64,000 nt of DNA from Methanomethylovorans sp. PtaU1.Bin093 (GTDB taxonomy: Archaea; Halobacteriota; Methanosarcinia; Methanosarcinales; Methanosarcinaceae): contig NZ_MVQX01000013.1 of the NCBI RefSeq assembly GCF_002067275.1, positions 1 to 64,000 of the forward strand, written 5' to 3'. Positions 1 through 64,000 of the stretch are shown here, piece by piece. The notes beneath the pieces were generated by a model, which was given only the letters and a program-made list of their open reading frames with translations, was not told the origin of the DNA and made no database searches. How positions within the stretch are numbered: the stretch's first letter is position 1; each line of letters starts with the position of its first letter. The position numbers were made by a program, and so were the translations under genes.

Positions 1-1
1 C

Positions 2-361
2 AACACCGGAAACGGCAAGTTGCTCCGTGACATGATGATGATGTCCGACAGATACAGAGACCCACAGGGATATGTGCTTGCATACGACAACGCATGGAAG
101 GTTGGTCAGGCAATTGCCAAGAACGGAAACGACCTGTACCTGCGTTCAAAGGCTGCTGCAGTTGAGACCGTAAAGATCCTGAATGCTGCAAAGGCCGAGG
201 GCAAGCTCCAGATGTCCCGCTTCGAGATAAATGCACTTGCTGACGCAGAGAAAGCGATCAATGCACTTACCGACGAAAAGGACAAGTTCATGAGCGACAT
301 GCTCGCCCTGTACAAGTCAGAAGTAAAAGTATTCAAGCCAGAAGCGAACTACAAGTTCTAA
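2..361 (+). CDS. mtaB: Methanol:corrinoid methyltransferase MtaB, C-terminal part (5' end outside window)
   Basis: This is the last 119 residues of a protein whose reading frame runs in from the left edge. The residues around YRDPQGYVLAYDNAWKVGQ and the ending SEVKVFKPEANY match what I know of the C-terminus of MtaB, the zinc enzyme that moves the methyl group of methanol to the corrinoid protein MtaC at the start of methylotrophic methanogenesis. MtaB is about 460 residues, so roughly three quarters is missing because of the window edge. A TTG at position 20 is not the real start, since the frame stays open upstream. A T-rich tract follows the stop. MtaA lies 2.2 kb away on the other strand. 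Recognition is from memory of the family. Confidence 0.85.
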   Translation, partial: NTGNGKLLRDMMMMSDRYRDPQGYVLAYDNAWKVGQAIAKNGNDLYLRSKAAAVETVKILNAAKAEGKLQMSRFEINALADAEKAINALTDEKDKFMSDMLALYKSEVKVFKPEANYKF

Positions 362-368
362 ACTTGAG

Positions 369-393
369 TTCCTTTCTTTTTTCTTTTTTTTCT
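369..393 (+). terminator. T-rich terminator after mtaB
   Basis: Directly after the mtaB stop there is a run of about 25 bases that is nearly all T with a few C. Such oligo-T tracts terminate transcription in methanogens without needing a hairpin. It lies before the 3' end of the convergent gene at 457. Confidence 0.6.
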
Positions 394-456
394 ACAACAC
401 ATTCCTATAGCTAATGCTGTTTTTCGTTTAATACGAGTTTATTTTAGATTAACTTG

Positions 457-2388
457 CTAATTACTCTGTTTTTTAGGATAACCTACAGCCATAATTACAA
501 TTCTCGTTTCAAGTGGAGCATGTTTCCAGTCCTCAGGAGAATAAGTTTGCTGAGAGAACTCTATTTCCATATTGTGTCGGCTGACTCCACAATCATCCAT
601 ATACTCATTTACAATTTTATTCCCAAGTGCCTTTGCGTAGTCAAGAGCATCATTATAGGTTTCCAGCTTGTGTCTTCCCAAAGGAGAAAAAACCAAGTAG
701 TTTCGATCAGGTTCCGACACTGAAAAGGGTCTGATAAACATTTCAACTCTTTTAATACCCTTTCCAAACAGAGCACCAACTGCATTACCTACCGCTGCAT
801 GTTCCGGTATGTGGATATCGGCATCCACTATCCTTGAAAGGTCGTCTTCAAATGAAACGACTGGTCCTCCCAACATAACTACCGGAATATCAAGCTTGAA
901 ACGAGCGGGGAAGTCACCATTGACTATCTGCTCTATGCCTTTTCTATCGACATCCTTCAGCAGGAACGACATGAGATCAAATACAATGCTATGTGCCATT
1001 TTCTCTTTTACAGCAACTGCAAATTCCACAGCATCCATTTTAGCAAGGCGGGACAATTGACTTGCTCCTATCAACGAGGCTTCCACGTTCCAGCGGGTAT
1101 ATTCACCAAGTATATGCAATGCATCGGTGGGGGTAAAGCCAATTGGCTGTATCAGTCTTTTACTTATAAGGCTATCAAGTATGACCGAGGAAGGATATTT
1201 ACGAGAGGAAGATGCGATCTCTTCAAGGATCAATGGCTCATTTCTTATAGCAGCCAGTACTTCGGTTTCAAATTCATCTAGCTCTATCGGATCAAAACCT
1301 GTCCTCACGTACAGCCTTGCTGGCTGAATGTTCATGTCCAATGAACTGCGGGACGGTATCATGCATCTCTTCAGTTTTTCAATGAACACGGGATATCTTT
1401 CTGCAGCAAGGCATAGGGGTATGACCCTTCTTGGGCCAATGAAGATATGCTTGCTTTTTACCCATACCTGACTATCACCGCCAAGTGCCGAGGTTTCCAT
1501 CCTTGTAGCTCTTACTCTTGTCTTCCAGCCTCCCACGACCGCACCTGTGTCAGTAAGCTCCGGTACACCCTTTATAACGCTTGATACATCCGTACTGGTT
1601 CCCCCTACATCGACCACTGTACATGTATCCAGGTTGCATAGATAAGAAGCACCAACAAGACTTGCCGCAGGGCCTGAAAAGATCGATTCAATAGGTTTTT
1701 TCAGTGCTTCATTTATACCGATCACCGTTCCATCGCATTTCAGCATTATCAGCCTTGCTTTTATTTCCCTTCTTTTTATCTCCTCAATCATCGAGCTTAT
1801 AAAACTGCGGCAAATAGGCAAAAGCTGGGCGTTAAGCGCTGCAGTGACAGCTCTTTCATAGGCTCCAAGGTCCTGGGAAAGTTCGTGACCACATGCGGCC
1901 GGTAATCCTGTGGTCTCATTTACAATGTCCCTTATGGCAAGTTCGTGCTCAGGATTTCGGATGCTAAAAAAAGAAGATACTGCAAAGGCAGATACTGATC
2001 CTTTTACCCTCAAAGCAAAATCTTTTACGGTATCTATGTCAAGGGGTGTAGTTTCTTCTCCATCGAACGTATGGCCGCCCGATACTACTATATAATATTT
2101 TGCAGGATATGTTCCTTTGGTTGGATGATCACCTACCAAGATCAGAGCAACCGGACTTCCTGTTCCTTCAAGCACCGTATTAGTTGCAAGTGTGGTCGAA
2201 ACGGATACAAGGCTTACTTTATCCAGATCATCTGTTCGAAGGCCGTCGATAGCATCGCGGATTCCTATTATGAGATCAGGGTAGGTAGTAAGAGCCTTAC
2301 TTGTGGCCACAATAGAACCATCAGTATCTCTTACAAGGACTGCATCTGTATACGTTCCTCCCGCATCAATCCCAAGGCTGAACTTCAT
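457..2388 (-). CDS. Hydantoinase/oxoprolinase family protein (ASKHA fold)
   Basis: A 643-residue protein of the HyuA/oxoprolinase group. Seen directly: an N-terminal phosphate-binding loop GIDAGGTYTD (residues 6-15), the family segment STTLATNTVLEG (about 64-75), IFSGPAAS (about 236-243) and a second phosphate loop VDVGGTSTD (about 259-267). Together these make the two-lobed actin/Hsp70-like ATPase fold. Characterised relatives hydrolyse hydantoins or 5-oxoproline with ATP, but this protein stands alone, without the HyuB-type partner, so its substrate cannot be read. It lies between mtaB (convergent) and mtaA (same strand, 140 bp upstream, with a terminator between). A role in methyltransferase upkeep, as for the ATPase RamA, is only inference. 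Confidence 0.75.
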   Translation of the reverse strand: MKFSLGIDAGGTYTDAVLVRDTDGSIVATSKALTTYPDLIIGIRDAIDGLRTDDLDKVSLVSVSTTLATNTVLEGTGSPVALILVGDHPTKGTYPAKYYIVVSGGHTFDGEETTPLDIDTVKDFALRVKGSVSAFAVSSFFSIRNPEHELAIRDIVNETTGLPAACGHELSQDLGAYERAVTAALNAQLLPICRSFISSMIEEIKRREIKARLIMLKCDGTVIGINEALKKPIESIFSGPAASLVGASYLCNLDTCTVVDVGGTSTDVSSVIKGVPELTDTGAVVGGWKTRVRATRMETSALGGDSQVWVKSKHIFIGPRRVIPLCLAAERYPVFIEKLKRCMIPSRSSLDMNIQPARLYVRTGFDPIELDEFETEVLAAIRNEPLILEEIASSSRKYPSSVILDSLISKRLIQPIGFTPTDALHILGEYTRWNVEASLIGASQLSRLAKMDAVEFAVAVKEKMAHSIVFDLMSFLLKDVDRKGIEQIVNGDFPARFKLDIPVVMLGGPVVSFEDDLSRIVDADIHIPEHAAVGNAVGALFGKGIKRVEMFIRPFSVSEPDRNYLVFSPLGRHKLETYNDALDYAKALGNKIVNEYMDDCGVSRHNMEIEFSQQTYSPEDWKHAPLETRIVIMAVGYPKKQSN

Positions 2389-2480
2389 AATAGGTCACTT
2401 ATCTCTGATAATTGATCTTTTGAAAGGGAGTATGGTTTTTGAGTGAATATTAGAATAATAAGTAAAATGCAGATCCATTT

Positions 2481-2512
2481 AAAAAAGAAAGGTACGTGGT
2501 CATGAAGACCAC
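2481..2512 (-). terminator. Hairpin plus T-tract terminator for mtaA
   Basis: The 6-bp inverted repeat GTGGTC/GACCAC (2496-2501 and 2507-2512, 5-nt loop) is followed, in the minus-strand direction, by a T-rich tract (complement of 2481-2490). It sits about 15 bases after the mtaA stop. Confidence 0.6.
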
Positions 2513-2527
2513 ATATAGGGAATGGGT

Positions 2528-3547
2528 TTACTTGTAGAATGCGTCTCTTGCAGCGACCATTGCCTTAAGGTTGGCAACTGGGGTGTCCGGTGCAATACCG
2601 CATCCAGGTGCAAGTACATCCACGCCTGCCTTTAGAGCAGTTGTGGCTGCTTCTGTTACTTTCTCAGGTGTGCCTGCAAGCAGAACAAAGGGGCTTGAAA
2701 CGTTACCACAAATAGATACTTTGCCTGCAACCTTTGCCTTTGCACCCGCCATGTCCTTTACCTTCTCTTCGATACTGATAGATGCGAAACCACAGTCTGC
2801 CATGTCAGGGATGATCGCTGTGACATCACCGCAGATGTGGAGGATCATTGGGACCTTTACTGCTGCTGCGAACTTCCGGAGCATTGGCTTGAGGTCTGTC
2901 CTAAATGAATCCGGTGACATGAGGTCAGGAGAGCATACCGGGTCTGGTACACTGATCACATCTGCACCGGCATCTGCCAGAGCATTTGCGTATGCAATAC
3001 ATGCATCGGTTGCAAAGTCCATTATAGCGTTGTAAGAAGCTTTGTCCTTTATGGACCATTTCATGAACCTTTTGACACCGCAGAGGTCAGATGCAAGGGT
3101 GATAGGTCCTTCCATACCTGCTATAACAGGGACCTTCCCGCCTGTCTTCTCTTTAAGGATCTTCATTGCTTCCAGTACAGCAGGGATCCTGCCCTGTGCA
3201 AGGAGGTTCTCAGGCATCTTGAGGTTTGCAACACTGTCCGGGTATGGGTGGGCTGTAACAGATGGCTGTCTGTTCTTTGTACCCATGTTGACCTCACAGC
3301 CCATTGCCTGAGCAAGAACTGTAAGACAGTATGGTGCTCTTACGCCCTCAAGGCCACACACCTCATATGAAGCGTATGCGAGTTCTGCCATGAGCTTTGC
3401 ATCGCTGTGGGCTGCTGGCCATGCAGCGCCTGTCTTGTCCATGAGCTCGACAATAGCGGTCTGTGTAACAGACAGAACTGGGACCTTGTCGACTTCCTCA
3501 CATTTCAATGCTTTTAAAAACCTTTCCTTCATGTTTAAGTCGCTCAT
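2528..3547 (-). CDS. mtaA: Methylcobamide:coenzyme M methyltransferase MtaA
   Basis: MtaA moves the methyl group from the methylated corrinoid protein MtaC to coenzyme M, giving methyl-CoM, the substrate of methyl-CoM reductase. It belongs to the uroporphyrinogen-decarboxylase fold. At 339 residues it has the family's length. The zinc/thiolate ligands are visible as H237-x-C239 (in LHICGD) and C316 (in APGCGIAP). Long stretches such as SVTQTAIVELMD and NMGTKNRQPSVT fit the methanol-specific MtaA rather than methylamine MtbA. The start is supported by a purine-rich GGAGAGAAGG about 6 bases upstream. The gene appears monocistronic, with a terminator behind it and its own promoter region (3548-3723). 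Confidence 0.92.
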   Translation of the reverse strand: MSDLNMKERFLKALKCEEVDKVPVLSVTQTAIVELMDKTGAAWPAAHSDAKLMAELAYASYEVCGLEGVRAPYCLTVLAQAMGCEVNMGTKNRQPSVTAHPYPDSVANLKMPENLLAQGRIPAVLEAMKILKEKTGGKVPVIAGMEGPITLASDLCGVKRFMKWSIKDKASYNAIMDFATDACIAYANALADAGADVISVPDPVCSPDLMSPDSFRTDLKPMLRKFAAAVKVPMILHICGDVTAIIPDMADCGFASISIEEKVKDMAGAKAKVAGKVSICGNVSSPFVLLAGTPEKVTEAATTALKAGVDVLAPGCGIAPDTPVANLKAMVAARDAFYK

Positions 3548-3723
3548 AATTAATCCTTCTCTCCAATTAAAGAGTTAGTCACCTGAATTTGCAATACATC
3601 AAATATAAAACTATTGGGAACGGCGCTTTATACTAGGTTAAATACATTTCTGTTCAAAATTGCAGAATATGTTTGTAAAACCTGCTCTCATTCCTTTGGA
3701 ATAAGAGTTTTTACCTGCAATTA
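3548..3723 (-). promoter_or_regulatory. mtaA upstream region with RBS
   Basis: This 176-bp gap lies between mtaA and the upstream helicase gene on the same strand. On the minus strand it holds AT-rich TATA-like stretches (near 3604-3612 and 3626-3634) and a strong GGAGAGAAGG ribosome binding site at about 3555-3564. The exact TATA box cannot be chosen by eye. Confidence 0.4.
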
Positions 3724-6555
3724 TCAATCCCAGAATTTTTTTGTTTTGGCATAGTTTCGCTCTGCTGCCAGAATATCCCTGTAGAAGTCTTCTTCCTCAG
3801 GCCGGTTTTTCTGTATGATGCGGGAAGCCGTCTCAGGCCCCACTCCTCTGGAAGCAAGGGCAATGACAGCCTTTTTTCCATGCGATCTTACAAAATTAGC
3901 GTTCCTGTATACTCTCTTGATGCGTTTTATTTCTTCACCGGAAGCAGATCCACCATGTTTCTTCACAAGTCTTATCTCTTCCTCTTCCCATGGCTTGAGG
4001 GCAGCCACCATTTTTGATCCACATACAGGGCATATGATATCATCCGGCACATTCATCACTTTCCTGTGAGATGCCCATTTTTTACAGTGTATGCAGAACA
4101 ATATGATATTATCGTGCATGATACGTTCCTTGAGAGCAAGCACTATCGACCTATCAGCTTTTTCCGGGGCTACAAGATCACGTTTCATCGAGAATCCCGA
4201 TGAACCGATCGGTGTTGAGGCACTGATCTCGATCTGGATCTCGCCTGAAGATATCTGTGATAAGACCTCGCGGGCCGAATCCACATCCAGCATATCATGC
4301 AGGATCTCCCGGACCACCTCGTCATACATGGAAGTGCCTTTGTATATTTCAAGAAGTTTTTTCATGCTGATCCTGTCGTAATCCAGATCTTTGCTAAGCG
4401 CTCCGAACTTCCTGGCAACATGCACCATCTTCCATTTCATAAGAGATGTGTTCTTAAGGGTCATCTCTATGACAGGTTCAATGTGATCCGGGCTAATATC
4501 ATGTATCAGTGACCTTATATCGACAGGTTTCAGCCTGCGTGGTCCCTGAAGTCGTATGCGGTAAGGGTCTACTTCCTGTGCCACACTGCTTCCAAAGCGT
4601 GCTGCAAGCAATGCCGTCAGTACTTTGGCCAAGGTTTCATTGGTATTATGTCCAAAACAAGCATTAATGATCACTGCATCATCATCGCTTTCGATAAGCA
4701 AGGTTTTGTCATCCGGAACTTTGAGTCCAGCTGCCACATGCTCAGCCACAAGCGAGATCAACTCTAAAGCACCTGGCATATCAACATGGTACTTAAGCAT
4801 AAGCTCTTCTGCTATTATTTCTTCATACATCTCTTTAAGAAGTGAATTCCTTATGAAAGCACGAAGTCTTCCTACTGCCTGGGCCACATCAAAAGGCACA
4901 GGTATTTCCTCCCCAACCCAGCTGGGGATCTCACCCTTTGCCTTGACAGGTTCTACTTTTATCCTGTCTCTTTCGGTGTCCATGTCTATGACCCTCCACA
5001 TGTCACCTTTCGTGATGAACACAGCGCCGGGGGTTGCAGATGTTACAACAAAAGCCTCATCCAGCATTCCTACAGGCCTGCCGGAAACCATATCGAATAC
5101 CTCATACTTTTTCTCATCGGGTATCATGGAAAGGTTATCATAATAATACTGCCAGCTCTTGCGCCTTCTGCCCAGTATGCTTGATCCTTCTTCCCTCCAC
5201 ACCAGCCTGTATTCTGTGACCTGCTCCACAACCCTTTCCAGTTCCTGCAGGGTCAGTTCACGGAAAGGATACGCTCTTCTGAAGATCGCATGCAGGCGTG
5301 AAATATCAAGTTCTCCGAAATCAAGTACCATCCCTGATATCTGATTGGCCAGCACATCCAGAGCCCCGTTCTGTACTGATATCCTTTCAGCTTTTCCTTC
5401 AAAAGCGTACATTACGATCATCATGCTCTCTGCAATATCATCCTGTCCAACTGCAAGAATAGTCCCTCTGGAGATCTCATGTATCCTGTGACCTGCACGT
5501 CCGACCCTTTGTAAAAGCCGGGAAACCTGTCGTGGTGATCCATACTGCACAACATGGTCCACCTTGCCGATATCAATGCCAAGTTCCATGGATGAAGTAC
5601 ATATAAGTCCTCTCATGTCTCCTGATTTGAAAGATTCCTCAGCTTCGATACGCGCTTCCACAGACAGGGATCCATGATGCACTCCAATGGACTCGCCCAT
5701 TATCCTGAAACCCGATGCCAAAGCCTCTGCACTTTGTCTCGTATTGACGAAGACCAAAGTGGACTCATGCCTTCGTACTATGTCCCGGATGCATCTCAGA
5801 TGTGCAGCAAACTCGATATCACATCCCACCATCTGAGATATCTCCATGTCCTCTGCTGCTATCTGCGGACGTGCCACATCGAATTCCAGGAGTTTGGACA
5901 TGATGACCTGTAAAACAACTACATTTCTTTCTGATCCAGCCAGAAAACGTGCAACTTCTTCCGGGTTACCTACCGTGGCAGAAAGCCCCACTCTCTGGAA
6001 CTCACCTGCAAGCTCCACCAGCCTTTCAAGACCTATGGCAAGCTGTGCTCCTCTTTTTGAAGCTGCCAGCTCATGGATCTCATCCACAACTACATGCTTC
6101 ACATATCCCAGACTTTCCCGCAGCAACCTGCCTGTGAACATTGCCTGTAAGGTTTCAGGCGTTGTGATCAGGAGGTCCGGTGGTCTGCGTGACTGTTTCT
6201 GACGTTCGTTACGTGAAGTGTCCCCATGGCGTACCTGTACATCAATGCCTAACTCCTTGCCCCACCATTGTATGCGTGAGAGCATGTCCCTGTTCAACGC
6301 CCGCAGGGGTGTGATGTACAGGGCTGATATGCCTTTCCTCTCTTCCAGGGATCGTGCAAGGATGTGATTAAAGATCGGAAGTACTGCAGATTCTGTTTTT
6401 CCTGAGCCTGTGGGAGCTATTAGGAACGTATGCTCTCCTTTTAGTATATGTGGGAAGGCTTTTTCCTGGGGTTCCGTAGGTGCCTTGAATCCAAGTTTCA
6501 TCAAAGTCTCCTGAATTTTCGGATCAAAAGCATCGAACAGGTTACCAAAGCTCAT
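3724..6555 (-). CDS. Lhr-type superfamily 2 helicase
   Basis: A 943-residue ATP-dependent helicase. Walker A is APTGSGKTE (residues 47-55), the DExH box is DEIH (158-161), and the second RecA domain carries STLVFVNTR and a motif VI segment [11 protein letters not shown]. The long C-terminal part is typical of archaeal Lhr proteins. It includes a four-cysteine zinc finger (FCIHC ... CPVCG, about residue 815-845) and a helix-hairpin-helix-like ending ([13 protein letters not shown]). Lhr helicases unwind branched DNA or RNA:DNA hybrids in repair. Its start overlaps the stop of the metallophosphoesterase gene by 4 bp (ATGA), so the two form an operon. Assignment to an Lhr subfamily would need alignment. 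Confidence 0.88.
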
Positions 6556-7385
6556 CTGCGTCCCTTACCCTTTCCCCTACGCTCTTTTTTCGGACCATTC
6601 AATTTGCGCACATGTTTCAGAAGCCCCAGCTTTGTACCATCCAGCAGGTAGATCTCTGCATTATCCAGTTCCACTCCACCGGATGAAAATATCGGACCCA
6701 GCAGGTCATCTTCCAGCGATTCGTTAAATGCAACGCCTCCGCACAGTTCGTTGAAGGATGGTACAATGAATACTCTTGGGTCTTTCCACACCTCGTTCAG
6801 GTCCAGGCTGCTATAATGCGCCTGTAATATCTCTTTTTTCAGCCGGGTGCGCACCCACGCAGGTTCCACGACCGTATGGCCAAGAGGGTCTGTGAAACGG
6901 ATCGTGGGATGATTATGGGCTGTGATGATATACTCGGTTTCAAGTAGTTCGGGAGCTGGCCAGGTATGGCCGTGGAAGTAGCTTACACCGTCTATCACAG
7001 CGCCTCTGGAAGGATGTAACTGCACATCCTTTCTTTCAGGAAGGAGGAACTCTATACCTGCATCATGGTTCCCAGGAAGGATATCCACATGCGTGTGTTC
7101 TGCCAAAGCGCCCAGGAAATAGGGAAGCTCATCCCTTTCCTGCCAGGAGATCTGAGGAACATTGTGTTTCACATCCCCCAGAAGTATAAGCCTGTCTGGC
7201 TTTACAGATCCTATATATCCCATAATGCGGTCAAGGCCTGCTTGCATGCGGCTGGGTATGGAAAAACCACTGGTATAGAGGTCCCACTCAATTCCCAGAT
7301 GTATGTCTGCTATTGCCAGCGACCTCACTTCATTTTCCACAACAAGTGCAGGCTCATTGAATACGGGTTCGATCTTTATCGTCAT
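6552..7385 (-). CDS. Lhr-associated metallophosphoesterase
   Basis: A 277-residue calcineurin-like phosphoesterase. The metal-binding motifs are all present: ADIHLG (residues 26-31), [14 protein letters not shown], a histidine in FHGHTW and AHNHP. The family (COG1407) is found next to, or fused with, Lhr helicases in archaea and bacteria, as here, where it comes first in a two-gene operon with a 4-bp overlap. A nuclease or nucleotide phosphodiesterase role in DNA repair with the helicase is inferred from this pairing. The C-terminus ends in a short basic tail ([12 protein letters not shown]) that may bind nucleic acid. Confidence 0.85.
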
Positions 7386-7511
7386 TAGTACATAGGATGG
7401 ATTTTACTTTGAATATGGCAGTAATGCATTTTAAATTGTGCAGGTAAAGTAGATATGAAGAAACCTTAAAACACATGAATGCTGTAAACGTACAAAAAGA
7501 AGGGCTTTTAA

Positions 7512-8468
7512 ATGGTTCATCATTCAATGGAAGAAAGTCTTCAGTGTCCTATTAACCAGGCCAGGATCACCGCCGGCATGAGCGTGGACGAACTGATACA
7601 TGCGCTGGATGGCTGTGCTTTCGGAGCAGGCCGGATAGCCGATGCAGTAGATATCTATCATGAGATGTTAAGCAACAAGAGCACCAGTTTCTTCGGACTT
7701 GCCGGAGCTATGGTGCCAGCAGGCATGCGAGCCATCGTAGCCGACCTCATCAGGGACGGGTACATTGATGTACTTGTCACCACAGGAGCGAATATGGTGC
7801 ACGAGGTAGTGGAATCCATGGGTCTGCACCATTACAAAGGTACAGAGCAAACCGATGATCTGGAACTCAAGCATCAGGAGATCAACCGCATTTACGATGT
7901 GTTCCTGCCCGAACATCATTTCACGGATCTTGAAGAGAAGATGCAGTCCATATTCTCTGATATAGGGGACAGGACCATATCCATCAGGGAATTCATGACC
8001 CATATCGGCAATAACATCGATGATAAGAATTCCATATTACGCACTGCCGCAGACATGAACGTGCCTGTGTACTGTCCTGCCATACAGGATTCCATGATCG
8101 GGCTGCAAGCTTGGCTGTACAAACAGATGCATACTCTTAATGTAGATGCATTCGCTGATATGAGGGAGATCATCGATATCTGCTATGAAGCAAAGGACCC
8201 GGGTGCATTGCTGATCGGCGGTGGAGTTCCCAAGAACTACATTTTCCAGTCCATGCTCGTGACCCATCAGGAATTCGAATATGCTATACAGCTTACTATG
8301 GACACTCCCCAGACCGGGGGTTTGAGCGGTGCCACACTTGATGAAGCGCGCTCCTGGGGCAAGGTAAGTGAAAGTGCACGTTCCGTCACGGTCCACTCGG
8401 ATGCGACCATTACTCTGCCTCTGCTTGTGGCAGCTGTAAGGAGCAGGCTGGCTAAGGATAATAAATAA
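7512..8468 (+). CDS. dys: Deoxyhypusine synthase
   Basis: This enzyme uses NAD and spermidine to transfer an aminobutyl group to a lysine of translation factor aIF5A, the first step of hypusine formation. The 318-residue protein shows the family core GAMVPAGMRAIVADLI and TTGANMVHE near residues 70-100. The expected catalytic lysine is K284, in the motif RSWGK near the C-terminus. GGGVPKN and TGGLSGA are also typical. An alternative ATG lies at 7527, and the region upstream of the first ATG has a GAAGGG element. It is followed after 20 bp by pyrF, so the two are probably co-transcribed. Confidence 0.93.
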   Translation: MVHHSMEESLQCPINQARITAGMSVDELIHALDGCAFGAGRIADAVDIYHEMLSNKSTSFFGLAGAMVPAGMRAIVADLIRDGYIDVLVTTGANMVHEVVESMGLHHYKGTEQTDDLELKHQEINRIYDVFLPEHHFTDLEEKMQSIFSDIGDRTISIREFMTHIGNNIDDKNSILRTAADMNVPVYCPAIQDSMIGLQAWLYKQMHTLNVDAFADMREIIDICYEAKDPGALLIGGGVPKNYIFQSMLVTHQEFEYAIQLTMDTPQTGGLSGATLDEARSWGKVSESARSVTVHSDATITLPLLVAAVRSRLAKDNK

Positions 8469-8488
8469 CATATCGGGAAGTGATGTAG

Positions 8489-9148
8489 TTGATCAAGGAT
8501 ACACGATTGATACTTGCCCTGGATGTTACGGACAGACAGCAGGCGCTTAGAATAGCCCAGAGTGTAAAAGGTCATGTGGATGCCATCAAGATAGGATATC
8601 CTCTTGTCCTGGCAACAAGAAAAGACATCATAGGTGAAATTGCAGAAATGGTGCCTGTGATAGCAGACTTCAAGGTGGCAGACATACCTAATACCGATCG
8701 TCTGATCTGTGAACAGGTGTTCAGGGCAGGAGCAGATGCATTGATAGTGCATGGTTTCACTGGTTATGACAGCCTTAGGATGTGTGTCGAAGTTGCCGAA
8801 GTGCATGGAGCCGATATATATGTTGTTACTGAGATGAGCCATCCCGGAGCCCTTGATTTCATGCAAAGGGTCGCAGAGGACATGGCGCAGATGGCATCAA
8901 ATGCAAAGGTCGCGGGAGTTGTTGCACCGGCTACGCGTCCGGAACGTGTACAGAAGATCCGCAGTATTATCGGAAATGAAATAGCCATTATATCTCCGGG
9001 GGTGGGTGCCCAGGGTGGCAGTGCTGCCGATGCCGTCAAAGCCGGAGCTGACTGGGTAATTGTCGGCAGGAGCATCTATCTGGCCGATGATCCTAAAAAA
9101 GCAGCTATGGAAATCGCAAAAGAGATCAAGGATGCGATCGATCAATAA
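8489..9148 (+). CDS. pyrF: Orotidine 5'-phosphate decarboxylase
   Basis: PyrF converts OMP to UMP, the last step of de novo pyrimidine synthesis. The 219-residue protein has the catalytic signature [10 protein letters not shown] (K and paired Asp residues) and the phosphate-gripper GVGAQGG near the C-terminus, and it has the usual archaeal length. The start is a TTG. An in-frame TAG sits immediately before it, and a GGGAAGTGATG element precedes it, so no earlier start is possible. It lies 20 bp behind dys. Just past its stop is the box C/D guide RNA. The partner genes pyrD and pyrK are 47 kb away in this window. Confidence 0.95.
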
Positions 9149-9156
9149 TGTGTAAC

Positions 9157-9217
9157 GTGTGCCTGTGATGAGCTTGTTTTCTGAACAGTGATGAACCCTA
9201 TGAGTCCTGAGGCACAC
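9157..9217 (+). ncRNA. Box C/D guide sRNA
   Basis: All parts of an archaeal box C/D RNA are in order. Box C is GTGATGA (9165-9171), then a 9-nt spacer, box D' CTGA (9181-9184), a 3-nt linker, box C' GTGATGA (9188-9194), a 12-nt guide (9195-9206) and box D CTGA (9207-9210). A 7-bp terminal stem GTGTGCC/GGCACAC (9157-9163 and 9211-9217) closes it. Such RNAs direct fibrillarin, with L7Ae and Nop5, to 2'-O-methylate a target base paired five positions upstream of box D. The 12-nt spacing of the D guide is canonical; the D' guide is short. The complement of the D guide contains ACUCAUA, matching the anticodon loop of elongator tRNA-Met. It is probably processed from the pyrF transcript. Confidence 0.82.
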
Positions 9218-9224
9218 TTTTTTT
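9157..9224 (+). terminator. Probable 3' end of dys-pyrF transcript
   Basis: The terminal stem of the guide RNA is followed at once by seven T residues (9218-9224). This gives the dys-pyrF-sRNA transcript a natural terminator before the convergent ppx gene at 9230. Confidence 0.5.
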
Positions 9225-9229
9225 AGTGA

Positions 9230-10123
9230 TCATACAAAAGTCTGCTTGTGTTTGCTGTACAGCACGTGGACGATACCATCTGCCAGTCCCATTTGAGGCA
9301 CGAACATCTCAGTAATGCCGCTCCATTTCATCACAGACAGGTATATTTTCGCTGCAGGGACTATCACATCTGCCCTGTCAGGCCTTATACCCAGTTCCGA
9401 TATGCGCTGTTCAATAGGGAATGAACGGATATAAGTATGCAGTTTTTTCAGTTTACCGTATTCAAGAGGCGCCCCTTCATTTGTTTTGGATACACTGAAA
9501 AGAAAATTAATATTTCCTCCGCTTCCCACTGCTGATATTGGATGATAGCGGGAAGAAACATGCTTCACCCATAGTTTCATGTCTTCCCAATCCCTTCGGG
9601 TCACAAGTCCTTCATGTATGCGTATGCTTCCAATATCAAAAGACCGGGATTCCATTATTTTATTGTCATCAAAGATGAGTATTTCAGTGCTTCCGCCTCC
9701 AACATCCACGTACATATGGCATAAATTGTTTTCATTCTCAGCCAGTCTTTCCACATGGTTATAATAAATGATCTCAGCTTCTCTTTTTCCACTAATTATC
9801 GATAGATCAATGCCGCTTTCCCTATTGATAAGGTCAACTATTTCCATGTTGTTGCTGGCCTCACGCATAGCTGAAGTAGCACATGCCATATAGTCCGCAG
9901 GCTCAAAGGCATCCATAAGATACCTGAAACCGATCATGGTCTTAACAAGCTTCTGGACCTTTTCTTCGGATATCCTCTTATGGGGAAAAGCGTCCTCTCC
10001 CAGACGGATAGGCATTCTGAAAAGGGCAACTTTCTCATATACGGGACGAACACTTTCTTCTTCTACCTTTGCGAGCAAAAGCCTCACGGCATTGGAACCT
10101 ACGTCTATGGCAGCGAATTTCAC
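9230..10123 (-). CDS. ppx: Exopolyphosphatase, Ppx/GppA family (N-terminal two domains only)
   Basis: A 297-residue protein that should release phosphate from the ends of polyphosphate chains. It begins with AAIDVGSNAVRLLL (first phosphate loop) and has YVDVGGGSTEIL and SIRIHEG further on, plus the late loop GSGGN. Many bacterial Ppx proteins run to about 500 residues with an HD-type helical domain at the C-terminus. That domain is absent here, but a similar one occurs in the CYTH-HD protein at 17317-18564. Its ATG overlaps the stop of ppk1 by 4 bp (ATGA), so synthesis and degradation enzymes are co-transcribed. Guanosine pentaphosphatase activity is possible in this family but not indicated. 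Confidence 0.88.
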   Translation of the reverse strand: MKFAAIDVGSNAVRLLLAKVEEESVRPVYEKVALFRMPIRLGEDAFPHKRISEEKVQKLVKTMIGFRYLMDAFEPADYMACATSAMREASNNMEIVDLINRESGIDLSIISGKREAEIIYYNHVERLAENENNLCHMYVDVGGGSTEILIFDDNKIMESRSFDIGSIRIHEGLVTRRDWEDMKLWVKHVSSRYHPISAVGSGGNINFLFSVSKTNEGAPLEYGKLKKLHTYIRSFPIEQRISELGIRPDRADVIVPAAKIYLSVMKWSGITEMFVPQMGLADGIVHVLYSKHKQTFV

Positions 10124-12201
10124 TCCATACCACCTTTTCCGGATGCTTTGTTTGAGAACAGTTTGTACAGATCATCCTGCGCACGCCTTATTTTGCTTGA
10201 CCGTTTTCTCTTTACATATTTGTTGTCCTGCTCTTTATTAATAATACGAGCTTTGGTATTATCCGCAAACTGGATCTCCATGAATTGTTTAAGTTCTTCC
10301 TGTATAGATCTGTCGTAAACAGGCACTGCTACTTCCACTCGCCTGTCCAGGTTACGCACCATCCAGTCTGCAGAGGAAATGAAATATTTCTCATCGCCAT
10401 CATTACAGAATATGAACACTCTTGAATGTTCCAGATACTTATCCACTATACTTGTGACCTCTATGTTTTCGCTAAGCCCCTTGACTCCAGGAACCAGAGA
10501 ACATATACCCCTGGTCACCATCCGGACCTTAACGCCTGCCTGGCTCGCTTCATAGAGTTTTTCTATCATCCTGCGGTCCACAAGATTGTTCATCTTCAGG
10601 TACATATAAGCCTGCTTTCCGGCCTTTGAATTCCTTATTTCAGTATTGATCAGTCTGTAGATCTTGTTGCGCATGAAGTGAGGGGCAACGATGAGATGGT
10701 CATAACTTATGTGTTTATATGTATGTTCAAAGAAATCGAAGAGGTCTTTAACTTCTCTGGTTATGGCCTGGTTGGATGTGAGCAATGCATGATCACTATA
10801 AACGTGAGCAGTAGACTCATTAAAATTACCAGTGCCTATGCAGGCGTATGTCACAGGGATATCGTTCTCCATTCTTGTTATTTTACACAGCTTAGCATGC
10901 ACCTTTAGCCCAGGAACTCCGTCAATAATGGTAGCTCCCGCCTCTTCCAGTTTCTGCGTCCAGAAGATATTTGCCATCTCATCGAAACGCGCCTGCAGCT
11001 CGATGACCACTGTTACGGATTTACCGTTCTTCACAGCATTGATGAGGGCATTCACCACATTTGAGTTCTTAGCTACCCTGTAGAGTGTCATCTTAATGGT
11101 AGTGACGTTCGGATCAATGGCCGCTTCTCTTAACAGATCGATCATATGATCGAAAGAATGGTAGGGGTAACAGAGCATTACATCTTTGCTGCGTATTACT
11201 TCCAGAATGCTGCGGTTAACTGGGAGATCGGGATGTCTTATAGGCTTGTTTTTTTCATATAACAGGGAGCTATCACCCACGTCCGGGAAGTTCATGAAAT
11301 CCCGTGCATTGTGGTATCTTCCTCCGGGAACTATATTTTCAAGGTTTTTCATTTTCAGGCCATCAAGTATGATGTTCAGCAGGTCTTCCGGCATTTCCCT
11401 GTCATATACAAATCTCACAGGTTCCCCTCTTTCTCTTTGCTTGAGACCCTCTGAGATCTTTTCAAAAAAACTTTTCATCACATCGTCTTCAATATCGAGT
11501 TCAGCATCCCTTGTAAGTTTGATGGTGTATGCACTTATGGAATCATAGTCAAATATAGAGAAAATGTTCGAGAGGCCGAAACGTATCACATCGTCCAGCA
11601 TTATTATATATTGAGTGCCGGAGTCCGATGGTAACGGAAGAAAACGGGGTAACACATCTGCAGGTACTTCTATCAGGGCGTAGTTGAATTCCTGGGGGTC
11701 CCGGTACTTGTACATTGCAACTGCCAGGTATATTGCCTGATTCTTTAGATAAGGGAATTTTTGAAGTTCCCGGAACATTACAGGTACAAGCCTTGGACGC
11801 ACTTTGGAAATGAAGTATTCCCTTACGAACTCCTGCTGCTGCTGAGTAAGTTCAGTTTCATTGATAATGAATATATTTGCTTTTTGAAGCTCTTTTTCTA
11901 TCTCTGAGAATACCTCATCGAACTTGTCTCTAAGCTGCAATACTCTTTTATGGATAAGTTCCATTGTTTTTTTTGGTGAATCTCCTATCGTTTCACTGGA
12001 TTTCACTCCCGCATCGATCATTCTGTGAACAGTTCCCACCCTCACACTGAAGAATTCATCCTGGTTCGACGAGAAAATGCCCAGGAACTTCAGGCGTTCC
12101 AGTAATGGCAATGAAGGGTCTGCTGCCTCCTGCAATACCCTTTCATTGAAAGAAAGCCAGCTCATCTCACGGTTAACATATTTGACTATTTTATTCACCA
12201 T
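10120..12201 (-). CDS. ppk1: Polyphosphate kinase PPK1
   Basis: PPK1 polymerises the terminal phosphate of ATP into long-chain polyphosphate. The 693-residue protein has the N-terminal SNQDEFFSVRVG segment, the autophosphorylated histidine H435 in KVHAKL, the second conserved histidine H592 in LEHSR, and the ARFDE and TGNFNE motifs of the phospholipase-D-like catalytic domains. Both histidine positions match the numbering I recall for the E. coli enzyme. It is the first gene of a ppk1-ppx operon (4-bp overlap). The 200-bp upstream gap is AT-rich and should hold the promoter. All recognisable key residues are kept, so it is expected to be active. Confidence 0.95.
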   Translation of the reverse strand: MVNKIVKYVNREMSWLSFNERVLQEAADPSLPLLERLKFLGIFSSNQDEFFSVRVGTVHRMIDAGVKSSETIGDSPKKTMELIHKRVLQLRDKFDEVFSEIEKELQKANIFIINETELTQQQQEFVREYFISKVRPRLVPVMFRELQKFPYLKNQAIYLAVAMYKYRDPQEFNYALIEVPADVLPRFLPLPSDSGTQYIIMLDDVIRFGLSNIFSIFDYDSISAYTIKLTRDAELDIEDDVMKSFFEKISEGLKQRERGEPVRFVYDREMPEDLLNIILDGLKMKNLENIVPGGRYHNARDFMNFPDVGDSSLLYEKNKPIRHPDLPVNRSILEVIRSKDVMLCYPYHSFDHMIDLLREAAIDPNVTTIKMTLYRVAKNSNVVNALINAVKNGKSVTVVIELQARFDEMANIFWTQKLEEAGATIIDGVPGLKVHAKLCKITRMENDIPVTYACIGTGNFNESTAHVYSDHALLTSNQAITREVKDLFDFFEHTYKHISYDHLIVAPHFMRNKIYRLINTEIRNSKAGKQAYMYLKMNNLVDRRMIEKLYEASQAGVKVRMVTRGICSLVPGVKGLSENIEVTSIVDKYLEHSRVFIFCNDGDEKYFISSADWMVRNLDRRVEVAVPVYDRSIQEELKQFMEIQFADNTKARIINKEQDNKYVKRKRSSKIRRAQDDLYKLFSNKASGKGGME

Positions 12202-12404
12202 CTAGATCACAATATATAATTTAAATCCCATTTAAATTTTCCAATTACCATATGCTCCACCACGCGAGCACAATTTTCTGGGTTGCAATCCTAAAGGATG
12301 TTTTCACAAAATATTGGTTCCCTTATAATAACATTTTATACTTATTAGCAATAGCTCTACATACATGTATATATTCTCTATACCCTTCTGGATTGAATGC
12401 CGTT

Positions 12405-14171
12405 TCAATTCTGGTATAGTCTGGCTATCACATTTGAGAACCTGACCCCGAAACCCGGGTCCATTACTTTTGCCCATACTTCTGGAAAAGCTTCAAGTAA
12501 TTCAACGACTTCGTTCTTGCGGTATATAAGATAATTTTCAACCCCTGGGTCTGATAACATCATTTTTTCTTCTCCGGCTGTCCTTCCTTCTCCAAAACCC
12601 CATTTCCCGTACTTCAGGTAGTTCTCCAGTAGTTCTATTGCAACAACTGCATCATGAATATCACCAAGATTGTCCTGCAGTGTCTTGAGGTCCTTTACAA
12701 GGCTGTTCGTTTCTTCTCCCAGTACTTCGTCGAAGAATTCCAGAGTATATCTTAAGATCTTCACATCTATGCGCAAAGCATGCAACATCTCAAAGGAAGG
12801 TTCATCCTCGCGTACCAGATCATCGTAGGCCCGCACTTTAGCGAGCTCGTTATACAAAAGAGAAGGGAGCACATCCCTTACTCTGTGGGGCAGGGGTCTG
12901 CCGTCCCGGTCTACCAGAGATTCTTCCCACTTTCCTCCTTTTTCCAGCACTTTTGTGAACTTGAGCTTGAACTTGTCATATTTGGTGCTGTCAAGATGCA
13001 ACAGCATAAGTCCTCTTGCCTTGTCCCTTTCTATCTGAAGATTTCCAGTAAGTTCGTCCAGTTCTGAAGTTCTCTGTCCGGGAAGTGATCCGATATACTC
13101 TTGTATCTTTTCCATGAACACATCCAGATCGCGGACAGCTCCAAGGGACCTGCGCGTAGCTTTTATGTTCCTGAAAACAGGCTTCATTGTATCCATATCC
13201 AGATGACCATTGAATACTTGCAACACAGAACGCATGCGCATGGCTGCGACCCGCATGTCATGCAACTCTTCTATATCCTTGCCCAGCATTGTGCCGCGTT
13301 CATGTTTGAGCATTCTCCCGAAATGGAATCTCAGGATCTTGTGGGCAGCTTCTCTCATGTGGTCGTCTTTTTTTATGTCAGTTCTTTTCATAGACAGGAA
13401 GTTCTTGACATCAATTCCGGCGACCACTCCCCTTTCAATTATATCGGTTGTTGTTGCGGTTTCTTCTATTGTTTCAGGTGGTTCAGGGTTAAGATCTATC
13501 ATTGTTTCCGGGAACGTTGTTTCAGGAACGCTCTCGGTTGCTGTCCCGATTTCACAGGTTTTACCTTTTTCGGTTCCATCCGTAATTATGTCGGCATCAC
13601 AAACAAACATCTCATTTTCATCACATGTGGAACTCCATCCGGAAAATTCGTTTGACGGATGTATCATCTGAGATACCATCATACTGCTAAGGGCTGCAGT
13701 TAATTGTTTTTCTCCGGAAGACATAGTATCTGTACTATTGATGCCTGTGGGTTCGGACATGCAATGGATGGGGTTCGGAACATTCCGGAATTGTTGCAAC
13801 GTGATGCTACATAAAAGCAATAGAATTCCTGCACCATAAGCAAGTATTACATATGCCACTTTAGGATAGAACCAGGCATCAGGATAAAGAAGAATAAAAC
13901 CAAGGATACCTGCAGCGGATAAGATCGAACCGAATGTTAAAAGAAAGCCTGTATCTGGCTTCAGGAGAAAGAGCAGGTTCTGACCCATCAGAATAAGCAG
14001 AATACCTGTTCCCGCAAGCCCCAGGGACAGGACGATCTGGCCGGGTCCGGAAAACCTGTTAATGCTTTCAAAAACTGCATATAAGATCGCTGATGCGATG
14101 CATACCAAGCCTGTAATGATCAGGAAAAGCATGGTTCCCTTAGAATTGGATCTCTTCCCCTCTTTGTCCAT
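12405..14171 (-). CDS. Membrane-anchored CHAD-domain protein
   Basis: A 588-residue protein in two halves. Residues about 14-125 form four hydrophobic segments. After a polar, Thr/Glu-rich linker (about 130-255), residues 265-588 form a CHAD domain, seen from the conserved His/Arg helices (HKILRFHFGRMLKHE, ELHDMRVAAMRMRSVLQVF, LRIDVKILRYTLEFF). CHAD domains bind polyphosphate through these basic helices and are known to target polyphosphate granules. The gene is upstream of ppk1-ppx on the same strand with a 200-bp gap. A role in tethering polyphosphate to the membrane is inference; no catalytic motif is visible. Confidence 0.82.
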   Translation of the reverse strand: MDKEGKRSNSKGTMLFLIITGLVCIASAILYAVFESINRFSGPGQIVLSLGLAGTGILLILMGQNLLFLLKPDTGFLLTFGSILSAAGILGFILLYPDAWFYPKVAYVILAYGAGILLLLCSITLQQFRNVPNPIHCMSEPTGINSTDTMSSGEKQLTAALSSMMVSQMIHPSNEFSGWSSTCDENEMFVCDADIITDGTEKGKTCEIGTATESVPETTFPETMIDLNPEPPETIEETATTTDIIERGVVAGIDVKNFLSMKRTDIKKDDHMREAAHKILRFHFGRMLKHERGTMLGKDIEELHDMRVAAMRMRSVLQVFNGHLDMDTMKPVFRNIKATRRSLGAVRDLDVFMEKIQEYIGSLPGQRTSELDELTGNLQIERDKARGLMLLHLDSTKYDKFKLKFTKVLEKGGKWEESLVDRDGRPLPHRVRDVLPSLLYNELAKVRAYDDLVREDEPSFEMLHALRIDVKILRYTLEFFDEVLGEETNSLVKDLKTLQDNLGDIHDAVVAIELLENYLKYGKWGFGEGRTAGEEKMMLSDPGVENYLIYRKNEVVELLEAFPEVWAKVMDPGFGVRFSNVIARLYQN

Positions 14172-14195
14172 AAGTATTCCTATGTTCCCTGATAA

Positions 14196-14312
14196 TTAAA
14201 GTTTTGTGCACGAATAAAAATAAAGTCTTGGGGACATGGAGATAACATCCACCGGACATCTCTTTACACACTTCTTACACGCAATGCATTCCTTCTTCAA
14301 TATCCAGGGCAT
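14196..14312 (-). pseudogene. 38-codon ferredoxin fragment (single 4Fe-4S motif)
   Basis: In the gap between two larger genes, the minus strand encodes 38 codons from an ATG at 14312, with GAGGTG about 4 bases upstream, to a TAA at 14196. Residues 9-20 read CIACKKCVKRCP, the CxxCxxCxxxCP signature of a bacterial-type 4Fe-4S ferredoxin, followed by VDVISM as expected. A typical methanogen ferredoxin is about 55-65 residues with two such motifs; here the frame changes to unrelated sequence and stops. It is most likely a decayed ferredoxin gene, but a functional single-cluster mini-protein cannot be excluded because start and RBS are intact. Confidence 0.6.
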
Positions 14313-14428
14313 AAGGCACCTCTTACTTAATGTGGCATATGAAGCATACCTTAACAATCACATCCCTCTCGATTTTTTTGTATTTCCCCATTAATGCAGT
14401 TCATGTTTAGCAAATAAAAATCTTTTGA

Positions 14429-14444
14429 ATATATATTATATATA
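14429..14444 (+). promoter_or_regulatory. TATA box for the MgtC/DUF4010 gene
   Basis: An uninterrupted A/T alternation lies about 45-60 bases before the ATG at 14490. It is the only strong TATA candidate in this gap on the plus strand. Confidence 0.45.
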
Positions 14445-14489
14445 GGGTGTCAGATATATCATTAATTTAAATATTTATGAGAAGGAATT

Positions 14490-15797
14490 ATGCAAATACT
14501 GGACATCATAAACAATTTAGGACTGGATTCTTTCCTTGTAAATTTTTTACAGAAACTGGTAGTTTCTCTCATGATAGGGATACTCATAGGAATCGAACGC
14601 GAGCACTGGAGAACCAGCAAAAAGATCTACGCAGGGGTAAGGACCTTTACCATCACCTGTCTTATAGGGATGCTAGCTACATTCATGCAACCTTACGTTT
14701 CCTTTGACATACTTCTTATAACTACTATCTTTATGGTCTTTTCCTGTATTCTTATGGTATATGCAGTGAACATAGTCTATGGGCGTTCTGGCCTGACGAG
14801 TGCTATTGCTCTCTTTTTTACATATCTGCTGGGCGTCCTGGTAGGCAGTGGTATGTTCCTGGTGCCAATAGTTTCTGCCGTTGTCCTGACTTTTGTGCTA
14901 ATTGAAAAAAAGCCATTGCATGCATTAGCAGAGCACCTATCTGAAAAAGATATTTCAGGAGCACTGAAATTCCTAGCAGTGGTTTTCGTGTTGTACCCCA
15001 TAGTGCCTGCTGAACCTGTATATGATGTGCTCAATCTCAAATCAGCTATACTTATTGTTGTCCTCGTATCTTCCATTAGTTTTGTAAACTATCTTTCTCT
15101 CAAAAAAATGGGTTCCAAAGGAGGTATAGCTTATTCCGGGCTTCTGGGAGGACTGGTAAGCAGTGAAGCTACTATTGTAGCGCTGGCAAACATCTCACGC
15201 AGGAGGATGAACCTCACAGAGAACATATACATAGGTTGCATGCTGGCGGTCATATCCATGCTTATCAGGGACATCGTCATAGCCATCATTGTTGACACGA
15301 GCGGCAGGACTGCATTGCTTATGTTACCCCCTTTTCTTATTATGGGACTTGCCACCGTGATGCTTGTACTATTTGAAAAGCAGAAGATGGAAGTCACCCA
15401 GGAGACACTTGATATAGGATCACCTTTTGCTCTTGGTCCCGCTTTTAAATTTGGTTTGATCTTTGTTATTTTCCTCTTACTTGCGAACACTGCCAACACT
15501 TTCGCAGGACCGGTAGGCACTTATGCAACCGCCTTGGGCGGTATAGTAAGCAGTGCAGCAGTTACTGCGTCTGTGACAGCTCTTGCACTTAGCGGCAGCA
15601 TCTCCTATAAAACAGCTGCTGAAACAGCAGTGATGGCAGGCATCATAAGCACGTTGACAAAACCCGTTTTCATAAAGATAACAGGTTCTAAGGAACTGTT
15701 CAGTAAGTCTCTGACCCCATTCATATTGGTAGTGATCACTGGAATCTTAGCCCTGATAGGCTGGAGTTTATTCCAGCATGGATTATTCTTTAAATAA
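14490..15797 (+). CDS. MgtC/SapB-DUF4010 family membrane protein
   Basis: A 435-residue polytopic protein with about twelve hydrophobic segments. The first third carries the MgtC/SapB-like motif SLMIGILIGIEREH (near residues 30-43), and the remainder fits the DUF4010 module, with glycine/serine repeats such as GLLGGLVSSEATI and ALGGIVSSAAVTASV. MgtC proteins are linked to survival at low magnesium and to ATPase or phosphate homeostasis in bacteria; the function of the DUF4010 form is not known. It is followed by the PPK2 gene after 23 bp on the same strand, which suggests co-transcription. Transport of phosphate or a divalent cation is a guess from context only. Confidence 0.75.
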   Translation: MQILDIINNLGLDSFLVNFLQKLVVSLMIGILIGIEREHWRTSKKIYAGVRTFTITCLIGMLATFMQPYVSFDILLITTIFMVFSCILMVYAVNIVYGRSGLTSAIALFFTYLLGVLVGSGMFLVPIVSAVVLTFVLIEKKPLHALAEHLSEKDISGALKFLAVVFVLYPIVPAEPVYDVLNLKSAILIVVLVSSISFVNYLSLKKMGSKGGIAYSGLLGGLVSSEATIVALANISRRRMNLTENIYIGCMLAVISMLIRDIVIAIIVDTSGRTALLMLPPFLIMGLATVMLVLFEKQKMEVTQETLDIGSPFALGPAFKFGLIFVIFLLLANTANTFAGPVGTYATALGGIVSSAAVTASVTALALSGSISYKTAAETAVMAGIISTLTKPVFIKITGSKELFSKSLTPFILVVITGILALIGWSLFQHGLFFK

Positions 15798-15820
15798 CAT
15801 TAGTCCAAAAAGGAAGTTAA

Positions 15821-17308
15821 ATGCTTGAAAGTGTTGATCTGTCCCTGCGTGTAAGCAAGGAGGAGTACAAGTCCCGGATAGAGGACCTGTATATTCGCAT
15901 CGGAGAACTGCAGCGTAAAGCCTGGAAGATGAAGATACCCATCGTCATAGTGTTCGAAGGATGGCATGCTTCCGGTATGGCAGAGATTATTAACCGTTGT
16001 ATTCTGGGGCTAAATCCAATGGGGTTCAAATACCACGTTACGGCAAAACCCACCTATGAAGATCTCAAAAAACCCCTGTTGTGGAGGTTCTGGCACCATA
16101 TACCTGCATATGGCAGCATTGCCATTTTTGACAGGAGCTGGTACAGCCGGGCTGTCATAGAATATTTTGATCGGAAAGGGAAAAATGAACGATTCGAACA
16201 TTGCGTGAATAGGATCAATGTTTTTGAACGGCAACTTGCAGAGGACGGTTACCTTATTATTAAGTTCTTTATGCATATCACCAAGGAAGAGCAGCATAAA
16301 AGGTTCCGCGAATATGAGAAGAAGGCCATACCCCTCTGTATTGTTGATGAGGAAATTGATTATCTCAATGAATATGACAACTATCTTCCTTTCATAGACC
16401 AGATCCTTGAAAGCACACACAGGGAATATGCTCCCTGGACCGTCATAGAGGCCGAAGAATTTAATCACGCTACAGTAAAAGTGCTTTCTACTGCCATACG
16501 CATGATGGAAGAGCATATCGACAAAACCATAAATGAACCCTTTAAGTTTTTCAAGGATACAGTGGGCAAGAATGCGATAAGCAGTGCAGACCTTTCAGTT
16601 TCCAGACTTTCACAGGCAGATCTTTCCCTGAAGGTCGAAGAGGATGAATATGAGAAAAAAAAGGACTTCTATCAGGAAAGGCTGGGTGAGCTGCAGTATG
16701 AACTGTTCAAGAAAAAGATACCTATGGTAGTCGTCTTTGAAGGCTGGGATGCAGCAGGCAAAGGTGGTAACATACGGCGTATAGCCCGGAAGCTTGACCC
16801 CAGGCTTTATAGTGTGGAACCTGTGGGAGTGCCCAATGATCTTGAAAAGAACCACCATTATTTATGGCGTTTCTATAGAGAAATTCCCGAAGCCGGACAT
16901 ATAGCCATCTTTGACCGAAGCTGGTATGGAAGGGTGCTGGTGGAGAGAGTGGAGGGCTTTTCTACGGAAGAACAATGGAAGCGGGCATACAACGAAATAA
17001 ATGAGTTCGAGGAAACACTGGCAGATTTCGGGACGATCATAGTGAAGTTCTGGTTGCACATTGACGAGAGCGAGCAATTGAGAAGGTTCAAGGAAAGAGA
17101 AAACACTTCTTATAAGCAATGGAAGATAACTCCGGACGACTGGAGGAACAGGGAAAAATGGGGTGAATATAGTGAAGCGGTAGATGAGATGCTTTTAAAG
17201 ACACATACTGCTCATGCTCCCTGGACAATTGTCGAAGCAAATGATAAAAGATATGCAAGATTAAAGAGCTTAAAGACACTTGTGGAAACCATTGAGAAAG
17301 AGCTGTAG
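15821..17308 (+). CDS. ppk2: Two-domain polyphosphate kinase 2 (polyphosphate:AMP phosphotransferase type)
   Basis: PPK2 enzymes use polyphosphate to phosphorylate nucleotides. This 495-residue protein holds two tandem PPK2 domains, the arrangement of the class that converts AMP to ADP. The C-terminal domain has an intact Walker A, EGWDAAGKGG (307-316), and lid/Walker B FDRSWYGR. The N-terminal domain has the degenerate EGWHASGMAE (46-55), losing the Walker lysine, but keeps FDRSWYSR (103-110). In characterised two-domain enzymes only the C-terminal copy is catalytic, which fits. It lies 23 bp behind the MgtC/DUF4010 gene and converges with the CYTH-HD gene 8 bp away. Likely product: ADP at the cost of polyphosphate. 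Confidence 0.9.
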   Translation: MLESVDLSLRVSKEEYKSRIEDLYIRIGELQRKAWKMKIPIVIVFEGWHASGMAEIINRCILGLNPMGFKYHVTAKPTYEDLKKPLLWRFWHHIPAYGSIAIFDRSWYSRAVIEYFDRKGKNERFEHCVNRINVFERQLAEDGYLIIKFFMHITKEEQHKRFREYEKKAIPLCIVDEEIDYLNEYDNYLPFIDQILESTHREYAPWTVIEAEEFNHATVKVLSTAIRMMEEHIDKTINEPFKFFKDTVGKNAISSADLSVSRLSQADLSLKVEEDEYEKKKDFYQERLGELQYELFKKKIPMVVVFEGWDAAGKGGNIRRIARKLDPRLYSVEPVGVPNDLEKNHHYLWRFYREIPEAGHIAIFDRSWYGRVLVERVEGFSTEEQWKRAYNEINEFEETLADFGTIIVKFWLHIDESEQLRRFKERENTSYKQWKITPDDWRNREKWGEYSEAVDEMLLKTHTAHAPWTIVEANDKRYARLKSLKTLVETIEKEL

Positions 17309-17316
17309 TTCGCTGG

Positions 17317-18564
17317 TCAGGGATTCTGTTCAGCAGCCCTGAAAGTTATTTCATGGTCATACAGTATCCTCCAGAGATCACTTTTCTCATCAGCTCTTGC
17401 AGCATCGGTGTATGAACCGGGGCCATGCACTGTGATCAGTGTTTTCTTTTCCTCTATAATGACCCCATTTAGCCGTGAATCCATGCGGCTGTAATCCAAT
17501 CCGTCGGCAATGCGTATGAGTGCGGCCAGCTTGAGCGTATCCTCCTGCATCTGCGCTGACATTTTTCCGAATGGCTTAAGCTGCAGTTTCTCCAGTTTTT
17601 CCCTGTTCATCTTCTTCTTGTGCAGGAAAGTTGTCCACACTGCAACCGGCCAGAACCTATGGGGTAATTCCCGGGGAGGAGAACGCATCAGGATATCCCT
17701 GCCAGCCTTATGGTGGTCTGCCATGTCGGTATACACTCCCACATCGTGTACCAGGGCAGCTATCCATATTACCCTGCGGTACTCTTCTCCCAGACCATGT
17801 ATCTCTTTCAACTCATCGAAAAGCCTGAGAGCATTCTCGGTCACCTTTCTGGCATGCGCCCTTTCAACATGATGAGTTTCAAGAAGTGTCTGCACAGATA
17901 GAGGTTTTGGATAAAAGTCCATATCTTCTTCAGGGATAGGTCCTTCTTCTGCTTCTTCCATCAATTGCAGGGCACGCTCGAACTTGGAGGATGGGTCAGG
18001 TAAAAGGTCGCATTCCTTTGTAAGCGCACTCGTCAGCTTCTCAAGGTCCTTATTATTTCCATCGGAAAGTATCTCCACTTCTATTTCCAGATATTCCAGC
18101 TTTTTTTCCCAGACCGTTATCAACACATCATCCAGGCTAAGCTCTGCCACATAACTCTCCTTATCAACGACTTTTCTTACGTTCCTAGTACAGGATACAT
18201 TGAATAAGGGCACGAGTTCGCTCTTTCCCACAATACCGGTAAGAAGTTCTTTCATATCCGGATCGTTCCACTTTTCAAATGGAATGTCCTGTTCCAGTAA
18301 GCACTCCATTTCTTCACTATGCCTTACACCATTCTTCCGTATCCCACCAAGGGATCTTATTGTGTATACTATACCCTTTTCCTTTTGCCTGCGCCGGAGG
18401 TAATATCCATTGGACATTATCACCATGTCCACGGTGTCCATATATGTGTCCTTCAGCCTTTTCGGGGTCGCAGCATCAAGTAAAAAAGGGCCTATGTTAC
18501 GCTCAGACATAAGGGCTTCAAAAGTATCCTTTTTCTGAACCGAATATTTAGCTTTTGTTCCCAT
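17317..18564 (-). CDS. CYTH-HD fusion protein, polyphosphate-related
   Basis: A 415-residue protein with no exact named family known to me. Residues 1-200 resemble a CYTH / triphosphate tunnel domain (DTYMDTVD, GYYLRRRQKE, RSLGG, LEYLEIEVE, SKFERAL). The usual N-terminal ExExK is replaced by GTKAK, so metal binding may be lost. Residues about 225-410 form an HD-type domain with VHDVGVY, DHHKAGRDIL and RIADGLDYSR, resembling the C-terminal domain of long Ppx/GppA proteins, which the ppx gene here lacks. It converges with ppk2. A role in binding or hydrolysing polyphosphate is a reasonable inference; a (p)ppGpp-type HD activity is an alternative. Confidence 0.75.
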   Translation of the reverse strand: MGTKAKYSVQKKDTFEALMSERNIGPFLLDAATPKRLKDTYMDTVDMVIMSNGYYLRRRQKEKGIVYTIRSLGGIRKNGVRHSEEMECLLEQDIPFEKWNDPDMKELLTGIVGKSELVPLFNVSCTRNVRKVVDKESYVAELSLDDVLITVWEKKLEYLEIEVEILSDGNNKDLEKLTSALTKECDLLPDPSSKFERALQLMEEAEEGPIPEEDMDFYPKPLSVQTLLETHHVERAHARKVTENALRLFDELKEIHGLGEEYRRVIWIAALVHDVGVYTDMADHHKAGRDILMRSPPRELPHRFWPVAVWTTFLHKKKMNREKLEKLQLKPFGKMSAQMQEDTLKLAALIRIADGLDYSRMDSRLNGVIIEEKKTLITVHGPGSYTDAARADEKSDLWRILYDHEITFRAAEQNP

Positions 18565-18651
18565 TCAGTACCATAAAATGATTTGTTTTTTGGTACTTAG
18601 CGTTTACTAAAGAAAAAGAAACCGGATCAAAAAAGCCTGATCATTGATGCC

Positions 18652-18682
18652 AAAAAAAAGAAGGCAGGGCCTTAGGCCCTGC
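18652..18682 (-). terminator. Strong hairpin terminator after cheW
   Basis: A perfect 8-bp stem GCAGGGCC/GGCCCTGC (18664-18671 and 18675-18682, 3-nt loop) is followed in the minus direction by CTTCTTTTTTTT (complement of 18652-18663). It has bacterial-style intrinsic terminator geometry. Confidence 0.75.
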
Positions 18683-18692
18683 ACTGATCCTG

Positions 18693-19193
18693 TTATACAT
18701 ATTGGTACAGTTCTTTAGTTTCATGTTCTGAGAGCACGTTCCTCAGGTCCAGCAGGATAAGCAACCTGTCATCAAGCTTTCCAACTCCCTGTATGTAGTT
18801 GGAGGATACTGCTGATGCTATTATATCGGGTGCAGGGTCCACACTGGTACCAGGGATACGCAGCACCTCACTGACCGAATCCACCATCATGCCTATGACC
18901 TGATCTCCCAGTTCCACGACAATAACCTTATATTCCTCGTTCTTTTCTGAAGACAGGATATTGAACTTCTTTCCCAGGTCGATCACAACAATGATCCTTC
19001 CGCGCAGATTGATAACTCCTGTAACGTATTCAGGAACCTGGGGAATGGCTGTTATCGCAGGCATTTTTATTATCTCCTGCACTGCCATGATATCTACGCC
19101 GAATTCCTCATCTCCTAACTGGAAGATCACGAGCTGCAGCAGGTCACTGTCAGCATGCTGAGTGTTTTGGTTTTTTTGCATAAGAGCATTCAT
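18693..19193 (-). CDS. cheW: CheW chemotaxis coupling protein
   Basis: CheW links chemoreceptors to the CheA kinase. The 166-residue protein fits the family over its length: LVIFQLGDEEFGVDI near the N-terminus, the central VTGVINLRGRIIVVIDL, and VDSVSEVLRI followed by GVGKLDDRLLILLDL. The start is an ATG with GAGGGAT about 5 bases upstream. It stands alone here, with its own terminator and an AT-rich upstream region. No cheA, cheY, cheR or receptor gene is in the window, so it must serve a chemosensory array encoded elsewhere. The control of archaella or of another output cannot be decided. Confidence 0.93.
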   Translation of the reverse strand: MNALMQKNQNTQHADSDLLQLVIFQLGDEEFGVDIMAVQEIIKMPAITAIPQVPEYVTGVINLRGRIIVVIDLGKKFNILSSEKNEEYKVIVVELGDQVIGMMVDSVSEVLRIPGTSVDPAPDIIASAVSSNYIQGVGKLDDRLLILLDLRNVLSEHETKELYQYV

Positions 19194-19747
19194 TATGATC
19201 CCTCTGTTTTTAGATATGCATAGATAGGGAGCTACCTTGATATTTCATCCAGCACCTCCAGTCTTTATCGGTTGCGGACTGCCATATTTTAGAGATGTCA
19301 TCCAACATTGCACATCATGTTCCATTAACTTTATTCATCGCTACTGATTTATTATATTTAAAAATTTAATAAAAACAGATCGTTCTTTAAATATATAAAA
19401 ATAGCGTACATATATCTGACAATTCAATTTGTATTTGTCTTGAACTCCATTAAAAATAACTGAAGTGCATACATTTCTAATGATAGATATGATCATACTA
19501 TTTCAATGTACTATCATTTGTTTTGTCAACGCGTAAGAATAGTACTTATTAAAGCAACAGTAAAAAATGATAGATGCAAACACAATCATTACTCTGTTCA
19601 TACTGTAAAAAGCACTATTGAAGCCAGATAACCAGAAACTAAATATTATATCATGAAGTATTAAGTACAATTTTAGCTTGAGCTGCACATCAATATGGCT
19701 CATTTACATTTATTAGATTTAGTTCATTTATGTCCCAGAGGTGTCAC
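19194..19747. other. AT-rich intergenic region between cheW and pycB
   Basis: About 550 bp of very AT-rich sequence between divergent genes. It should carry the promoters of cheW and pycB (TATA-like A/T runs near 19380-19405 and 19640-19655). The longest open frame in it (66 codons, minus strand) has no RBS and a chance-like composition. No RNA gene was recognised. Confidence 0.5.
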
Positions 19748-21475
19748 ATGAAAGTAAAAATTACAGAGACCGTCCTGCGAGATGCACACCAGTCGCTCAT
19801 AGCTACCCGCATGCGCACCCGCAACATGCTCCCCATAATGGACAAACTGGACCAGGTAGGGTATTATTCCCTTGAGATGTGGGGAGGTGCCACATTCGAT
19901 ACCTGTATCAGATATCTTAACGAGGATCCGTGGGAAAGGCTGAGGTCACTCAAAAAACAAATGCATAATACCTATGCTCAGATGTTACTTCGTGGGCAGA
20001 ACCTCGTGGGCTATAGGCATTACTCGGATGATGTCGTTGAGAAGTTCGTTCAAAAGGCCTATGAAAATGGTATAGACATATTCAGGGTATTCGACGCTGT
20101 CAACGATATCCGCAATATGGAAAAGGCCATCTCCGTAGCTAAAAAGCAGGGGGCACACGTTCAGGGTACTATATGTTATACTATTAGTCCGGTCCACACT
20201 GTAGAAAAATACGTGGAACTTGCAAGGGACCTGGCCGAGCAAGACTGCGATTCTTTGTGCATCAAGGATATGGCAGGACTGATCTCGCCTCATCAGGCCT
20301 ATGAACTTGTAAAGGCGATCAAGAAAGAGGTCAACCTGCCAGTGGACCTGCATTCTCATTGTACGTCCGGTATGGCACCCATGAGCTATATGGCAGCATG
20401 CAGGGCAGGTGTCGATATACTGGACACTGCAGTATCGCCCCTGGCGTGGGGAACTTCACAGCCTCCCACAGAATCCATAGTGGCTGCCTTGGAAGAGACC
20501 GAGCGTGCCACTGGTCTGGACGTAGAGCTCATTGCAGAGGTCTCAGAGTATTTCAAGAAGATAAAAGATGAGCTGAGGTGCGTTCTTAATCCGATATCAG
20601 AGCAGATAGATACCAATGTGCTGGTATATCAGATACCGGGTGGCATGCTCTCCAACCTTGTATCCCAGCTGAAGGAGCAGAATGCTCTGGACAAGTACAA
20701 GGATGTGCTCAAGGAAATGCCAAGGGTCCGTGCAGAACTGGGCTATCCCCCACTTGTGACCCCCACCAGTCAGATAGTGGGTACTCAGGCAGTGCTTAAC
20801 GTGCTCATGGGTGAACGTTATAAGGTGATCCCAAAGGAAGTTAAGGACTATGCCCGCGGACTGTATGGCAGGCCGCCTCATAAGATAGATGAGGATATAT
20901 TGGTCAAGCTCATACAGGACGAAGAACCTATCACCTGCCGTCCGGCTGACCTGCTTGAGCCTGAATATGAGAAGATGAAAGCCCAGGCTGAAAAGCTGGG
21001 ACTTGTCAAGAAGGAAGAAGATATCCTTACTTATATCCTATATCCTGCAATAGCACCGGCTTTCCTGAGGGGCGAATCAAAGGAAGAGGAACTCACTCCC
21101 ATCGTGACAGAAATGCATCCATGCGCAGTTTCAAGTTCACAGGGAATACCCACCGAGTTCAAGGTAGAGGTGGATGGGGATGTGTTCAATGTAAAGGTCC
21201 ATCCGGTGGATGGTTCCTTCAAAGTGACGGAAGGATCCGAGAAACCTTCAGCAGAATCTGTAAGAGGAGCCGTGACAAGTCATATGCAGGGTATGGTACT
21301 CTCTCTCAAGGTAAGTGTGGGGGACTCTGTGGAGGAAGGTGACACTATATGTGTCATAGAGGCCATGAAAATGGAAAATGCGATCCATGCTCCACACAGT
21401 GGGACCGTAAAGGAGATCTTCTTCGGGGAAGGCGATTCAGTTTCCTCCGGGGATGTATTGATGGCGATCGAATGA
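19748..21475 (+). CDS. pycB: Pyruvate carboxylase subunit B (carboxyltransferase and biotin carrier)
   Basis: PycB transfers CO2 from carboxybiotin to pyruvate, making oxaloacetate for biosynthesis. The N-terminal two thirds is the carboxyltransferase barrel ([20 protein letters not shown], metal and substrate residues), and the last 80 residues are a biotinyl domain with the carrier lysine in EAMKMEN. The preferred start is the ATG at 19748 (575 residues), because GAGGTG lies 4 bases upstream and the protein then begins MKVKITET as in relatives; an in-frame ATG at 19730 would add six residues. The order pycB-pycA-birA with gaps of 10 and 35 bp gives one operon containing the enzyme and its biotinylating ligase. 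Confidence 0.94.
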
Positions 21476-21485
21476 GGTAGATCTC

Positions 21486-22976
21486 ATGTTCAACAAAGTA
21501 CTCATTGCGAACAGAGGTGAAATAGCCATCAGAGCCATGCGTGCCTGCAGGGAACTGGGTGTCAGGACAGTTGCTGTATATTCCGAAGCTGATAAGAATG
21601 CCCTCTTTGCAAAGTACGCTGATGAAGCATATCTTATAGGTCCTGCTCCTTCCAGTCAGAGTTATCTCAATATGGAAAGAATACTTGATGTGGCTGAGAA
21701 GACAGGTTCTGAAGCCATCCATCCGGGATATGGTTTTCTCTCGGAGAACCATGTATTTGCATCCGAATGTGAAAAGGCCGGAGTGGTCTTCATAGGTCCT
21801 CCCGGAAATGTCATCAAGAAAATGGGTAGCAAGATCGAGGCCCGTAAGACCATGAGCAAGGCAGGGGTCCCTGTGGTCCCGGGTACTGAAAATGCCATCT
21901 CGGATGTGGATGAAGCGGCCGAGGTCGCAGAAGATATCGGCTATCCGGTAATTATAAAGGCATCTGCTGGTGGCGGCGGCATAGGTATGAAGATCGTGCA
22001 TTCCAGAGAAGAATTTGCCAATGCTATCGTTTCCATCCAATCTGTTGCAAAATCTGCTTTTGGTGATCCAACCGTTTTCATCGAAAAATACCTGGATGAA
22101 CCCAGGCACATAGAGTTCCAGCTGCTTGCTGACAGATACGGGAATACTGTACATTGCAATGAAAGAGAATGCTCTATACAGCGCAGGCATCAAAAACTGA
22201 TAGAAGAAGCTCCTTCACCTATCATTACCGAGGAGATGCGTGAGCTGATGGGAAGCGCTGCTGTAAAAGGAGCAAAGTCTATAGGATATGAAAACGCAGG
22301 CACGATGGAGTTTCTGTATTCAAAGGGGCAGTTCTATTTCCTTGAGATGAACACGCGTCTGCAGGTAGAACATACTATCACAGAGCTTATTACCGGCCTT
22401 GACCTTGCTAAAAAACAACTATACATTGCTGCCGGTGAGGAATTGGCATATTCCCAGGAAGATATTCCACTCAGAGGCTGGGCCATAGAATGCAGGATAA
22501 ACGCCGAAGATCCGCTGAATGATTTTGCACCATCTCCAGGAAAGATACGCAGGTACCGTTCTTCAGGTGGACCAGGTGTGCGTGTGGACAGCGGTGTGCA
22601 TATGGGATACACTATTTCCCCATATTACGATTCAATGATCTCAAAGCTCAGTGTATGGGCACCTACACGTATTGAAGCTATACACAGGATGGACAGGGCG
22701 CTTTATGAATATGTAGTTGTGGGAGTCACAACTAATATACCGTTCCATAAGGCAGTGATAAGGCATGAGCAGTTCCGCAAAGGCAATCTTACTACCCATT
22801 TCATAGAGGACAATGATATTATCAGAGATGTGGAAAGAGTGGTAAGGGAAGATTCGGAAAAGGGAGCTACACTTGCGTCTGCACTTGACAATAAGCCAAC
22901 AAAGGTAGCTGCCGTGACTGCAGCTGTAGAGTCTTACATCCATGCAGCAAAGAACCAGTCTAATAATACAGAGTGA
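21486..22976 (+). CDS. pycA: Pyruvate carboxylase subunit A (biotin carboxylase)
   Basis: PycA carboxylates biotin on PycB using ATP and bicarbonate. The 496-residue ATP-grasp protein shows [13 protein letters not shown] at the N-terminus, the glycine-rich ATP loop [21 protein letters not shown] and the active-site [10 protein letters not shown], all typical. In methanogens without a full TCA cycle, this enzyme is the main entry to oxaloacetate and from there to 2-oxoglutarate. It lies 10 bp behind pycB, a short spacing consistent with coupled translation. Length and motifs are normal. Confidence 0.95.
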
Positions 22977-23011
22977 ATCTCCTATAGAGAGATATTTATT
23001 GGTGGGATAAA

Positions 23012-23989
23012 GTGAGCAATAATTTAGCTGAGATCATGCGGATATTGAAAGAAGCTGATGGAAAACCAGTTTCCGGGGAGGAACTTGGAGAAAGGTTAGG
23101 TATATCCAGAGCAATGGTCTGGAAGTATATAAGTTCCTTGAAGGAAGGGGGATATGAAATAGAATCATCTCCTAAAACGGGTTATGTGTTAAAGGTAGTT
23201 CCTGATATGCTTTACCCTGAAGAGATCAAAACCGGGTTAAGTACCACTTTGATAGGGACCAATATATTTTACTTTGCAGAGCTGGAATCAACTAACAGTT
23301 TTGCCAGAGAGATGGCCAGGGAAGCAGAAGAAGGTACAGTGGTTATCGCCGAATCCCAGAAAAAGGGTAGAGGGCGGCTGGGGAGAAACTGGCAGTCACC
23401 CAAAGGAGGTATCAACCTTTCTGTGATACTTAAACCAAATATTCCTCTTGATCATGCAGCCAGGCTCACTCTCATGACAGGACTTGCCGCAGCAAATACC
23501 ATTCGTTCCCTCGGATTGGATGCCCGTATAAAATGGCCCAATGATGTACTTATCAACGATAAAAAAGTATGTGGCATACTCACAGAAGTGGATGCTGAAA
23601 TGGAACAGATCGATTATGTTATCATAGGGATCGGCATAAATGCCAATGTTAATGTGGACGAGTTCCCTCCGGGTATCCGTGAAAATGCTACAAGCCTTCA
23701 GAAAGAACTTGGTACAGAGGTCAACAGGGTCGAATTTGTACAACGATTGTTGTATGAGCTCGAACAGCAGTATATAAAGTTCAAAACACAGGAGTTCTCT
23801 GCGATCCTTAGTGAGTGGATAAATCTATCTGATACTATTGGCAAGGAAGTCACCATAATGACCCCTTCGAGGATGGTGGAAGGCAAAGCTGTAGGTATAA
23901 CTGATACAGGAGCTATCTCTGTCAGGACAAAAGATGGGAAAAGGGTAAACCTTATTGCTGGTAGATGTGTGTATACACGTACTAGATGA
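23012..23989 (+). CDS. birA: Biotin protein ligase BirA with N-terminal HTH
   Basis: BirA activates biotin as biotinyl-AMP and attaches it to the lysine of PycB. The 325-residue protein has an N-terminal winged helix (residues 1-60, SGEELGERLGISRAMVWKYI), the adenylate loop GRGRLGRNWQSP, KWPNDVL and a C-terminal SH3-like domain. The HTH suggests it also represses transcription in response to biotin, as in E. coli; its target may be this pyc operon. The start is GTG at 23012 with GGTGGG about 6 bases before. It overlaps the following small membrane protein gene by 4 bp. Confidence 0.94.
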   Translation: MSNNLAEIMRILKEADGKPVSGEELGERLGISRAMVWKYISSLKEGGYEIESSPKTGYVLKVVPDMLYPEEIKTGLSTTLIGTNIFYFAELESTNSFAREMAREAEEGTVVIAESQKKGRGRLGRNWQSPKGGINLSVILKPNIPLDHAARLTLMTGLAAANTIRSLGLDARIKWPNDVLINDKKVCGILTEVDAEMEQIDYVIIGIGINANVNVDEFPPGIRENATSLQKELGTEVNRVEFVQRLLYELEQQYIKFKTQEFSAILSEWINLSDTIGKEVTIMTPSRMVEGKAVGITDTGAISVRTKDGKRVNLIAGRCVYTRTR

Positions 23990-24564
23990 GAGACTTATCC
24001 ATGTGGATAGGAAAATATCTATCCGTACTGTTGTTGGTGCTACTTCTATGCATGCCTGCAGATGCGGTATTACCTGCTTCCGCGGCTCTGATAGTAGAAG
24101 ATGTGCTTTTGAACGATACGAGTATATATCTTCTTACAGGCAATACCTGGCATTTTTATCAGGGATATAATTTTACTGTAAAGAGCGTAAATCAGGAAAC
24201 TGATAGTGTATGGCTCGAACTGTCATTGGGAAATAAGCTGTTGCAAAGTGGTATTCTTGGAGAGGGCGATCATTTTATCTATCAGAAGAACGATGGAACA
24301 ATACTCGACATAACTGTGGATACTATCTATTCAGGCGATGGGGAAGAACTGGTCGCCTTCTCGCCGGTGTTCCAGTATATTGACAGGACCCTCCCTGAAC
24401 CATTCATACCAGAAGATAAAGATAATGAAGGACAAAAAGATGGGTCACAGGACAATGCTTCTGCAGGATCGAATGGTATAGAGGGTTTCAGTTTTGGTAT
24501 AGCCCTCCCGCTGATAGTGGCCACTGCCACCCTAATGCTGATCCTCAGAAAAAAATGTAATTAA
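23986..24564 (+). CDS. Small S-layer-domain membrane protein
   Basis: A 192-residue protein with an N-terminal signal peptide (hydrophobic about 10-25), one S-layer-like half-domain and a C-terminal membrane segment (about 168-187) ending in RKKCN. The middle shows the signature of the Methanosarcina S-layer duplication domain: WHFYQGYNFTVKSV, VWLELSLGNK, GDHFIYQK, then VAFSPVFQYID. True S-layer proteins carry two full copies, so this is a single-unit accessory version. A Ser/Gly/Asn-rich linker precedes the anchor. Its ATG overlaps the birA stop (ATGA), an unexpected operon partner for biotin genes. Function unknown; it probably sits on the outer face of the membrane. Confidence 0.7.
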   Translation: MRDLSMWIGKYLSVLLLVLLLCMPADAVLPASAALIVEDVLLNDTSIYLLTGNTWHFYQGYNFTVKSVNQETDSVWLELSLGNKLLQSGILGEGDHFIYQKNDGTILDITVDTIYSGDGEELVAFSPVFQYIDRTLPEPFIPEDKDNEGQKDGSQDNASAGSNGIEGFSFGIALPLIVATATLMLILRKKCN

Positions 24565-24580
24565 GAGGCAACGGGACCGG

Positions 24581-25501
24581 TCACAGTTCCAGATCCCCGT
24601 TCTCCATAAGCAGTTTTAGATCCTGCAGGCTCATTTTTCCGGTCTTTTCCAGTTTCTCCTTGGCGACTATCCTTTGTTCCTGTTGTTTCTTCTCATCCTT
24701 TATAAGCTGGATATCGTTCAATTTCTCAAGGTAGCCATTGAGTTCATCTCTGAGCTGTGAGATCCTTAGCTTGAGGGGGTCTATCTTGGCTCTTAGTGGC
24801 TCTGTGACTCCAAATTTTTCCTTTATCTGAGCATGGCAGAGATCCGCATCTTTCCGCATCTCATCCACTTTTTTGTATAGGTCGACCATTTCCACATGGT
24901 ACTGCTGTGATATTTCTGCAAGCTCTTTTATAGTAGACCCAATATTCTCTCCTGATCCCGCATGTTGAGAAACGGCAGCATCATATGTTTCCTGGATCTT
25001 CCTGTGTACCTCGTCTGCTTTCATAGCAGCTCTCAAGCGTTCTTCTAGCTGCAGCAGCCTGCCAAAGACATCTATCTCATGTTGCAGAGGAACGTCTGCA
25101 TTAAGGAAAGTATCAAGTTCTGCAGCGTATGCTTTAGAGATCATATCCACAGTGCCTCTTGAAACCTGGTTCAGGGCATCCCTTTCAGCTTTCAGTTTTG
25201 TGATCTCATCTGAGACCTGCTGGCTTGCGGATATCCTTGCATTTTTAACATTTTTCAGTTCAGATATCTTTGTGTTTATCCCATCCCTTTTTTCTTTTAG
25301 GTCCCTGGCCTTTGTGACCATCTCCTTGACCTGGGCATTCAAGGCATCCCTCTTTTCCTTGAGTTCTGTCATATTGGTGCGGTGAAGGCGCAGTTCATTG
25401 AAAAGGGATCTCAGTTCCCTCTCATCATGTGTTATCTGGGTACGCAGTTCATTGACCTTTAACTTCAGGTCCTTCTCTGAAATGGATGATGTATCGGTCA
25501 T
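24581..25501 (-). CDS. Archaeal coiled-coil protein (COG1340-like)
   Basis: A 306-residue protein that is almost entirely charged heptad-repeat helix (Lys/Glu/Leu-rich, for example LKEKRDALNAQVKEMV) from residue 8 to 285. There is no signal peptide, membrane segment or catalytic motif. It fits COG1340, a group of uncharacterised archaeal coiled-coil proteins. Its ATG overlaps by 4 bp the stop of another coiled-coil gene upstream, so both are made together, perhaps as a complex. A structural, chromosome-related or cell-division role has been guessed for such proteins, but nothing in the sequence decides it. Confidence 0.75.
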   Translation of the reverse strand: MTDTSSISEKDLKLKVNELRTQITHDERELRSLFNELRLHRTNMTELKEKRDALNAQVKEMVTKARDLKEKRDGINTKISELKNVKNARISASQQVSDEITKLKAERDALNQVSRGTVDMISKAYAAELDTFLNADVPLQHEIDVFGRLLQLEERLRAAMKADEVHRKIQETYDAAVSQHAGSGENIGSTIKELAEISQQYHVEMVDLYKKVDEMRKDADLCHAQIKEKFGVTEPLRAKIDPLKLRISQLRDELNGYLEKLNDIQLIKDEKKQQEQRIVAKEKLEKTGKMSLQDLKLLMENGDLEL

Positions 25502-26130
25502 ACTGCTGTCACCTCTTCGCCAGTGTTTTTAAGGCTTTCCCAGTAGCTCAAAGCTTCTTTATGGCTCTGTATCCTTTTTTCCAGCCATGAGTGTCTTGGT
25601 TTTGCTTTGCTAAGCTCATCCTCATGTAGTTTTTGGTCTTCTCTCAATGAATTTTCCAGGCCGGATATAGATATGAGTTCCTCATGGGATGCAACAGCTT
25701 CTTCTATCTTGGAATGTATCGATGCTTTACTTTCGGAAGTTTGTCCGACAGCTAAAACTGATAGTATTGACCCGACAACTGCCTTTTCTTCAATTACAGA
25801 GGATAGTGATCTTGCCTTTGCTATACTATCATGTATTGTATTGACATCTTTTTGTTCCATGCCCGATTCAATTAACTTTTCCATTATGTTCTCTGCCTGG
25901 TGGTAGAGTTGCTGGCGCTTTTCTTTGAGCACATCTATGCGTTCGAGCATCTCTTCATGTCTCTTCTTGCTGTTATCTATTTCCCGGGAATAAGAAGAAA
26001 ATCTTGTATCAAGTTCTTCAAATTCAAAATTATACTTCTCTAACATCTTATTGTGCTTAAGGATCACTGCATCGATAAGACCTTCGCGGCCAAGTAAAGT
26101 AACCCCTACACCATCTACTTCGGCGGTCAT
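25498..26130 (-). CDS. Coiled-coil protein paired with the COG1340-like gene
   Basis: A 210-residue, strongly helical protein. Residues 20-90 and 155-200 show heptad-like runs (SYSREIDNSKKRHEEMLERI, DELSKAKPRH), with a less charged middle (EEKAVVGSILSVLAV). I do not recognise a family. The start and stop overlap of 4 bp with the downstream coiled-coil gene implies coupled translation, and the similar architecture suggests hetero-oligomers. Upstream (26131-26199) is a 70-bp AT-rich gap that probably holds the promoter. No catalytic residues or targeting signals are visible. Confidence 0.65.
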   Translation of the reverse strand: MTAEVDGVGVTLLGREGLIDAVILKHNKMLEKYNFEFEELDTRFSSYSREIDNSKKRHEEMLERIDVLKEKRQQLYHQAENIMEKLIESGMEQKDVNTIHDSIAKARSLSSVIEEKAVVGSILSVLAVGQTSESKASIHSKIEEAVASHEELISISGLENSLREDQKLHEDELSKAKPRHSWLEKRIQSHKEALSYWESLKNTGEEVTAV

Positions 26131-26199
26131 TCATTTATCTCCAACTAGACTGTATCTCACAATATTTATTAACTATATTATATCTAATCACTGCTGCTA

Positions 26200-26493
26200 T
26201 TATATCCGGAACAATTGAGCATGAGGCACACCATTTATATAGATCACATTTTCCGGGTTCACCACACCGCAGCTAATAGCACACTGGATACATTTTTCTC
26301 CAAACAGATTAGCCGTGGTTGCGTTCTTTAGAGCTTTTTCAACACTCTCTGCATCAACGATCTCCCCACAAAAGAACCCTTCGTTAATCGTTACTGCCAG
26401 ATTCCCTTCTTTTAATGTTTTTCCAAGGATATCCTTGTCACATATGGCAACAACAACATTGCCACCGGAACTATGGACCTTCAGATACATCAA
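26200..26493 (-). CDS. DUF424 family protein
   Basis: A 97-residue archaeal protein that fits DUF424: it starts YLKVHSSGGNVVVAICDKDILGKTL and contains CIQCAISCGVV, with three cysteines, and ends INGVPHAQLF. The family is widespread in archaea and of unknown function. It lies 7 bp downstream of mcm on the same strand, so it is almost certainly co-transcribed with the replicative helicase. The cysteine cluster could bind metal; that is inference. Confidence 0.8.
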   Translation of the reverse strand: MMYLKVHSSGGNVVVAICDKDILGKTLKEGNLAVTINEGFFCGEIVDAESVEKALKNATTANLFGEKCIQCAISCGVVNPENVIYINGVPHAQLFRI

Positions 26494-26500
26494 TCATTCC

Positions 26501-28591
26501 TCACACAAGCTTCACACTGTCATGATCAGGTTTCATCAGATCGCCGGACCTGCGCATTTTGGCTATCATTTCTTCTGCATGAGCCCTGTCAATATTTTCT
26601 ATAGCTGCTTCTGCATAGATCTCTTCGAGGGGAGCTTTACCAGCAGGATGCCTGCTACCCACCTGCCTGATGATATCCTTGAGCACTTTGATTTTATCCC
26701 TCTGGCTCTTGCTGGTACCTGATGCAATTATATCGACATCGAAAGCTCCAGTGGACGGATCTACCCCTACCTGTTTCATGCATGAATACACTATTTTTGT
26801 AGTACGCTTTGCATCCTCCATATTAACAACATTACTAAGACGTACTCTTGCACTAGCCTCTGCAAGTCTTACAAGGGCTTCCAGCTGCCGGGCAGTCACA
26901 GGTATCGGGGCATCCTTGCCTTCTCCCATTTTACGCAGGTCCATGTAGAACTTCACCAGATGGTCCCGTGCTTCCTCTTCCATTACAGGGAAAATGTTCC
27001 TGCGTGAATATGCCACATACTTTCTCATAAGGTCTGGATCAATATCCGGAATGACTATCTCCATCTGTTCATCGACCTGCTCCTGGGTAACCTTACTTGT
27101 AGCCATCTTTTTGCGCTGTTCGGAAAGTTCACCTGCGTAGTGGGACTTCAGGATATGTCTGGCAATGCGTGTATCTTTCTCTTCGTTCGGTGTGTCCAGA
27201 AGCACGAAGATCATATCGAATCTGGACATAAGCGCCGGAGGCATATTGATCTGCTGGGCTATGCCCTCATACCTGTCAAAACGTCCATACTTAGGGTTAG
27301 CAGCACCAAGAAGTGCACATCGGGATTTCAGGGTGGCAAGGATCCCGGCCTTTGCAATGGATATCGTCTGCTGCTCCATAGCTTCGTGAAGTGCGCTCTT
27401 GTCCTCAGAGCGCATCTTGTCCATTTCGTCCACAGCAGCAATACCCATGTCGGCCATAACAAGTGCTCCGGCTTCCAGTGTCCAGCGGCCGTCTCCCATT
27501 TCGTCCTTCACTGCAGCTGCAGTAAGGCCGCTGCTTGAGGCACTTTTTCCGGAAGCGAATACGCCTCTTGGTGCAAGTTTTACCATATAGCGAAGCAGCT
27601 GGCTTTTTGCCACGCCCGGATCACCCACGAACAACATGTGGATATCTCCCCTTACCCTTGATCCGTCAGGAAGATGTTTCGGGACACCGGAAAATAGCTG
27701 CAGGGCCAACGCTTCTTTCACTTCTTCAAGACCATAGATGGAGGGTGCAATAGATCTGATCATCTTATCATATATATGAGGGTCCTGGCTCATTTCCTTT
27801 ATTATGTCTTCCTCTTCAGGGGTTATCTGGAGCTCATCGAACTCTTTATCCACATTCTCAATGGAATTCGCATCCAGTACGAGGTCATAAAAAGGAGATT
27901 TCCCTTCACGGGTGGTACGCTGATGGGAACGGAGCACACCATTGATGACTATCCTGTCCCCGGGTTTTACGATACCTGCAAGGTCTTCTTCCACATCCAC
28001 GTCAAGACTTTGTGGTTGTGTTCCTCCCCTCAGGTTTTCGGGTGATTCCTGGATCTGCAGTTTCTGGGCATCCACGAAAAGGGATTGCTCCATAAGTATC
28101 TTGAAAGGCCCCCTCTTACCGCAAGTATCGTTCTCGCATTCCAGAGGTTCAACGAATTTCATCTCTGTTTGCGGCACAAAAGTGACATTTTCACATCGCA
28201 TGCACATAAAAGCAGCATTTATTATTTTTGGCCGGACCTCGGTAGCTTTACGGATCATGCCTTCAATGGCAATGAATTTCATCAGATGCTTGCTTCTCAG
28301 GTCTCTGATAGGGATCTTATTAGGGATCTTTTCGAATCTGACCTTTGCCTTATCAAGTGTCTTATCAATAGGCAGATCTATTTCCTGCAAGGCCTTGTCT
28401 GCAGATGGCAACACTTCGGAAGGCTGCTCTAACAGCTCTGCAGCCAGTTCCCTATCGAAGATCTCAAGGTTTGAAAAATCAACTGTCAGACTTCGCTGTT
28501 CAGGGTATTCATTAGCAAGCTGAAGAATATCATCCCAGTAATACTGCTTTAGGAATGCCTTGAAGTTCTCTTCCCATTTTATCTCTGTCAT
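26501..28591 (-). CDS. mcm: Replicative helicase MCM
   Basis: MCM forms the hexameric ring that unwinds DNA at archaeal replication forks. From the preferred ATG at 28591 the protein has 696 residues. The N-terminal domain carries a zinc motif (CMRC ... CENDTC), followed by the AAA+ core with Walker A GDPGVAKSQ, Walker B AAVDEMDKM, sensor AANP and arginine finger MSRFD, and a C-terminal winged helix. An upstream in-frame TTG at 28630 would add 13 residues that look non-conserved; the ATG start MTEIKWEENF fits better. No intein is present. DUF424 follows after 7 bp, and trmJ lies upstream on the same strand. Confidence 0.95.
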   Translation of the reverse strand: MTEIKWEENFKAFLKQYYWDDILQLANEYPEQRSLTVDFSNLEIFDRELAAELLEQPSEVLPSADKALQEIDLPIDKTLDKAKVRFEKIPNKIPIRDLRSKHLMKFIAIEGMIRKATEVRPKIINAAFMCMRCENVTFVPQTEMKFVEPLECENDTCGKRGPFKILMEQSLFVDAQKLQIQESPENLRGGTQPQSLDVDVEEDLAGIVKPGDRIVINGVLRSHQRTTREGKSPFYDLVLDANSIENVDKEFDELQITPEEEDIIKEMSQDPHIYDKMIRSIAPSIYGLEEVKEALALQLFSGVPKHLPDGSRVRGDIHMLFVGDPGVAKSQLLRYMVKLAPRGVFASGKSASSSGLTAAAVKDEMGDGRWTLEAGALVMADMGIAAVDEMDKMRSEDKSALHEAMEQQTISIAKAGILATLKSRCALLGAANPKYGRFDRYEGIAQQINMPPALMSRFDMIFVLLDTPNEEKDTRIARHILKSHYAGELSEQRKKMATSKVTQEQVDEQMEIVIPDIDPDLMRKYVAYSRRNIFPVMEEEARDHLVKFYMDLRKMGEGKDAPIPVTARQLEALVRLAEASARVRLSNVVNMEDAKRTTKIVYSCMKQVGVDPSTGAFDVDIIASGTSKSQRDKIKVLKDIIRQVGSRHPAGKAPLEEIYAEAAIENIDRAHAEEMIAKMRRSGDLMKPDHDSVKLV

Positions 28592-28673
28592 ATCTTTCTC
28601 TAAGTTGGCTGCGCAGATTTCGTCCCGCAACCATAGTTTTTAATTTATATCAATATTTCGTGTACACATCTGA

Positions 28674-29384
28674 TCAATTTTCCTTGTCTGATACCAGATG
28701 TCTTTGTATCCTGCGCAGGACACCTCGTAAGGTTTGTACTTCTCTGGGGATCAGGCGGGCTCTTCCGAATATCCTCTTAAGCATAAGTTCAGTCTTTTCC
28801 TTTTTATGAGCGGGATAATCAATGTTTTCCAGAACCTGGGAAAAATGTTCCATTAAAAGCTTTGTATCAAAAGGATCGGCCAGTGGTGTTCCTCCTGCCT
28901 GCACATCGCTCAGTTCGTACAGTATCACTGCAACAGCATGTGACAGGTTCATCACCGGATATATTTCGGATGTAGGAATGGTGAGGATCATGTCCATCAT
29001 ACATAATTCATCTTTTGTGAAACCTTTGTCCTCCCTGCCAAAAAGCAATGCAATGGTCCCGGTGTATCCTTCCAGGAGTTCTTTCATTTCTCTTGGAACA
29101 TGTGCAGGGATACGTATATGCTCATCGAATTTACTGCCGGTTATGCCTGTGGTGCCTATGAGAAGGTTGGCACCTGCAACAGCATCTTCTATGCTGCTTG
29201 TGATGGTTGCACCTTCGAGCACATCACGCGCATGGGAGGACATTGCACGTGCCTCACCTCCAAGGGAACAAGGGTTAACAAGTACGAGTTCTGAAAAACC
29301 GAAATTCTTCATTGCCCTTGCGACAGAGCCCACATTCCCCTGATACAAAGGCTCAACGAGCACTAATCTGAAATTAAGAGACAT
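28674..29384 (-). CDS. trmJ: tRNA 2'-O-methyltransferase TrmJ (SPOUT family)
   Basis: A 236-residue SpoU/TrmJ-type enzyme that uses SAM to methylate the ribose of position 32 in tRNA. The N-terminal LVEPLYQGNVGSVARAMKNFG and LVNP, the middle LLFGREDKGFT and late IPTSEIYPVMNLSHAVAV are the three SPOUT knot motifs. In archaea TrmJ is known to modify C32. The C-terminal part (about 160-236) is a helical extension typical of TrmJ rather than the short TrmL. It lies 80 bp upstream of mcm on the same strand. A box C/D RNA at 9157, apparently for position 34 of elongator tRNA-Met, would modify the same loop. Confidence 0.88.
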   Translation of the reverse strand: MSLNFRLVLVEPLYQGNVGSVARAMKNFGFSELVLVNPCSLGGEARAMSSHARDVLEGATITSSIEDAVAGANLLIGTTGITGSKFDEHIRIPAHVPREMKELLEGYTGTIALLFGREDKGFTKDELCMMDMILTIPTSEIYPVMNLSHAVAVILYELSDVQAGGTPLADPFDTKLLMEHFSQVLENIDYPAHKKEKTELMLKRIFGRARLIPREVQTLRGVLRRIQRHLVSDKEN

Positions 29385-29526
29385 GATATATCCTTGATGT
29401 TTTTGGAAGCTTATAGGTGTCTGCAGATTATATAAGGCTAATTACAGTCCACGTTGAGAAAAAACCTATTTCGCCTGCTATGGTCAAAAAAGGAAAAGTA
29501 GCAATTATCAAACTTTGTTGTAGATC

Positions 29527-29550
29527 CCCCTGTACTTTTATGTACAGGGG
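29527..29550 (-). terminator. Hairpin after first LVIVD surface-protein gene
   Basis: The 9-bp perfect inverted repeat CCCCTGTAC/GTACAGGGG (29527-29535, 29542-29550; 6-nt loop) lies just past the stop of the gene ending at 29566. The same stem occurs after the paralogous gene at 44021-44042. A T-rich stretch follows about 30 bases later on the minus strand. Termination or 3' end protection is likely. Confidence 0.55.
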
Positions 29551-29565
29551 ATTTACAAAGGAAAT

Positions 29566-32304
29566 TCAATCTTTTTTCAGGTACATGTATCCAACAGCAA
29601 CCATCCCTATCAGGATGAAAGCCTTAAAGAATGTCCATATATTGGTCCTTTCTGCCGGAGTTTCTTCCATACCAACATCTTCTGAGTCAGTAGCAGGGGT
29701 ATATGTCCCTGTATCTGTGATATCAGTTGCAGGAGATGGATATGTCTTTTCAGCAGTGATCGCAAAAGGTCCGAAAGCTGTTGTCTGAGCCTCGAAGGTC
29801 ACATCCGCTGAAGTGGTACTTTGAGGGCTAGTCTGCAACATTTGCCATGTGTCTTCATTATATACCTGCAGTCTTACATCTTCCGGGCTCAGGTCCATTG
29901 TTTGGAGCCAGGAGCTGTCAACTTTGAACTTGATCTTGGCATCCCGAATGTTAGATGTTGTGGCAAAGCCCGCTTTGCCTACCCAGACATTGATATATTT
30001 ATAGATGAAACCTTCAGGATCACCTGTCACCAGTTTTGACCTGCCGTTGAGCACCTCTATAGTGGATGTTATTTCCCCAGAGTTCCTGAGGGAGTAGAGG
30101 CTGATGGACCGGATATCATTGCCTTCACGACTGAACTCATATAATACATTGGAATCCATTGCCAGGTATTGACGATCAATGTCTTTCACAGCAATGTTCA
30201 AATAATCCTCGGCAGAGCCGGCACCACCGCCTCCTCCACCGTTGCTACTGCTCTTACTGCTTGAACTACTTCCACTGCTCCCTCCTTCGTTACTATCGGA
30301 AGAGGATGTTCTGAGGTCAATAGTTACTGCATTTCCCTCCAGTCCTGCATTGTTGTATGGGATCAGAGTATAGCTATACGTAGTGTCACTTTCCAGATTG
30401 CTGTCAACATAGGATGTTGATCCGTTCACATCTGTGATAGGTACATTATTTCTGAATATTTGAACCCTCGTGGTATCGGCAGAAGCCTCCCATCCCAGTG
30501 TAATTGAATTTGTAGTGGTGTCTGTTCCTGAAACACTGGTGATGTCAGGAATTATAGCTGATGTGGTTGCTTCATTGCTAACTACCTCAGGATTGACGTT
30601 ACCTTTGGTGTCAACGGTCTTAAGACCTATAGTATGCTTGGTCCCTTCTATCAGTCCGGTTAGCTCATAATAGTTGTCAGAAGTGTTTGTGACAAATGCA
30701 TTGTCAATGTGCACCATCACGTGGCTGAAATCCGCATCTGGAGGGTTTGTCCATATCCATTTGATCCGGGTTGAGTCGACTTCACTTTGCTGAAGGTTCT
30801 GTACAGACGCAGGTGCTGTTACATCTGTGATCGAATGCACATCAATGGAATATACATCAACATACCATCCCTGTTGGTCCGCATTCGCAGATGAAGAGGG
30901 AGTACGCACATTGTTACCACTTGCATCTTTCAGGGAAGCTCTAATGTAAAACTCTATTTTTGAAGATCCTGAGCTCGGTTTGACCTTTATGGTCAGACTT
31001 TCTGTTTGACCTGTTGCCCAACTGGATTCAGAAAGTCCTGCAACTGGATTAGTTGCGCTCATTGAACCTGTTCTACCGTAGATGGTACTGCCTATCGGGA
31101 ATAGTTTGTTATATTCATTACCAGTGCCGGATACTTCTGTAACTTCCTCATTGTTGGGGAAAGACACCGAAATATAGCCCTCATTGGATGGTCCACCATC
31201 GTTTATTACAGATACCGTTATTGTGGCGGTATCACCTTCGTTTACGCCTGCAACAGGTTCAATATCAACGCTGGTGATAGAAGGTGACGGAGATCCAGTA
31301 CCCTTATCTGCGCTCATGTGAAGAATAGCAAGGTCATCAGCATCTCCGGCTAAGTAGATATAGCTGCCCGATGCGGCAACGTCAGGACCCCAGGAACCAT
31401 CGTCATAACTTCCTGCAATGGTTGGTGCTAAAGGATTGCTTATGTCGATGATAGAAAGGCCGTGGCCACCGGTAACGTAGGCATGATCGTCAAGGACAAA
31501 AATATCATCCGGATTTGGCACATCATATCCGGCCACAACTTTTGGTGATGCGGGATCCCTGATATCAAAAATGGTCAGGCCGCCATAGTCAATGAGCTGA
31601 CTGCCGACAGTTACATACGCATAATTGCCGGAAACAGCAACTTCTGACAGGTACTCATCATTGTTTCTGTATCCATGATCGCCCATATATTTTATTGCGG
31701 CAGGGTCACTGACGTCCAGGACCACAAGATCAATTAATGCATCCTGAGATCTATCTGTATAATCTAAAATAAGTAAGTATGCATATTTTCCTGAAACTGT
31801 GACATCATTTATATCACCCTGTATCTCATACCTGCATGCAAGTGCCGGTGCAGCAGGATCGCTAACATCGAGAACCACAAGGCCATCATCGGCTACATAT
31901 GCATATTTGCCCGATACATAAACATATCTCGCCTGTTCAGATGCAGCGTAACTACCTTTTATAGCCGGTGCAGCAGGATTGCCGATGTCTATGATCATAA
32001 GGCCGCTCTCACCTTCAGCCACATATGCATAATTACCAGTTACTGCAATATCGTATGCTGTAGATGGAGTACTTATCCTTCCAACCTCAACAGGATCTGA
32101 TGGGTCTTCTATATCCACTACAACAAGATCCTGGTCCTGCAACAGATACATATAATTCCCATTTACCGCCACATCTGAATAAGTTCCACTAAAATGACTT
32201 ACCAATTCTACATTAACAGGATCTGCAGAACTTATCCCTGTAATCATTATCATTAAAAGCAATGCCATTCCAAAGTAAACTGATTTCTCTGACTTGATTT
32301 CCAT
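29566..32304 (-). CDS. LVIVD-repeat surface protein with PGF-pre-PGF domain (paralogue 1)
   Basis: A secreted or membrane-anchored protein of 912 residues from the preferred ATG at 32304 (GGGTGG lies just upstream; a GTG six codons earlier is less likely). Order: signal peptide; about seven LVIVD repeats forming a beta-propeller (residues 30-330, units such as LVVVDIEDPSDP and GLMIIDIGNPAAP); a beta-rich domain (340-500); two fibronectin-III-like domains (about 505-680); a Ser/Gly-rich linker; a PGF-pre-PGF domain (about 705-865); and a C-terminal membrane helix. This is the layout of Methanosarcina envelope proteins. It is a clear paralogue of the gene at 44052. Function unknown; adhesion or envelope structure is inferred. 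Confidence 0.82.
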   Translation of the reverse strand: MEIKSEKSVYFGMALLLMIMITGISSADPVNVELVSHFSGTYSDVAVNGNYMYLLQDQDLVVVDIEDPSDPVEVGRISTPSTAYDIAVTGNYAYVAEGESGLMIIDIGNPAAPAIKGSYAASEQARYVYVSGKYAYVADDGLVVLDVSDPAAPALACRYEIQGDINDVTVSGKYAYLLILDYTDRSQDALIDLVVLDVSDPAAIKYMGDHGYRNNDEYLSEVAVSGNYAYVTVGSQLIDYGGLTIFDIRDPASPKVVAGYDVPNPDDIFVLDDHAYVTGGHGLSIIDISNPLAPTIAGSYDDGSWGPDVAASGSYIYLAGDADDLAILHMSADKGTGSPSPSITSVDIEPVAGVNEGDTATITVSVINDGGPSNEGYISVSFPNNEEVTEVSGTGNEYNKLFPIGSTIYGRTGSMSATNPVAGLSESSWATGQTESLTIKVKPSSGSSKIEFYIRASLKDASGNNVRTPSSSANADQQGWYVDVYSIDVHSITDVTAPASVQNLQQSEVDSTRIKWIWTNPPDADFSHVMVHIDNAFVTNTSDNYYELTGLIEGTKHTIGLKTVDTKGNVNPEVVSNEATTSAIIPDITSVSGTDTTTNSITLGWEASADTTRVQIFRNNVPITDVNGSTSYVDSNLESDTTYSYTLIPYNNAGLEGNAVTIDLRTSSSDSNEGGSSGSSSSSKSSSNGGGGGGAGSAEDYLNIAVKDIDRQYLAMDSNVLYEFSREGNDIRSISLYSLRNSGEITSTIEVLNGRSKLVTGDPEGFIYKYINVWVGKAGFATTSNIRDAKIKFKVDSSWLQTMDLSPEDVRLQVYNEDTWQMLQTSPQSTTSADVTFEAQTTAFGPFAITAEKTYPSPATDITDTGTYTPATDSEDVGMEETPAERTNIWTFFKAFILIGMVAVGYMYLKKD

Positions 32305-32673
32305 TATTGCCACCCGAGACACAACTATTGGAGCCTTTTTTTGTTGTGCAACTCAAAAAAGATTTTCTTACTAATATTTAAAGCTGTCTAAAAAAATCGC
32401 CACATATTCTATCATTTTTATATAAATATCTTTGGGGGGCTGTCTGACCACTGGTAACAAAATGTCTATAGATTGCATGATGCCTCACATTTCTACTTAT
32501 ACTCGTGCCAGGGAAGAAGATACTAAATACTATATATAAAGTCAAATGGTACTATGAATGAAGTTATGGAGAGAAGCAAAATAGCTATGAGTTTTGGCTT
32601 TATTGGTAATTTCTATCAGAATAGTTGTTTGATACTTGGTCACATATCAGATTAAATACTTATTCCGGGTTCT
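32305..32673. other. AT-rich divergent intergenic region
   Basis: About 370 bp between the LVIVD surface-protein gene and the phosphopantetheinyl transferase gene. It contains a strong TATA-like box for the plus strand at 32530-32540 and A/T runs (32415-32430) for the minus strand. No small gene or structured RNA was recognised. Confidence 0.5.
32530..32540 (+). promoter_or_regulatory. TATA box, probable promoter of the phosphopantetheinyl transferase gene
   Basis: CTATATATAA-type box about 135 bases before the ATG at 32674. The spacing implies a leader of about 110 nt. Confidence 0.4.
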
Positions 32674-33366
32674 ATGGCTCCTACTGAATACTGTACACTT
32701 TCCATTGTTCCGTTAAAGCAGGTGACTGATCTGTGGAATAAGAATGATGTTCTTATCTTTATTGCAGATCTGAAAGACTATTCAGCACCGGATGAAGAAT
32801 ATCTTCGTGAGGTGGAAAAAATACACCTGAAATCTCTGAAAACGGAATATTTCAGAAAAAGATATATTATCTCCAGGCTTCTCTTAAAATATCTGTCAGG
32901 TTTTCTTAAAGATAGACCCTGGCATGATATGGTCATGTGCAAGGATGAACATGGCAGGGTTCATGTACGCGATCATAATGACCTGCATGTCTGTATCGCT
33001 TACACTGAGAATATTGTTGCCCTTGCGATATCCAAAATAGAGATGGGTATCGACATAGAGGTCATAAGGTCACGCTCGGTTGCAAGCATTTCAAGGTCAA
33101 TAGATAGAACATTATCGGATAGCACTCCATCTATTGATGGTTCTGATTTTCTTGCCAGATGGACCTTAAAAGAAGCTTACTGCAAATTTTCAAATGAAAC
33201 AATGTTCTCCAGTTTAGCCAGTAAACTGGATCTATCTGGCGTTTATCACTCAAGTTATGTCCTAGACAGCAAATATTTGCTTGCGTTTGTTACTAAATGC
33301 TATCCTTATAAGGTCAAAATAATGCGCCTTCAAAGGATCGCTCTTGACAAAGAATTCCATTATTAG
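32674..33366 (+). CDS. 4'-phosphopantetheinyl transferase, Sfp/HetI type
   Basis: A 230-residue protein with the two diagnostic motifs of Sfp-type transferases: MGIDIEVIR (residues 125-133; magnesium-binding GxDxE) and WTLKEAYCKF (about 166-175; the WxxKEA helix). The N-terminal half contains YFRKRYIISRLLLKYLSGF, which fits the CoA-binding helix region. These enzymes attach the phosphopantetheine arm of CoA to a serine of a carrier protein. Most archaea lack fatty-acid ACP, and no carrier protein, polyketide or peptide synthetase is in this window, so the substrate is unknown. It is a single-gene unit in AT-rich flanks. Codon use looks slightly more AT-rich than its neighbours, so acquisition by transfer is possible. 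Confidence 0.82.
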   Translation: MAPTEYCTLSIVPLKQVTDLWNKNDVLIFIADLKDYSAPDEEYLREVEKIHLKSLKTEYFRKRYIISRLLLKYLSGFLKDRPWHDMVMCKDEHGRVHVRDHNDLHVCIAYTENIVALAISKIEMGIDIEVIRSRSVASISRSIDRTLSDSTPSIDGSDFLARWTLKEAYCKFSNETMFSSLASKLDLSGVYHSSYVLDSKYLLAFVTKCYPYKVKIMRLQRIALDKEFHY

Positions 33367-33723
33367 ATACATCATTATATACATACATATATATGTGGTT
33401 GGATACATTTCAATTGATGCAAAATAGAATGTGGTATCCCCGTTTTTGGTGTGCGAAAAGATATTTCTAAAGTTAAATGGGTATAAAATAAGCACCGGGC
33501 AGATATGATCGCCAGATGCTTCTTTGGTTGCTGTTGTCCTTATTTGTTCCCGATGTATTTTGCAACCATTAAAAAGCGTGGTGGAGTTTTATCCGCTCAA
33601 ATAATCCACATGGGCCTATATGCTGCCGGAACGCCTTGCAGCCATATTTAACGCAAATCATAATTCATTCAATAGCCTGCCAACCACAAATCATCTAAAC
33701 CTTCCTGCCATATAAAATACAGA
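33367..33723. other. Intergenic region before rio2
   Basis: About 360 bp with no convincing gene. An ATG frame of 32 codons (33553-33651, plus strand) lacks an RBS and matches nothing I know. TATA-like runs occur near 33375-33395 and 33709-33719. Confidence 0.45.
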
Positions 33724-34611
33724 ATGATAGATGAAGTTATCAAAGTTTTTAAACAACTGGACAATAAGGACATACGTATCCTTACCGGCATAGAGATCGG
33801 AATGAAGAATTCCGAATGGGTGCCTGTTGAAGATGTTATGAAGTACACCCGCATGACATATGATCACATTTCTTTCAGGCTTAAGAAACTTGCTAAATTG
33901 AAACTGTTATCCTTCACAAGTATTCCATATGAAGGCTATCAGATCTATTTTGAAGGATATGATGCCCTTGCTTTGCACACGTTCGTGCAGAGGAAGACTA
34001 TCAGTGCTGTTGGCAACGAGATAGGTGTCGGTAAGGAATCTGTGGTGCTGGAAGCTATCAGGGAGCCGGAACTTGGAATAGGTGATCCGGAAGGTGTGGT
34101 GATAAAGTTCCACAGGGAAGGACGTACCAGTTTCACGCAGGTAAAACGCAATCGTGGTCATATAGGTGACCGCGAGCACGTGTCATGGATATACGCCGCC
34201 CGTCTTGCAGCTAAACGCGAGGCAGATATTATAGGCAAGCTATATCCTGAAGTATCTGTCCCGAAACTTATTGACCATAATCGGCACGCAATTGTCATGG
34301 ATATTGCAAAAGGTTCCCTGCTGTATAAAACAAGGCTGGAGGACCCACAATGGTTCCTTGATGAGATCCTCAGACAATTGAAACTGGCCTATGCGAAAGG
34401 TTTCATCCATGCTGACATGAGCGAGTACAACACTTTTGTGCACGAGGAAGGTGTGCAGATCATAGACTGGCCTCAGTATGTAGAGCTGTCACATCCCCAT
34501 GCAGACGAACTGCTGGAGCGGGATATATCAAATATACTCGCATATTTCAAACGCAAGTATGAGCTGGAGGCAGATCTTAAACGTTCAATGGCTTATGTGA
34601 AGGGCCAGTGA
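33724..34611 (+). CDS. rio2: RIO2 family protein kinase/ATPase
   Basis: Rio2 acts in maturation of the small ribosomal subunit. The 295-residue protein has an N-terminal winged helix (residues 1-90, including YDHISFRLKKLAKLKLL), the RIO P-loop IGVGKESVV, the catalytic loop HADMSEYN and the metal-binding IIDWPQ in place of the usual DFG. All catalytic residues of an active RIO kinase are present. It is followed 39 bp later by the DUF460 protein on the same strand, so they may form an operon. Length is normal for archaeal Rio2. Confidence 0.94.
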   Translation: MIDEVIKVFKQLDNKDIRILTGIEIGMKNSEWVPVEDVMKYTRMTYDHISFRLKKLAKLKLLSFTSIPYEGYQIYFEGYDALALHTFVQRKTISAVGNEIGVGKESVVLEAIREPELGIGDPEGVVIKFHREGRTSFTQVKRNRGHIGDREHVSWIYAARLAAKREADIIGKLYPEVSVPKLIDHNRHAIVMDIAKGSLLYKTRLEDPQWFLDEILRQLKLAYAKGFIHADMSEYNTFVHEEGVQIIDWPQYVELSHPHADELLERDISNILAYFKRKYELEADLKRSMAYVKGQ

Positions 34612-34650
34612 ACAATAATATATCCCAGCAACCCAATAATAACATAATAT

Positions 34651-36621
34651 ATGCACAGCGGCATCATTTATGGCATTGATATCGCAAAAGGCTCCTCCAG
34701 GGCACAGGCGATACCCAAGTATGCTGTGGCCATCCTCAAAGAAGGCCAGGTGCAACGCCACAGCATGGTCAGCAGGAGCCGTATCCTAAAGATGGTGAAG
34801 GAGGATAAGCCTGATTTTATCGCCGTGGATAACATATTCGAGCTTGCTCCTGACAAGGATGAGCTTATCCGTTTTCTTGATAAACTGCCTGACCCCACCA
34901 GGCTGATACAGGTAACAGGCGGCCTGCATCAGCAGCCTCTCCTGAAGCTTGCTCAGGAACATGGTATTTCCATGAACCAGTTCAGCCCCGGAGATGAAGC
35001 TGAAGCATGTGCCCGCCTCGCAGCTATGAGTGTCGGATGTGAGGTTTCTCTGTTCGAAGATGTTACAAGGATCAAGGTCAGCAGGGCAAGATCTCTGGGA
35101 AGGGGCGGGTGGAGCCAGAACAGGTACAGACGGAAGGTCCATGGTGCTGTAAAAGAAAAAAGCCGGCTGATAGAGCAGATCCTGCGCAAGTTCTCCAAAG
35201 ATACAGGCGTTACTTTTACTTCTAAGTCCATAGAGGGTTTCGGTGGCTATGTGCGCACCGAGTTCATAGTCAATAGCAATCGTGAGAAGATACCAGTGCA
35301 TCCTTCCATTAATGCAGATGTGCAGGTAAGCATCCGCAGTGTTGAAAGAGATAAGATCAAGTATATCCCTCTCACTCCATCCAAACGTAAATACACTATC
35401 GTTGGCATTGATCCCGGCACCACGGTGGGAATAGCCATTCTGTCACTAGACGGTGATCTGCTTTTTTCCAGCAGTTTCAGGGGTATGTCCCATGATCAGG
35501 TGGTCAAGCTGATATCAGATCACGGAAAGCCTGCTATTGTTGCAACCGATGTCTATCCGACACCTGCGGCCGTGGAGAAGGTCCGCCGCAGTTTCAAGGC
35601 TGTATTGGGCACTCCTGGCACTGAGCTGCGTGCTGAAGAAAAGATCGCCATGGCAAGACCCTTCGGTTATTCCAATGACCATGAAAGGGATTCCCTTGCT
35701 GCTGCTATTAATACCTATCGCAATTACAAGAATATTTTCAGCAGAGTGGAGAAAAAGGCCCCGCGGTTTGCAGACCTGGACCTGATAAAGTACCATGTCA
35801 TTAATGGTGATCCTATAGAGGAGGCTATAGAGAAAGTAACCGCTGTTCGCGTTCCTGTCAGATCTGAAGCTGCCCCTGTAACAGGAGTGAGCATCGATGT
35901 AGATGAGCAGGTAAAAAGGCTTCAGGAGCTGCTAAGACAGAAAAATGATATCATACATGAGCTCAAGGAATACGTGCAGGAGTTGAAAGAAACTAATTCA
36001 GAGAAGGGAAGACGCATAGCAGAGATGGAAGGTCGTATAAATAAACTGAAACAAGCCGAATCCCGGGAGCTGCGTAAACAAAAAGAGATTCAGATACGTG
36101 ATACTGAGATATCGAGGCTCAAAATAGAGCTCAGCAGGTCAAAGCAGGCTCTGCAGGACTCCCGGCAGCATATCGGGAAACTTAAGCAGATCCGCAAGAA
36201 AGAGATCAAAGGCGAGGGCCTGCCTGTCAAAGTGGTATCAGCGTTCACAAAAGAGGCTATCCAGCAGACAATGGACATGTATGGTATCAAAAAAGGGGAT
36301 GTTGTATTACTTGAAGACTCCAGCGGAGGTGCTGCCGGTACAGCAGCCATGTTGGTGGAAACAGGCATACGTGCTGTGATAGTAAAGGATGATATTTCAC
36401 ATGCTGCCAGTGAAGCTTTTTTTCAGGGGAACGTGCCTTTGCTTAAGGATATAGATGTTCAAAGGTTCGATGATTTTGCTACTGTGGACCCCAAGGTTCT
36501 GGAACAGGCATTGTCCTCATGGCAGGAAGATGCAAAGAAAAAGAGGCGCGATCAGGAGCATCAGCATCTGACATCCCTGCTCGAAGAATATCGCAGTGAG
36601 CGGCGGCGTGGTCTTGCCTGA
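34651..36621 (+). CDS. DUF460 protein: RuvC/RNase H-fold domain with coiled coil (COG2433)
   Basis: A 656-residue archaeal protein annotated in the family as a possible RNase H-fold nuclease. The fold appears twice: an N-terminal domain opening with IYGIDIAKG and containing DFIAVDNIFELA, and a second RuvC-like domain near 250-380 with VGIDPGTTVGIAIL, IVATDVYPTP and ERDSLAAAI (conserved Asp/Glu at metal-binding positions). Residues about 425-520 are a long charged coiled coil, and the end (about 530-656) is a small mixed domain rich in basic residues. It sits behind rio2. A role in RNA or ribosome processing is inferred from context; a DNA junction nuclease is the alternative. Confidence 0.8.
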   Translation: MHSGIIYGIDIAKGSSRAQAIPKYAVAILKEGQVQRHSMVSRSRILKMVKEDKPDFIAVDNIFELAPDKDELIRFLDKLPDPTRLIQVTGGLHQQPLLKLAQEHGISMNQFSPGDEAEACARLAAMSVGCEVSLFEDVTRIKVSRARSLGRGGWSQNRYRRKVHGAVKEKSRLIEQILRKFSKDTGVTFTSKSIEGFGGYVRTEFIVNSNREKIPVHPSINADVQVSIRSVERDKIKYIPLTPSKRKYTIVGIDPGTTVGIAILSLDGDLLFSSSFRGMSHDQVVKLISDHGKPAIVATDVYPTPAAVEKVRRSFKAVLGTPGTELRAEEKIAMARPFGYSNDHERDSLAAAINTYRNYKNIFSRVEKKAPRFADLDLIKYHVINGDPIEEAIEKVTAVRVPVRSEAAPVTGVSIDVDEQVKRLQELLRQKNDIIHELKEYVQELKETNSEKGRRIAEMEGRINKLKQAESRELRKQKEIQIRDTEISRLKIELSRSKQALQDSRQHIGKLKQIRKKEIKGEGLPVKVVSAFTKEAIQQTMDMYGIKKGDVVLLEDSSGGAAGTAAMLVETGIRAVIVKDDISHAASEAFFQGNVPLLKDIDVQRFDDFATVDPKVLEQALSSWQEDAKKKRRDQEHQHLTSLLEEYRSERRRGLA

Positions 36622-36624
36622 AAC

Positions 36625-37176
36625 TTAAGGCCATTTCCGGTCAAAGAAAATGTTCTTGCCCTTGACGCTTAAAGGAATTGCCATGGCGATGTCGGCCTTT
36701 ATCATCTCTGCTCTGATGGCTGCAGTACCGGCGCTGTAGAATATCCTGTTGTCAAGACAAAGATCTTTGGCCCTGGCTGCAGCACATCCCAGAGCGATCC
36801 CCAGGTCAATATATTTAATACTACATTGTGGGCCCTTGAAATCTGTCTTTACCTTTTGTGCTTCAATCATCTGATCACATTCTTTATAGCCACAAGCCCC
36901 ACAGTTAAGTCCTGCAACACCTGCACTGCGCAGACCGATGAGCACCACGGCATCAGCGTTTCTTATATTCTGTGCATCCCTTTTGAAGAATGCGAAGTGA
37001 TCTCCTCTTTCATCTGCCATACCTTCCATGAATCTGGCTAGCGTTTCCTTTTCATCTTGCTCAAGGATACCGGTCACAATATCATCCTTGCCTTTGGCTT
37101 TTGGTGCAGTGCGCGCTGCCACTAGTATCTCCCTGGCAAGGGTACCTATACACTCTAGTTCAGGGTCCTCTATCAT
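36625..37176 (-). CDS. DUF2148 ferredoxin-domain protein
   Basis: A 183-residue protein with the cysteine cluster GLNCGACGYKEC (about residues 95-106) plus a later GPQCSIKYIDLGIALGCAAARAK. These features define DUF2148, a family in anaerobes predicted to hold an iron-sulfur cluster. No partner redox gene is adjacent. It converges with the DUF460 gene, with only 3 bp between stops, and its start faces mobA, so it has its own promoter in the 126-bp divergent gap. Electron transfer is likely, but the partner is unknown. Confidence 0.8.
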   Translation of the reverse strand: MIEDPELECIGTLAREILVAARTAPKAKGKDDIVTGILEQDEKETLARFMEGMADERGDHFAFFKRDAQNIRNADAVVLIGLRSAGVAGLNCGACGYKECDQMIEAQKVKTDFKGPQCSIKYIDLGIALGCAAARAKDLCLDNRIFYSAGTAAIRAEMIKADIAMAIPLSVKGKNIFFDRKWP

Positions 37177-37302
37177 GCCTTTAACTAGGCAGGGATCTAT
37201 TTTAAGTATTGCGAAGCTTAAAATCGACGGAAAGGTCTAATATTGCATAATATTATAATAATACGTTTGGATGTTAGTTATTGATCTGATCGGTGAGGTT
37301 CA

Positions 37303-37914
37303 ATGCAAAGGTCGGCACTGATACTGGCTGGTGGAAAGGGGACAAGGCTTGGAGAACAGGAGAAAGCTTTGCTTACCTTTAAGGATAAAACCTTGCTGGA
37401 AAAAGCTGTAGATGTCTTGCAGCTGGTGGTAGACGAAGTGATCGTTTCAGTAAGGGACCGGAAACAGCAGGAAATCTTCTCAAGATTTGTCAAAGATGTG
37501 GTTTTTTCGTGTGACAAATATCAGGGGCGAGGTCCTCTTGCAGGAATACTGGAAGGCATGAGGGCAGCATCCGGTAACTATGTATTTGTGGTGGCCTGTG
37601 ATATGCCTTTTCTTCAACCAGATGTCATCGGTCTTTTGTTCAAGGAGGCGGAAGGCCATGGTGCAGCTGTCCCGACATGGAGAGATGGCCGAAAAGAGCC
37701 TTTACATGCAGTTTATAATAGAGAACAACTGATACCTGTTGTAGAAAGATCTATACTTATGGATGATCATCGTGTGATGGCCGCAGTATCGCAATTACAT
37801 GATATCAGATCCATAAGCGTGGATATGATCAGGCTTGTGGACAGGGAACTTGTGTCCTTTGCCAACATCAATACGCCGATAGATCTGGAACAGATGATTA
37901 AAAAGGGGGTTTAG
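37303..37914 (+). CDS. mobA: Molybdenum cofactor guanylyltransferase
   Basis: MobA links GMP to molybdopterin to make the dinucleotide form used by enzymes such as formylmethanofuran dehydrogenase. The 203-residue protein starts with the nucleotidyltransferase loop ILAGGKGTRLGEQEKALL and has VVACDMPFLQPD, the metal-binding Asp motif. A GGTGAGG ribosome binding site precedes the ATG. The next gene follows after 4 bp. Length and motifs are normal. A related nucleotidyltransferase with a different substrate cannot be fully ruled out. Confidence 0.85.
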   Translation: MQRSALILAGGKGTRLGEQEKALLTFKDKTLLEKAVDVLQLVVDEVIVSVRDRKQQEIFSRFVKDVVFSCDKYQGRGPLAGILEGMRAASGNYVFVVACDMPFLQPDVIGLLFKEAEGHGAAVPTWRDGRKEPLHAVYNREQLIPVVERSILMDDHRVMAAVSQLHDIRSISVDMIRLVDRELVSFANINTPIDLEQMIKKGV

Positions 37915-37918
37915 TATA

Positions 37919-38434
37919 ATGGATAAATGTATGGTCCTCGATAAGGCTATTAAAAGGATAGCAAATGATTATGATCTTACCATAGATATTGTTATGATAG
38001 CTATTGAAGGCTCCAGCTGTCCTCTTGATCTGGATCGGATGGTCGAGGAGGGCAGTTTCTGTTTCAGGGGACCGGATGATGAATCGAAAGCTGATAATGC
38101 TTCTATCTGTCTTGCTTCCAAGATACTTGCCAACAAAGGTGTGCAAGAATGTATTCTGCCTATCATATGCAACAGGATCAAGGCATGGGACCATGAGAAC
38201 ATTGAAGACCTGCTGAGCTTGCTCCGAAAAGCGGTCAGTATAATGGAACTGAACCCAGAAGATCATCCCCTGCTGGAAACCTGCGGCCTTGATATCGATC
38301 ATTTACCTTCTGAAAATATTGTACAGTACATACGGCCTGCTTGCAGGATATGGGCAATGGACAAAAAAGGAATGTGCCTTACAGGCAGTGACGCAAATGA
38401 AATGATCCACATTGATGATATACCAAGAAAGTGA
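37919..38434 (+). CDS. Unrecognised protein co-transcribed with mobA
   Basis: A 171-residue soluble protein that I do not recognise. It has several cysteines (C5, the one in SSCPLD, CLAS, ECILPIIC, ETCGLDI, PACRIW), mostly single rather than in a CxxC pattern. It has no signal or membrane segment. It begins 4 nt after the mobA stop, with a G-rich run upstream as RBS, so it is surely expressed with mobA. A molybdopterin-linked role follows only from this pairing. Confidence 0.65.
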   Translation: MDKCMVLDKAIKRIANDYDLTIDIVMIAIEGSSCPLDLDRMVEEGSFCFRGPDDESKADNASICLASKILANKGVQECILPIICNRIKAWDHENIEDLLSLLRKAVSIMELNPEDHPLLETCGLDIDHLPSENIVQYIRPACRIWAMDKKGMCLTGSDANEMIHIDDIPRK

Positions 38435-38457
38435 TCAATGGAACCTTTAAAAGTGTA

Positions 38458-39294
38458 TCACTTGCACACGCTTTTTATGGCGCTTTTTGCATCCAAATAG
38501 CATCTTTCCACGATCTCTGCGTTCCCGGTCATCGAGATGATCTCCAGGCCAAACATATCGGCTAATCTCTTTATATTTTCCTCAAAAGCCGGATCGTATA
38601 GTGTACCTTTTTCTATCTTAACGATGCGGCTGATGTGATGCCTTTTAAAAGAATCACATATTGTTTCCATATCTTCCTGTTTATTCCCCGGTGCATCCAG
38701 ATCTTTCCAGTTGGATGCCCACATGGGAGTAAAAAATAGTGTGCCATTTCCTCTGCACAGTTCAAAGGCTTCTTCGTATTGCCTGTTACCGCCAAGAGCT
38801 ATGCTTATACAGTCATCAACTCTGTTGCTCTCTCCATCCCTTAACAGATATATGGGGCATCTGATATGTGAAAGGTCCTTCTCTATATTTTGCAGGGAAT
38901 TGCCGCACAGACCGTAGAACAGCAGAATGCCATCCGAATAAGCAGACATTTGTTCCACTGCTGCGTATACTCCTCTGCGCAATAATGTAAGGTCCCTGTG
39001 TAGTCCCAGTTCAAGGACGTGCACCACTAATATAAAATCCTCTGGAGGTTTATTTGTTAATAATCGCCTGATAATGTTGCTCTTACAGGAACTTCTGGTC
39101 TGCTGCAACATTTCCGGCATCTTATCCTCAGGCACAGATGCAAAATGTACATTGACCGCTTTAAGACGCCGGGAGAGGCCCTGCGCTTCCTTTGTATCTG
39201 TAACCAATAGATAATCAAAGGCATTTTCCAATGATATGACGTGAAAAAGTTCCTCTTCGAGTATCCTGCAAGCTATTATCGACATCACTGGCAT
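38458..39294 (-). CDS. DUF1638 family protein
   Basis: A 278-residue protein fitting DUF1638: MSIIACRILEEEL at the N-terminus, then ILLFYGLCGNSLQ and a late TLFFTPMWASNW. The family occurs in methanogens and other anaerobes, often near corrinoid methyltransferase genes. Here it is about 35 kb from mtaA, and its neighbours (mobA pair, TPR protein) do not explain it. Its single cysteines (ACR, GLCGN, LCRGN, RCYLD) may bind a metal or corrinoid; that is inference. A 250-bp gap upstream contains its promoter. Confidence 0.75.
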   Translation of the reverse strand: MPVMSIIACRILEEELFHVISLENAFDYLLVTDTKEAQGLSRRLKAVNVHFASVPEDKMPEMLQQTRSSCKSNIIRRLLTNKPPEDFILVVHVLELGLHRDLTLLRRGVYAAVEQMSAYSDGILLFYGLCGNSLQNIEKDLSHIRCPIYLLRDGESNRVDDCISIALGGNRQYEEAFELCRGNGTLFFTPMWASNWKDLDAPGNKQEDMETICDSFKRHHISRIVKIEKGTLYDPAFEENIKRLADMFGLEIISMTGNAEIVERCYLDAKSAIKSVCK

Positions 39295-39546
39295 GTAATG
39301 TTCTCCGGATGAAAGTTGGATATTTCAAACTACTAACTGAATGATCTTTATCTGCTTTAAAACATGGCATCTGTTCATTCTATGAGCATGTATATATACA
39401 ATAATTTTAATCATATAAGGGGTGGTTTTTAAGCCGGCCGTATCTTATATTTATAAAAATGCCGAGCTTATGTAATCGGTACTGTCAGAAAGATACTATA
39501 TTATTGAGGTCTGGGTGAGATCATCATATGTTCAGAGGATAGGACC

Positions 39547-40152
39547 ATGGATGAACAGAGCGTAGATGATTACTGGTTCAAGGAGGGCTTCTTCAGTGAA
39601 GACCCTGAAGAAAAGATAGCCTGTTATGACAGGATATTGGAATCACACTCTGAGGATCCATCTCTGCAGAACCAGGATCTCTTCTTTCTTATATGGTGTA
39701 ATAAAGGGATAGCTTATTCCTATCTGGGCATGCATGATAAAGCCCTTGAGTGTTTTGACAAAGCTCTGCAGTATAATAAGCTTGATGTGGATGTATGGTG
39801 CAATAAAGGCATAGCTCTTTTTAACCTTGGAAGGTATGATGAAGCTGTATTCTGCTATGACAAAGTGCTGGAAACAGATGTGTCAAATGAGAACGCCTTG
39901 TTCAACAAAGGTATAGCTTTGGCTCATGTTGGCAAACACAAAGAAGCTATAGATTGTTATAGCAAGCTGCACAGAGAACTGGAGATCGATAATAAATTTG
40001 CTGTCATCTGGTACAAGAAAGGTATGGCCTATTCCAGCCTTGGGCAGATGGATGAAGCTATTAAATGTTTTTTACGTGTCCTTGAGATCGATCCCGAACA
40101 CGGCGGTGCCATCGAAGGCCTTAAGAGATGCACACGAAAAAAGAAAGGATAG
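39547..40152 (+). CDS. TPR-repeat protein
   Basis: A 201-residue protein made of about four tetratricopeptide repeats (residues 45-190), with the signature WCNKGIALFNLGRYDEAVFCYDKVLE and three close variants. There is no signal peptide or membrane segment, so it is a cytoplasmic protein-interaction scaffold. The start is supported by GAGGATAGG just upstream of the ATG. It converges with the beta-CASP nuclease gene, with 1 bp between stops. The client is unknown. Confidence 0.85.
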   Translation: MDEQSVDDYWFKEGFFSEDPEEKIACYDRILESHSEDPSLQNQDLFFLIWCNKGIAYSYLGMHDKALECFDKALQYNKLDVDVWCNKGIALFNLGRYDEAVFCYDKVLETDVSNENALFNKGIALAHVGKHKEAIDCYSKLHRELEIDNKFAVIWYKKGMAYSSLGQMDEAIKCFLRVLEIDPEHGGAIEGLKRCTRKKKG

Positions 40153-40153
40153 T

Positions 40154-41395
40154 TCACTGGAGGTCGAATTCTTCTCCCACGGCCGGTGCATAAGCCCTGA
40201 CACCCATTTCCTCTTCTATCCAGGCAGCAAAGCCTTCCGTGTTATCTCCATGCATGGTAAATACAGCTTTTCCACCCCTGTCACAGAAATCCTTCACAAT
40301 GGCCTTGAGTTCCCTGTCTCCGGCATGGGCTGAAAAATCATAGTGCTCAAGTTTGAGCCTTAGATTTTGCAATGTCCCATTGTTCTCGATGATGCCAGTA
40401 TCCATAGCCATCCTGCCATTGGTTCCCTCTACCTGGTAACCAGTGAGCATCATTTTGGATTTAGGGTCATCGTGGAGCTTATCCAGATAGTACATGGCAG
40501 GTCCTCCGTTGAGCATGCCTGAAGTAGTTACTATCACAGACGATTCCATTGGTACATCGTCTCTTTTGGAACTCTTTACAGGTATGGCATTGTCAAATGC
40601 CCTCTTCAGGTGAGTGGGATTACGCAGGTACGATGGGTGTTTCATCATAATTTCGTATGCTTCCTTACCCATGCCATCTACATATGGTCTGATACCGTGA
40701 GCATCCAGCAACATCAGCATCTCCTGTGTCCTGCCTATGGCAAAAGCAGGGATTATTACGCTACCTCCTATATCCAGGGTGCTTTTAAGGGATCTGATAA
40801 AAGCTTCTTCAGTTTCTTTTCTGGGTGTATGCTCTTTTGAGAAGTAAGTGCTTTCTATCGCCAGGTAATCAGCTTGCGGGAGCTCTACCGCCCCTGATAC
40901 GAGGCGGGTGTCGGAAGTGTTGATGTCTCCCGTATACAACAGGCTTTCCCCGCTTTTGGAGGTTACATGGATACACGCTGCTCCCGGAATATGACCGGCA
41001 TCGTAGAACTCGACATTGTAACCATGTGTCTGGAATTTAACACGGTAGTCTACAGTCTTTGTTTTGTACATAAACGTGTGAAGGTCCCCGGAGTCATAAG
41101 GTGCGTTCACACCTGTGGAATCTGCGATCTTCAGGCTGTCCTTTAGCAGCAGATTTGCAAGGTCGGCTGTCGGAGGGGTCATAAATACGTCCGGTTCAAG
41201 GTCCATAAGATTAGGTACAAGGCCACTATGGTCTATATGACAGTGAGACAGCAGGACGACATGTGGTCTTACCCCATTGACAGGATACTCAGGCGGTTCA
41301 GCCATTTTTATCCCATAATCAAGCATGACATTATCGTCCAGAAGCAAAGCTGATCGCCCGACTTCCCTGCAAGCTCCCAAGAACCTAAGTTTCAT
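40154..41395 (-). CDS. Beta-CASP metallo-beta-lactamase RNA nuclease (short form)
   Basis: A 413-residue metallo-beta-lactamase/beta-CASP protein, close to the archaeal RNA-processing nucleases related to CPSF73. The zinc motif is SHCHIDHSG (HxHxDH), followed by DAGHIPGAA, YTGDI, the beta-CASP segment PAFAIGRTQE, SSVIVTTSGML and a late FSAHAG. It lacks the N-terminal KH domains of the longer archaeal termination factor, so it is the short type (COG1236). The start is placed at the ATG at 41395 (GAAAGGTG upstream), three codons after an in-frame GTG. It follows topA by 12 bp on the same strand, making a likely operon. Confidence 0.87.
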   Translation of the reverse strand: MKLRFLGACREVGRSALLLDDNVMLDYGIKMAEPPEYPVNGVRPHVVLLSHCHIDHSGLVPNLMDLEPDVFMTPPTADLANLLLKDSLKIADSTGVNAPYDSGDLHTFMYKTKTVDYRVKFQTHGYNVEFYDAGHIPGAACIHVTSKSGESLLYTGDINTSDTRLVSGAVELPQADYLAIESTYFSKEHTPRKETEEAFIRSLKSTLDIGGSVIIPAFAIGRTQEMLMLLDAHGIRPYVDGMGKEAYEIMMKHPSYLRNPTHLKRAFDNAIPVKSSKRDDVPMESSVIVTTSGMLNGGPAMYYLDKLHDDPKSKMMLTGYQVEGTNGRMAMDTGIIENNGTLQNLRLKLEHYDFSAHAGDRELKAIVKDFCDRGGKAVFTMHGDNTEGFAAWIEEEMGVRAYAPAVGEEFDLQ

Positions 41396-41407
41396 GATCC
41401 ACACCTT

Positions 41408-43669
41408 TCAAACAACATTTTCCTGCCACTCTCTTATTTTATTGATGGATATATTAGTAAGCTTTGCCAGTTCTTCTGCATCCCTGCTTACCAGGTCCTC
41501 CACCTTTGAAATACCCACATTATCAAGTTTTTCGGCAGTGACTTTACCTATTCCTTTTATATCAGTTATCTTTTTTGTTCTTTTCCCCTGTTCATCCGAA
41601 GGTGCGTTTCCGACTGTATTTTGTTCTTGTGTGCCTTCTTCTTTTTCCTGCTGGGACCGCTGCCATTCATTGAAGTTGCAGTGAGGACATCCCAGGTTCC
41701 AGGGTCTTTTTCCTTCTGCGATCACACGAATGTGGTATAGGCCATGCTCCTCGCATAGCTTGTCAGTGACCACTACATGTCCGCTCCTTGGCAGAGGCAG
41801 GGAGAAACTGCATTCCGGATAACCCTGACAACCTATGAACCTGGACCCTTTCTTTGATCTCATTACCATAAGGACAGATCCGCATTTTGAGCAGGTGCCT
41901 ATCACTTTATCTTCCCTTAGCCCAGCCCTGAGGGATTCCGTAATGTTGTCTTTGTTCTTCTCAAGGTCCTTGAACACAGAACTCAGCATTTCCCTGGACT
42001 CCTGAAGCACCTCCTCCTCAGGGATCTGGCCTTCTGCTATCCTGTCCATATCTGCTTCAAGCCTGCCGGTCATTTCAGGCTTTGATATGGTGGGAGCATA
42101 TCTCTCAAGGGCCTCAACGACCGCATATGCTGTTTTTGTCGGCTGCAAGGGATTACCATGCACATATGCCCTTGAATACAATTTACTGATGATCTCGTGT
42201 CTGGTTGCTTTTGTGCCCAGGCCCAGCTCCTCCATAGTGCGGATAAGCCGTCCCTGGCCATACCTTCCCGGCGGCTGTGTTTCCTTATCCTGTACTTCTA
42301 TTTCCCGGACTGTAAGTTCATCTCCTTCTTTCAATGCCGGAAGGAGCCTGTCCTCTGGTGCATTATAAGGATAGTACCATCTCCAGCCGGCTTCTACGAG
42401 CCTGGCCCCTGTGGCGCTGAACTCTTCAGAACTGATGTCAAACTTAGCTTTGATGGTCTCCCATACAGCAGGTTCTGCAAAAGTTGCAAAGAAGCGCCTT
42501 ACCACCAGCTCATATATTTTCCACTCCTGCTCGTTCAGTTCTGATTTCTTTGCAAGTGATGCAGGGTATATAGGCGGATGGTCAGTTGTTTCTTTTTTAC
42601 CCCTTGTGGGTTCAAGTGTTTCTTTTGCAAGCAATTTTTCTGCATATTCCTGGAATGTACCTCTGGCAAATACTTCGATCATGTCCCTGAGGTCAAGGGT
42701 GGCAGGGTACACAGTATTATCAGTTCTGGGATATGATATGAAACCCTGTATGTACAATGCCTCTGCGACACGCATGGCGCTGGCAGGTGTAAAGCCCAGG
42801 GAACTTGCTGCTGTGATGAACTCCGTGGTGTTGAACGGAATAGGTGGCTTATCCTGTTTAGTTGATGTTACAACTTCGCTGATGACAGCTATTTTTCCCA
42901 ATCTGGAGACTAAAGTATCCACTTCTTGTTTTTCCCAGAAGCGTCTGTTTACATGCTGGACTGTGAAATCTATGCCTTTTTTGTCCTTAAGCTGTGCATA
43001 CAATTCCCAGTATGGCTTGATCTCAAAGGCTTCTCTTTCTCTTTCCTTATCCACTATGAGCGCTAATGTGGGAGACTGGACCCTGCCCACCGAGAGGAAT
43101 AACTTACCCAGCCTTCCTGCAGCAAGGGATATGAAACGTGTCAAGGAAGCACCCCACACAAGATCGATGACCTGCCGTGAATGGCCTGCATCCGCAAGAT
43201 TGAAATCGATATTTGATACATTCTCGAATGCATCTATTATCTCTTTAGGGGTGATGGCACTGTAATGTACCCTGTCAAAATGTACATCCGGATTTATCTC
43301 CCGGATGATATCCAGGGCTTCCACACCAATGAGCTCTCCTTCACGGTCATAGTCAGTTGCAATTGTGACCCTTGTTGCTTCTTTTCCTAATTTCTTAAGT
43401 GCAGCTACTATCCGCGCTTCTGTGGAAACGGTAATAACATCTGCATCTACAAGTTCCTTTGCTTCCACCTTCTGCCAGTTGTTATAGGACCTTGGAAAAT
43501 CCAGTTTTACAATGTGTCCGCTTAACCCTATAAAAACTTTTTTTCCGTCCTCAGCCTGGAGCTGATATGTATCCACCCCGTTCACACGCACCTGGCTGAG
43601 CTTCCCTGCAGAAAGGATGTTTGCTATTCTTTTTGCTGCGATATGCTTTTCTGCTATTATAAGGTGCAT
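41408..43669 (-). CDS. topA: DNA topoisomerase I (type IA)
   Basis: TopA relaxes negative supercoils by cutting one strand. From the ATG at 43669, with TGGAGATA upstream, the protein has 753 residues and starts MHLIIAEKHIAAKRIA. The Toprim domain shows AEK at the start and TDYDREGELIG; the active tyrosine is in FISYPRTDN. The C-terminal part holds zinc fingers (CSKCGS ... CQGYPEC, and CEEHG ... CPHC) and an added helix-hairpin-helix region (IKGIGKVTAEKLDNVG). An in-frame start 12 codons upstream is less likely. The beta-CASP nuclease gene follows. Confidence 0.95.
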   Translation of the reverse strand: MHLIIAEKHIAAKRIANILSAGKLSQVRVNGVDTYQLQAEDGKKVFIGLSGHIVKLDFPRSYNNWQKVEAKELVDADVITVSTEARIVAALKKLGKEATRVTIATDYDREGELIGVEALDIIREINPDVHFDRVHYSAITPKEIIDAFENVSNIDFNLADAGHSRQVIDLVWGASLTRFISLAAGRLGKLFLSVGRVQSPTLALIVDKEREREAFEIKPYWELYAQLKDKKGIDFTVQHVNRRFWEKQEVDTLVSRLGKIAVISEVVTSTKQDKPPIPFNTTEFITAASSLGFTPASAMRVAEALYIQGFISYPRTDNTVYPATLDLRDMIEVFARGTFQEYAEKLLAKETLEPTRGKKETTDHPPIYPASLAKKSELNEQEWKIYELVVRRFFATFAEPAVWETIKAKFDISSEEFSATGARLVEAGWRWYYPYNAPEDRLLPALKEGDELTVREIEVQDKETQPPGRYGQGRLIRTMEELGLGTKATRHEIISKLYSRAYVHGNPLQPTKTAYAVVEALERYAPTISKPEMTGRLEADMDRIAEGQIPEEEVLQESREMLSSVFKDLEKNKDNITESLRAGLREDKVIGTCSKCGSVLMVMRSKKGSRFIGCQGYPECSFSLPLPRSGHVVVTDKLCEEHGLYHIRVIAEGKRPWNLGCPHCNFNEWQRSQQEKEEGTQEQNTVGNAPSDEQGKRTKKITDIKGIGKVTAEKLDNVGISKVEDLVSRDAEELAKLTNISINKIREWQENVV

Positions 43670-44051
43670 TCTATCTCCATTGGAATTTTGTCCCACCCAT
43701 CCCACATGGATCTGGAACTTATTTATATATAATTCATTTTAAACTAATAATTGGTTATCTTAAAAGCATCCCTATAAATATATCTATCGCAGGCATTAAG
43801 AAGAAAATATCTTTTCTATCTCTTTACTATCAACGATCTCCTATACTGTGGAGATGAAAAATAACTGCAGAAAAGCTAAGTGCAAAAGCCTGTAACTAAC
43901 AAAAAAGTCTATAAGTAGTTTTTGTTGACACCAGTCATTTTTTGGATGGCTGTTCCATATTCCGGGCAAATTAGCAGAAAAAAAGGATAAGGCTGGAATA
44001 GCCAGATCCTGCTGAAAGATCCCCTGTACTTCCGTACAGGGGTTGAACTTA
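43670..44051. other. Intergenic region before topA
   Basis: About 380 bp, AT-rich, between topA (start) and the second LVIVD gene (stop). It holds the topA promoter (A/T runs near 43722-43745), two small inverted repeats (near 43829-43850 and 43991-44003) and the hairpin at 44021-44042. No gene was recognised; the 73-codon frame across its left end is a chance frame. Confidence 0.45.
44021..44042 (-). terminator. Hairpin after second LVIVD surface-protein gene
   Basis: Perfect 9-bp stem CCCCTGTAC/GTACAGGGG (44021-44029, 44034-44042; 4-nt loop), 10 bases past the stop of the gene ending at 44052. The stem sequence equals that at 29527-29550 after the paralogue. A terminator or 3' processing function is likely. 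Confidence 0.55.
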
Positions 44052-47000
44052 TCAATTCCTCTGCTTCTTCAGATATTCGTATCCGGTTGCAAAGATACCT
44101 GCTACAAGGAAAACTAATATCAATGTCCACGTTCTGTTCTTTTCCGGTCTTGTTCTCTCCAGATCGGCATTTCCTGTTCCAAGCGGGTTATTCAAAAATT
44201 TTTCGGGACCTGTTGCCTCTAATCTACTATCCTCATCAGCAGTTGATGGCCCTGGTATCTCTCCAGCTGTAATAGCAAATGGTGAAAATCCAGGTGTTTC
44301 AGATTCAAACAGCATATGGTCGGCAGAGCTGCTTATCAGGGTGGTAGGTAGCATTTCCCATGCGTATCCATCATATCTCTGCAACTTGATCTCCTCAGGG
44401 CTTATTCCCATATCCTGTATCCAGGACGCATCTACTTTGAACTTTATTCTCGGGTCCTTGATATTGGCTTCAGTGGCAAAGCCGGATTTGCCTACCCAGA
44501 TGTTCATATATTTATATATGGGTCCTTCCGGATCACTGTTCACCAGCTTTGACCTGTTGTTGAGGACCTCTATGGTAGAAGTGACCTCACCTGAGTTCTT
44601 AAGGGAATAGAAACTAATGGACTGGATGGGATTGCCTTCCCTTGTGAACTCGTAGGTAGCGTTGGCACCCATTATCAAATATGCATTTGCAACATCCTTC
44701 AATGCTACATTTTCAAAGTCCTCTGTGCTTCCGGCACCGCCGCCCCCACCACTACTGCTACTCTTTGTGGTACTGCTTCCTCCTCCGCTACTCTCGGAAG
44801 AGGATGTGGTAAGGCTGATACTTACTGCTTTACCTTTAAGCCCATCTTTATTGAACGGGACCAGGGTATAATTATAAGTCGTATCACTGTTCAGATCAGT
44901 GACCACATAAGAGTTTGATCCGCTCACAGTCGTAAGAACGCTGTCATTCTGACTTATTTCCACATTCGTGGTATCGACGGAAGCTTGCCATACCAGTGTT
45001 ATGGAGCCAGTGGTAATGTTCGTTCCTGAGAGGCCAGAGAGCTGTGGGAGCTTTAATGTGGTCGCTGAGTCGTTCACCCGGATAGAATTCATGTTCCCGG
45101 AATCATCGACCGTCAGTATACTTATCGTATAGGTCGTTCCATCAGAAAGTCCTGTTGCATTGTAAGAACTGACGGACTTACTGGCCGTATCTGTGATAAA
45201 CGTGCCATTAAGATATACTTTCACATGATTGAAGTCTGCATCTGCTGGATTTGTCCAGCTCCAGCTGATCCACTCGGAACCTACTGCATTCTCCTTAAGA
45301 CCTGTTACAGATGCAGGTGCTGTCCTGTCCGTAGTTTTTGCTGTATCGTTCACCATTACAGGATTGATATTGCCGGAAGCATCCACGGTTCTAATGCCTA
45401 TATTGTGTGTTGTTCCTTCAGCCAGGTTTGTTGAGTTATAATATGTATCTGATGTGTTTGTGACAAACTTGTTATCAATATATATCATTGAATGATTGAA
45501 ATCTGTATCATTGGGTTTTGTCCATGTCCATCTTATCCAGCTTGGGCCGACATTACTTTCTTTGAGCTTGGTCACAGATGCCGGTGGTGTGGTGTCGCGC
45601 ATCTGAAGAACGAACAGGCCATTATTGTAATCTGCCACAAGTGCGTTCTCTTCTGATAAGGCAACACCAAAAGCATTCTCTGTAGTATAATTGCCTGCAA
45701 GCGTTGGTGCTGCCGGGTCACTTATATCCACGACCACAAGTCCGCTGTCGCTGGCTGCTATGTACGTAAGATCTTCTGCTATAACTATGTCATTTGCATA
45801 ACCAACAGTGTCGTAACTACTGGCAGGTCTTGGTGATGCGGGAGTTGTGATGTTAAGGATCACGAGGCCATTGCTGCCATCAGCTATGCATGCATGGTCA
45901 CCTGCCACAGCAACGTCATTTGCATATCCTGCGGTATCATAATGGCTCACATAGGCCGGAGCAGCGGGATCGCTGATATCGACAACAAAAAGGCCACTGA
46001 AACCGTTGGCTATATAGGCGTAGTTGCCAGATATGTCAACACTCTGTGCATCATCGATAGCATAGCTGCCTGCATAGACCGGAGCTGCCGGGTCGGTGGT
46101 ATTTATTATCAGCAGGCCTCCGAAAACACTTGCCATGTAGGCATAATTGTCTTTTACTGCAACACCTGCAGCGTCATAGGAATCATTATAATAACTGCTT
46201 TCGATCTGTGGTAATTTCGGATCAGTGATGTTCAGGATCGTAAGACCGCTGTTTGCAATGTAGGCATAATTTCCGGCCACATCTATATCATATGCATGAC
46301 CTGCAGTGTCAATGCTCCCTTCAAGTCTTACTGCTGAGGGATCGGTGATGTTAACGATGACAAGGCCATTGTTATAATCGGCAACATAGGCATAATTACC
46401 AGAGGTTTCGATATCGTATGCATTACAGGTGGTGCGGTAAGTGCCTGTGGCTACAGGTGCTGCAGGATCAGTGATATCTATTATGAGGAGGCCGGTACTG
46501 CTGCCATCCACGGCGCTGATCACGTAGGCATGCCCGTCCGCTACAGCGATATCCTTTGCATCACCTATATCATAACTGCCTACAAGTGCTGCTGCTTCAG
46601 GGTCTGTGATATCTAGGACCGACAGGCTGTAGCCAGTTAAGTAAGCATTGTTTCCTGAGACCACAATGTCAGATACAAGATCTCCTGTCTCATAACTGCC
46701 AGAAAATACTGTTTCTTCCGGATCGGTTATATCTATGATCAAAATGCCACTTCCTGAGGACACATAAGCATAGTCCCCTTCCACAGCCACACTTCCTCCT
46801 TCTCCGATGTCATAACTGCCTGTAAGCCTCGGTGCTTTCGGATCGGCTACATTCAGGATGAGCAGGCTATAGTAATCCTCACCATCCAGCTCTCCCTTGC
46901 TGATCACATATGCGTGTTCTTCTGATACGGCGATGCCGCTCATCTCATCAGTGCCATAGCTGCTTATGAGTTCAGGGGACGATGGGTCACTTATGTCCAT

Positions 47001-47435
47001 TATAGAAAGTCCATTACTTGTGATCACAAAAGCGTGTTCCCCTGATATTTCAACACTATATGCAATGCCATAAGTAGCATTATTTCCAATTATCCGTGGT
47101 GAAGAGGCATTGGTGATGTTCAGGACAGTAAGACCGCCGTCCCCATGGGCAACATAAGCATGGTCGTCGGATACTGTGATGCCATATACTATCGAGGGGG
47201 TAGTTATTCTTCCCTCTTCCAATGGTTTTGTCTCATCAGTGATATTCAGGACTACAAGATCCTGCCCCTGTCCGAGATATGCATAATTGCCAGCTACTGC
47301 AACATCATAATTGTTTCCGCCTAGGTGGCTTATCAGTTCCACATTAGTTCCCAGGGCAGGAAAAGTTCCTGTTGTGATCATTAAAATGATCAATATCATA
47401 CCCACGTGAATTGCTGCTTTCAACTTGATCCGCAT
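44052..47435 (-). CDS. LVIVD-repeat surface protein with PGF-pre-PGF domain (paralogue 2)
   Basis: A 1127-residue relative of the protein at 29566, with a longer propeller region. Order: signal peptide (about 5-30), about thirteen LVIVD repeats (residues 35-630, units such as GLVILNITDP and LFVVDISDPAAP), three fibronectin-III-like domains, a Ser/Gly-rich linker, a PGF-pre-PGF domain (about 910-1060) and a C-terminal membrane helix ending YEYLKKQRN. The ATG has GGGTGAT upstream. The near-identical repeat units suggest growth by internal duplication. It is probably exposed on the cell surface next to the S-layer; adhesion or substrate binding is inferred. Confidence 0.82.
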   Translation of the reverse strand: MRIKLKAAIHVGMILIILMITTGTFPALGTNVELISHLGGNNYDVAVAGNYAYLGQGQDLVVLNITDETKPLEEGRITTPSIVYGITVSDDHAYVAHGDGGLTVLNITNASSPRIIGNNATYGIAYSVEISGEHAFVITSNGLSIMDISDPSSPELISSYGTDEMSGIAVSEEHAYVISKGELDGEDYYSLLILNVADPKAPRLTGSYDIGEGGSVAVEGDYAYVSSGSGILIIDITDPEETVFSGSYETGDLVSDIVVSGNNAYLTGYSLSVLDITDPEAAALVGSYDIGDAKDIAVADGHAYVISAVDGSSTGLLIIDITDPAAPVATGTYRTTCNAYDIETSGNYAYVADYNNGLVIVNITDPSAVRLEGSIDTAGHAYDIDVAGNYAYIANSGLTILNITDPKLPQIESSYYNDSYDAAGVAVKDNYAYMASVFGGLLIINTTDPAAPVYAGSYAIDDAQSVDISGNYAYIANGFSGLFVVDISDPAAPAYVSHYDTAGYANDVAVAGDHACIADGSNGLVILNITTPASPRPASSYDTVGYANDIVIAEDLTYIAASDSGLVVVDISDPAAPTLAGNYTTENAFGVALSEENALVADYNNGLFVLQMRDTTPPASVTKLKESNVGPSWIRWTWTKPNDTDFNHSMIYIDNKFVTNTSDTYYNSTNLAEGTTHNIGIRTVDASGNINPVMVNDTAKTTDRTAPASVTGLKENAVGSEWISWSWTNPADADFNHVKVYLNGTFITDTASKSVSSYNATGLSDGTTYTISILTVDDSGNMNSIRVNDSATTLKLPQLSGLSGTNITTGSITLVWQASVDTTNVEISQNDSVLTTVSGSNSYVVTDLNSDTTYNYTLVPFNKDGLKGKAVSISLTTSSSESSGGGSSTTKSSSSGGGGGAGSTEDFENVALKDVANAYLIMGANATYEFTREGNPIQSISFYSLKNSGEVTSTIEVLNNRSKLVNSDPEGPIYKYMNIWVGKSGFATEANIKDPRIKFKVDASWIQDMGISPEEIKLQRYDGYAWEMLPTTLISSSADHMLFESETPGFSPFAITAGEIPGPSTADEDSRLEATGPEKFLNNPLGTGNADLERTRPEKNRTWTLILVFLVAGIFATGYEYLKKQRN

Positions 47436-47766
47436 TTACATCACCCGTTCCATAAATCAGAGAGACCTGTGAATACGCATATTTTTATTTGTTTAAGTAT
47501 ATTATATTGTTATTATATATAAATCCGTTCTAAAAAAAAGCTTTATTTATATATTTTTAGTTAAATATATATTATATATGTAGGATATGCAGAGCCTGTT
47601 GTGACGATGCCGGAAGGGTATCTATATGCTTAAGTAGCTAAACAAATCTGAAGGATTTTGTAGATTTTTTGTGACAAAAATCCTGTCATTCCCATCCTAT
47701 GGTATGGATTTATCAAGCAGAAGTTACAGATTTTAAGTACTGGTTTCAAATCAAGGAATTAATACC
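47436..47766. other. AT-rich divergent intergenic region with a leader hairpin
   Basis: About 330 bp between the second LVIVD gene and the flavoprotein gene. TATA-like runs serve the minus strand (about 47497-47508) and the plus strand (47564-47579). A stem-loop (47652-47684, AGGATTTT pairing with AAAATCCT, slight bulge) lies in the likely leader of the flavoprotein gene. No small gene was seen. Confidence 0.45.
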
Positions 47767-48432
47767 ATGAAGATAATTGCGATAATATCTAGCCCCAGAG
47801 GTAAGAACAGCAATACATTGAAGCTTGTGAATGCGGCCCTGGACGGAGTTTCAGCAGCAGGAGCAGAGGCTGAGATCGTCGATGTTGCTAAACTGAAGAT
47901 CAAATATTGCACAGCATGCAACGTATGTCATACGACCGGAGTATGCCCCATCAAAGATACCTACAACGAAGTACTGGAAAAACTGCTGTCTGCGGATGGT
48001 ATCATCTGGAGCAGTCCTAATTACATGACCAATGTGACTGCGCAGCTTAAGACATTGTTCGACAGGAGTCCTCGTGTTACCCATGAACAGCTCTTTGATG
48101 GAAAGTACGGCTTTTCTTTAACCACTGCTGGCAGCCGTGATGTGAATTTTGTGCTTGATGTTATGAACGGGTTTATGAAAATGTGCGGCGGCAAGTTCAC
48201 CGGCGGTGTGGGCTGCACAATGGCTCAGGGTCCATTGGGTATGGAAGCTGCCATAGGAAAGTCTTATGAGATGGGCAGGGACCTCGTGGAAGCCATACGC
48301 GAGAAACGCCAATATCCTGAGCAGGAAGCTCTCCATCATGCATGGAGAGAGGGTTTCAGACATGTCATCATTGCAAACAAAGAGGAGTGGCCGCATAACG
48401 TGGACCACTGGATCACAAAGGGCTGGCTGTAA
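47767..48432 (+). CDS. Iron-sulfur flavoprotein (Isf type)
   Basis: A 221-residue flavodoxin-fold protein. The N-terminal ISSPRGKNSNTLKLV binds FMN phosphate, and the compact cysteine motif CTACNVCHTTGVC (about residues 48-60) is the CX2CX2CX5C of the archaeal iron-sulfur flavoprotein family, which binds a 4Fe-4S cluster. In Methanosarcina thermophila Isf takes electrons from ferredoxin and may reduce O2 or H2O2. The later SSPNYMTNVTAQLKTLFDR also fits. It precedes the DUF169 gene by 34 bp, so the two are probably one transcript. A defence role against oxidants is from family knowledge. Confidence 0.85.
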   Translation: MKIIAIISSPRGKNSNTLKLVNAALDGVSAAGAEAEIVDVAKLKIKYCTACNVCHTTGVCPIKDTYNEVLEKLLSADGIIWSSPNYMTNVTAQLKTLFDRSPRVTHEQLFDGKYGFSLTTAGSRDVNFVLDVMNGFMKMCGGKFTGGVGCTMAQGPLGMEAAIGKSYEMGRDLVEAIREKRQYPEQEALHHAWREGFRHVIIANKEEWPHNVDHWITKGWL

Positions 48433-48466
48433 GCACATGTGAGTATAATATGAGTGGGGTGATCAC

Positions 48467-49282
48467 ATGAACAATAAGGGCATGCTGGCTGTCGGAGAAC
48501 TGGGAAAGAAGCTTGCGGAGACTGGGAGGCTGAAGCTGCGCCCGTTGTGTGTATACGGAACGGACGAGATACCTGGCGGGGCTGTGCCCTCATATAATAT
48601 AGACCGCTGCATAGCTAAAGCTGCCTACACTGCTGCCATAATTGATGATACACCGCCGGTCTACATAGAGGCAGGTCATGAGCAGTGCTGCGCCGGTGGG
48701 CTCTTGTGGATGGGGTTTGCAGAACCGCATCCGAAGCTGAAGTATTTTGTTACTGTGGGCACACCGGATTTTCGTGGTGGTGTTGCTGAGCATCTGAAGT
48801 CCACGCCGGAACTGTTCGACGAGCAGAGGGAGCGCGCCGGAATAATAACTCCTCCGGGCAGATATATTGTCATATCCCCGTGTACAGACGACATCGCTCC
48901 GGAAAGTATCAGATCATTGATCCTCTTTGCAGGTGCCGAGCAGATCAGGAACCTGTGCGGCCTTGCACAGTTCAGTAACTCCGATCCTTTCTTCAGGACG
49001 CTTATCCCAGCAGGAGCCACCTGTACCATGATGGTCACTTTCCCTGCAGGCATGGCCGGGCACGCGCCGAAGGATTCCGCTTATGTAGGTCCCACCGACC
49101 CCACAGGAAACATCTGGCTTCCTGCGGACCTGCTCATCATGGGCATCCCCGCAGCTCTGGCCTGTCAGATGGCTGACGATATGGATGAGTCTTTTATCGG
49201 AAAACGGGGGAAAGTGGCATATCCGCAGAAGCGGCTCGAGGTGGGGAGTAAGGATAATGGTTGTGTAAATGAATCTATTTAG
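48467..49282 (+). CDS. DUF169-like protein
   Basis: A 271-residue protein resembling DUF169: LKLRPLCVYG near the start, EAGHEQCCAGGLLWMGF (two adjacent cysteines), and VTVGTPDFRGGVAEHLK. Single cysteines also occur at DRCIAK, SPCTDD, NLCGL and ATCTMM. DUF169 proteins are found in methanogens and anaerobic bacteria and have no agreed function. It follows the Isf-type flavoprotein, so a redox or metal-linked role is plausible. The GC content is clearly higher than in nearby surface-protein genes. Family assignment is from memory. Confidence 0.6.
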   Translation: MNNKGMLAVGELGKKLAETGRLKLRPLCVYGTDEIPGGAVPSYNIDRCIAKAAYTAAIIDDTPPVYIEAGHEQCCAGGLLWMGFAEPHPKLKYFVTVGTPDFRGGVAEHLKSTPELFDEQRERAGIITPPGRYIVISPCTDDIAPESIRSLILFAGAEQIRNLCGLAQFSNSDPFFRTLIPAGATCTMMVTFPAGMAGHAPKDSAYVGPTDPTGNIWLPADLLIMGIPAALACQMADDMDESFIGKRGKVAYPQKRLEVGSKDNGCVNESI

Positions 49283-49390
49283 CTTGAGGTATCGCACTCA
49301 AATGGGAATTAGGGATGTAGTTCCGTCTGTAAACAGAGGATACCTTGACGCAGAGTTGTATTCTAAAATAACAAAAAAATTAATTTTATG

Positions 49391-49626
49391 TCACTTTTCA
49401 TTTCCTCCCAGCAACCACAACCACAGCGGCACATACCTCACCCTCAGCCCATGATCTTCTCCTCACCAAAAGTATCCGTTGTAACAATGGTTCCTTCCTT
49501 CATTTTGAAATGGTTCATGCCAGCCAGCAGGCCATTGATCTCGCGCTCTTTTGTCTGCGGGTCGGAAAGGTCTGAGCAAATCTGTATCAACTCATTTGCA
49601 TACCCGTCGAGTATAGTCGATAAAAT
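49391..49626 (-). pseudogene. Relic of an archaeal ATP-binding (DUF4143-type) protein, frameshifted C-terminus
   Basis: The minus strand holds about 60 codons without a start: LDGYANELIQICSDL, then EINGLLAGMNHFKMKEGTIV and TDTFGEEK, ending at TGA (49444). In another frame, beginning at 49447, the sequence continues LRVRYVPLWLWLLGG and stops at 49391. Joined, this matches the C-terminus that I know from archaeal ATPases with a DUF4143/nuclease-like domain (pattern EIEGL..A...F....GT..T.D....G...V.P.W.WLL). The N-terminal 300 or more residues are absent and a frameshift breaks the rest, so it is dead. It explains this otherwise gene-free 500-bp stretch. Confidence 0.65.
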
Positions 49627-49634
49627 TTACATTT

Positions 49635-49656
49635 TTTGTCGTGTATATACGACAAA
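49635..49656. repeat. 22-bp near-palindrome, operator-like
   Basis: TTTGTCGT and ACGACAAA (49635-49642, 49649-49656) form perfect 8-bp arms around a 6-bp AT centre. It lies just upstream of the ATPase relic. It may be an old operator or part of a decayed promoter. Confidence 0.4.
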
Positions 49657-49792
49657 TATCTATTCACTAACTAAAAAACAGATTGCCTTTTAAAATGTAT
49701 ACACTACTTTCCTGAGGCTATCGGAGAGTTCAAAAAAGTATAAAAATAAGAGATGGTTCTGATACAGGAACTATCGTGCTGTCAGGTCACAA

Positions 49793-49978
49793 TTATGATC
49801 CGTAAGGCTCAATTTCAAGCTTTGAGGCGACCTCATCCTCGCCGCGAGCCTTGCCATCTATTATTGTCCTTACCCGGTTCGGCTTGAAGCAATTGGCGCA
49901 TCGTCTGACGAATTGATTATTTGTAATGGCTGCAAAGAACTCTTTCCTGCAGTTATAGCAAGTTACTATTATGTTCAT
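49793..49978 (-). CDS. Tiny zinc-ribbon protein
   Basis: A 61-residue protein with two CxxC pairs (CYNC at residues 7-10 and CANC at 27-30), a classic zinc-ribbon spacing of about 16 residues, and an acidic tail (GEDEVASKLEIEPYG). The family is not known to me; small zinc ribbons of this kind are common in methanogens and bind nucleic acids or proteins. It is a monocistronic gene upstream of gltX's 3' end. The regular cysteine spacing makes it a real gene rather than a chance frame. Confidence 0.65.
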   Translation of the reverse strand: MNIIVTCYNCRKEFFAAITNNQFVRRCANCFKPNRVRTIIDGKARGEDEVASKLEIEPYGS

Positions 49979-50041
49979 TCAGAACCCTCTATTATGCGAA
50001 AAGGTTTGTGAGGATATAAGGATTTCACTTTTGTTCTCGTG

Positions 50042-50074
50042 GATAGAATAGGCAGTTATGGAGCTCATTCTATC
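50042..50074. repeat. Inverted repeat of unknown role
   Basis: GATAGAAT (50042-50049) and ATTCTATC (50067-50074) are perfect 8-bp arms around a 17-base loop in the 230-bp gap between gltX and the zinc-ribbon gene. No linked gene or RNA was recognised. Confidence 0.35.
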
Positions 50075-50177
50075 GGCATCTGTATAATATATTGCGAAGT
50101 GTAAGCAATAGCATGATATATACGGGTTTTGAAACAGTACATAGTTCAAGGAGATCAAGGCAACTGAACGATCATCT

Positions 50178-50208
50178 GAAAAAAAGTATGGGGAGGTTCT
50201 ACCCTCCC
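50178..50208 (-). terminator. Hairpin plus T-tract terminator for gltX
   Basis: GGGAGG/CCTCCC stem (6-nt loop, about 50189-50206) is followed in the minus direction by a run of seven T (complement of the A run near 50178-50184). It lies right behind the gltX stop. Confidence 0.6.
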
Positions 50209-50209
50209 A

Positions 50210-51919
50210 TCATTTGTGTGTGAAGTATGCCACTATCTCTGAGCCCACAGAGTCGATCCTGCAGAAACCGAACCTCTCGAACTGCACCATCTTGTCCAGT
50301 TCGGCTGAGATCATTTTCTCGCCAATGCCTTTGAACTCGCCGTCAGGAGAGAGCACTTTGACAGGGATACCGTCAACGGGTGCCCAGTGGATGATCTTCA
50401 TGCGGTCCTTTTTCAGATTGGCGACCTCATCACCTATGTATTTGGCCTGCAACGGAGCTACGGAAGTGATCTCCACGTTGTACAGATCCTTGAGGCGGAT
50501 GCGTGATCCTGCCTCAAGCTGCTCCACGTCATCCTTACAGACGAGCACCCTGTCTGCAACATCGATGCTGCGGTGGCCCTTGTTCTCAGTGGGATGCTTC
50601 GGCGGCCTGGCTGTGCGTGTCTCTGCACCAGCTATCGACAGTTCCACGGGGTCCCATACGAAGAAGTACCTGCTGGCGATAGGGTCCACCATTTTCCTGT
50701 TCTCAGCGTACAGCGTGTCCATGCTTATACTCACGTCAGTCTCACCCACTCCCATCTCGATCATGAACTTGCGGATGGCCTGGGGCAGTATTCCCCTTCT
50801 GCGCATAGCCCTGAGGGTTGGCAGGCGCGGGTCGTCCCAGCCGGTGTATTCCCCTTCCTCAATGGCACGGCGTAGAGTGCTGGTACTGAACTTGCCGAAC
50901 TCGTGCATCTTCACCCTTCCCCAGTGCAGGGTTTTAGGGTACTCCCATCCCAGATACTTGTAAATATATGTCTGGCGCTTCTCGCTGTCCATGAGGTCCT
51001 TGCCCCGGATGATGTGCGTTGTTCCAAGCTCGTGGTCCTCAATAGCTCCCTCAAAGTCCAGAAGGGGCCAGACCACATACTTGTCATCGACTTCCGGTCG
51101 TGGATGGGATTGCTTAACAATGCGGAATATCCCATAATCCCTTATCGCGGGGTCTTTGTGCCTGATGTCGGTCTTCAGGCGCAGCACAGCATCTTTAGCT
51201 TCATATTCCCCTGCAAGCATCTTGTCCCAGTGGATGAGGTTCTCCTGCGGGCTTGTGTTTCTGTGAGGACAGGGCTCACTGGCATCCTTAAGGTTCTTGA
51301 ATTCCTCGCTGGTACAGAAGCACACGTATGCATTGCCCTGCTCGATAAGCTGGCGAGCATACTTATAATAGAGCGGTATCCTGTCAGAGGCAATGACCAC
51401 CTGGTCAGGCACAGCACCCAGCCACTTGCAATCGTCCAGGTACCAGTCGTACGCCTCAAGCATAGGCCGCTTGGTCTGGGGGTCTGTGTCATCGAACCTG
51501 ATGATGAGTTTGCCTTCGTACATTTTCACATATTCGGAGTTCACAACTATGCCACGGGTGCTTCCCAGGGTAGGAGGGCCATTTGGGTTGGGTGCAAAAC
51601 GCATGACCACTTTTCCACACTCAGCACCTTCAAGAGGTTTCAAGCCCTTTACAGGCTCCTTTTTAGCACACATATCCTCTATAAGTTCAGGTGCAAGCGC
51701 CTCAAGCCTTGCCTGCCACTGCTCAGGAGTTTCTTTTGAGACCCTTTCAAGGATCTCCTGTATAAGAGGTGATACTTCCTTTGCACTGGCTCTCAGATGA
51801 GTGCATTCTCCCATAACCTTGCCCATCACAGCCGCAAGCTGCGGCGCTTTACCATACTTCACGGCATTTTGCAGTGCATATTTTTCAATGATCTGTTTAT
51901 CCTCATCAGTTAATGTCAT
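50210..51919 (-). CDS. gltX: Glutamyl-tRNA synthetase (archaeal type)
   Basis: GltX charges tRNA-Glu; in archaea Glu-tRNA feeds both protein synthesis and tetrapyrrole formation through HemA. The 569-residue protein has the archaeal GlnRS-like form. The ATP-binding HIGH site reads PNPNGPPTLGSTRG (about 108-121), with TLGS in place of HIGH, and the KMSKS region reads KFSTSTLRRA. I recall the same variant in Methanosarcina, so this is likely normal in the group. The N-terminal 100 residues are the usual archaeal helical extension, and the C-terminus is the beta-barrel anticodon domain. A strong GGGAGGAT lies 6 bases before the ATG. Confidence 0.93.
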   Translation of the reverse strand: MTLTDEDKQIIEKYALQNAVKYGKAPQLAAVMGKVMGECTHLRASAKEVSPLIQEILERVSKETPEQWQARLEALAPELIEDMCAKKEPVKGLKPLEGAECGKVVMRFAPNPNGPPTLGSTRGIVVNSEYVKMYEGKLIIRFDDTDPQTKRPMLEAYDWYLDDCKWLGAVPDQVVIASDRIPLYYKYARQLIEQGNAYVCFCTSEEFKNLKDASEPCPHRNTSPQENLIHWDKMLAGEYEAKDAVLRLKTDIRHKDPAIRDYGIFRIVKQSHPRPEVDDKYVVWPLLDFEGAIEDHELGTTHIIRGKDLMDSEKRQTYIYKYLGWEYPKTLHWGRVKMHEFGKFSTSTLRRAIEEGEYTGWDDPRLPTLRAMRRRGILPQAIRKFMIEMGVGETDVSISMDTLYAENRKMVDPIASRYFFVWDPVELSIAGAETRTARPPKHPTENKGHRSIDVADRVLVCKDDVEQLEAGSRIRLKDLYNVEITSVAPLQAKYIGDEVANLKKDRMKIIHWAPVDGIPVKVLSPDGEFKGIGEKMISAELDKMVQFERFGFCRIDSVGSEIVAYFTHK

Positions 51920-52072
51920 CCGGATCCTCCCAGGGTACGGAATTCCCTTTATGTGTCATCTGAAGCTTATTATTTTGGCTTGGTTCAGTGGGAACTAGTC
52001 AAAGTAAATGTTCTGTGAGCCAGTACATTAAGTACAATTATATAAAAAATATACCTCTTTCCAGCTCAGATC

Positions 52073-52372
52073 TCAGATAGACCTTCCTATTCTAAGAATA
52101 GTGGTTGCCATTTCCTGAAGTCTGACCATGTCCTTTTCAAAGTCCTTCAGGAATCTCTCCACAGCAGGACCTGCTATAGCACCCTGTATAGAAGGCTTGA
52201 TAAGCTGTTCCTGTTCCAGTACTCTCAGTGAATAGCGCACTTTATGTGTCGGCATTCCTGTCTCTTCAGCAAGTTTGAGTATACCTATGGGCCCTTTTTC
52301 TATGACGGTCTTAAGGACCACCAGGTGCCTTTCAGATAGGTCCAGTTCCCTTTCGATCTGGTCAAAGAGCAT
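52073..52372 (-). CDS. Small winged-helix DNA-binding protein
   Basis: A 99-residue protein with a helix-turn-helix in its centre (KGPIGILKLAEETGMPTHKVRYSLRVLEQEQLI, residues 27-60), the pattern of an archaeal winged-helix regulator, followed by a helical tail. The ATG overlaps the stop of the FAH-family gene by one base (TAATG), so they are translated together. It could regulate its own operon or act more widely; no operator was seen. Confidence 0.75.
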   Translation of the reverse strand: MLFDQIERELDLSERHLVVLKTVIEKGPIGILKLAEETGMPTHKVRYSLRVLEQEQLIKPSIQGAIAGPAVERFLKDFEKDMVRLQEMATTILRIGRSI

Positions 52373-53106
52373 TATACCACCTCGTTCTTCAGAATGCCTA
52401 TGCCCTCGATCTCTATCTCTACCACGTCTCCGGGGTGGAAAGAACTTACGCCAGGAGGAGTACCTGTGGCGATGATATCCCCAACCTCGAGTGTCATGAT
52501 GTTGGATATGAACTCAAGGAGATAAGGTATTTCAAAAATGAGATTTGAAGTGGAGGAATCCTGTTTAGTCATACCGTTCACCCGACTGCGTATGCATAAG
52601 TTATCAGGATCTATATTCGCCGCCGGTGCTATAAAAGGCCCTACCGGCGCAAAGGTGTCAAAGCCTTTAGCACGTGTCCACTGACCATCCCTGCGTTGCA
52701 GATCCCTTGCAGTGACATCGTTGAAACAAGTAAACCCTGCGATCACATCCGCTGCATTCCCTCTTTTGATGTTCTTGCAGCGTTTGCCTATGACCACTGC
52801 CAGCTCCGCTTCAAAATCCACCTGTTCGCTCGCACGCGGATAGACGATCTTATCCATGTGTCCGATGACCGCTGAGGGTGGCTTGAGGAATAGTATAGGT
52901 TCCTTAGGTACAGGCATATTTATCTCAATGGCATGGTCATGATAGTTCAAGCCAACACATATTATCTTTGTGGGCACAGCGGGGGGAAGGATGTTCAGTT
53001 CGGAAAGTTCAAAGACCTTGCCTTCAACATTACCTTTTCCGATTACTTTGTTCCCATCCACATTTCCATAAAAGGTTTCATCCCTGTACCTGAAACGACC
53101 CAGCAT
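52372..53106 (-). CDS. Fumarylacetoacetate hydrolase (FAH) family protein
   Basis: A 244-residue member of the FAH fold. Seen are the metal site DFEAELAVVIGK (D and E residues), CVGLNYHDHA (catalytic His region), FLKPPSAVIGH, GFTCFNDVTARDLQ and GDIIATGTPPGVS. Family members act on 2-oxo acids and related compounds, for example as oxaloacetate decarboxylases or tautomerases. No catabolic partner is nearby, so the substrate is open. The HTH gene downstream overlaps it. Length is typical of the short FAHD1-like form. Confidence 0.88.
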   Translation of the reverse strand: MLGRFRYRDETFYGNVDGNKVIGKGNVEGKVFELSELNILPPAVPTKIICVGLNYHDHAIEINMPVPKEPILFLKPPSAVIGHMDKIVYPRASEQVDFEAELAVVIGKRCKNIKRGNAADVIAGFTCFNDVTARDLQRRDGQWTRAKGFDTFAPVGPFIAPAANIDPDNLCIRSRVNGMTKQDSSTSNLIFEIPYLLEFISNIMTLEVGDIIATGTPPGVSSFHPGDVVEIEIEGIGILKNEVV

Positions 53107-53257
53107 ATAGCTAAGGATTCGCTCTCATTGTAGATAAGAGTAAGTGTCAGAAACAGAAAAAGCCGTTAACTTATTTATCAAACAGGCAAAACCGCGTGTC
53201 AAATTTGAGCAGACACCTCAGGTAAATTATTTAAGCTGACCCTATCTAATTCCTCAT

Positions 53258-54331
53258 ATGGATTGGTATGTAATAGATGCAGTTGGGGTTGCTTACGAGC
53301 GTACAAAAAGGTGTCTTTTTGAGCCGTTTGATCTCTGGAAATGGGTAAAACTTGCGATGATCCTCATGCTCATAGGCGGAGGTTCGGGTCATGGAGGCAA
53401 TTCTTTTAACTCTTTCAACTCTTTTTCGGATACCGATACGTATCCCGCATATGGTCCAGACCATGATCCGGGTTATGATTCGGAATTTGACCCATTTGAT
53501 CTCATAGAAGATGCAGCTTCTGCAGTGTCCAGTTCAGCCGTTCTGGCAATCATAGCGCTGATATTTCTCTTGGTGATTGTCTTTATGTATATCTCAAGTG
53601 TTATGGAATTCGTGCTGGTAGAGTCTCTTGTCAGTAATAATGTAAAGTTCTGGGAATATACCCGCCGTTTCTTAGGTAAGGGATTTCATCTATTCCTTAT
53701 CAGGATCGCAACACTCCTACTGTCTCTGTTAGTGCTTGCAGTGATCGTACTCCCATTTATCTTTATAAATGGTATGCCATCGGGTGATCATCTCTGGCTG
53801 TCACTGATCGGCGGAATCATGATGATCGTGTTTCTGCTCATTGTCTTTGTGCTCATTGCCTCTGTTCTGGGTTCATTCATAGGCATGTCCATCCCTGTAG
53901 CAATGTACCGTAATATAGGTGTGGTGTCAGCTATTTTGGAGGTTCTCAGGAAGTTCAAGCTTGACTGGCAGCAGATAATTGTTTATTGGGTTGGAAGGGC
54001 AGTTCTGGGGATCATAGTAGGTATAGTGGCTCTGATTGCCGTAATGCTTGCACTTCTGGTGACACTGATACCTTTCCTTATATTGGACCTAATTGTCTAT
54101 TTCTTGCTGTCTTTGGTTCTATCGGGCTCAGAGTGGATAGTTCTTGTACCTTTAGTTCTGGTTGAAGTGATACTTTTCATAATTGCCATGGCTTTAGTAA
54201 GCATGCCTTTTGGGGCATTTCTAAAGTACCACATGTTGTCCTTCATGGAAAAATGGTATCCAGAAGCAGGTATTCCTTTTGGCCAGGGGATTGACATTAA
54301 CATAGAGCAAGCAGCAGTGTCGTCGACCTGA
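53258..54331 (+). CDS. Polytopic membrane protein of unknown function
   Basis: A 357-residue protein with about six membrane segments (near residues 28-40, 92-118, 148-172, 180-208, 240-275 and 280-320). The N-terminal part has a Gly/Ser/Asn-rich and then acidic (DHDPGYDSEFDPFD) loop after the first hydrophobic patch. It begins MDWYVIDAVGVAYERTK. I do not know the family; the layout resembles archaeal proteins listed as hypothetical membrane proteins. A T-rich terminator follows. No catalytic or transport motif was recognised. Confidence 0.75.
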   Translation: MDWYVIDAVGVAYERTKRCLFEPFDLWKWVKLAMILMLIGGGSGHGGNSFNSFNSFSDTDTYPAYGPDHDPGYDSEFDPFDLIEDAASAVSSSAVLAIIALIFLLVIVFMYISSVMEFVLVESLVSNNVKFWEYTRRFLGKGFHLFLIRIATLLLSLLVLAVIVLPFIFINGMPSGDHLWLSLIGGIMMIVFLLIVFVLIASVLGSFIGMSIPVAMYRNIGVVSAILEVLRKFKLDWQQIIVYWVGRAVLGIIVGIVALIAVMLALLVTLIPFLILDLIVYFLLSLVLSGSEWIVLVPLVLVEVILFIIAMALVSMPFGAFLKYHMLSFMEKWYPEAGIPFGQGIDINIEQAAVSST

Positions 54332-54334
54332 TAT

Positions 54335-54371
54335 CTTTATTTCTTTTTAATTACTTTCTTGTTATTTTTTT
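54335..54371 (+). terminator. T-rich terminator after the membrane-protein gene
   Basis: Several T runs in 37 bases, directly after the stop at 54331, with the longest run of six to seven T near 54365. Confidence 0.5.
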
Positions 54372-54403
54372 AAAAATTTAAAAATCATCTGCTTGAACGT
54401 ATA

Positions 54404-54413
54404 CTATATATAA
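54404..54413 (+). promoter_or_regulatory. TATA box for the cupredoxin-repeat protein
   Basis: CTATATATAA, about 145 bases before the ATG at 54559. It implies a leader of about 120 nt, which is structured. Confidence 0.5.
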
Positions 54414-54436
54414 GGATACTTATTAATTGTAATGTA

Positions 54437-54537
54437 GCGGTAGAAAATATCTCTCTGCCGCTTTTAAAACGTTCAGGTCCGATCTGCAAAATGGGGGAAA
54501 GATAAGGTTGGATACACCTGAACTCGGCCAGTGGCCG
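54437..54537 (+). promoter_or_regulatory. Structured 5' leader
   Basis: Three potential hairpins lie between the TATA box and the start: GCGGTAGA pairing with TCTCTGCCGC (54437-54461, one G-U pair), AGGT/ACCT (54505-54519) and CGGCC/GGCCG (54525-54537). A GGGGG ribosome binding site follows. It could be a regulatory leader, but no known riboswitch was recognised. Confidence 0.4.
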
Positions 54538-54558
54538 GCTTAATTGGGGGAATAATAG

Positions 54559-55752
54559 ATGCAATTATACAAAAGATCAATGGAATTATCTGTTTTGATC
54601 CTTGTTTTATTCGTGGGAATCACTGTTACTGCTGGAAGTGCTGAGTCCACTTTTTATTCCCAGTATGGGGGATCAGTGAGTATAGTAGATGTTGATCACA
54701 ACGCCTCGGTGCAAGAGGTATCTTCCTTGCAGGACAAATTCGTGGTGATACATACTCTGAGTCCTGAAATCGTTGAGGTAGAAGTGGGAGATTCGGTCAC
54801 ATGGACCAATCTCCAAAGGCCAAAGAAGCCAATAGTTCTGGTGAGCGATGATGGGCTGTGGGGACCTCAGACCATTTACTATGGTAAGTCTTTTGCTTAC
54901 ACTTTCCAGGACACAGGAACATATACCTTTGTCATAGAAGGTACACAGATGAAAGGATCAGTGATTGTTTCGGAGAAGAGACTGGAAAGTCCTGCTGAAG
55001 GATCAGAAGCAGGTACAGCTCTCGGTTCAATGCCTATGATGGTCTGGAATGAAACGAAAAATACAACCCAGAGCATTATGCAGACTATGACAGGAACCGT
55101 TGCACAACTTACGAGGGAGACAAATGAATTCCTTATGATCACAACCATGCAACCAACATCCATGGAGGTGCAGGTTGGTGAGAATGTTACTTGGCACAAT
55201 CTCCAGCGTCCAAAAAAGCCGATAGTGGTAGTAAGCAAGGAGAACCTGTGGGAACCTCAGACCATCTATTATGGCAAGACCTTTAGCTATACTTTCGAAA
55301 CAGCTGGAAATTACACTTTCATGCTTGAAGGTACCAATATAACAGGTACTGTAATTGTTACAGAGCTTTCCATGGCAAGCGTGCCGGAATCGGTGGACGA
55401 GGCGGTCACACCTTCTGTTCCTGCACCAGGTCCGGTGATGGTTCAAAATGAAACAAGGGAGAAATCAACGGAAAAGGCAGGAGAAATGTTGCAGACTGCC
55501 ACGCAGACGAAGGAATTTCTTATGATCATAACCCTGGAACCCACGTCAATGGAAATTGAAGCGGGAGAACCTGTGACATGGAGAAATCTCCAGCGTCCAA
55601 AAAAGCCGATAGTGGTAGTAAGCAAGGAGAATCTGTGGGAGCCTCAGACCATTTATTATGGTAAGACCTTCAGTTACACATTCGATAAGCCAGGTACGTA
55701 TACTTTCGTGCTGGAGGGTACTGGGACCTCTGGTACTATTGTAGTAACATGA
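54559..55752 (+). CDS. Secreted protein of three cupredoxin-like repeats without copper ligands
   Basis: A 397-residue exported protein: signal peptide (about 1-29) and three repeats of a cupredoxin-like fold (about 68-143, 195-270 and 322-397). Each reads VEVGDSVTWTNLQRPKKPIV ... LWGPQTIYYGKSFAYTF ... GTYTFVIEG and ends in a G-x-I/V-V strand. Copper-binding cupredoxins need a His after the first strand pair and a Cys-His-Met set at the end. Here those places hold RPKKPI and IEGT; only repeat 1 keeps a Met. So it probably does not bind copper in the usual way. Thr-rich linkers contain Asn-x-Thr sites for glycosylation. There is no C-terminal anchor. Function unknown. Confidence 0.78.
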   Translation: MQLYKRSMELSVLILVLFVGITVTAGSAESTFYSQYGGSVSIVDVDHNASVQEVSSLQDKFVVIHTLSPEIVEVEVGDSVTWTNLQRPKKPIVLVSDDGLWGPQTIYYGKSFAYTFQDTGTYTFVIEGTQMKGSVIVSEKRLESPAEGSEAGTALGSMPMMVWNETKNTTQSIMQTMTGTVAQLTRETNEFLMITTMQPTSMEVQVGENVTWHNLQRPKKPIVVVSKENLWEPQTIYYGKTFSYTFETAGNYTFMLEGTNITGTVIVTELSMASVPESVDEAVTPSVPAPGPVMVQNETREKSTEKAGEMLQTATQTKEFLMIITLEPTSMEIEAGEPVTWRNLQRPKKPIVVVSKENLWEPQTIYYGKTFSYTFDKPGTYTFVLEGTGTSGTIVVT

Positions 55753-55753
55753 G

Positions 55754-55780
55754 TGCATCTTCCCCTTAAGGGAAGATGCA
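55754..55780. terminator. Bidirectional hairpin terminator
   Basis: A perfect 11-bp stem (TGCATCTTCCC/GGGAAGATGCA, 5-nt loop) sits in the 41-bp gap between two convergent stops. It can serve both genes. Confidence 0.7.
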
Positions 55781-55793
55781 ACTTCTTAACCAT

Positions 55794-56714
55794 TTAGCTG
55801 CCAATCAGGCGGATGATCATGTAAAGAACAAACAGAACGAGTGCGCCTACAAGCCAGAATTTGATTGTTTCTGACAGGGGTATCCGCAGATTGGCATTTT
55901 TGCCTTCCATCTCAATATATGAAGATATACCTGCCTTCTCTGTCCTCTTCATGATCTTTTCGTTACTATCGGCTGAAATCTGGCTTTCTGCCTGATCTTT
56001 GTCGAAAGTCGGGCCTACATCCTGCTGTCCTATTGTTCTATCACTTTCTGGCTCTGCAAACTGTGCAGGCACGGCATTGTTCTGCAATCTTTCAGGTGTG
56101 TTTTTCCCCACCTCGTCATTATCAGGAACAACTTCTACGGCAATATTTTCGGAACTTATCACTTCTGAAGATCTAACAGGTTCAGGGTTCACTTCAATGA
56201 TCTCATTTTCCTTTTCAGGCACTGTAGTTTCATTCTTCCTCATGTTGCTGAATAAAGATTCTTCTCCCAGCGGGGGAGTGAAGGATACTACCTCTTCAGC
56301 TTCTTCAAATGTTTTTGATTCCGTTTCCTCTGCAGAGGTAGCAGGAGAATGTTCAGTTTCATCTTCCGTATATTGTATATTTTCCTGGATATATTGTGTT
56401 CCTTCTTTCACGGTATCAGGTGCAAAAACCCTGTTTTCTTCCTCGGGAGAGTCCGTCTTTTTTAGAGGAATGTCCAGGGAAGGGTTAAGGAAAGTGGCTT
56501 TATCATAGCATTTCTTTGCCTCGTCGAACTTGCCCATATTCTCAAGGATCTTTCCTTTTTTTACCCATCCACTGACATTATTGGGTTCCAGTTCCAGAGA
56601 ACGGGTGAAATAGTCCAGTTTCTTTTCCGGGTCCTGGCTTTTGACCCCCATATTAAACCAGTTCTCTGCTTCCTTTTGTTTTTTCTTGGATCTCACATCG
56701 TCCATCAAGCCCAT
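55794..56714 (-). CDS. TPR protein with C-terminal membrane anchor
   Basis: A 306-residue protein from the ATG at 56714, chosen because GAGGTG lies 5 bases upstream; an in-frame GTG two codons earlier is less likely. Residues 10-85 hold two TPR-like units (WFNMGVKSQDPEKKLDYFTRSL and GWVKKGKILENMGKFDEAKK). Residues 90-265 are a long acidic, Glu/Thr/Pro-rich disordered region. Residues about 282-303 are a single membrane helix (FWLVGALVLFVLYMIIRLI) with a short tail: a tail-anchored protein facing the cytoplasm. It may be a scaffold at the membrane. Confidence 0.75.
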   Translation of the reverse strand: MGLMDDVRSKKKQKEAENWFNMGVKSQDPEKKLDYFTRSLELEPNNVSGWVKKGKILENMGKFDEAKKCYDKATFLNPSLDIPLKKTDSPEEENRVFAPDTVKEGTQYIQENIQYTEDETEHSPATSAEETESKTFEEAEEVVSFTPPLGEESLFSNMRKNETTVPEKENEIIEVNPEPVRSSEVISSENIAVEVVPDNDEVGKNTPERLQNNAVPAQFAEPESDRTIGQQDVGPTFDKDQAESQISADSNEKIMKRTEKAGISSYIEMEGKNANLRIPLSETIKFWLVGALVLFVLYMIIRLIGS

Positions 56715-56780
56715 AAGCACACCTCATTTTTTATTAACAAACCAAACATCTTCCATCCTTACAACTAATCAGATCCGTTG

Positions 56781-56793
56781 GTATATATAATAC
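56781..56793 (-). promoter_or_regulatory. TATA box for the tail-anchored TPR gene
   Basis: GTATTATATATAC on the minus strand, about 67 bases before the ATG at 56714. Confidence 0.45.
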
Positions 56794-56838
56794 ACTAAAT
56801 GTCGGCATCAATGATAATTATTCAGCAATGTATCTTTA

Positions 56839-57618
56839 TCAGAACGACTTCTTTTGTCCTGAAGGACCCCTTGAATATTCCCCAAATTCACTACCTACAA
56901 GCTCTTTTCCATTGAATACAGGTCCGTCCTTGCACACTCTAACACCAGCGTCGTCCATGCAGCATGCGCCACAGATCCCTATCCCGCATTTGAAATATCT
57001 GTGAAGGCTGAACTCCGTGCGTTCCAATGCCCTTTCCCGCTCAAGGATCCCAAAGACCCTTTTCATCATCATTTCCGGACCACAAGTATATATCCTGTCA
57101 TATCCTGAAACGTCAAGTTCGTCAAGCACATCTGTCACAAAGCCGCAGCGATGTGCAGAGCCATCATCTGTAGTGATGTAGACCTGTCCGCATTGCAGGA
57201 ACCTGTCCATGAACAACAGCTCATTGACGTTCCTGGCTCCCAGGATGGTGGTTACCTGAGAACATACGGATAATGCCTTTTCAGCAAGCGGAGCAAGAGG
57301 TGCTGCTCCAACTCCTCCTGCAATGAGTAATGCACTTTCTCCCTCTTCTGGAAGTGTGAACCCTCTTCCGAAAGGTCCTCTCAATCCCACAGATCCACCT
57401 TCCTGTATTTCGAACAGGCGTGATGTGGCATCTCCTACTTTCTGTACGGTAACGGCATTTTTGTAGGAAAGTGTCATGGGGATCTCATCCACGCCTCTTA
57501 TCCATACCATGACGAACTGGCCGATCATAGCATCTTCAAAAGAATGATCAAAAAAGAAGGTACGTGTGGAGGGGGTTTCATCCACTATTCTTACAATATT
57601 AGCATTCATTGGAAGCAT
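56839..57618 (-). CDS. pyrK: Dihydroorotate dehydrogenase electron-transfer subunit
   Basis: PyrK passes electrons from PyrD to a carrier such as NAD. The 259-residue protein has an N-terminal FAD-binding barrel ([11 protein letters not shown] ... LRGPFGRGF), a nucleotide-binding fold ([24 protein letters not shown]) and the 2Fe-2S ligands [10 protein letters not shown] ... C near the C-terminus. Its start ATG shares a base with the pyrD stop (TGATG), so the two are coupled; a second ATG three codons in is also possible. Cofactors and length are those of class 1B systems. Confidence 0.93.
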
Positions 57619-58520
57619 CAGAACCTCTCGTGCGCAATTCCGGTGATATCTTCGATCTTCGTATAGCCGTGCTCTTTCAGGAACCAGTTGATACCTGCAG
57701 TTATGTCGGAGAATACATTCAGTCCCTCAAAGACCCCGGAGCCTATTTGCACGGCACTGGCACCTGCCATGATCATTTCCACCGCATGTTGCCAGGTTGA
57801 TATGCCTCCTACTCCTATTATCGGTATGTCCAGGTTCGCATTGAGGTCATAAACACATTTTACAGCAACAGGGCGCACTGCTTCTCCGGAAAGGCCGCCG
57901 AAGCGGTTGCCAAGTACAGGATAACCTGAATGTATATCTATTGCCATACCGCGTACGGTGTTGATTGCCACCACTGCATCTGCTCCTCCTGCCTGAGCCG
58001 CCTTACCTATTGTAACGATGTCTGTGACGTTTGGTGTAAGTTTCACCCACACCGGTGCATCGGCAATTTCACATACAGCCGAAGTTACTGCTTTTACCAT
58101 TGACGGATCGGTGCCTACCGAAGCCCCATATCCCATAGCATGAGGACAACTTACATTAAGTTCAAAAGCATCAGGTTTTCCTGATATCAGTCCTTCTGCA
58201 ACCATGCGGAACTCTTCAGGATCGCCACCAAAAATACTTGCTATTACGGGCACTCCGGCTTTATCCTTTGCTTTTTCCAGTTCCGGCAAAAAAGCTTCAT
58301 AGGAAGGATTTGGCAAACCCATGGCGTTCAGGTATCCACATTCAAGCTTCACCATACTTGGATTGCTATGTCCGTCCTTTGGTTGTGGTCCGATAGACTT
58401 TGTTACCACTGCACCTGCCCCTTCGCGAGCCATCCGGATAAGCGAAGCACCTGTAGTGCCCATGATGCCTGCAGCAAGTATTGTCGGATTCTTTAAGTGC
58501 AGACCTGTGATGTTCATCAT
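57618..58520 (-). CDS. pyrD: Dihydroorotate dehydrogenase, catalytic subunit (class 1B)
   Basis: PyrD oxidises dihydroorotate to orotate with FMN. The 300-residue barrel shows [11 protein letters not shown], the substrate loop [11 protein letters not shown] with the catalytic cysteine of class 1B enzymes, [12 protein letters not shown] and [11 protein letters not shown] for FMN phosphate. PyrK follows with a one-base overlap. It is the sixth complete gene in the minus-strand run that begins with tetrapyrrole genes, 27 bp behind hemC. The first two codons are both Met; either may be used. Confidence 0.94.
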
Positions 58521-58547
58521 GGAAAACCTCTTAAAAATTCTACATGC

Positions 58548-59468
58548 TCACTTGTTGATCCTGAGTTTGGAAACCGCTTCTTTCACGAGGTCTTTGCCGC
58601 CCATAGCTACCAGCTCCTTGCCAAGTCTGGAGGCATGGCTGCGGTGATCTTCAAGAGGGATTACCTCCTCGATACGGACCTGGCGGGTCCCATCAAGGGA
58701 AAGGACCTCTGCAAGTACTTTCACCTCATCATTGTTAATGAACTGTGAAAAGGAGCCTATAGGGGCTGTGCATCCCCCCTCCACATCTTTTATCACCATG
58801 CGTTCTATTTCAGTGGCAATACGGGTCTGAGTGTGATTAAGCTGAGAGGTAACTGTTGCCGCTTCCGAGCCGACGGGTGTCACAACAGCTATCGTTCCCT
58901 GGTTGGCAGAAGGGCAAAACCTTTCAGTGTCCAGACGTTCCACATCCAGTTCCCATTTCATACGCTGTAAACCCGCTTCTGCGAGCATGATCCCATCGTA
59001 ATGGCCATCCTCAAGTTTTTTCATGCGGGTGTTGATATTACCCCTGAGGTCTTTTATGTGCAGATCGGGTCTGTATCTTAAAAGCTGAGCTCTCCGGCGC
59101 ATGGAAGTGGTACCGATCACTGCACCTATTGGCAGATCATCCAGCTTTGCTCCGTCCCTTGTCAGCAGCACATCATGGGGCGAATCCCTCTCAAGGACAG
59201 CAGATGTTGTAAGTTCCTTTGGCCTGACAGTTGGCAGGTCTTTCATGGAATGCACCGCGATCTCTATGAACCCTTCCACCATTCTGTCATCCAGCTCACG
59301 CACAAAGGCACCGACACCTGCCACTTCATGCAGGGGCCGGTCAGTGAACCTGTCACCAGTGGTCTTTATGATCTTACGGCTTGTTTCAATACCTCTGTCT
59401 GCCAGCATCCTGGCAACGATGTCCGCCTGTGCAAGAGCAAGGGCACTGCCTCGTGTTCCTATTATCAT
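58548..59468 (-). CDS. hemC: Porphobilinogen deaminase
   Basis: HemC joins four porphobilinogens into hydroxymethylbilane. The 306-residue protein starts IIGTRGSALALAQAD and has VHSMKDLPT, RRRAQLL (substrate-binding Arg) and the dipyrromethane-cofactor cysteine in EGGCTAPIG. It lies 12 bp downstream of hemL. In methanogens the product goes through uroporphyrinogen III to siroheme, heme, F430 and corrinoids. The uroporphyrinogen III synthase gene is not in the window. Confidence 0.95.
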   Translation of the reverse strand: MIIGTRGSALALAQADIVARMLADRGIETSRKIIKTTGDRFTDRPLHEVAGVGAFVRELDDRMVEGFIEIAVHSMKDLPTVRPKELTTSAVLERDSPHDVLLTRDGAKLDDLPIGAVIGTTSMRRRAQLLRYRPDLHIKDLRGNINTRMKKLEDGHYDGIMLAEAGLQRMKWELDVERLDTERFCPSANQGTIAVVTPVGSEAATVTSQLNHTQTRIATEIERMVIKDVEGGCTAPIGSFSQFINNDEVKVLAEVLSLDGTRQVRIEEVIPLEDHRSHASRLGKELVAMGGKDLVKEAVSKLRINK

Positions 59469-59480
59469 GTTAGTGCAACC

Positions 59481-60746
59481 TTATTTAAGATTTGCTTGGT
59501 ATGCAGCCAGCAGCCTTTCCAGGTCTTCTTCAGAATGTGCAGTACAGAGGAAATTCGTTTCGAACTGCGATGGAGGCAGGAATATCCCGCTTTCCAGCAT
59601 CCTGAAGAAGAATTTAAGATAACCTTCCTTGTCGCATCTAAGGACTTCCTGATAGTTGCGGGGTCTGTTTCCAAAGAAAACCTTGAACATCGAGGATACA
59701 CCACACACATTGTAGTTAAGACCCAGGTCTTCCACGATATCGGTGATGCCAGCACGCAGTTGGTCCCCGGTGGCATTTAGTTTCTTGTGCACGTTCTCTT
59801 TTTCCAGTATATCAAGAACAGTGATTCCCGCAGCTACGGATGTGGGGCTGCCGCTATATGTGCCAGCCTGGTATACGCCACCAGAGGGGGCTACCATTTC
59901 CATGATCTCCCGTTTTCCTCCGAACACTCCTATGGGCATGCCACCGCCTATGATCTTACCTAAGGTGGTCATATCCGGAGTGACCTCGTAGTATTCCTGG
60001 GCTCCACCCATAGCCATGCGGAATCCTGTGATCACTTCATCAAAAATGAGCACTACATCGTTCTCTTCTGTGATCTTGCGCACTTCCCGGAGGTAACCGT
60101 CATCCGGAAGTATCGGACCAACATTACCCATCACAGGCTCCAGTATGAAAGCTGCAATATCCTGTCCGTACTTTTCCATTACCTCTGCCAGTGCCTCTAT
60201 ATCGTTGAAAGGCACCTGTAATGTATTCCTTGTGAAGTCCTCAGGTACTCCCAGAGAGTCAGGTTTTCCCAGAGTGGTGGCACCTGAACCGGCTTTAACG
60301 AGCACTGCATCATGTGCGCCATGAAAACCGCCTTCTATCTTGATGAACTTGTTCCTGCCGGTAAAACCACGTGCAACACGCAGGGCGCTCATAGTAGCCT
60401 CAGTACCTGTGGAAACGAACCTTACCATATCTATACTTGGATATATCCCTGCTATCCTTTCCGCAAGCTTGATCTCCAGTTCCGTGGGAGTGCCGTACAA
60501 CCAGCCCTTATCAAGCTGTTCGATGATCGCCTGCTTTATTTTTGGGTTGGCATGTCCCAGTATCTTTGGGCCGTATGCAAGGCAGAAATCTATGTACTCA
60601 TTGCCATCAGCATCGGTTATCTTCGATCCAGAGGCAGATGATGTATAAAATGGAAAGGGTTTTATGGCCCTGACAGGACTGCTAACTCCACCTGGTATTA
60701 ATTTCCGTGCTTTTTCATATAATTTCTCTGATCTTGCCAATTCCAT
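59481..60746 (-). CDS. hemL: Glutamate-1-semialdehyde 2,1-aminomutase
   Basis: HemL turns glutamate-1-semialdehyde into 5-aminolevulinate using pyridoxal phosphate. From the ATG at 60746 (GGTGATG just upstream) it has 421 residues starting [20 protein letters not shown]; in-frame ATGs 2 and 4 codons earlier are alternatives. Visible: GSGSGATT-like [16 protein letters not shown] with the aminotransferase Asp, and the PLP lysine in TLGKIIGGG. It lies behind hemB by about 16 bp. Length is normal. Confidence 0.94.
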
Positions 60747-60762
60747 TAACATCACCATTCTA

Positions 60763-61737
60763 TTATTTTAACATCCTTGCAAGGTCCTTAGCAAAATAGG
60801 TCAGTATCATGTCTGCTCCTGCTCTTTTGATGGAAAGCAGGGATTCATACATGACCTTATTCTCATCCAGCCAGCCCAAACGTGCAGCAGCTTTCAGCAT
60901 TGCGAACTCCCCGCTGACATTGTATGCAGCAGTGGGCATCTTGAACTCTGTCTTGATGCGATAGAGTACGTCGAGGTAAGGAAGGGCAGGTTTTACCATA
61001 ATAACATCGGCCCCTTCCAATATATCCAGTTCTGCTTCCCTTATTGCTTCATCAGAATTTGCAGGGTCCATCTGGTAACTGGAACGGTCCCCAAACGAAT
61101 ATCCGGAATCAGCTGCTTCCCTGAAAGGTCCGTAAAAAGCAGAAGAATACTTCGCTGCATATGACATTATAGGCACATCACTGCAGTTACTTTTGTCAAG
61201 TGCATCTCTAATGGCAGTTATCATCCCATCCATCATTCCGGAAGGAGCTACCATATCTGCCCCGGCCAGCGCATGGCTTACTGCAGTTTTTCCAAGCAGG
61301 GGAAGTGTGGGATCGTTCAATATCTGTTCATGTTCCATATCAACTACACCACAATGGCCATGACTTGTATATTCGCACAGGCATACATCTGTTATAACAT
61401 ACATGTCCTTTCCAAGCTCGCTCTTTATCTCACGCACCGCCCGCTGTACTACATCATCCTGTCCCCATGCGCTGCTTCCTCTCTCATCTTTTGTGGAAGG
61501 TATCCCAAAGAGTATAACGGCGGGAATCCCCAGGTCTGCTGCTTCTTTAGCATCATCTGCTGCCATATCTACGGGAAGCCGGGAGATTCCCGGCATTGAG
61601 GACATTGCCAGTGGTGAATCGATATTTTCGTCCACGAACATGGGGTAGATAAGGTCATCGACCGAAAGTGAGGTCTCACGGACCATATCTCTTATCTTGC
61701 CGCTTCTTAGCCTTCTCATCCTAACCTGTGGGAACAT
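60763..61737 (-). CDS. hemB: Porphobilinogen synthase (5-aminolevulinate dehydratase)
   Basis: HemB condenses two 5-aminolevulinates. The start is set at the ATG at 61737 (324 residues, [13 protein letters not shown]), because it follows an AGAAGTGAT element and removes 31 upstream residues that overlap hemA. The zinc-binding cysteines appear in [14 protein letters not shown], the two Schiff-base lysines in SYAAKYSS and [10 protein letters not shown]. It begins 13 bp past the hemA stop. Family length is about 325, which agrees. Confidence 0.95.
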
Positions 61738-61750
61738 TTGATCACTTCTG

Positions 61751-63022
61751 TTATTTGCATTTATTACTATTCTTTTCCGGGATCTTATCAATATTGAACA
61801 GCCTTGAGACCACATCCAGCAGCTCATCATCGTTCATTTCTGCAGCATTGCGCAGAACCTTTGTAGGCTCTGCCAATATCTTATTGACAATTGAATGTGT
61901 AAGGTCATCCAGCACTTTGTTCTCTATCTCACCAATGGTGTGGTAGGCGCGCAGTTTAGTTACTGCACGTTCTTTTTCCTGCTTTCTTACATTATACACA
62001 CTGGCATAAATGGCAGAAACTATATGGTCGGCTTTCTGCTGCTTGTATTGTTTCAGAAGCAAGCACATCTCCTCATCAACTATTTTTTCTGCCTTCTTAG
62101 CTTCTTCCTTGCGTTGTGCAAGGTTCCTTTCGTTTATGATCCTTAGATTATCGATATTATAGAGTTTGACATGCCCTATCTCTGCAACACTAGATTCAAT
62201 ATCTCTCGGGTTGGCGATATCGATGAGAAGTAGGTCCCTTTCCCGGCCTTTCATGATCTCTTCTATCAAAGATCTTTTAAGTACATAGTGAGGTGCTGAC
62301 GTGGCACTGATCACTACATCTGCCTTCCGTACATTTTCGGCCAGGTTCTCAAAACGCACTGCATGGCCTCCCATGCTATTGGCCAGATCTCGGGCTTTTT
62401 CAAAAGTGCGATTCGCTATATATATCAGGTCCATATCTCTATGGGCAAGCGCCCTGGTCACAAGAGTTCCCATCTCCCCGGTGCCTATCACGAGGATCAT
62501 TTTTCCTTCCAGGCCACCAAGTACCATTTCAGCCAGATCGACTGCAGCTGAGCCAATTGATACCGCACCTCTGTTCACTTCTGTTTCCGTGCGGACGCGC
62601 TTACCTACCTGTATGGCTTTGCTGAAGGCCGTATCAAGCATTCTCCCGGTAGTACCTGTTTTTTTTGCTAGCAGGTACATATCTCTTATCTGGCCAAGGA
62701 TCTGGTCTTCGCCGACTATCATGGATTCCAGTCCGCAAGCCAGCCGAAGCAGGTGTAAAAGTGACTCGTTGTGGTCCAGGAATTCGACCACCTGTAAGGG
62801 AAAGGCCATACTTTTTGCAAAATTGAACAGCACACTGCTACCTTTCGGGGAAACCACATATATCTCTATGCGGTTGCAGGTCTTCATTACCACACATTCG
62901 TGGACGAACTCATTGGAATAAAGGTTCCTGAGCACTTCTTCAAGGTCACCGTTCCAGGACCTTTCCATTTCTTCTATACTGGCTTTGGAATGGGTTATCA
63001 CCATGCTGTTGATCTCGGTCAA
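61751..63022 (-). CDS. hemA: Glutamyl-tRNA reductase
   Basis: HemA reduces Glu-tRNA to glutamate-1-semialdehyde, the committed step of tetrapyrrole synthesis in the C5 pathway. The 423-residue protein has the catalytic cysteine in [24 protein letters not shown], and the NADPH fold [10 protein letters not shown]. The start is a TTG at 63022 with a perfect GGAGGT five bases upstream; an ATG six codons later is the alternative. It is followed by hemB. The glutamyl-tRNA it uses is supplied by gltX at 50210. Confidence 0.95.
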
Positions 63023-63088
63023 TGTGTACCTCCATCGTTACTAATGGGCGGCTCCATTTCTGAGATATGGGAGTGTGGTTCCATGATA

Positions 63089-63760
63089 TCAATCTTTCTT
63101 ATTGATTTGTTCCTGTACTATATCATATGCTCTCTTATACGCTTTTTCGTATGATCCAGCGATGTATTCCCAGACAATCGGATCTTCCAGTACTTTCCAG
63201 AGGATCGATCTGCGATGCTTTTGTTCTTTCACATGTTCCTTTAGATAGTTTCTGATATCGTTCTGCAGTATTATCATCTGCTCGTATTCGGGGGTAATGA
63301 CCTTTTCGATTTTCTGACGGACATATCTTGAAAAGGCCGGACTTGCACCAGAGGTGGAAATACCTATTACAAGATCTCCTCTGTGGATCACAGCTGGTAT
63401 CGTTATTTCCCCTATGGTGTCTACCTGATTTGTCAATATGTTCAGGGACCTTGCAATGGATGTGATCCTATCGTTTATTTGTCTGTTACTGGTTGCAGGG
63501 ATCACAAGAAAAGCATCATCTACAAGCTCTTTGATATTGTTATCTGAAAGCGTGCCTGCATCCGTTCGTATCAGTGTTACAAGATCTTGATCATGGAGCT
63601 CACTTAGTCTGTGAGAGAAATTTCTGCTGACCACGATCGTATTTGCATATTCGCTGAACAATTCTGCCTTTCTCTCCCCTACGGAGCCTCCGCCAAAGAT
63701 CACCACTGTTCTGTCGTGCAGGTCGACCATCAGCGGAAGAAATCGTTTGTTCTCTGGCAT
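63089..63760 (-). CDS. Precorrin-2 dehydrogenase / sirohydrochlorin ferrochelatase type protein
   Basis: A 223-residue protein of the Met8/CysG-N type, which oxidises precorrin-2 to sirohydrochlorin with NAD. Visible are the N-terminal FLPLMVDLHDRTVVIFGGG nucleotide-binding loop with GGSVGERKAELF, the catalytic-region STSGASPAFSRYVR, and DAFLVIPATSN. It begins at an ATG with GGAGAA upstream. It lies between the siroheme decarboxylase gene and hemA, which is the usual order in archaeal heme clusters. Whether it also inserts iron cannot be read from sequence. Confidence 0.9.
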   Translation of the reverse strand: MPENKRFLPLMVDLHDRTVVIFGGGSVGERKAELFSEYANTIVVSRNFSHRLSELHDQDLVTLIRTDAGTLSDNNIKELVDDAFLVIPATSNRQINDRITSIARSLNILTNQVDTIGEITIPAVIHRGDLVIGISTSGASPAFSRYVRQKIEKVITPEYEQMIILQNDIRNYLKEHVKEQKHRRSILWKVLEDPIVWEYIAGSYEKAYKRAYDIVQEQINKKD

Positions 63761-63797
63761 GTTATTCTCCTATTTGATACTGGGATCTATGATGTTA

Positions 63798-64000
63798 CTA
63801 AAGTCTTATGCCAATCTTCTTAAATTCCTTCTCACTGAACATGACCTTATAGTCATCTATTCCTGTAAGTTTTGATATTTCTTCGGCAATGGCCAGGCAG
63901 TCATCACGGGAATACGAATGGACCATTGTGAAAATATTGTACGGCCAGCCAGGATGACGGGGGCGGGCATAACAATGTGTCACATCATCTATGGTTGCCA
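63798..64000 (-). CDS. Siroheme decarboxylase subunit (AhbA/AhbB type), C-terminal part
   Basis: The last 66 residues of a protein that continues past the right edge. The piece RPRHPGWPYNIFTMVH is the signature of AhbA/AhbB/NirD-L-type siroheme decarboxylases, whose structure resembles Lrp/AsnC regulators. These enzymes remove two carboxylates from siroheme on the way to heme in archaea and sulfate reducers. It is the first visible gene of the minus-strand tetrapyrrole run, 37 bp before the precorrin-2 dehydrogenase gene. The N-terminal half is outside the window, so A and B types cannot be told apart. Confidence 0.85.
   Translation of the reverse strand, partial: ATIDDVTHCYARPRHPGWPYNIFTMVHSYSRDDCLAIAEEISKLTGIDDYKVMFSEKEFKKIGIRL

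Follow-up and report, generated by a model that had tools for sequence, protein, structure and literature searches.

An element of 61 nt lies directly behind pyrF at positions 9157-9217 (+ strand) of the window, the whole 64,000-nucleotide stretch of Methanomethylovorans DNA analysed here. A first-pass annotation had read it as a canonical box C/D sRNA, which raises the questions of whether this is a real guide RNA gene and which RNA it guides. On the sequence evidence, the element is a true guide RNA gene of the archaeal box C/D class. The best explanation of the observations as a whole, which we regard as very probable, is that its product is a guide of the sR-tMet kind, serving the predicted 2'-O-methylation of C34 (Cm34) in pre-tRNA-Met.

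Architecture of the element

The element as a whole is supported by the sequence itself, by covariance model R1 and by retention in relatives. It opens with the 5' arm of a 7-bp terminal stem (GTGTGCC, 9157-9163), which pairs with the 3' arm (GGCACAC, 9211-9217). A single T separates the 5' arm from box C (GTGATGA, 9165-9171). Next come the 9-nt D' guide GCTTGTTTT (9172-9180), box D' (CTGA, 9181-9184), a 3-nt spacer (ACA), box C' (GTGATGA, 9188-9194), the 12-nt D guide ACCCTATGAGTC (9195-9206), which can form 11 bp with pre-tRNA-Met(CAU) at GACTCATA|GGG and whose position 5 before box D faces C34, and box D (CTGA, 9207-9210). All of these features are on the + strand and all four boxes are exact. 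As in archaeal box C/D RNAs generally, boxes C (RUGAUGA) and D (CUGA) lie beside the terminal stem, C' and D' are internal, and the guides measure 12 nt before D and 9 nt before D'.

Direct reading reproduced base for base the boxes, D guide, stem and seven T reported earlier. The T7 run (9218-9224, + strand) is a possible transcript end. However, the description of a stem followed by seven T holds for the window and not for the element at large. The T-run is not a defining feature, because only 9 of 48 distinct loci have five or more consecutive T in the 25 nt past box D.

A search of both strands of the window gives a single match to the strict C-D'-C'-D pattern, and 51.2 Mb of simulated second-order Markov sequence with the composition of the window gives none; a loose version of the pattern finds five matches in the same simulated sequence. 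A chance origin of the four-box layout is excluded for practical purposes, in agreement with the original judgement that chance occurrence was very unlikely.

Conservation and stem covariation

When 40 relatives are searched at the DNA level, the element appears in the genus, in the family and in other families of the order, and the gene is kept across the sampled Methanosarcinaceae and other Halobacteriota families. Parsing yielded 33 copies with all boxes, from 32 genomes and with 32 distinct sequences. Box C reads RTGATGA in all 33, where the parse itself required RTGAYGA. An alignment of 25 sequences (A1) shows no variation in box D, box D' or the D-guide core CCCTATGAG, while the D' guide drifts even inside the genus among the parsed copies.

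The terminal stem evolves as a helix. Paired cells make up 92.6% of the stem, five of its seven pairs show changes on both sides, and 26 cells are changed on both sides, compared with a shuffled mean of 7.5. Shifting the partner strand lowers this covariation signal. Covariance model R1, trained on the relatives plus the window sequence itself, scores the window copy at 79.8 bits.

Two side observations concern copy number and related RNAs. One genome of family f2 carries two sRNA copies about 1.34 kb apart behind a single pyrF (G032:C206, locus L116, at about 864 and 2201 on the - strand); their D guides are identical and their D' guides differ slightly, which points to a duplication. Weak model matches in genomes of families f16, f26 and f27 (L173, L174, L183 and L188) are other C/D-like RNAs with different guides, one of which contains CCGTTGGAGCG and resembles Rfam sR3.

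The D guide matches intron-containing pre-tRNA-Met

The D guide (ACCCUAUGAGUC) forms 11 continuous Watson-Crick pairs with the pre-tRNA-Met(CAU) of the same genome, at GACUCAUA|GGG. The paired target consists of the last 8 nt of the 5' exon (GACUCAUA) and the first 3 nt of the intron (GGG), and the base opposite position 5 before box D is C34, the wobble base of tRNA-Met. The 10-mer ACTCATAGGG is found at four places in this genome: the complement of the sRNA, the pre-tRNA-Met gene (G000:C54:120455-120464) and two non-tRNA sites. ARAGORN calls a tRNA-Met(CAT) with a 36-nt intron at the target site when introns are allowed; with its default setting (introns off) the gene is missed. At some loci ARAGORN gives the label tRNA-Ser(aga); we take this to be the same intron-containing gene with its anticodon wrongly placed.

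This match extends to the relatives. The exon-intron joint reads GACTCATAGGG in 36 of the 37 genomes whose tRNA-Met gene was fetched, the present genome included; the remaining gene is interrupted by a contig end, and its intron still starts with GGG. In a phylum sample, each of the 42 family members carries a single guide and a single tRNA gene of this kind, and reversed control patterns give no matches in the same sample. The duplex has a predicted energy of -19.5 kcal/mol on the precursor, against -10.2 on the spliced tRNA. Coverage of the anticodon loop and the first intron bases, with C34 at position 5, is the pairing of the sR-tMet functional class.

From these pairings, the D guide most likely directs methylation of C34 in elongator tRNA-Met before splicing. 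In our reading of the precursor, pairing of C32-A35 with UGAG near the 3' end of the intron can supply a bulge-helix-bulge with its central helix, so that the guide would cover the 5' strand of the splice site. Methylation should precede splicing because three of the eleven pairs are intronic and because the site is the 5' strand of this putative bulge-helix-bulge.

Some lineages depart from the common pairing. Family f3 has A at guide position 2; this base is mismatched with A31 and leaves nine continuous pairs. The target is invariant within the order, and guide-target covariation is therefore not demonstrable there. Outside this pattern, the tRNA-Met intron begins with ATG rather than GGG in an f16 genome (G083:C1:1411722-1411772) and with ACA in genome G044; a simple pattern search found no C/D guide with a matching change in either. 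In the methanogen-rich family f16, G083 alone was found to combine a related intron with a start other than GGG, and it is a good test case for coevolution of guide and intron.

Relationship to known guide RNAs

Rfam searches at gathering thresholds return no match in the whole 64-kb window, so the element, which had been expected to escape coding-based annotation, escapes this route as well. At relaxed thresholds several Rfam archaeal C/D families match below their cut-offs. The best is RF01126 (sR41), with 43.7 bits and E = 2.5e-9 over 181 bases against a gathering cut-off of 54; RF02163 (sR-tMet) reaches 20.5 bits against a cut-off of 50. With scores under these cut-offs, annotation would overlook the gene. 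For the same reason the window RNA is not assigned to RF01126 or RF02163, and its pairing suggests that it works like them.

The layout of sR41 is common to the window RNA, as is a guide core CCCUAUGAG before box D, which the sR-tMet model shows too. In contrast, the guide flanks and D' guide of sR41 are unlike those of the window RNA. The tRNA-Met guide of Pyrococcus is named sR49 in the literature, a number different from that of Rfam sR41.

The sR-tMet RNA of Haloferax volcanii and other haloarchaea (RF02163) is likewise a free-standing C/D sRNA, with the D guide GCCCUAUGAGU. It targets C34 of the intron-containing elongator pre-tRNA-Met, pairs with intron bases and acts before splicing, all of which is predicted for the window RNA. 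The two differ in that the window RNA has 61 nt, compared with a 72-position model, that its boxes are exact and that a compact spacer of 3 nt separates D' from C'. In Haloferax, Grosjean et al. (2008) described guidance of Cm34 in intron-containing tRNA-Met by a separate C/D sRNA, listed 18 candidate sRNAs, and noted that part of the intron takes part in the pairing and that methylation comes before splicing (PMC2584109). The name sR-tMet is used for the haloarchaeal RNA in a review that refers to Joardar et al. (2011) (PMC4033218).

More distant parallels exist. The pre-tRNA-Trp intron guide (sR50) also serves methylation of C34 in an intron-containing pre-tRNA before splicing (PMC7994747, PMC2584109), but there the intron itself is the guide, whereas the window guide is a separate gene behind pyrF. 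Human SNORD97/SCARNA97 direct Cm34 of elongator tRNA-Met, the same base of the same tRNA, with the same kind of RNP (PMC6601510); this system is eukaryotic and uses two cooperating guides.

Association with pyrF

The pyrF gene, encoding orotidine 5'-phosphate decarboxylase (OMP decarboxylase; 8489-9148, + strand; PF00215, 170.7 bits), ends 8 nt before the sRNA stem and is likely to be its host transcript. Directly upstream of pyrF is a deoxyhypusine synthase gene (7512-8468, + strand; PF01916, 347.8 bits), an order retained in many relatives. On the other side, a polyphosphate gene group on the - strand (9230-14171) converges on the sRNA; by Pfam it encodes a Ppx/GppA phosphatase, a polyphosphate kinase and a CHAD-domain protein. 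Scans for sigma-70 promoters and simple terminators gave no matches; for an archaeon such scans carry little information.

The first-pass annotation had proposed conservation behind pyrF as a check, and pyrF is indeed upstream on the same strand at 43 of 48 distinct intact loci; the 43 include the farther of the two copies in G032. The link is present in families f1, f2, f4, f5, f12, f14, f16 and f27. In f3 (L017, L019, L120 and L121) and f7 (L138-L142), pyrF is absent from the fetched flanks and the guide is retained; in these families the two genes either became separated or were never linked. In 16 genomes of f5, f12, f14 and f16, the TGA stop codon of pyrF is the first TGA of box C (L143-L145, L147, L148, L151, L152, L165, L166, L168-L171, L176, L018 and L126), and consequently the 5' arm of the stem is coding sequence in those genomes. 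Such overlaps are frequent among archaeal C/D genes. According to a review citing Tripp et al. (2017), 25% of archaeal C/D genes overlap a 3' end, box C holds nearly half of the stop codons, and archaeal C/D RNAs mature from longer transcripts (PMC7994747). A limited literature search found no description of a long-lived partnership of the sRNA with pyrF.

Proposed mechanism

The transcript is probably excised from the 3' region of the pyrF mRNA. The terminal stem would then fold the RNA so that a C/D k-turn and an internal C'/D' k-loop form, and these would be expected, as in the family generally, to bind L7Ae, Nop5 and fibrillarin. The genes for fibrillarin (G000:C30:37422-38075, 290.9 bits) and Nop5 (G000:C30:36604-37233, 193.6 bits) adjoin on contig 30 of the same genome. 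Through its D guide, the complex would pair with elongator pre-tRNA-Met(CAU) across the anticodon loop and intron bases 1 to 3, as the complementarity predicts. By the N+5 rule fibrillarin is predicted to 2'-O-methylate the wobble base C34, presumably ahead of splicing.

Alternative explanations

That the element is a C/D-like sequence produced by chance or decay, without function, has a negligible probability, since conservation, stem covariation, an invariant guide and an exact target all contradict it. The identification as a box C/D sRNA gene is instead borne out by boxes kept in dozens of genomes, compensatory changes in the stem, retention behind pyrF in relatives, sub-threshold matches to several Rfam archaeal C/D families, and the fibrillarin and Nop5 genes. 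A dual or rRNA guide, in which the D' guide or both guides methylate 16S or 23S rRNA and pairing with tRNA-Met is only secondary, would suit the rule that most archaeal C/D guides of known target act on rRNA (PMC7994747), and the 9 nt of the D' guide are enough for some pairing. We nevertheless consider this very unlikely. The D guide has no rRNA match, its best scores being mismatched or rich in G-U pairs and differing among species, and neither guide has a consistent partner across six 23S and six 16S regions; since the present assembly has no rRNA genes, it was represented among them by the same-genus genome G005, which carries the same guide. Targets in rRNA were rejected for both guides on these grounds. 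The D' guide varies within the genus and is probably an orphan, judging from these comparisons; a second guide without a target is typical of tRNA-targeting sRNAs (PMC7994747).

The pyrF association invites two further readings. The element might mainly be a structure of the pyrF 3' UTR, either an L7Ae-bound k-turn or a terminator, through which the pyrF transcript is regulated or ended, the guide being a by-product. The long-lived linkage, the pyrF stop codon within box C in 16 genomes and the T7 after the stem in the window are consistent with this, and a role for L7Ae in translational regulation by way of k-turns has been proposed (PMC5539422). However, the D guide is the most conserved part of the element and is not needed for regulation of pyrF, members in f3 and f7 retain the guide with no pyrF in reach, and the T-run is not conserved, which makes such a role highly improbable. 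Alternatively, guide and pyrF could form an old coupled unit in which pyrimidine synthesis is coupled to tRNA-Met maturation, either by excision of the guide from the pyrF transcript or by assembly of C/D proteins over the pyrF stop codon. This idea is a long shot; if true, it would explain why the pairing of guide and pyrF is kept across many Halobacteriota families.

Significance

Methylation of pre-tRNA-Met by a separate C/D guide is already established, and no new mechanism is involved here. The guide kind is known from haloarchaea (Haloferax) and from Pyrococcus, and the window RNA represents it in a methanogen, where it escapes the curated models. The earlier reading is extended here by a predicted target, a probable order of events and an evolutionary setting. 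Curated Rfam thresholds fail to detect the gene. The long-lived linkage to pyrF, with a stop codon in the C box in several lineages, provides a usable case of C/D genes that ride on protein genes and later separate from them. For the sampled Methanosarcinaceae and other Halobacteriota families, an RNA gene that had gone unannotated gains a predicted function.
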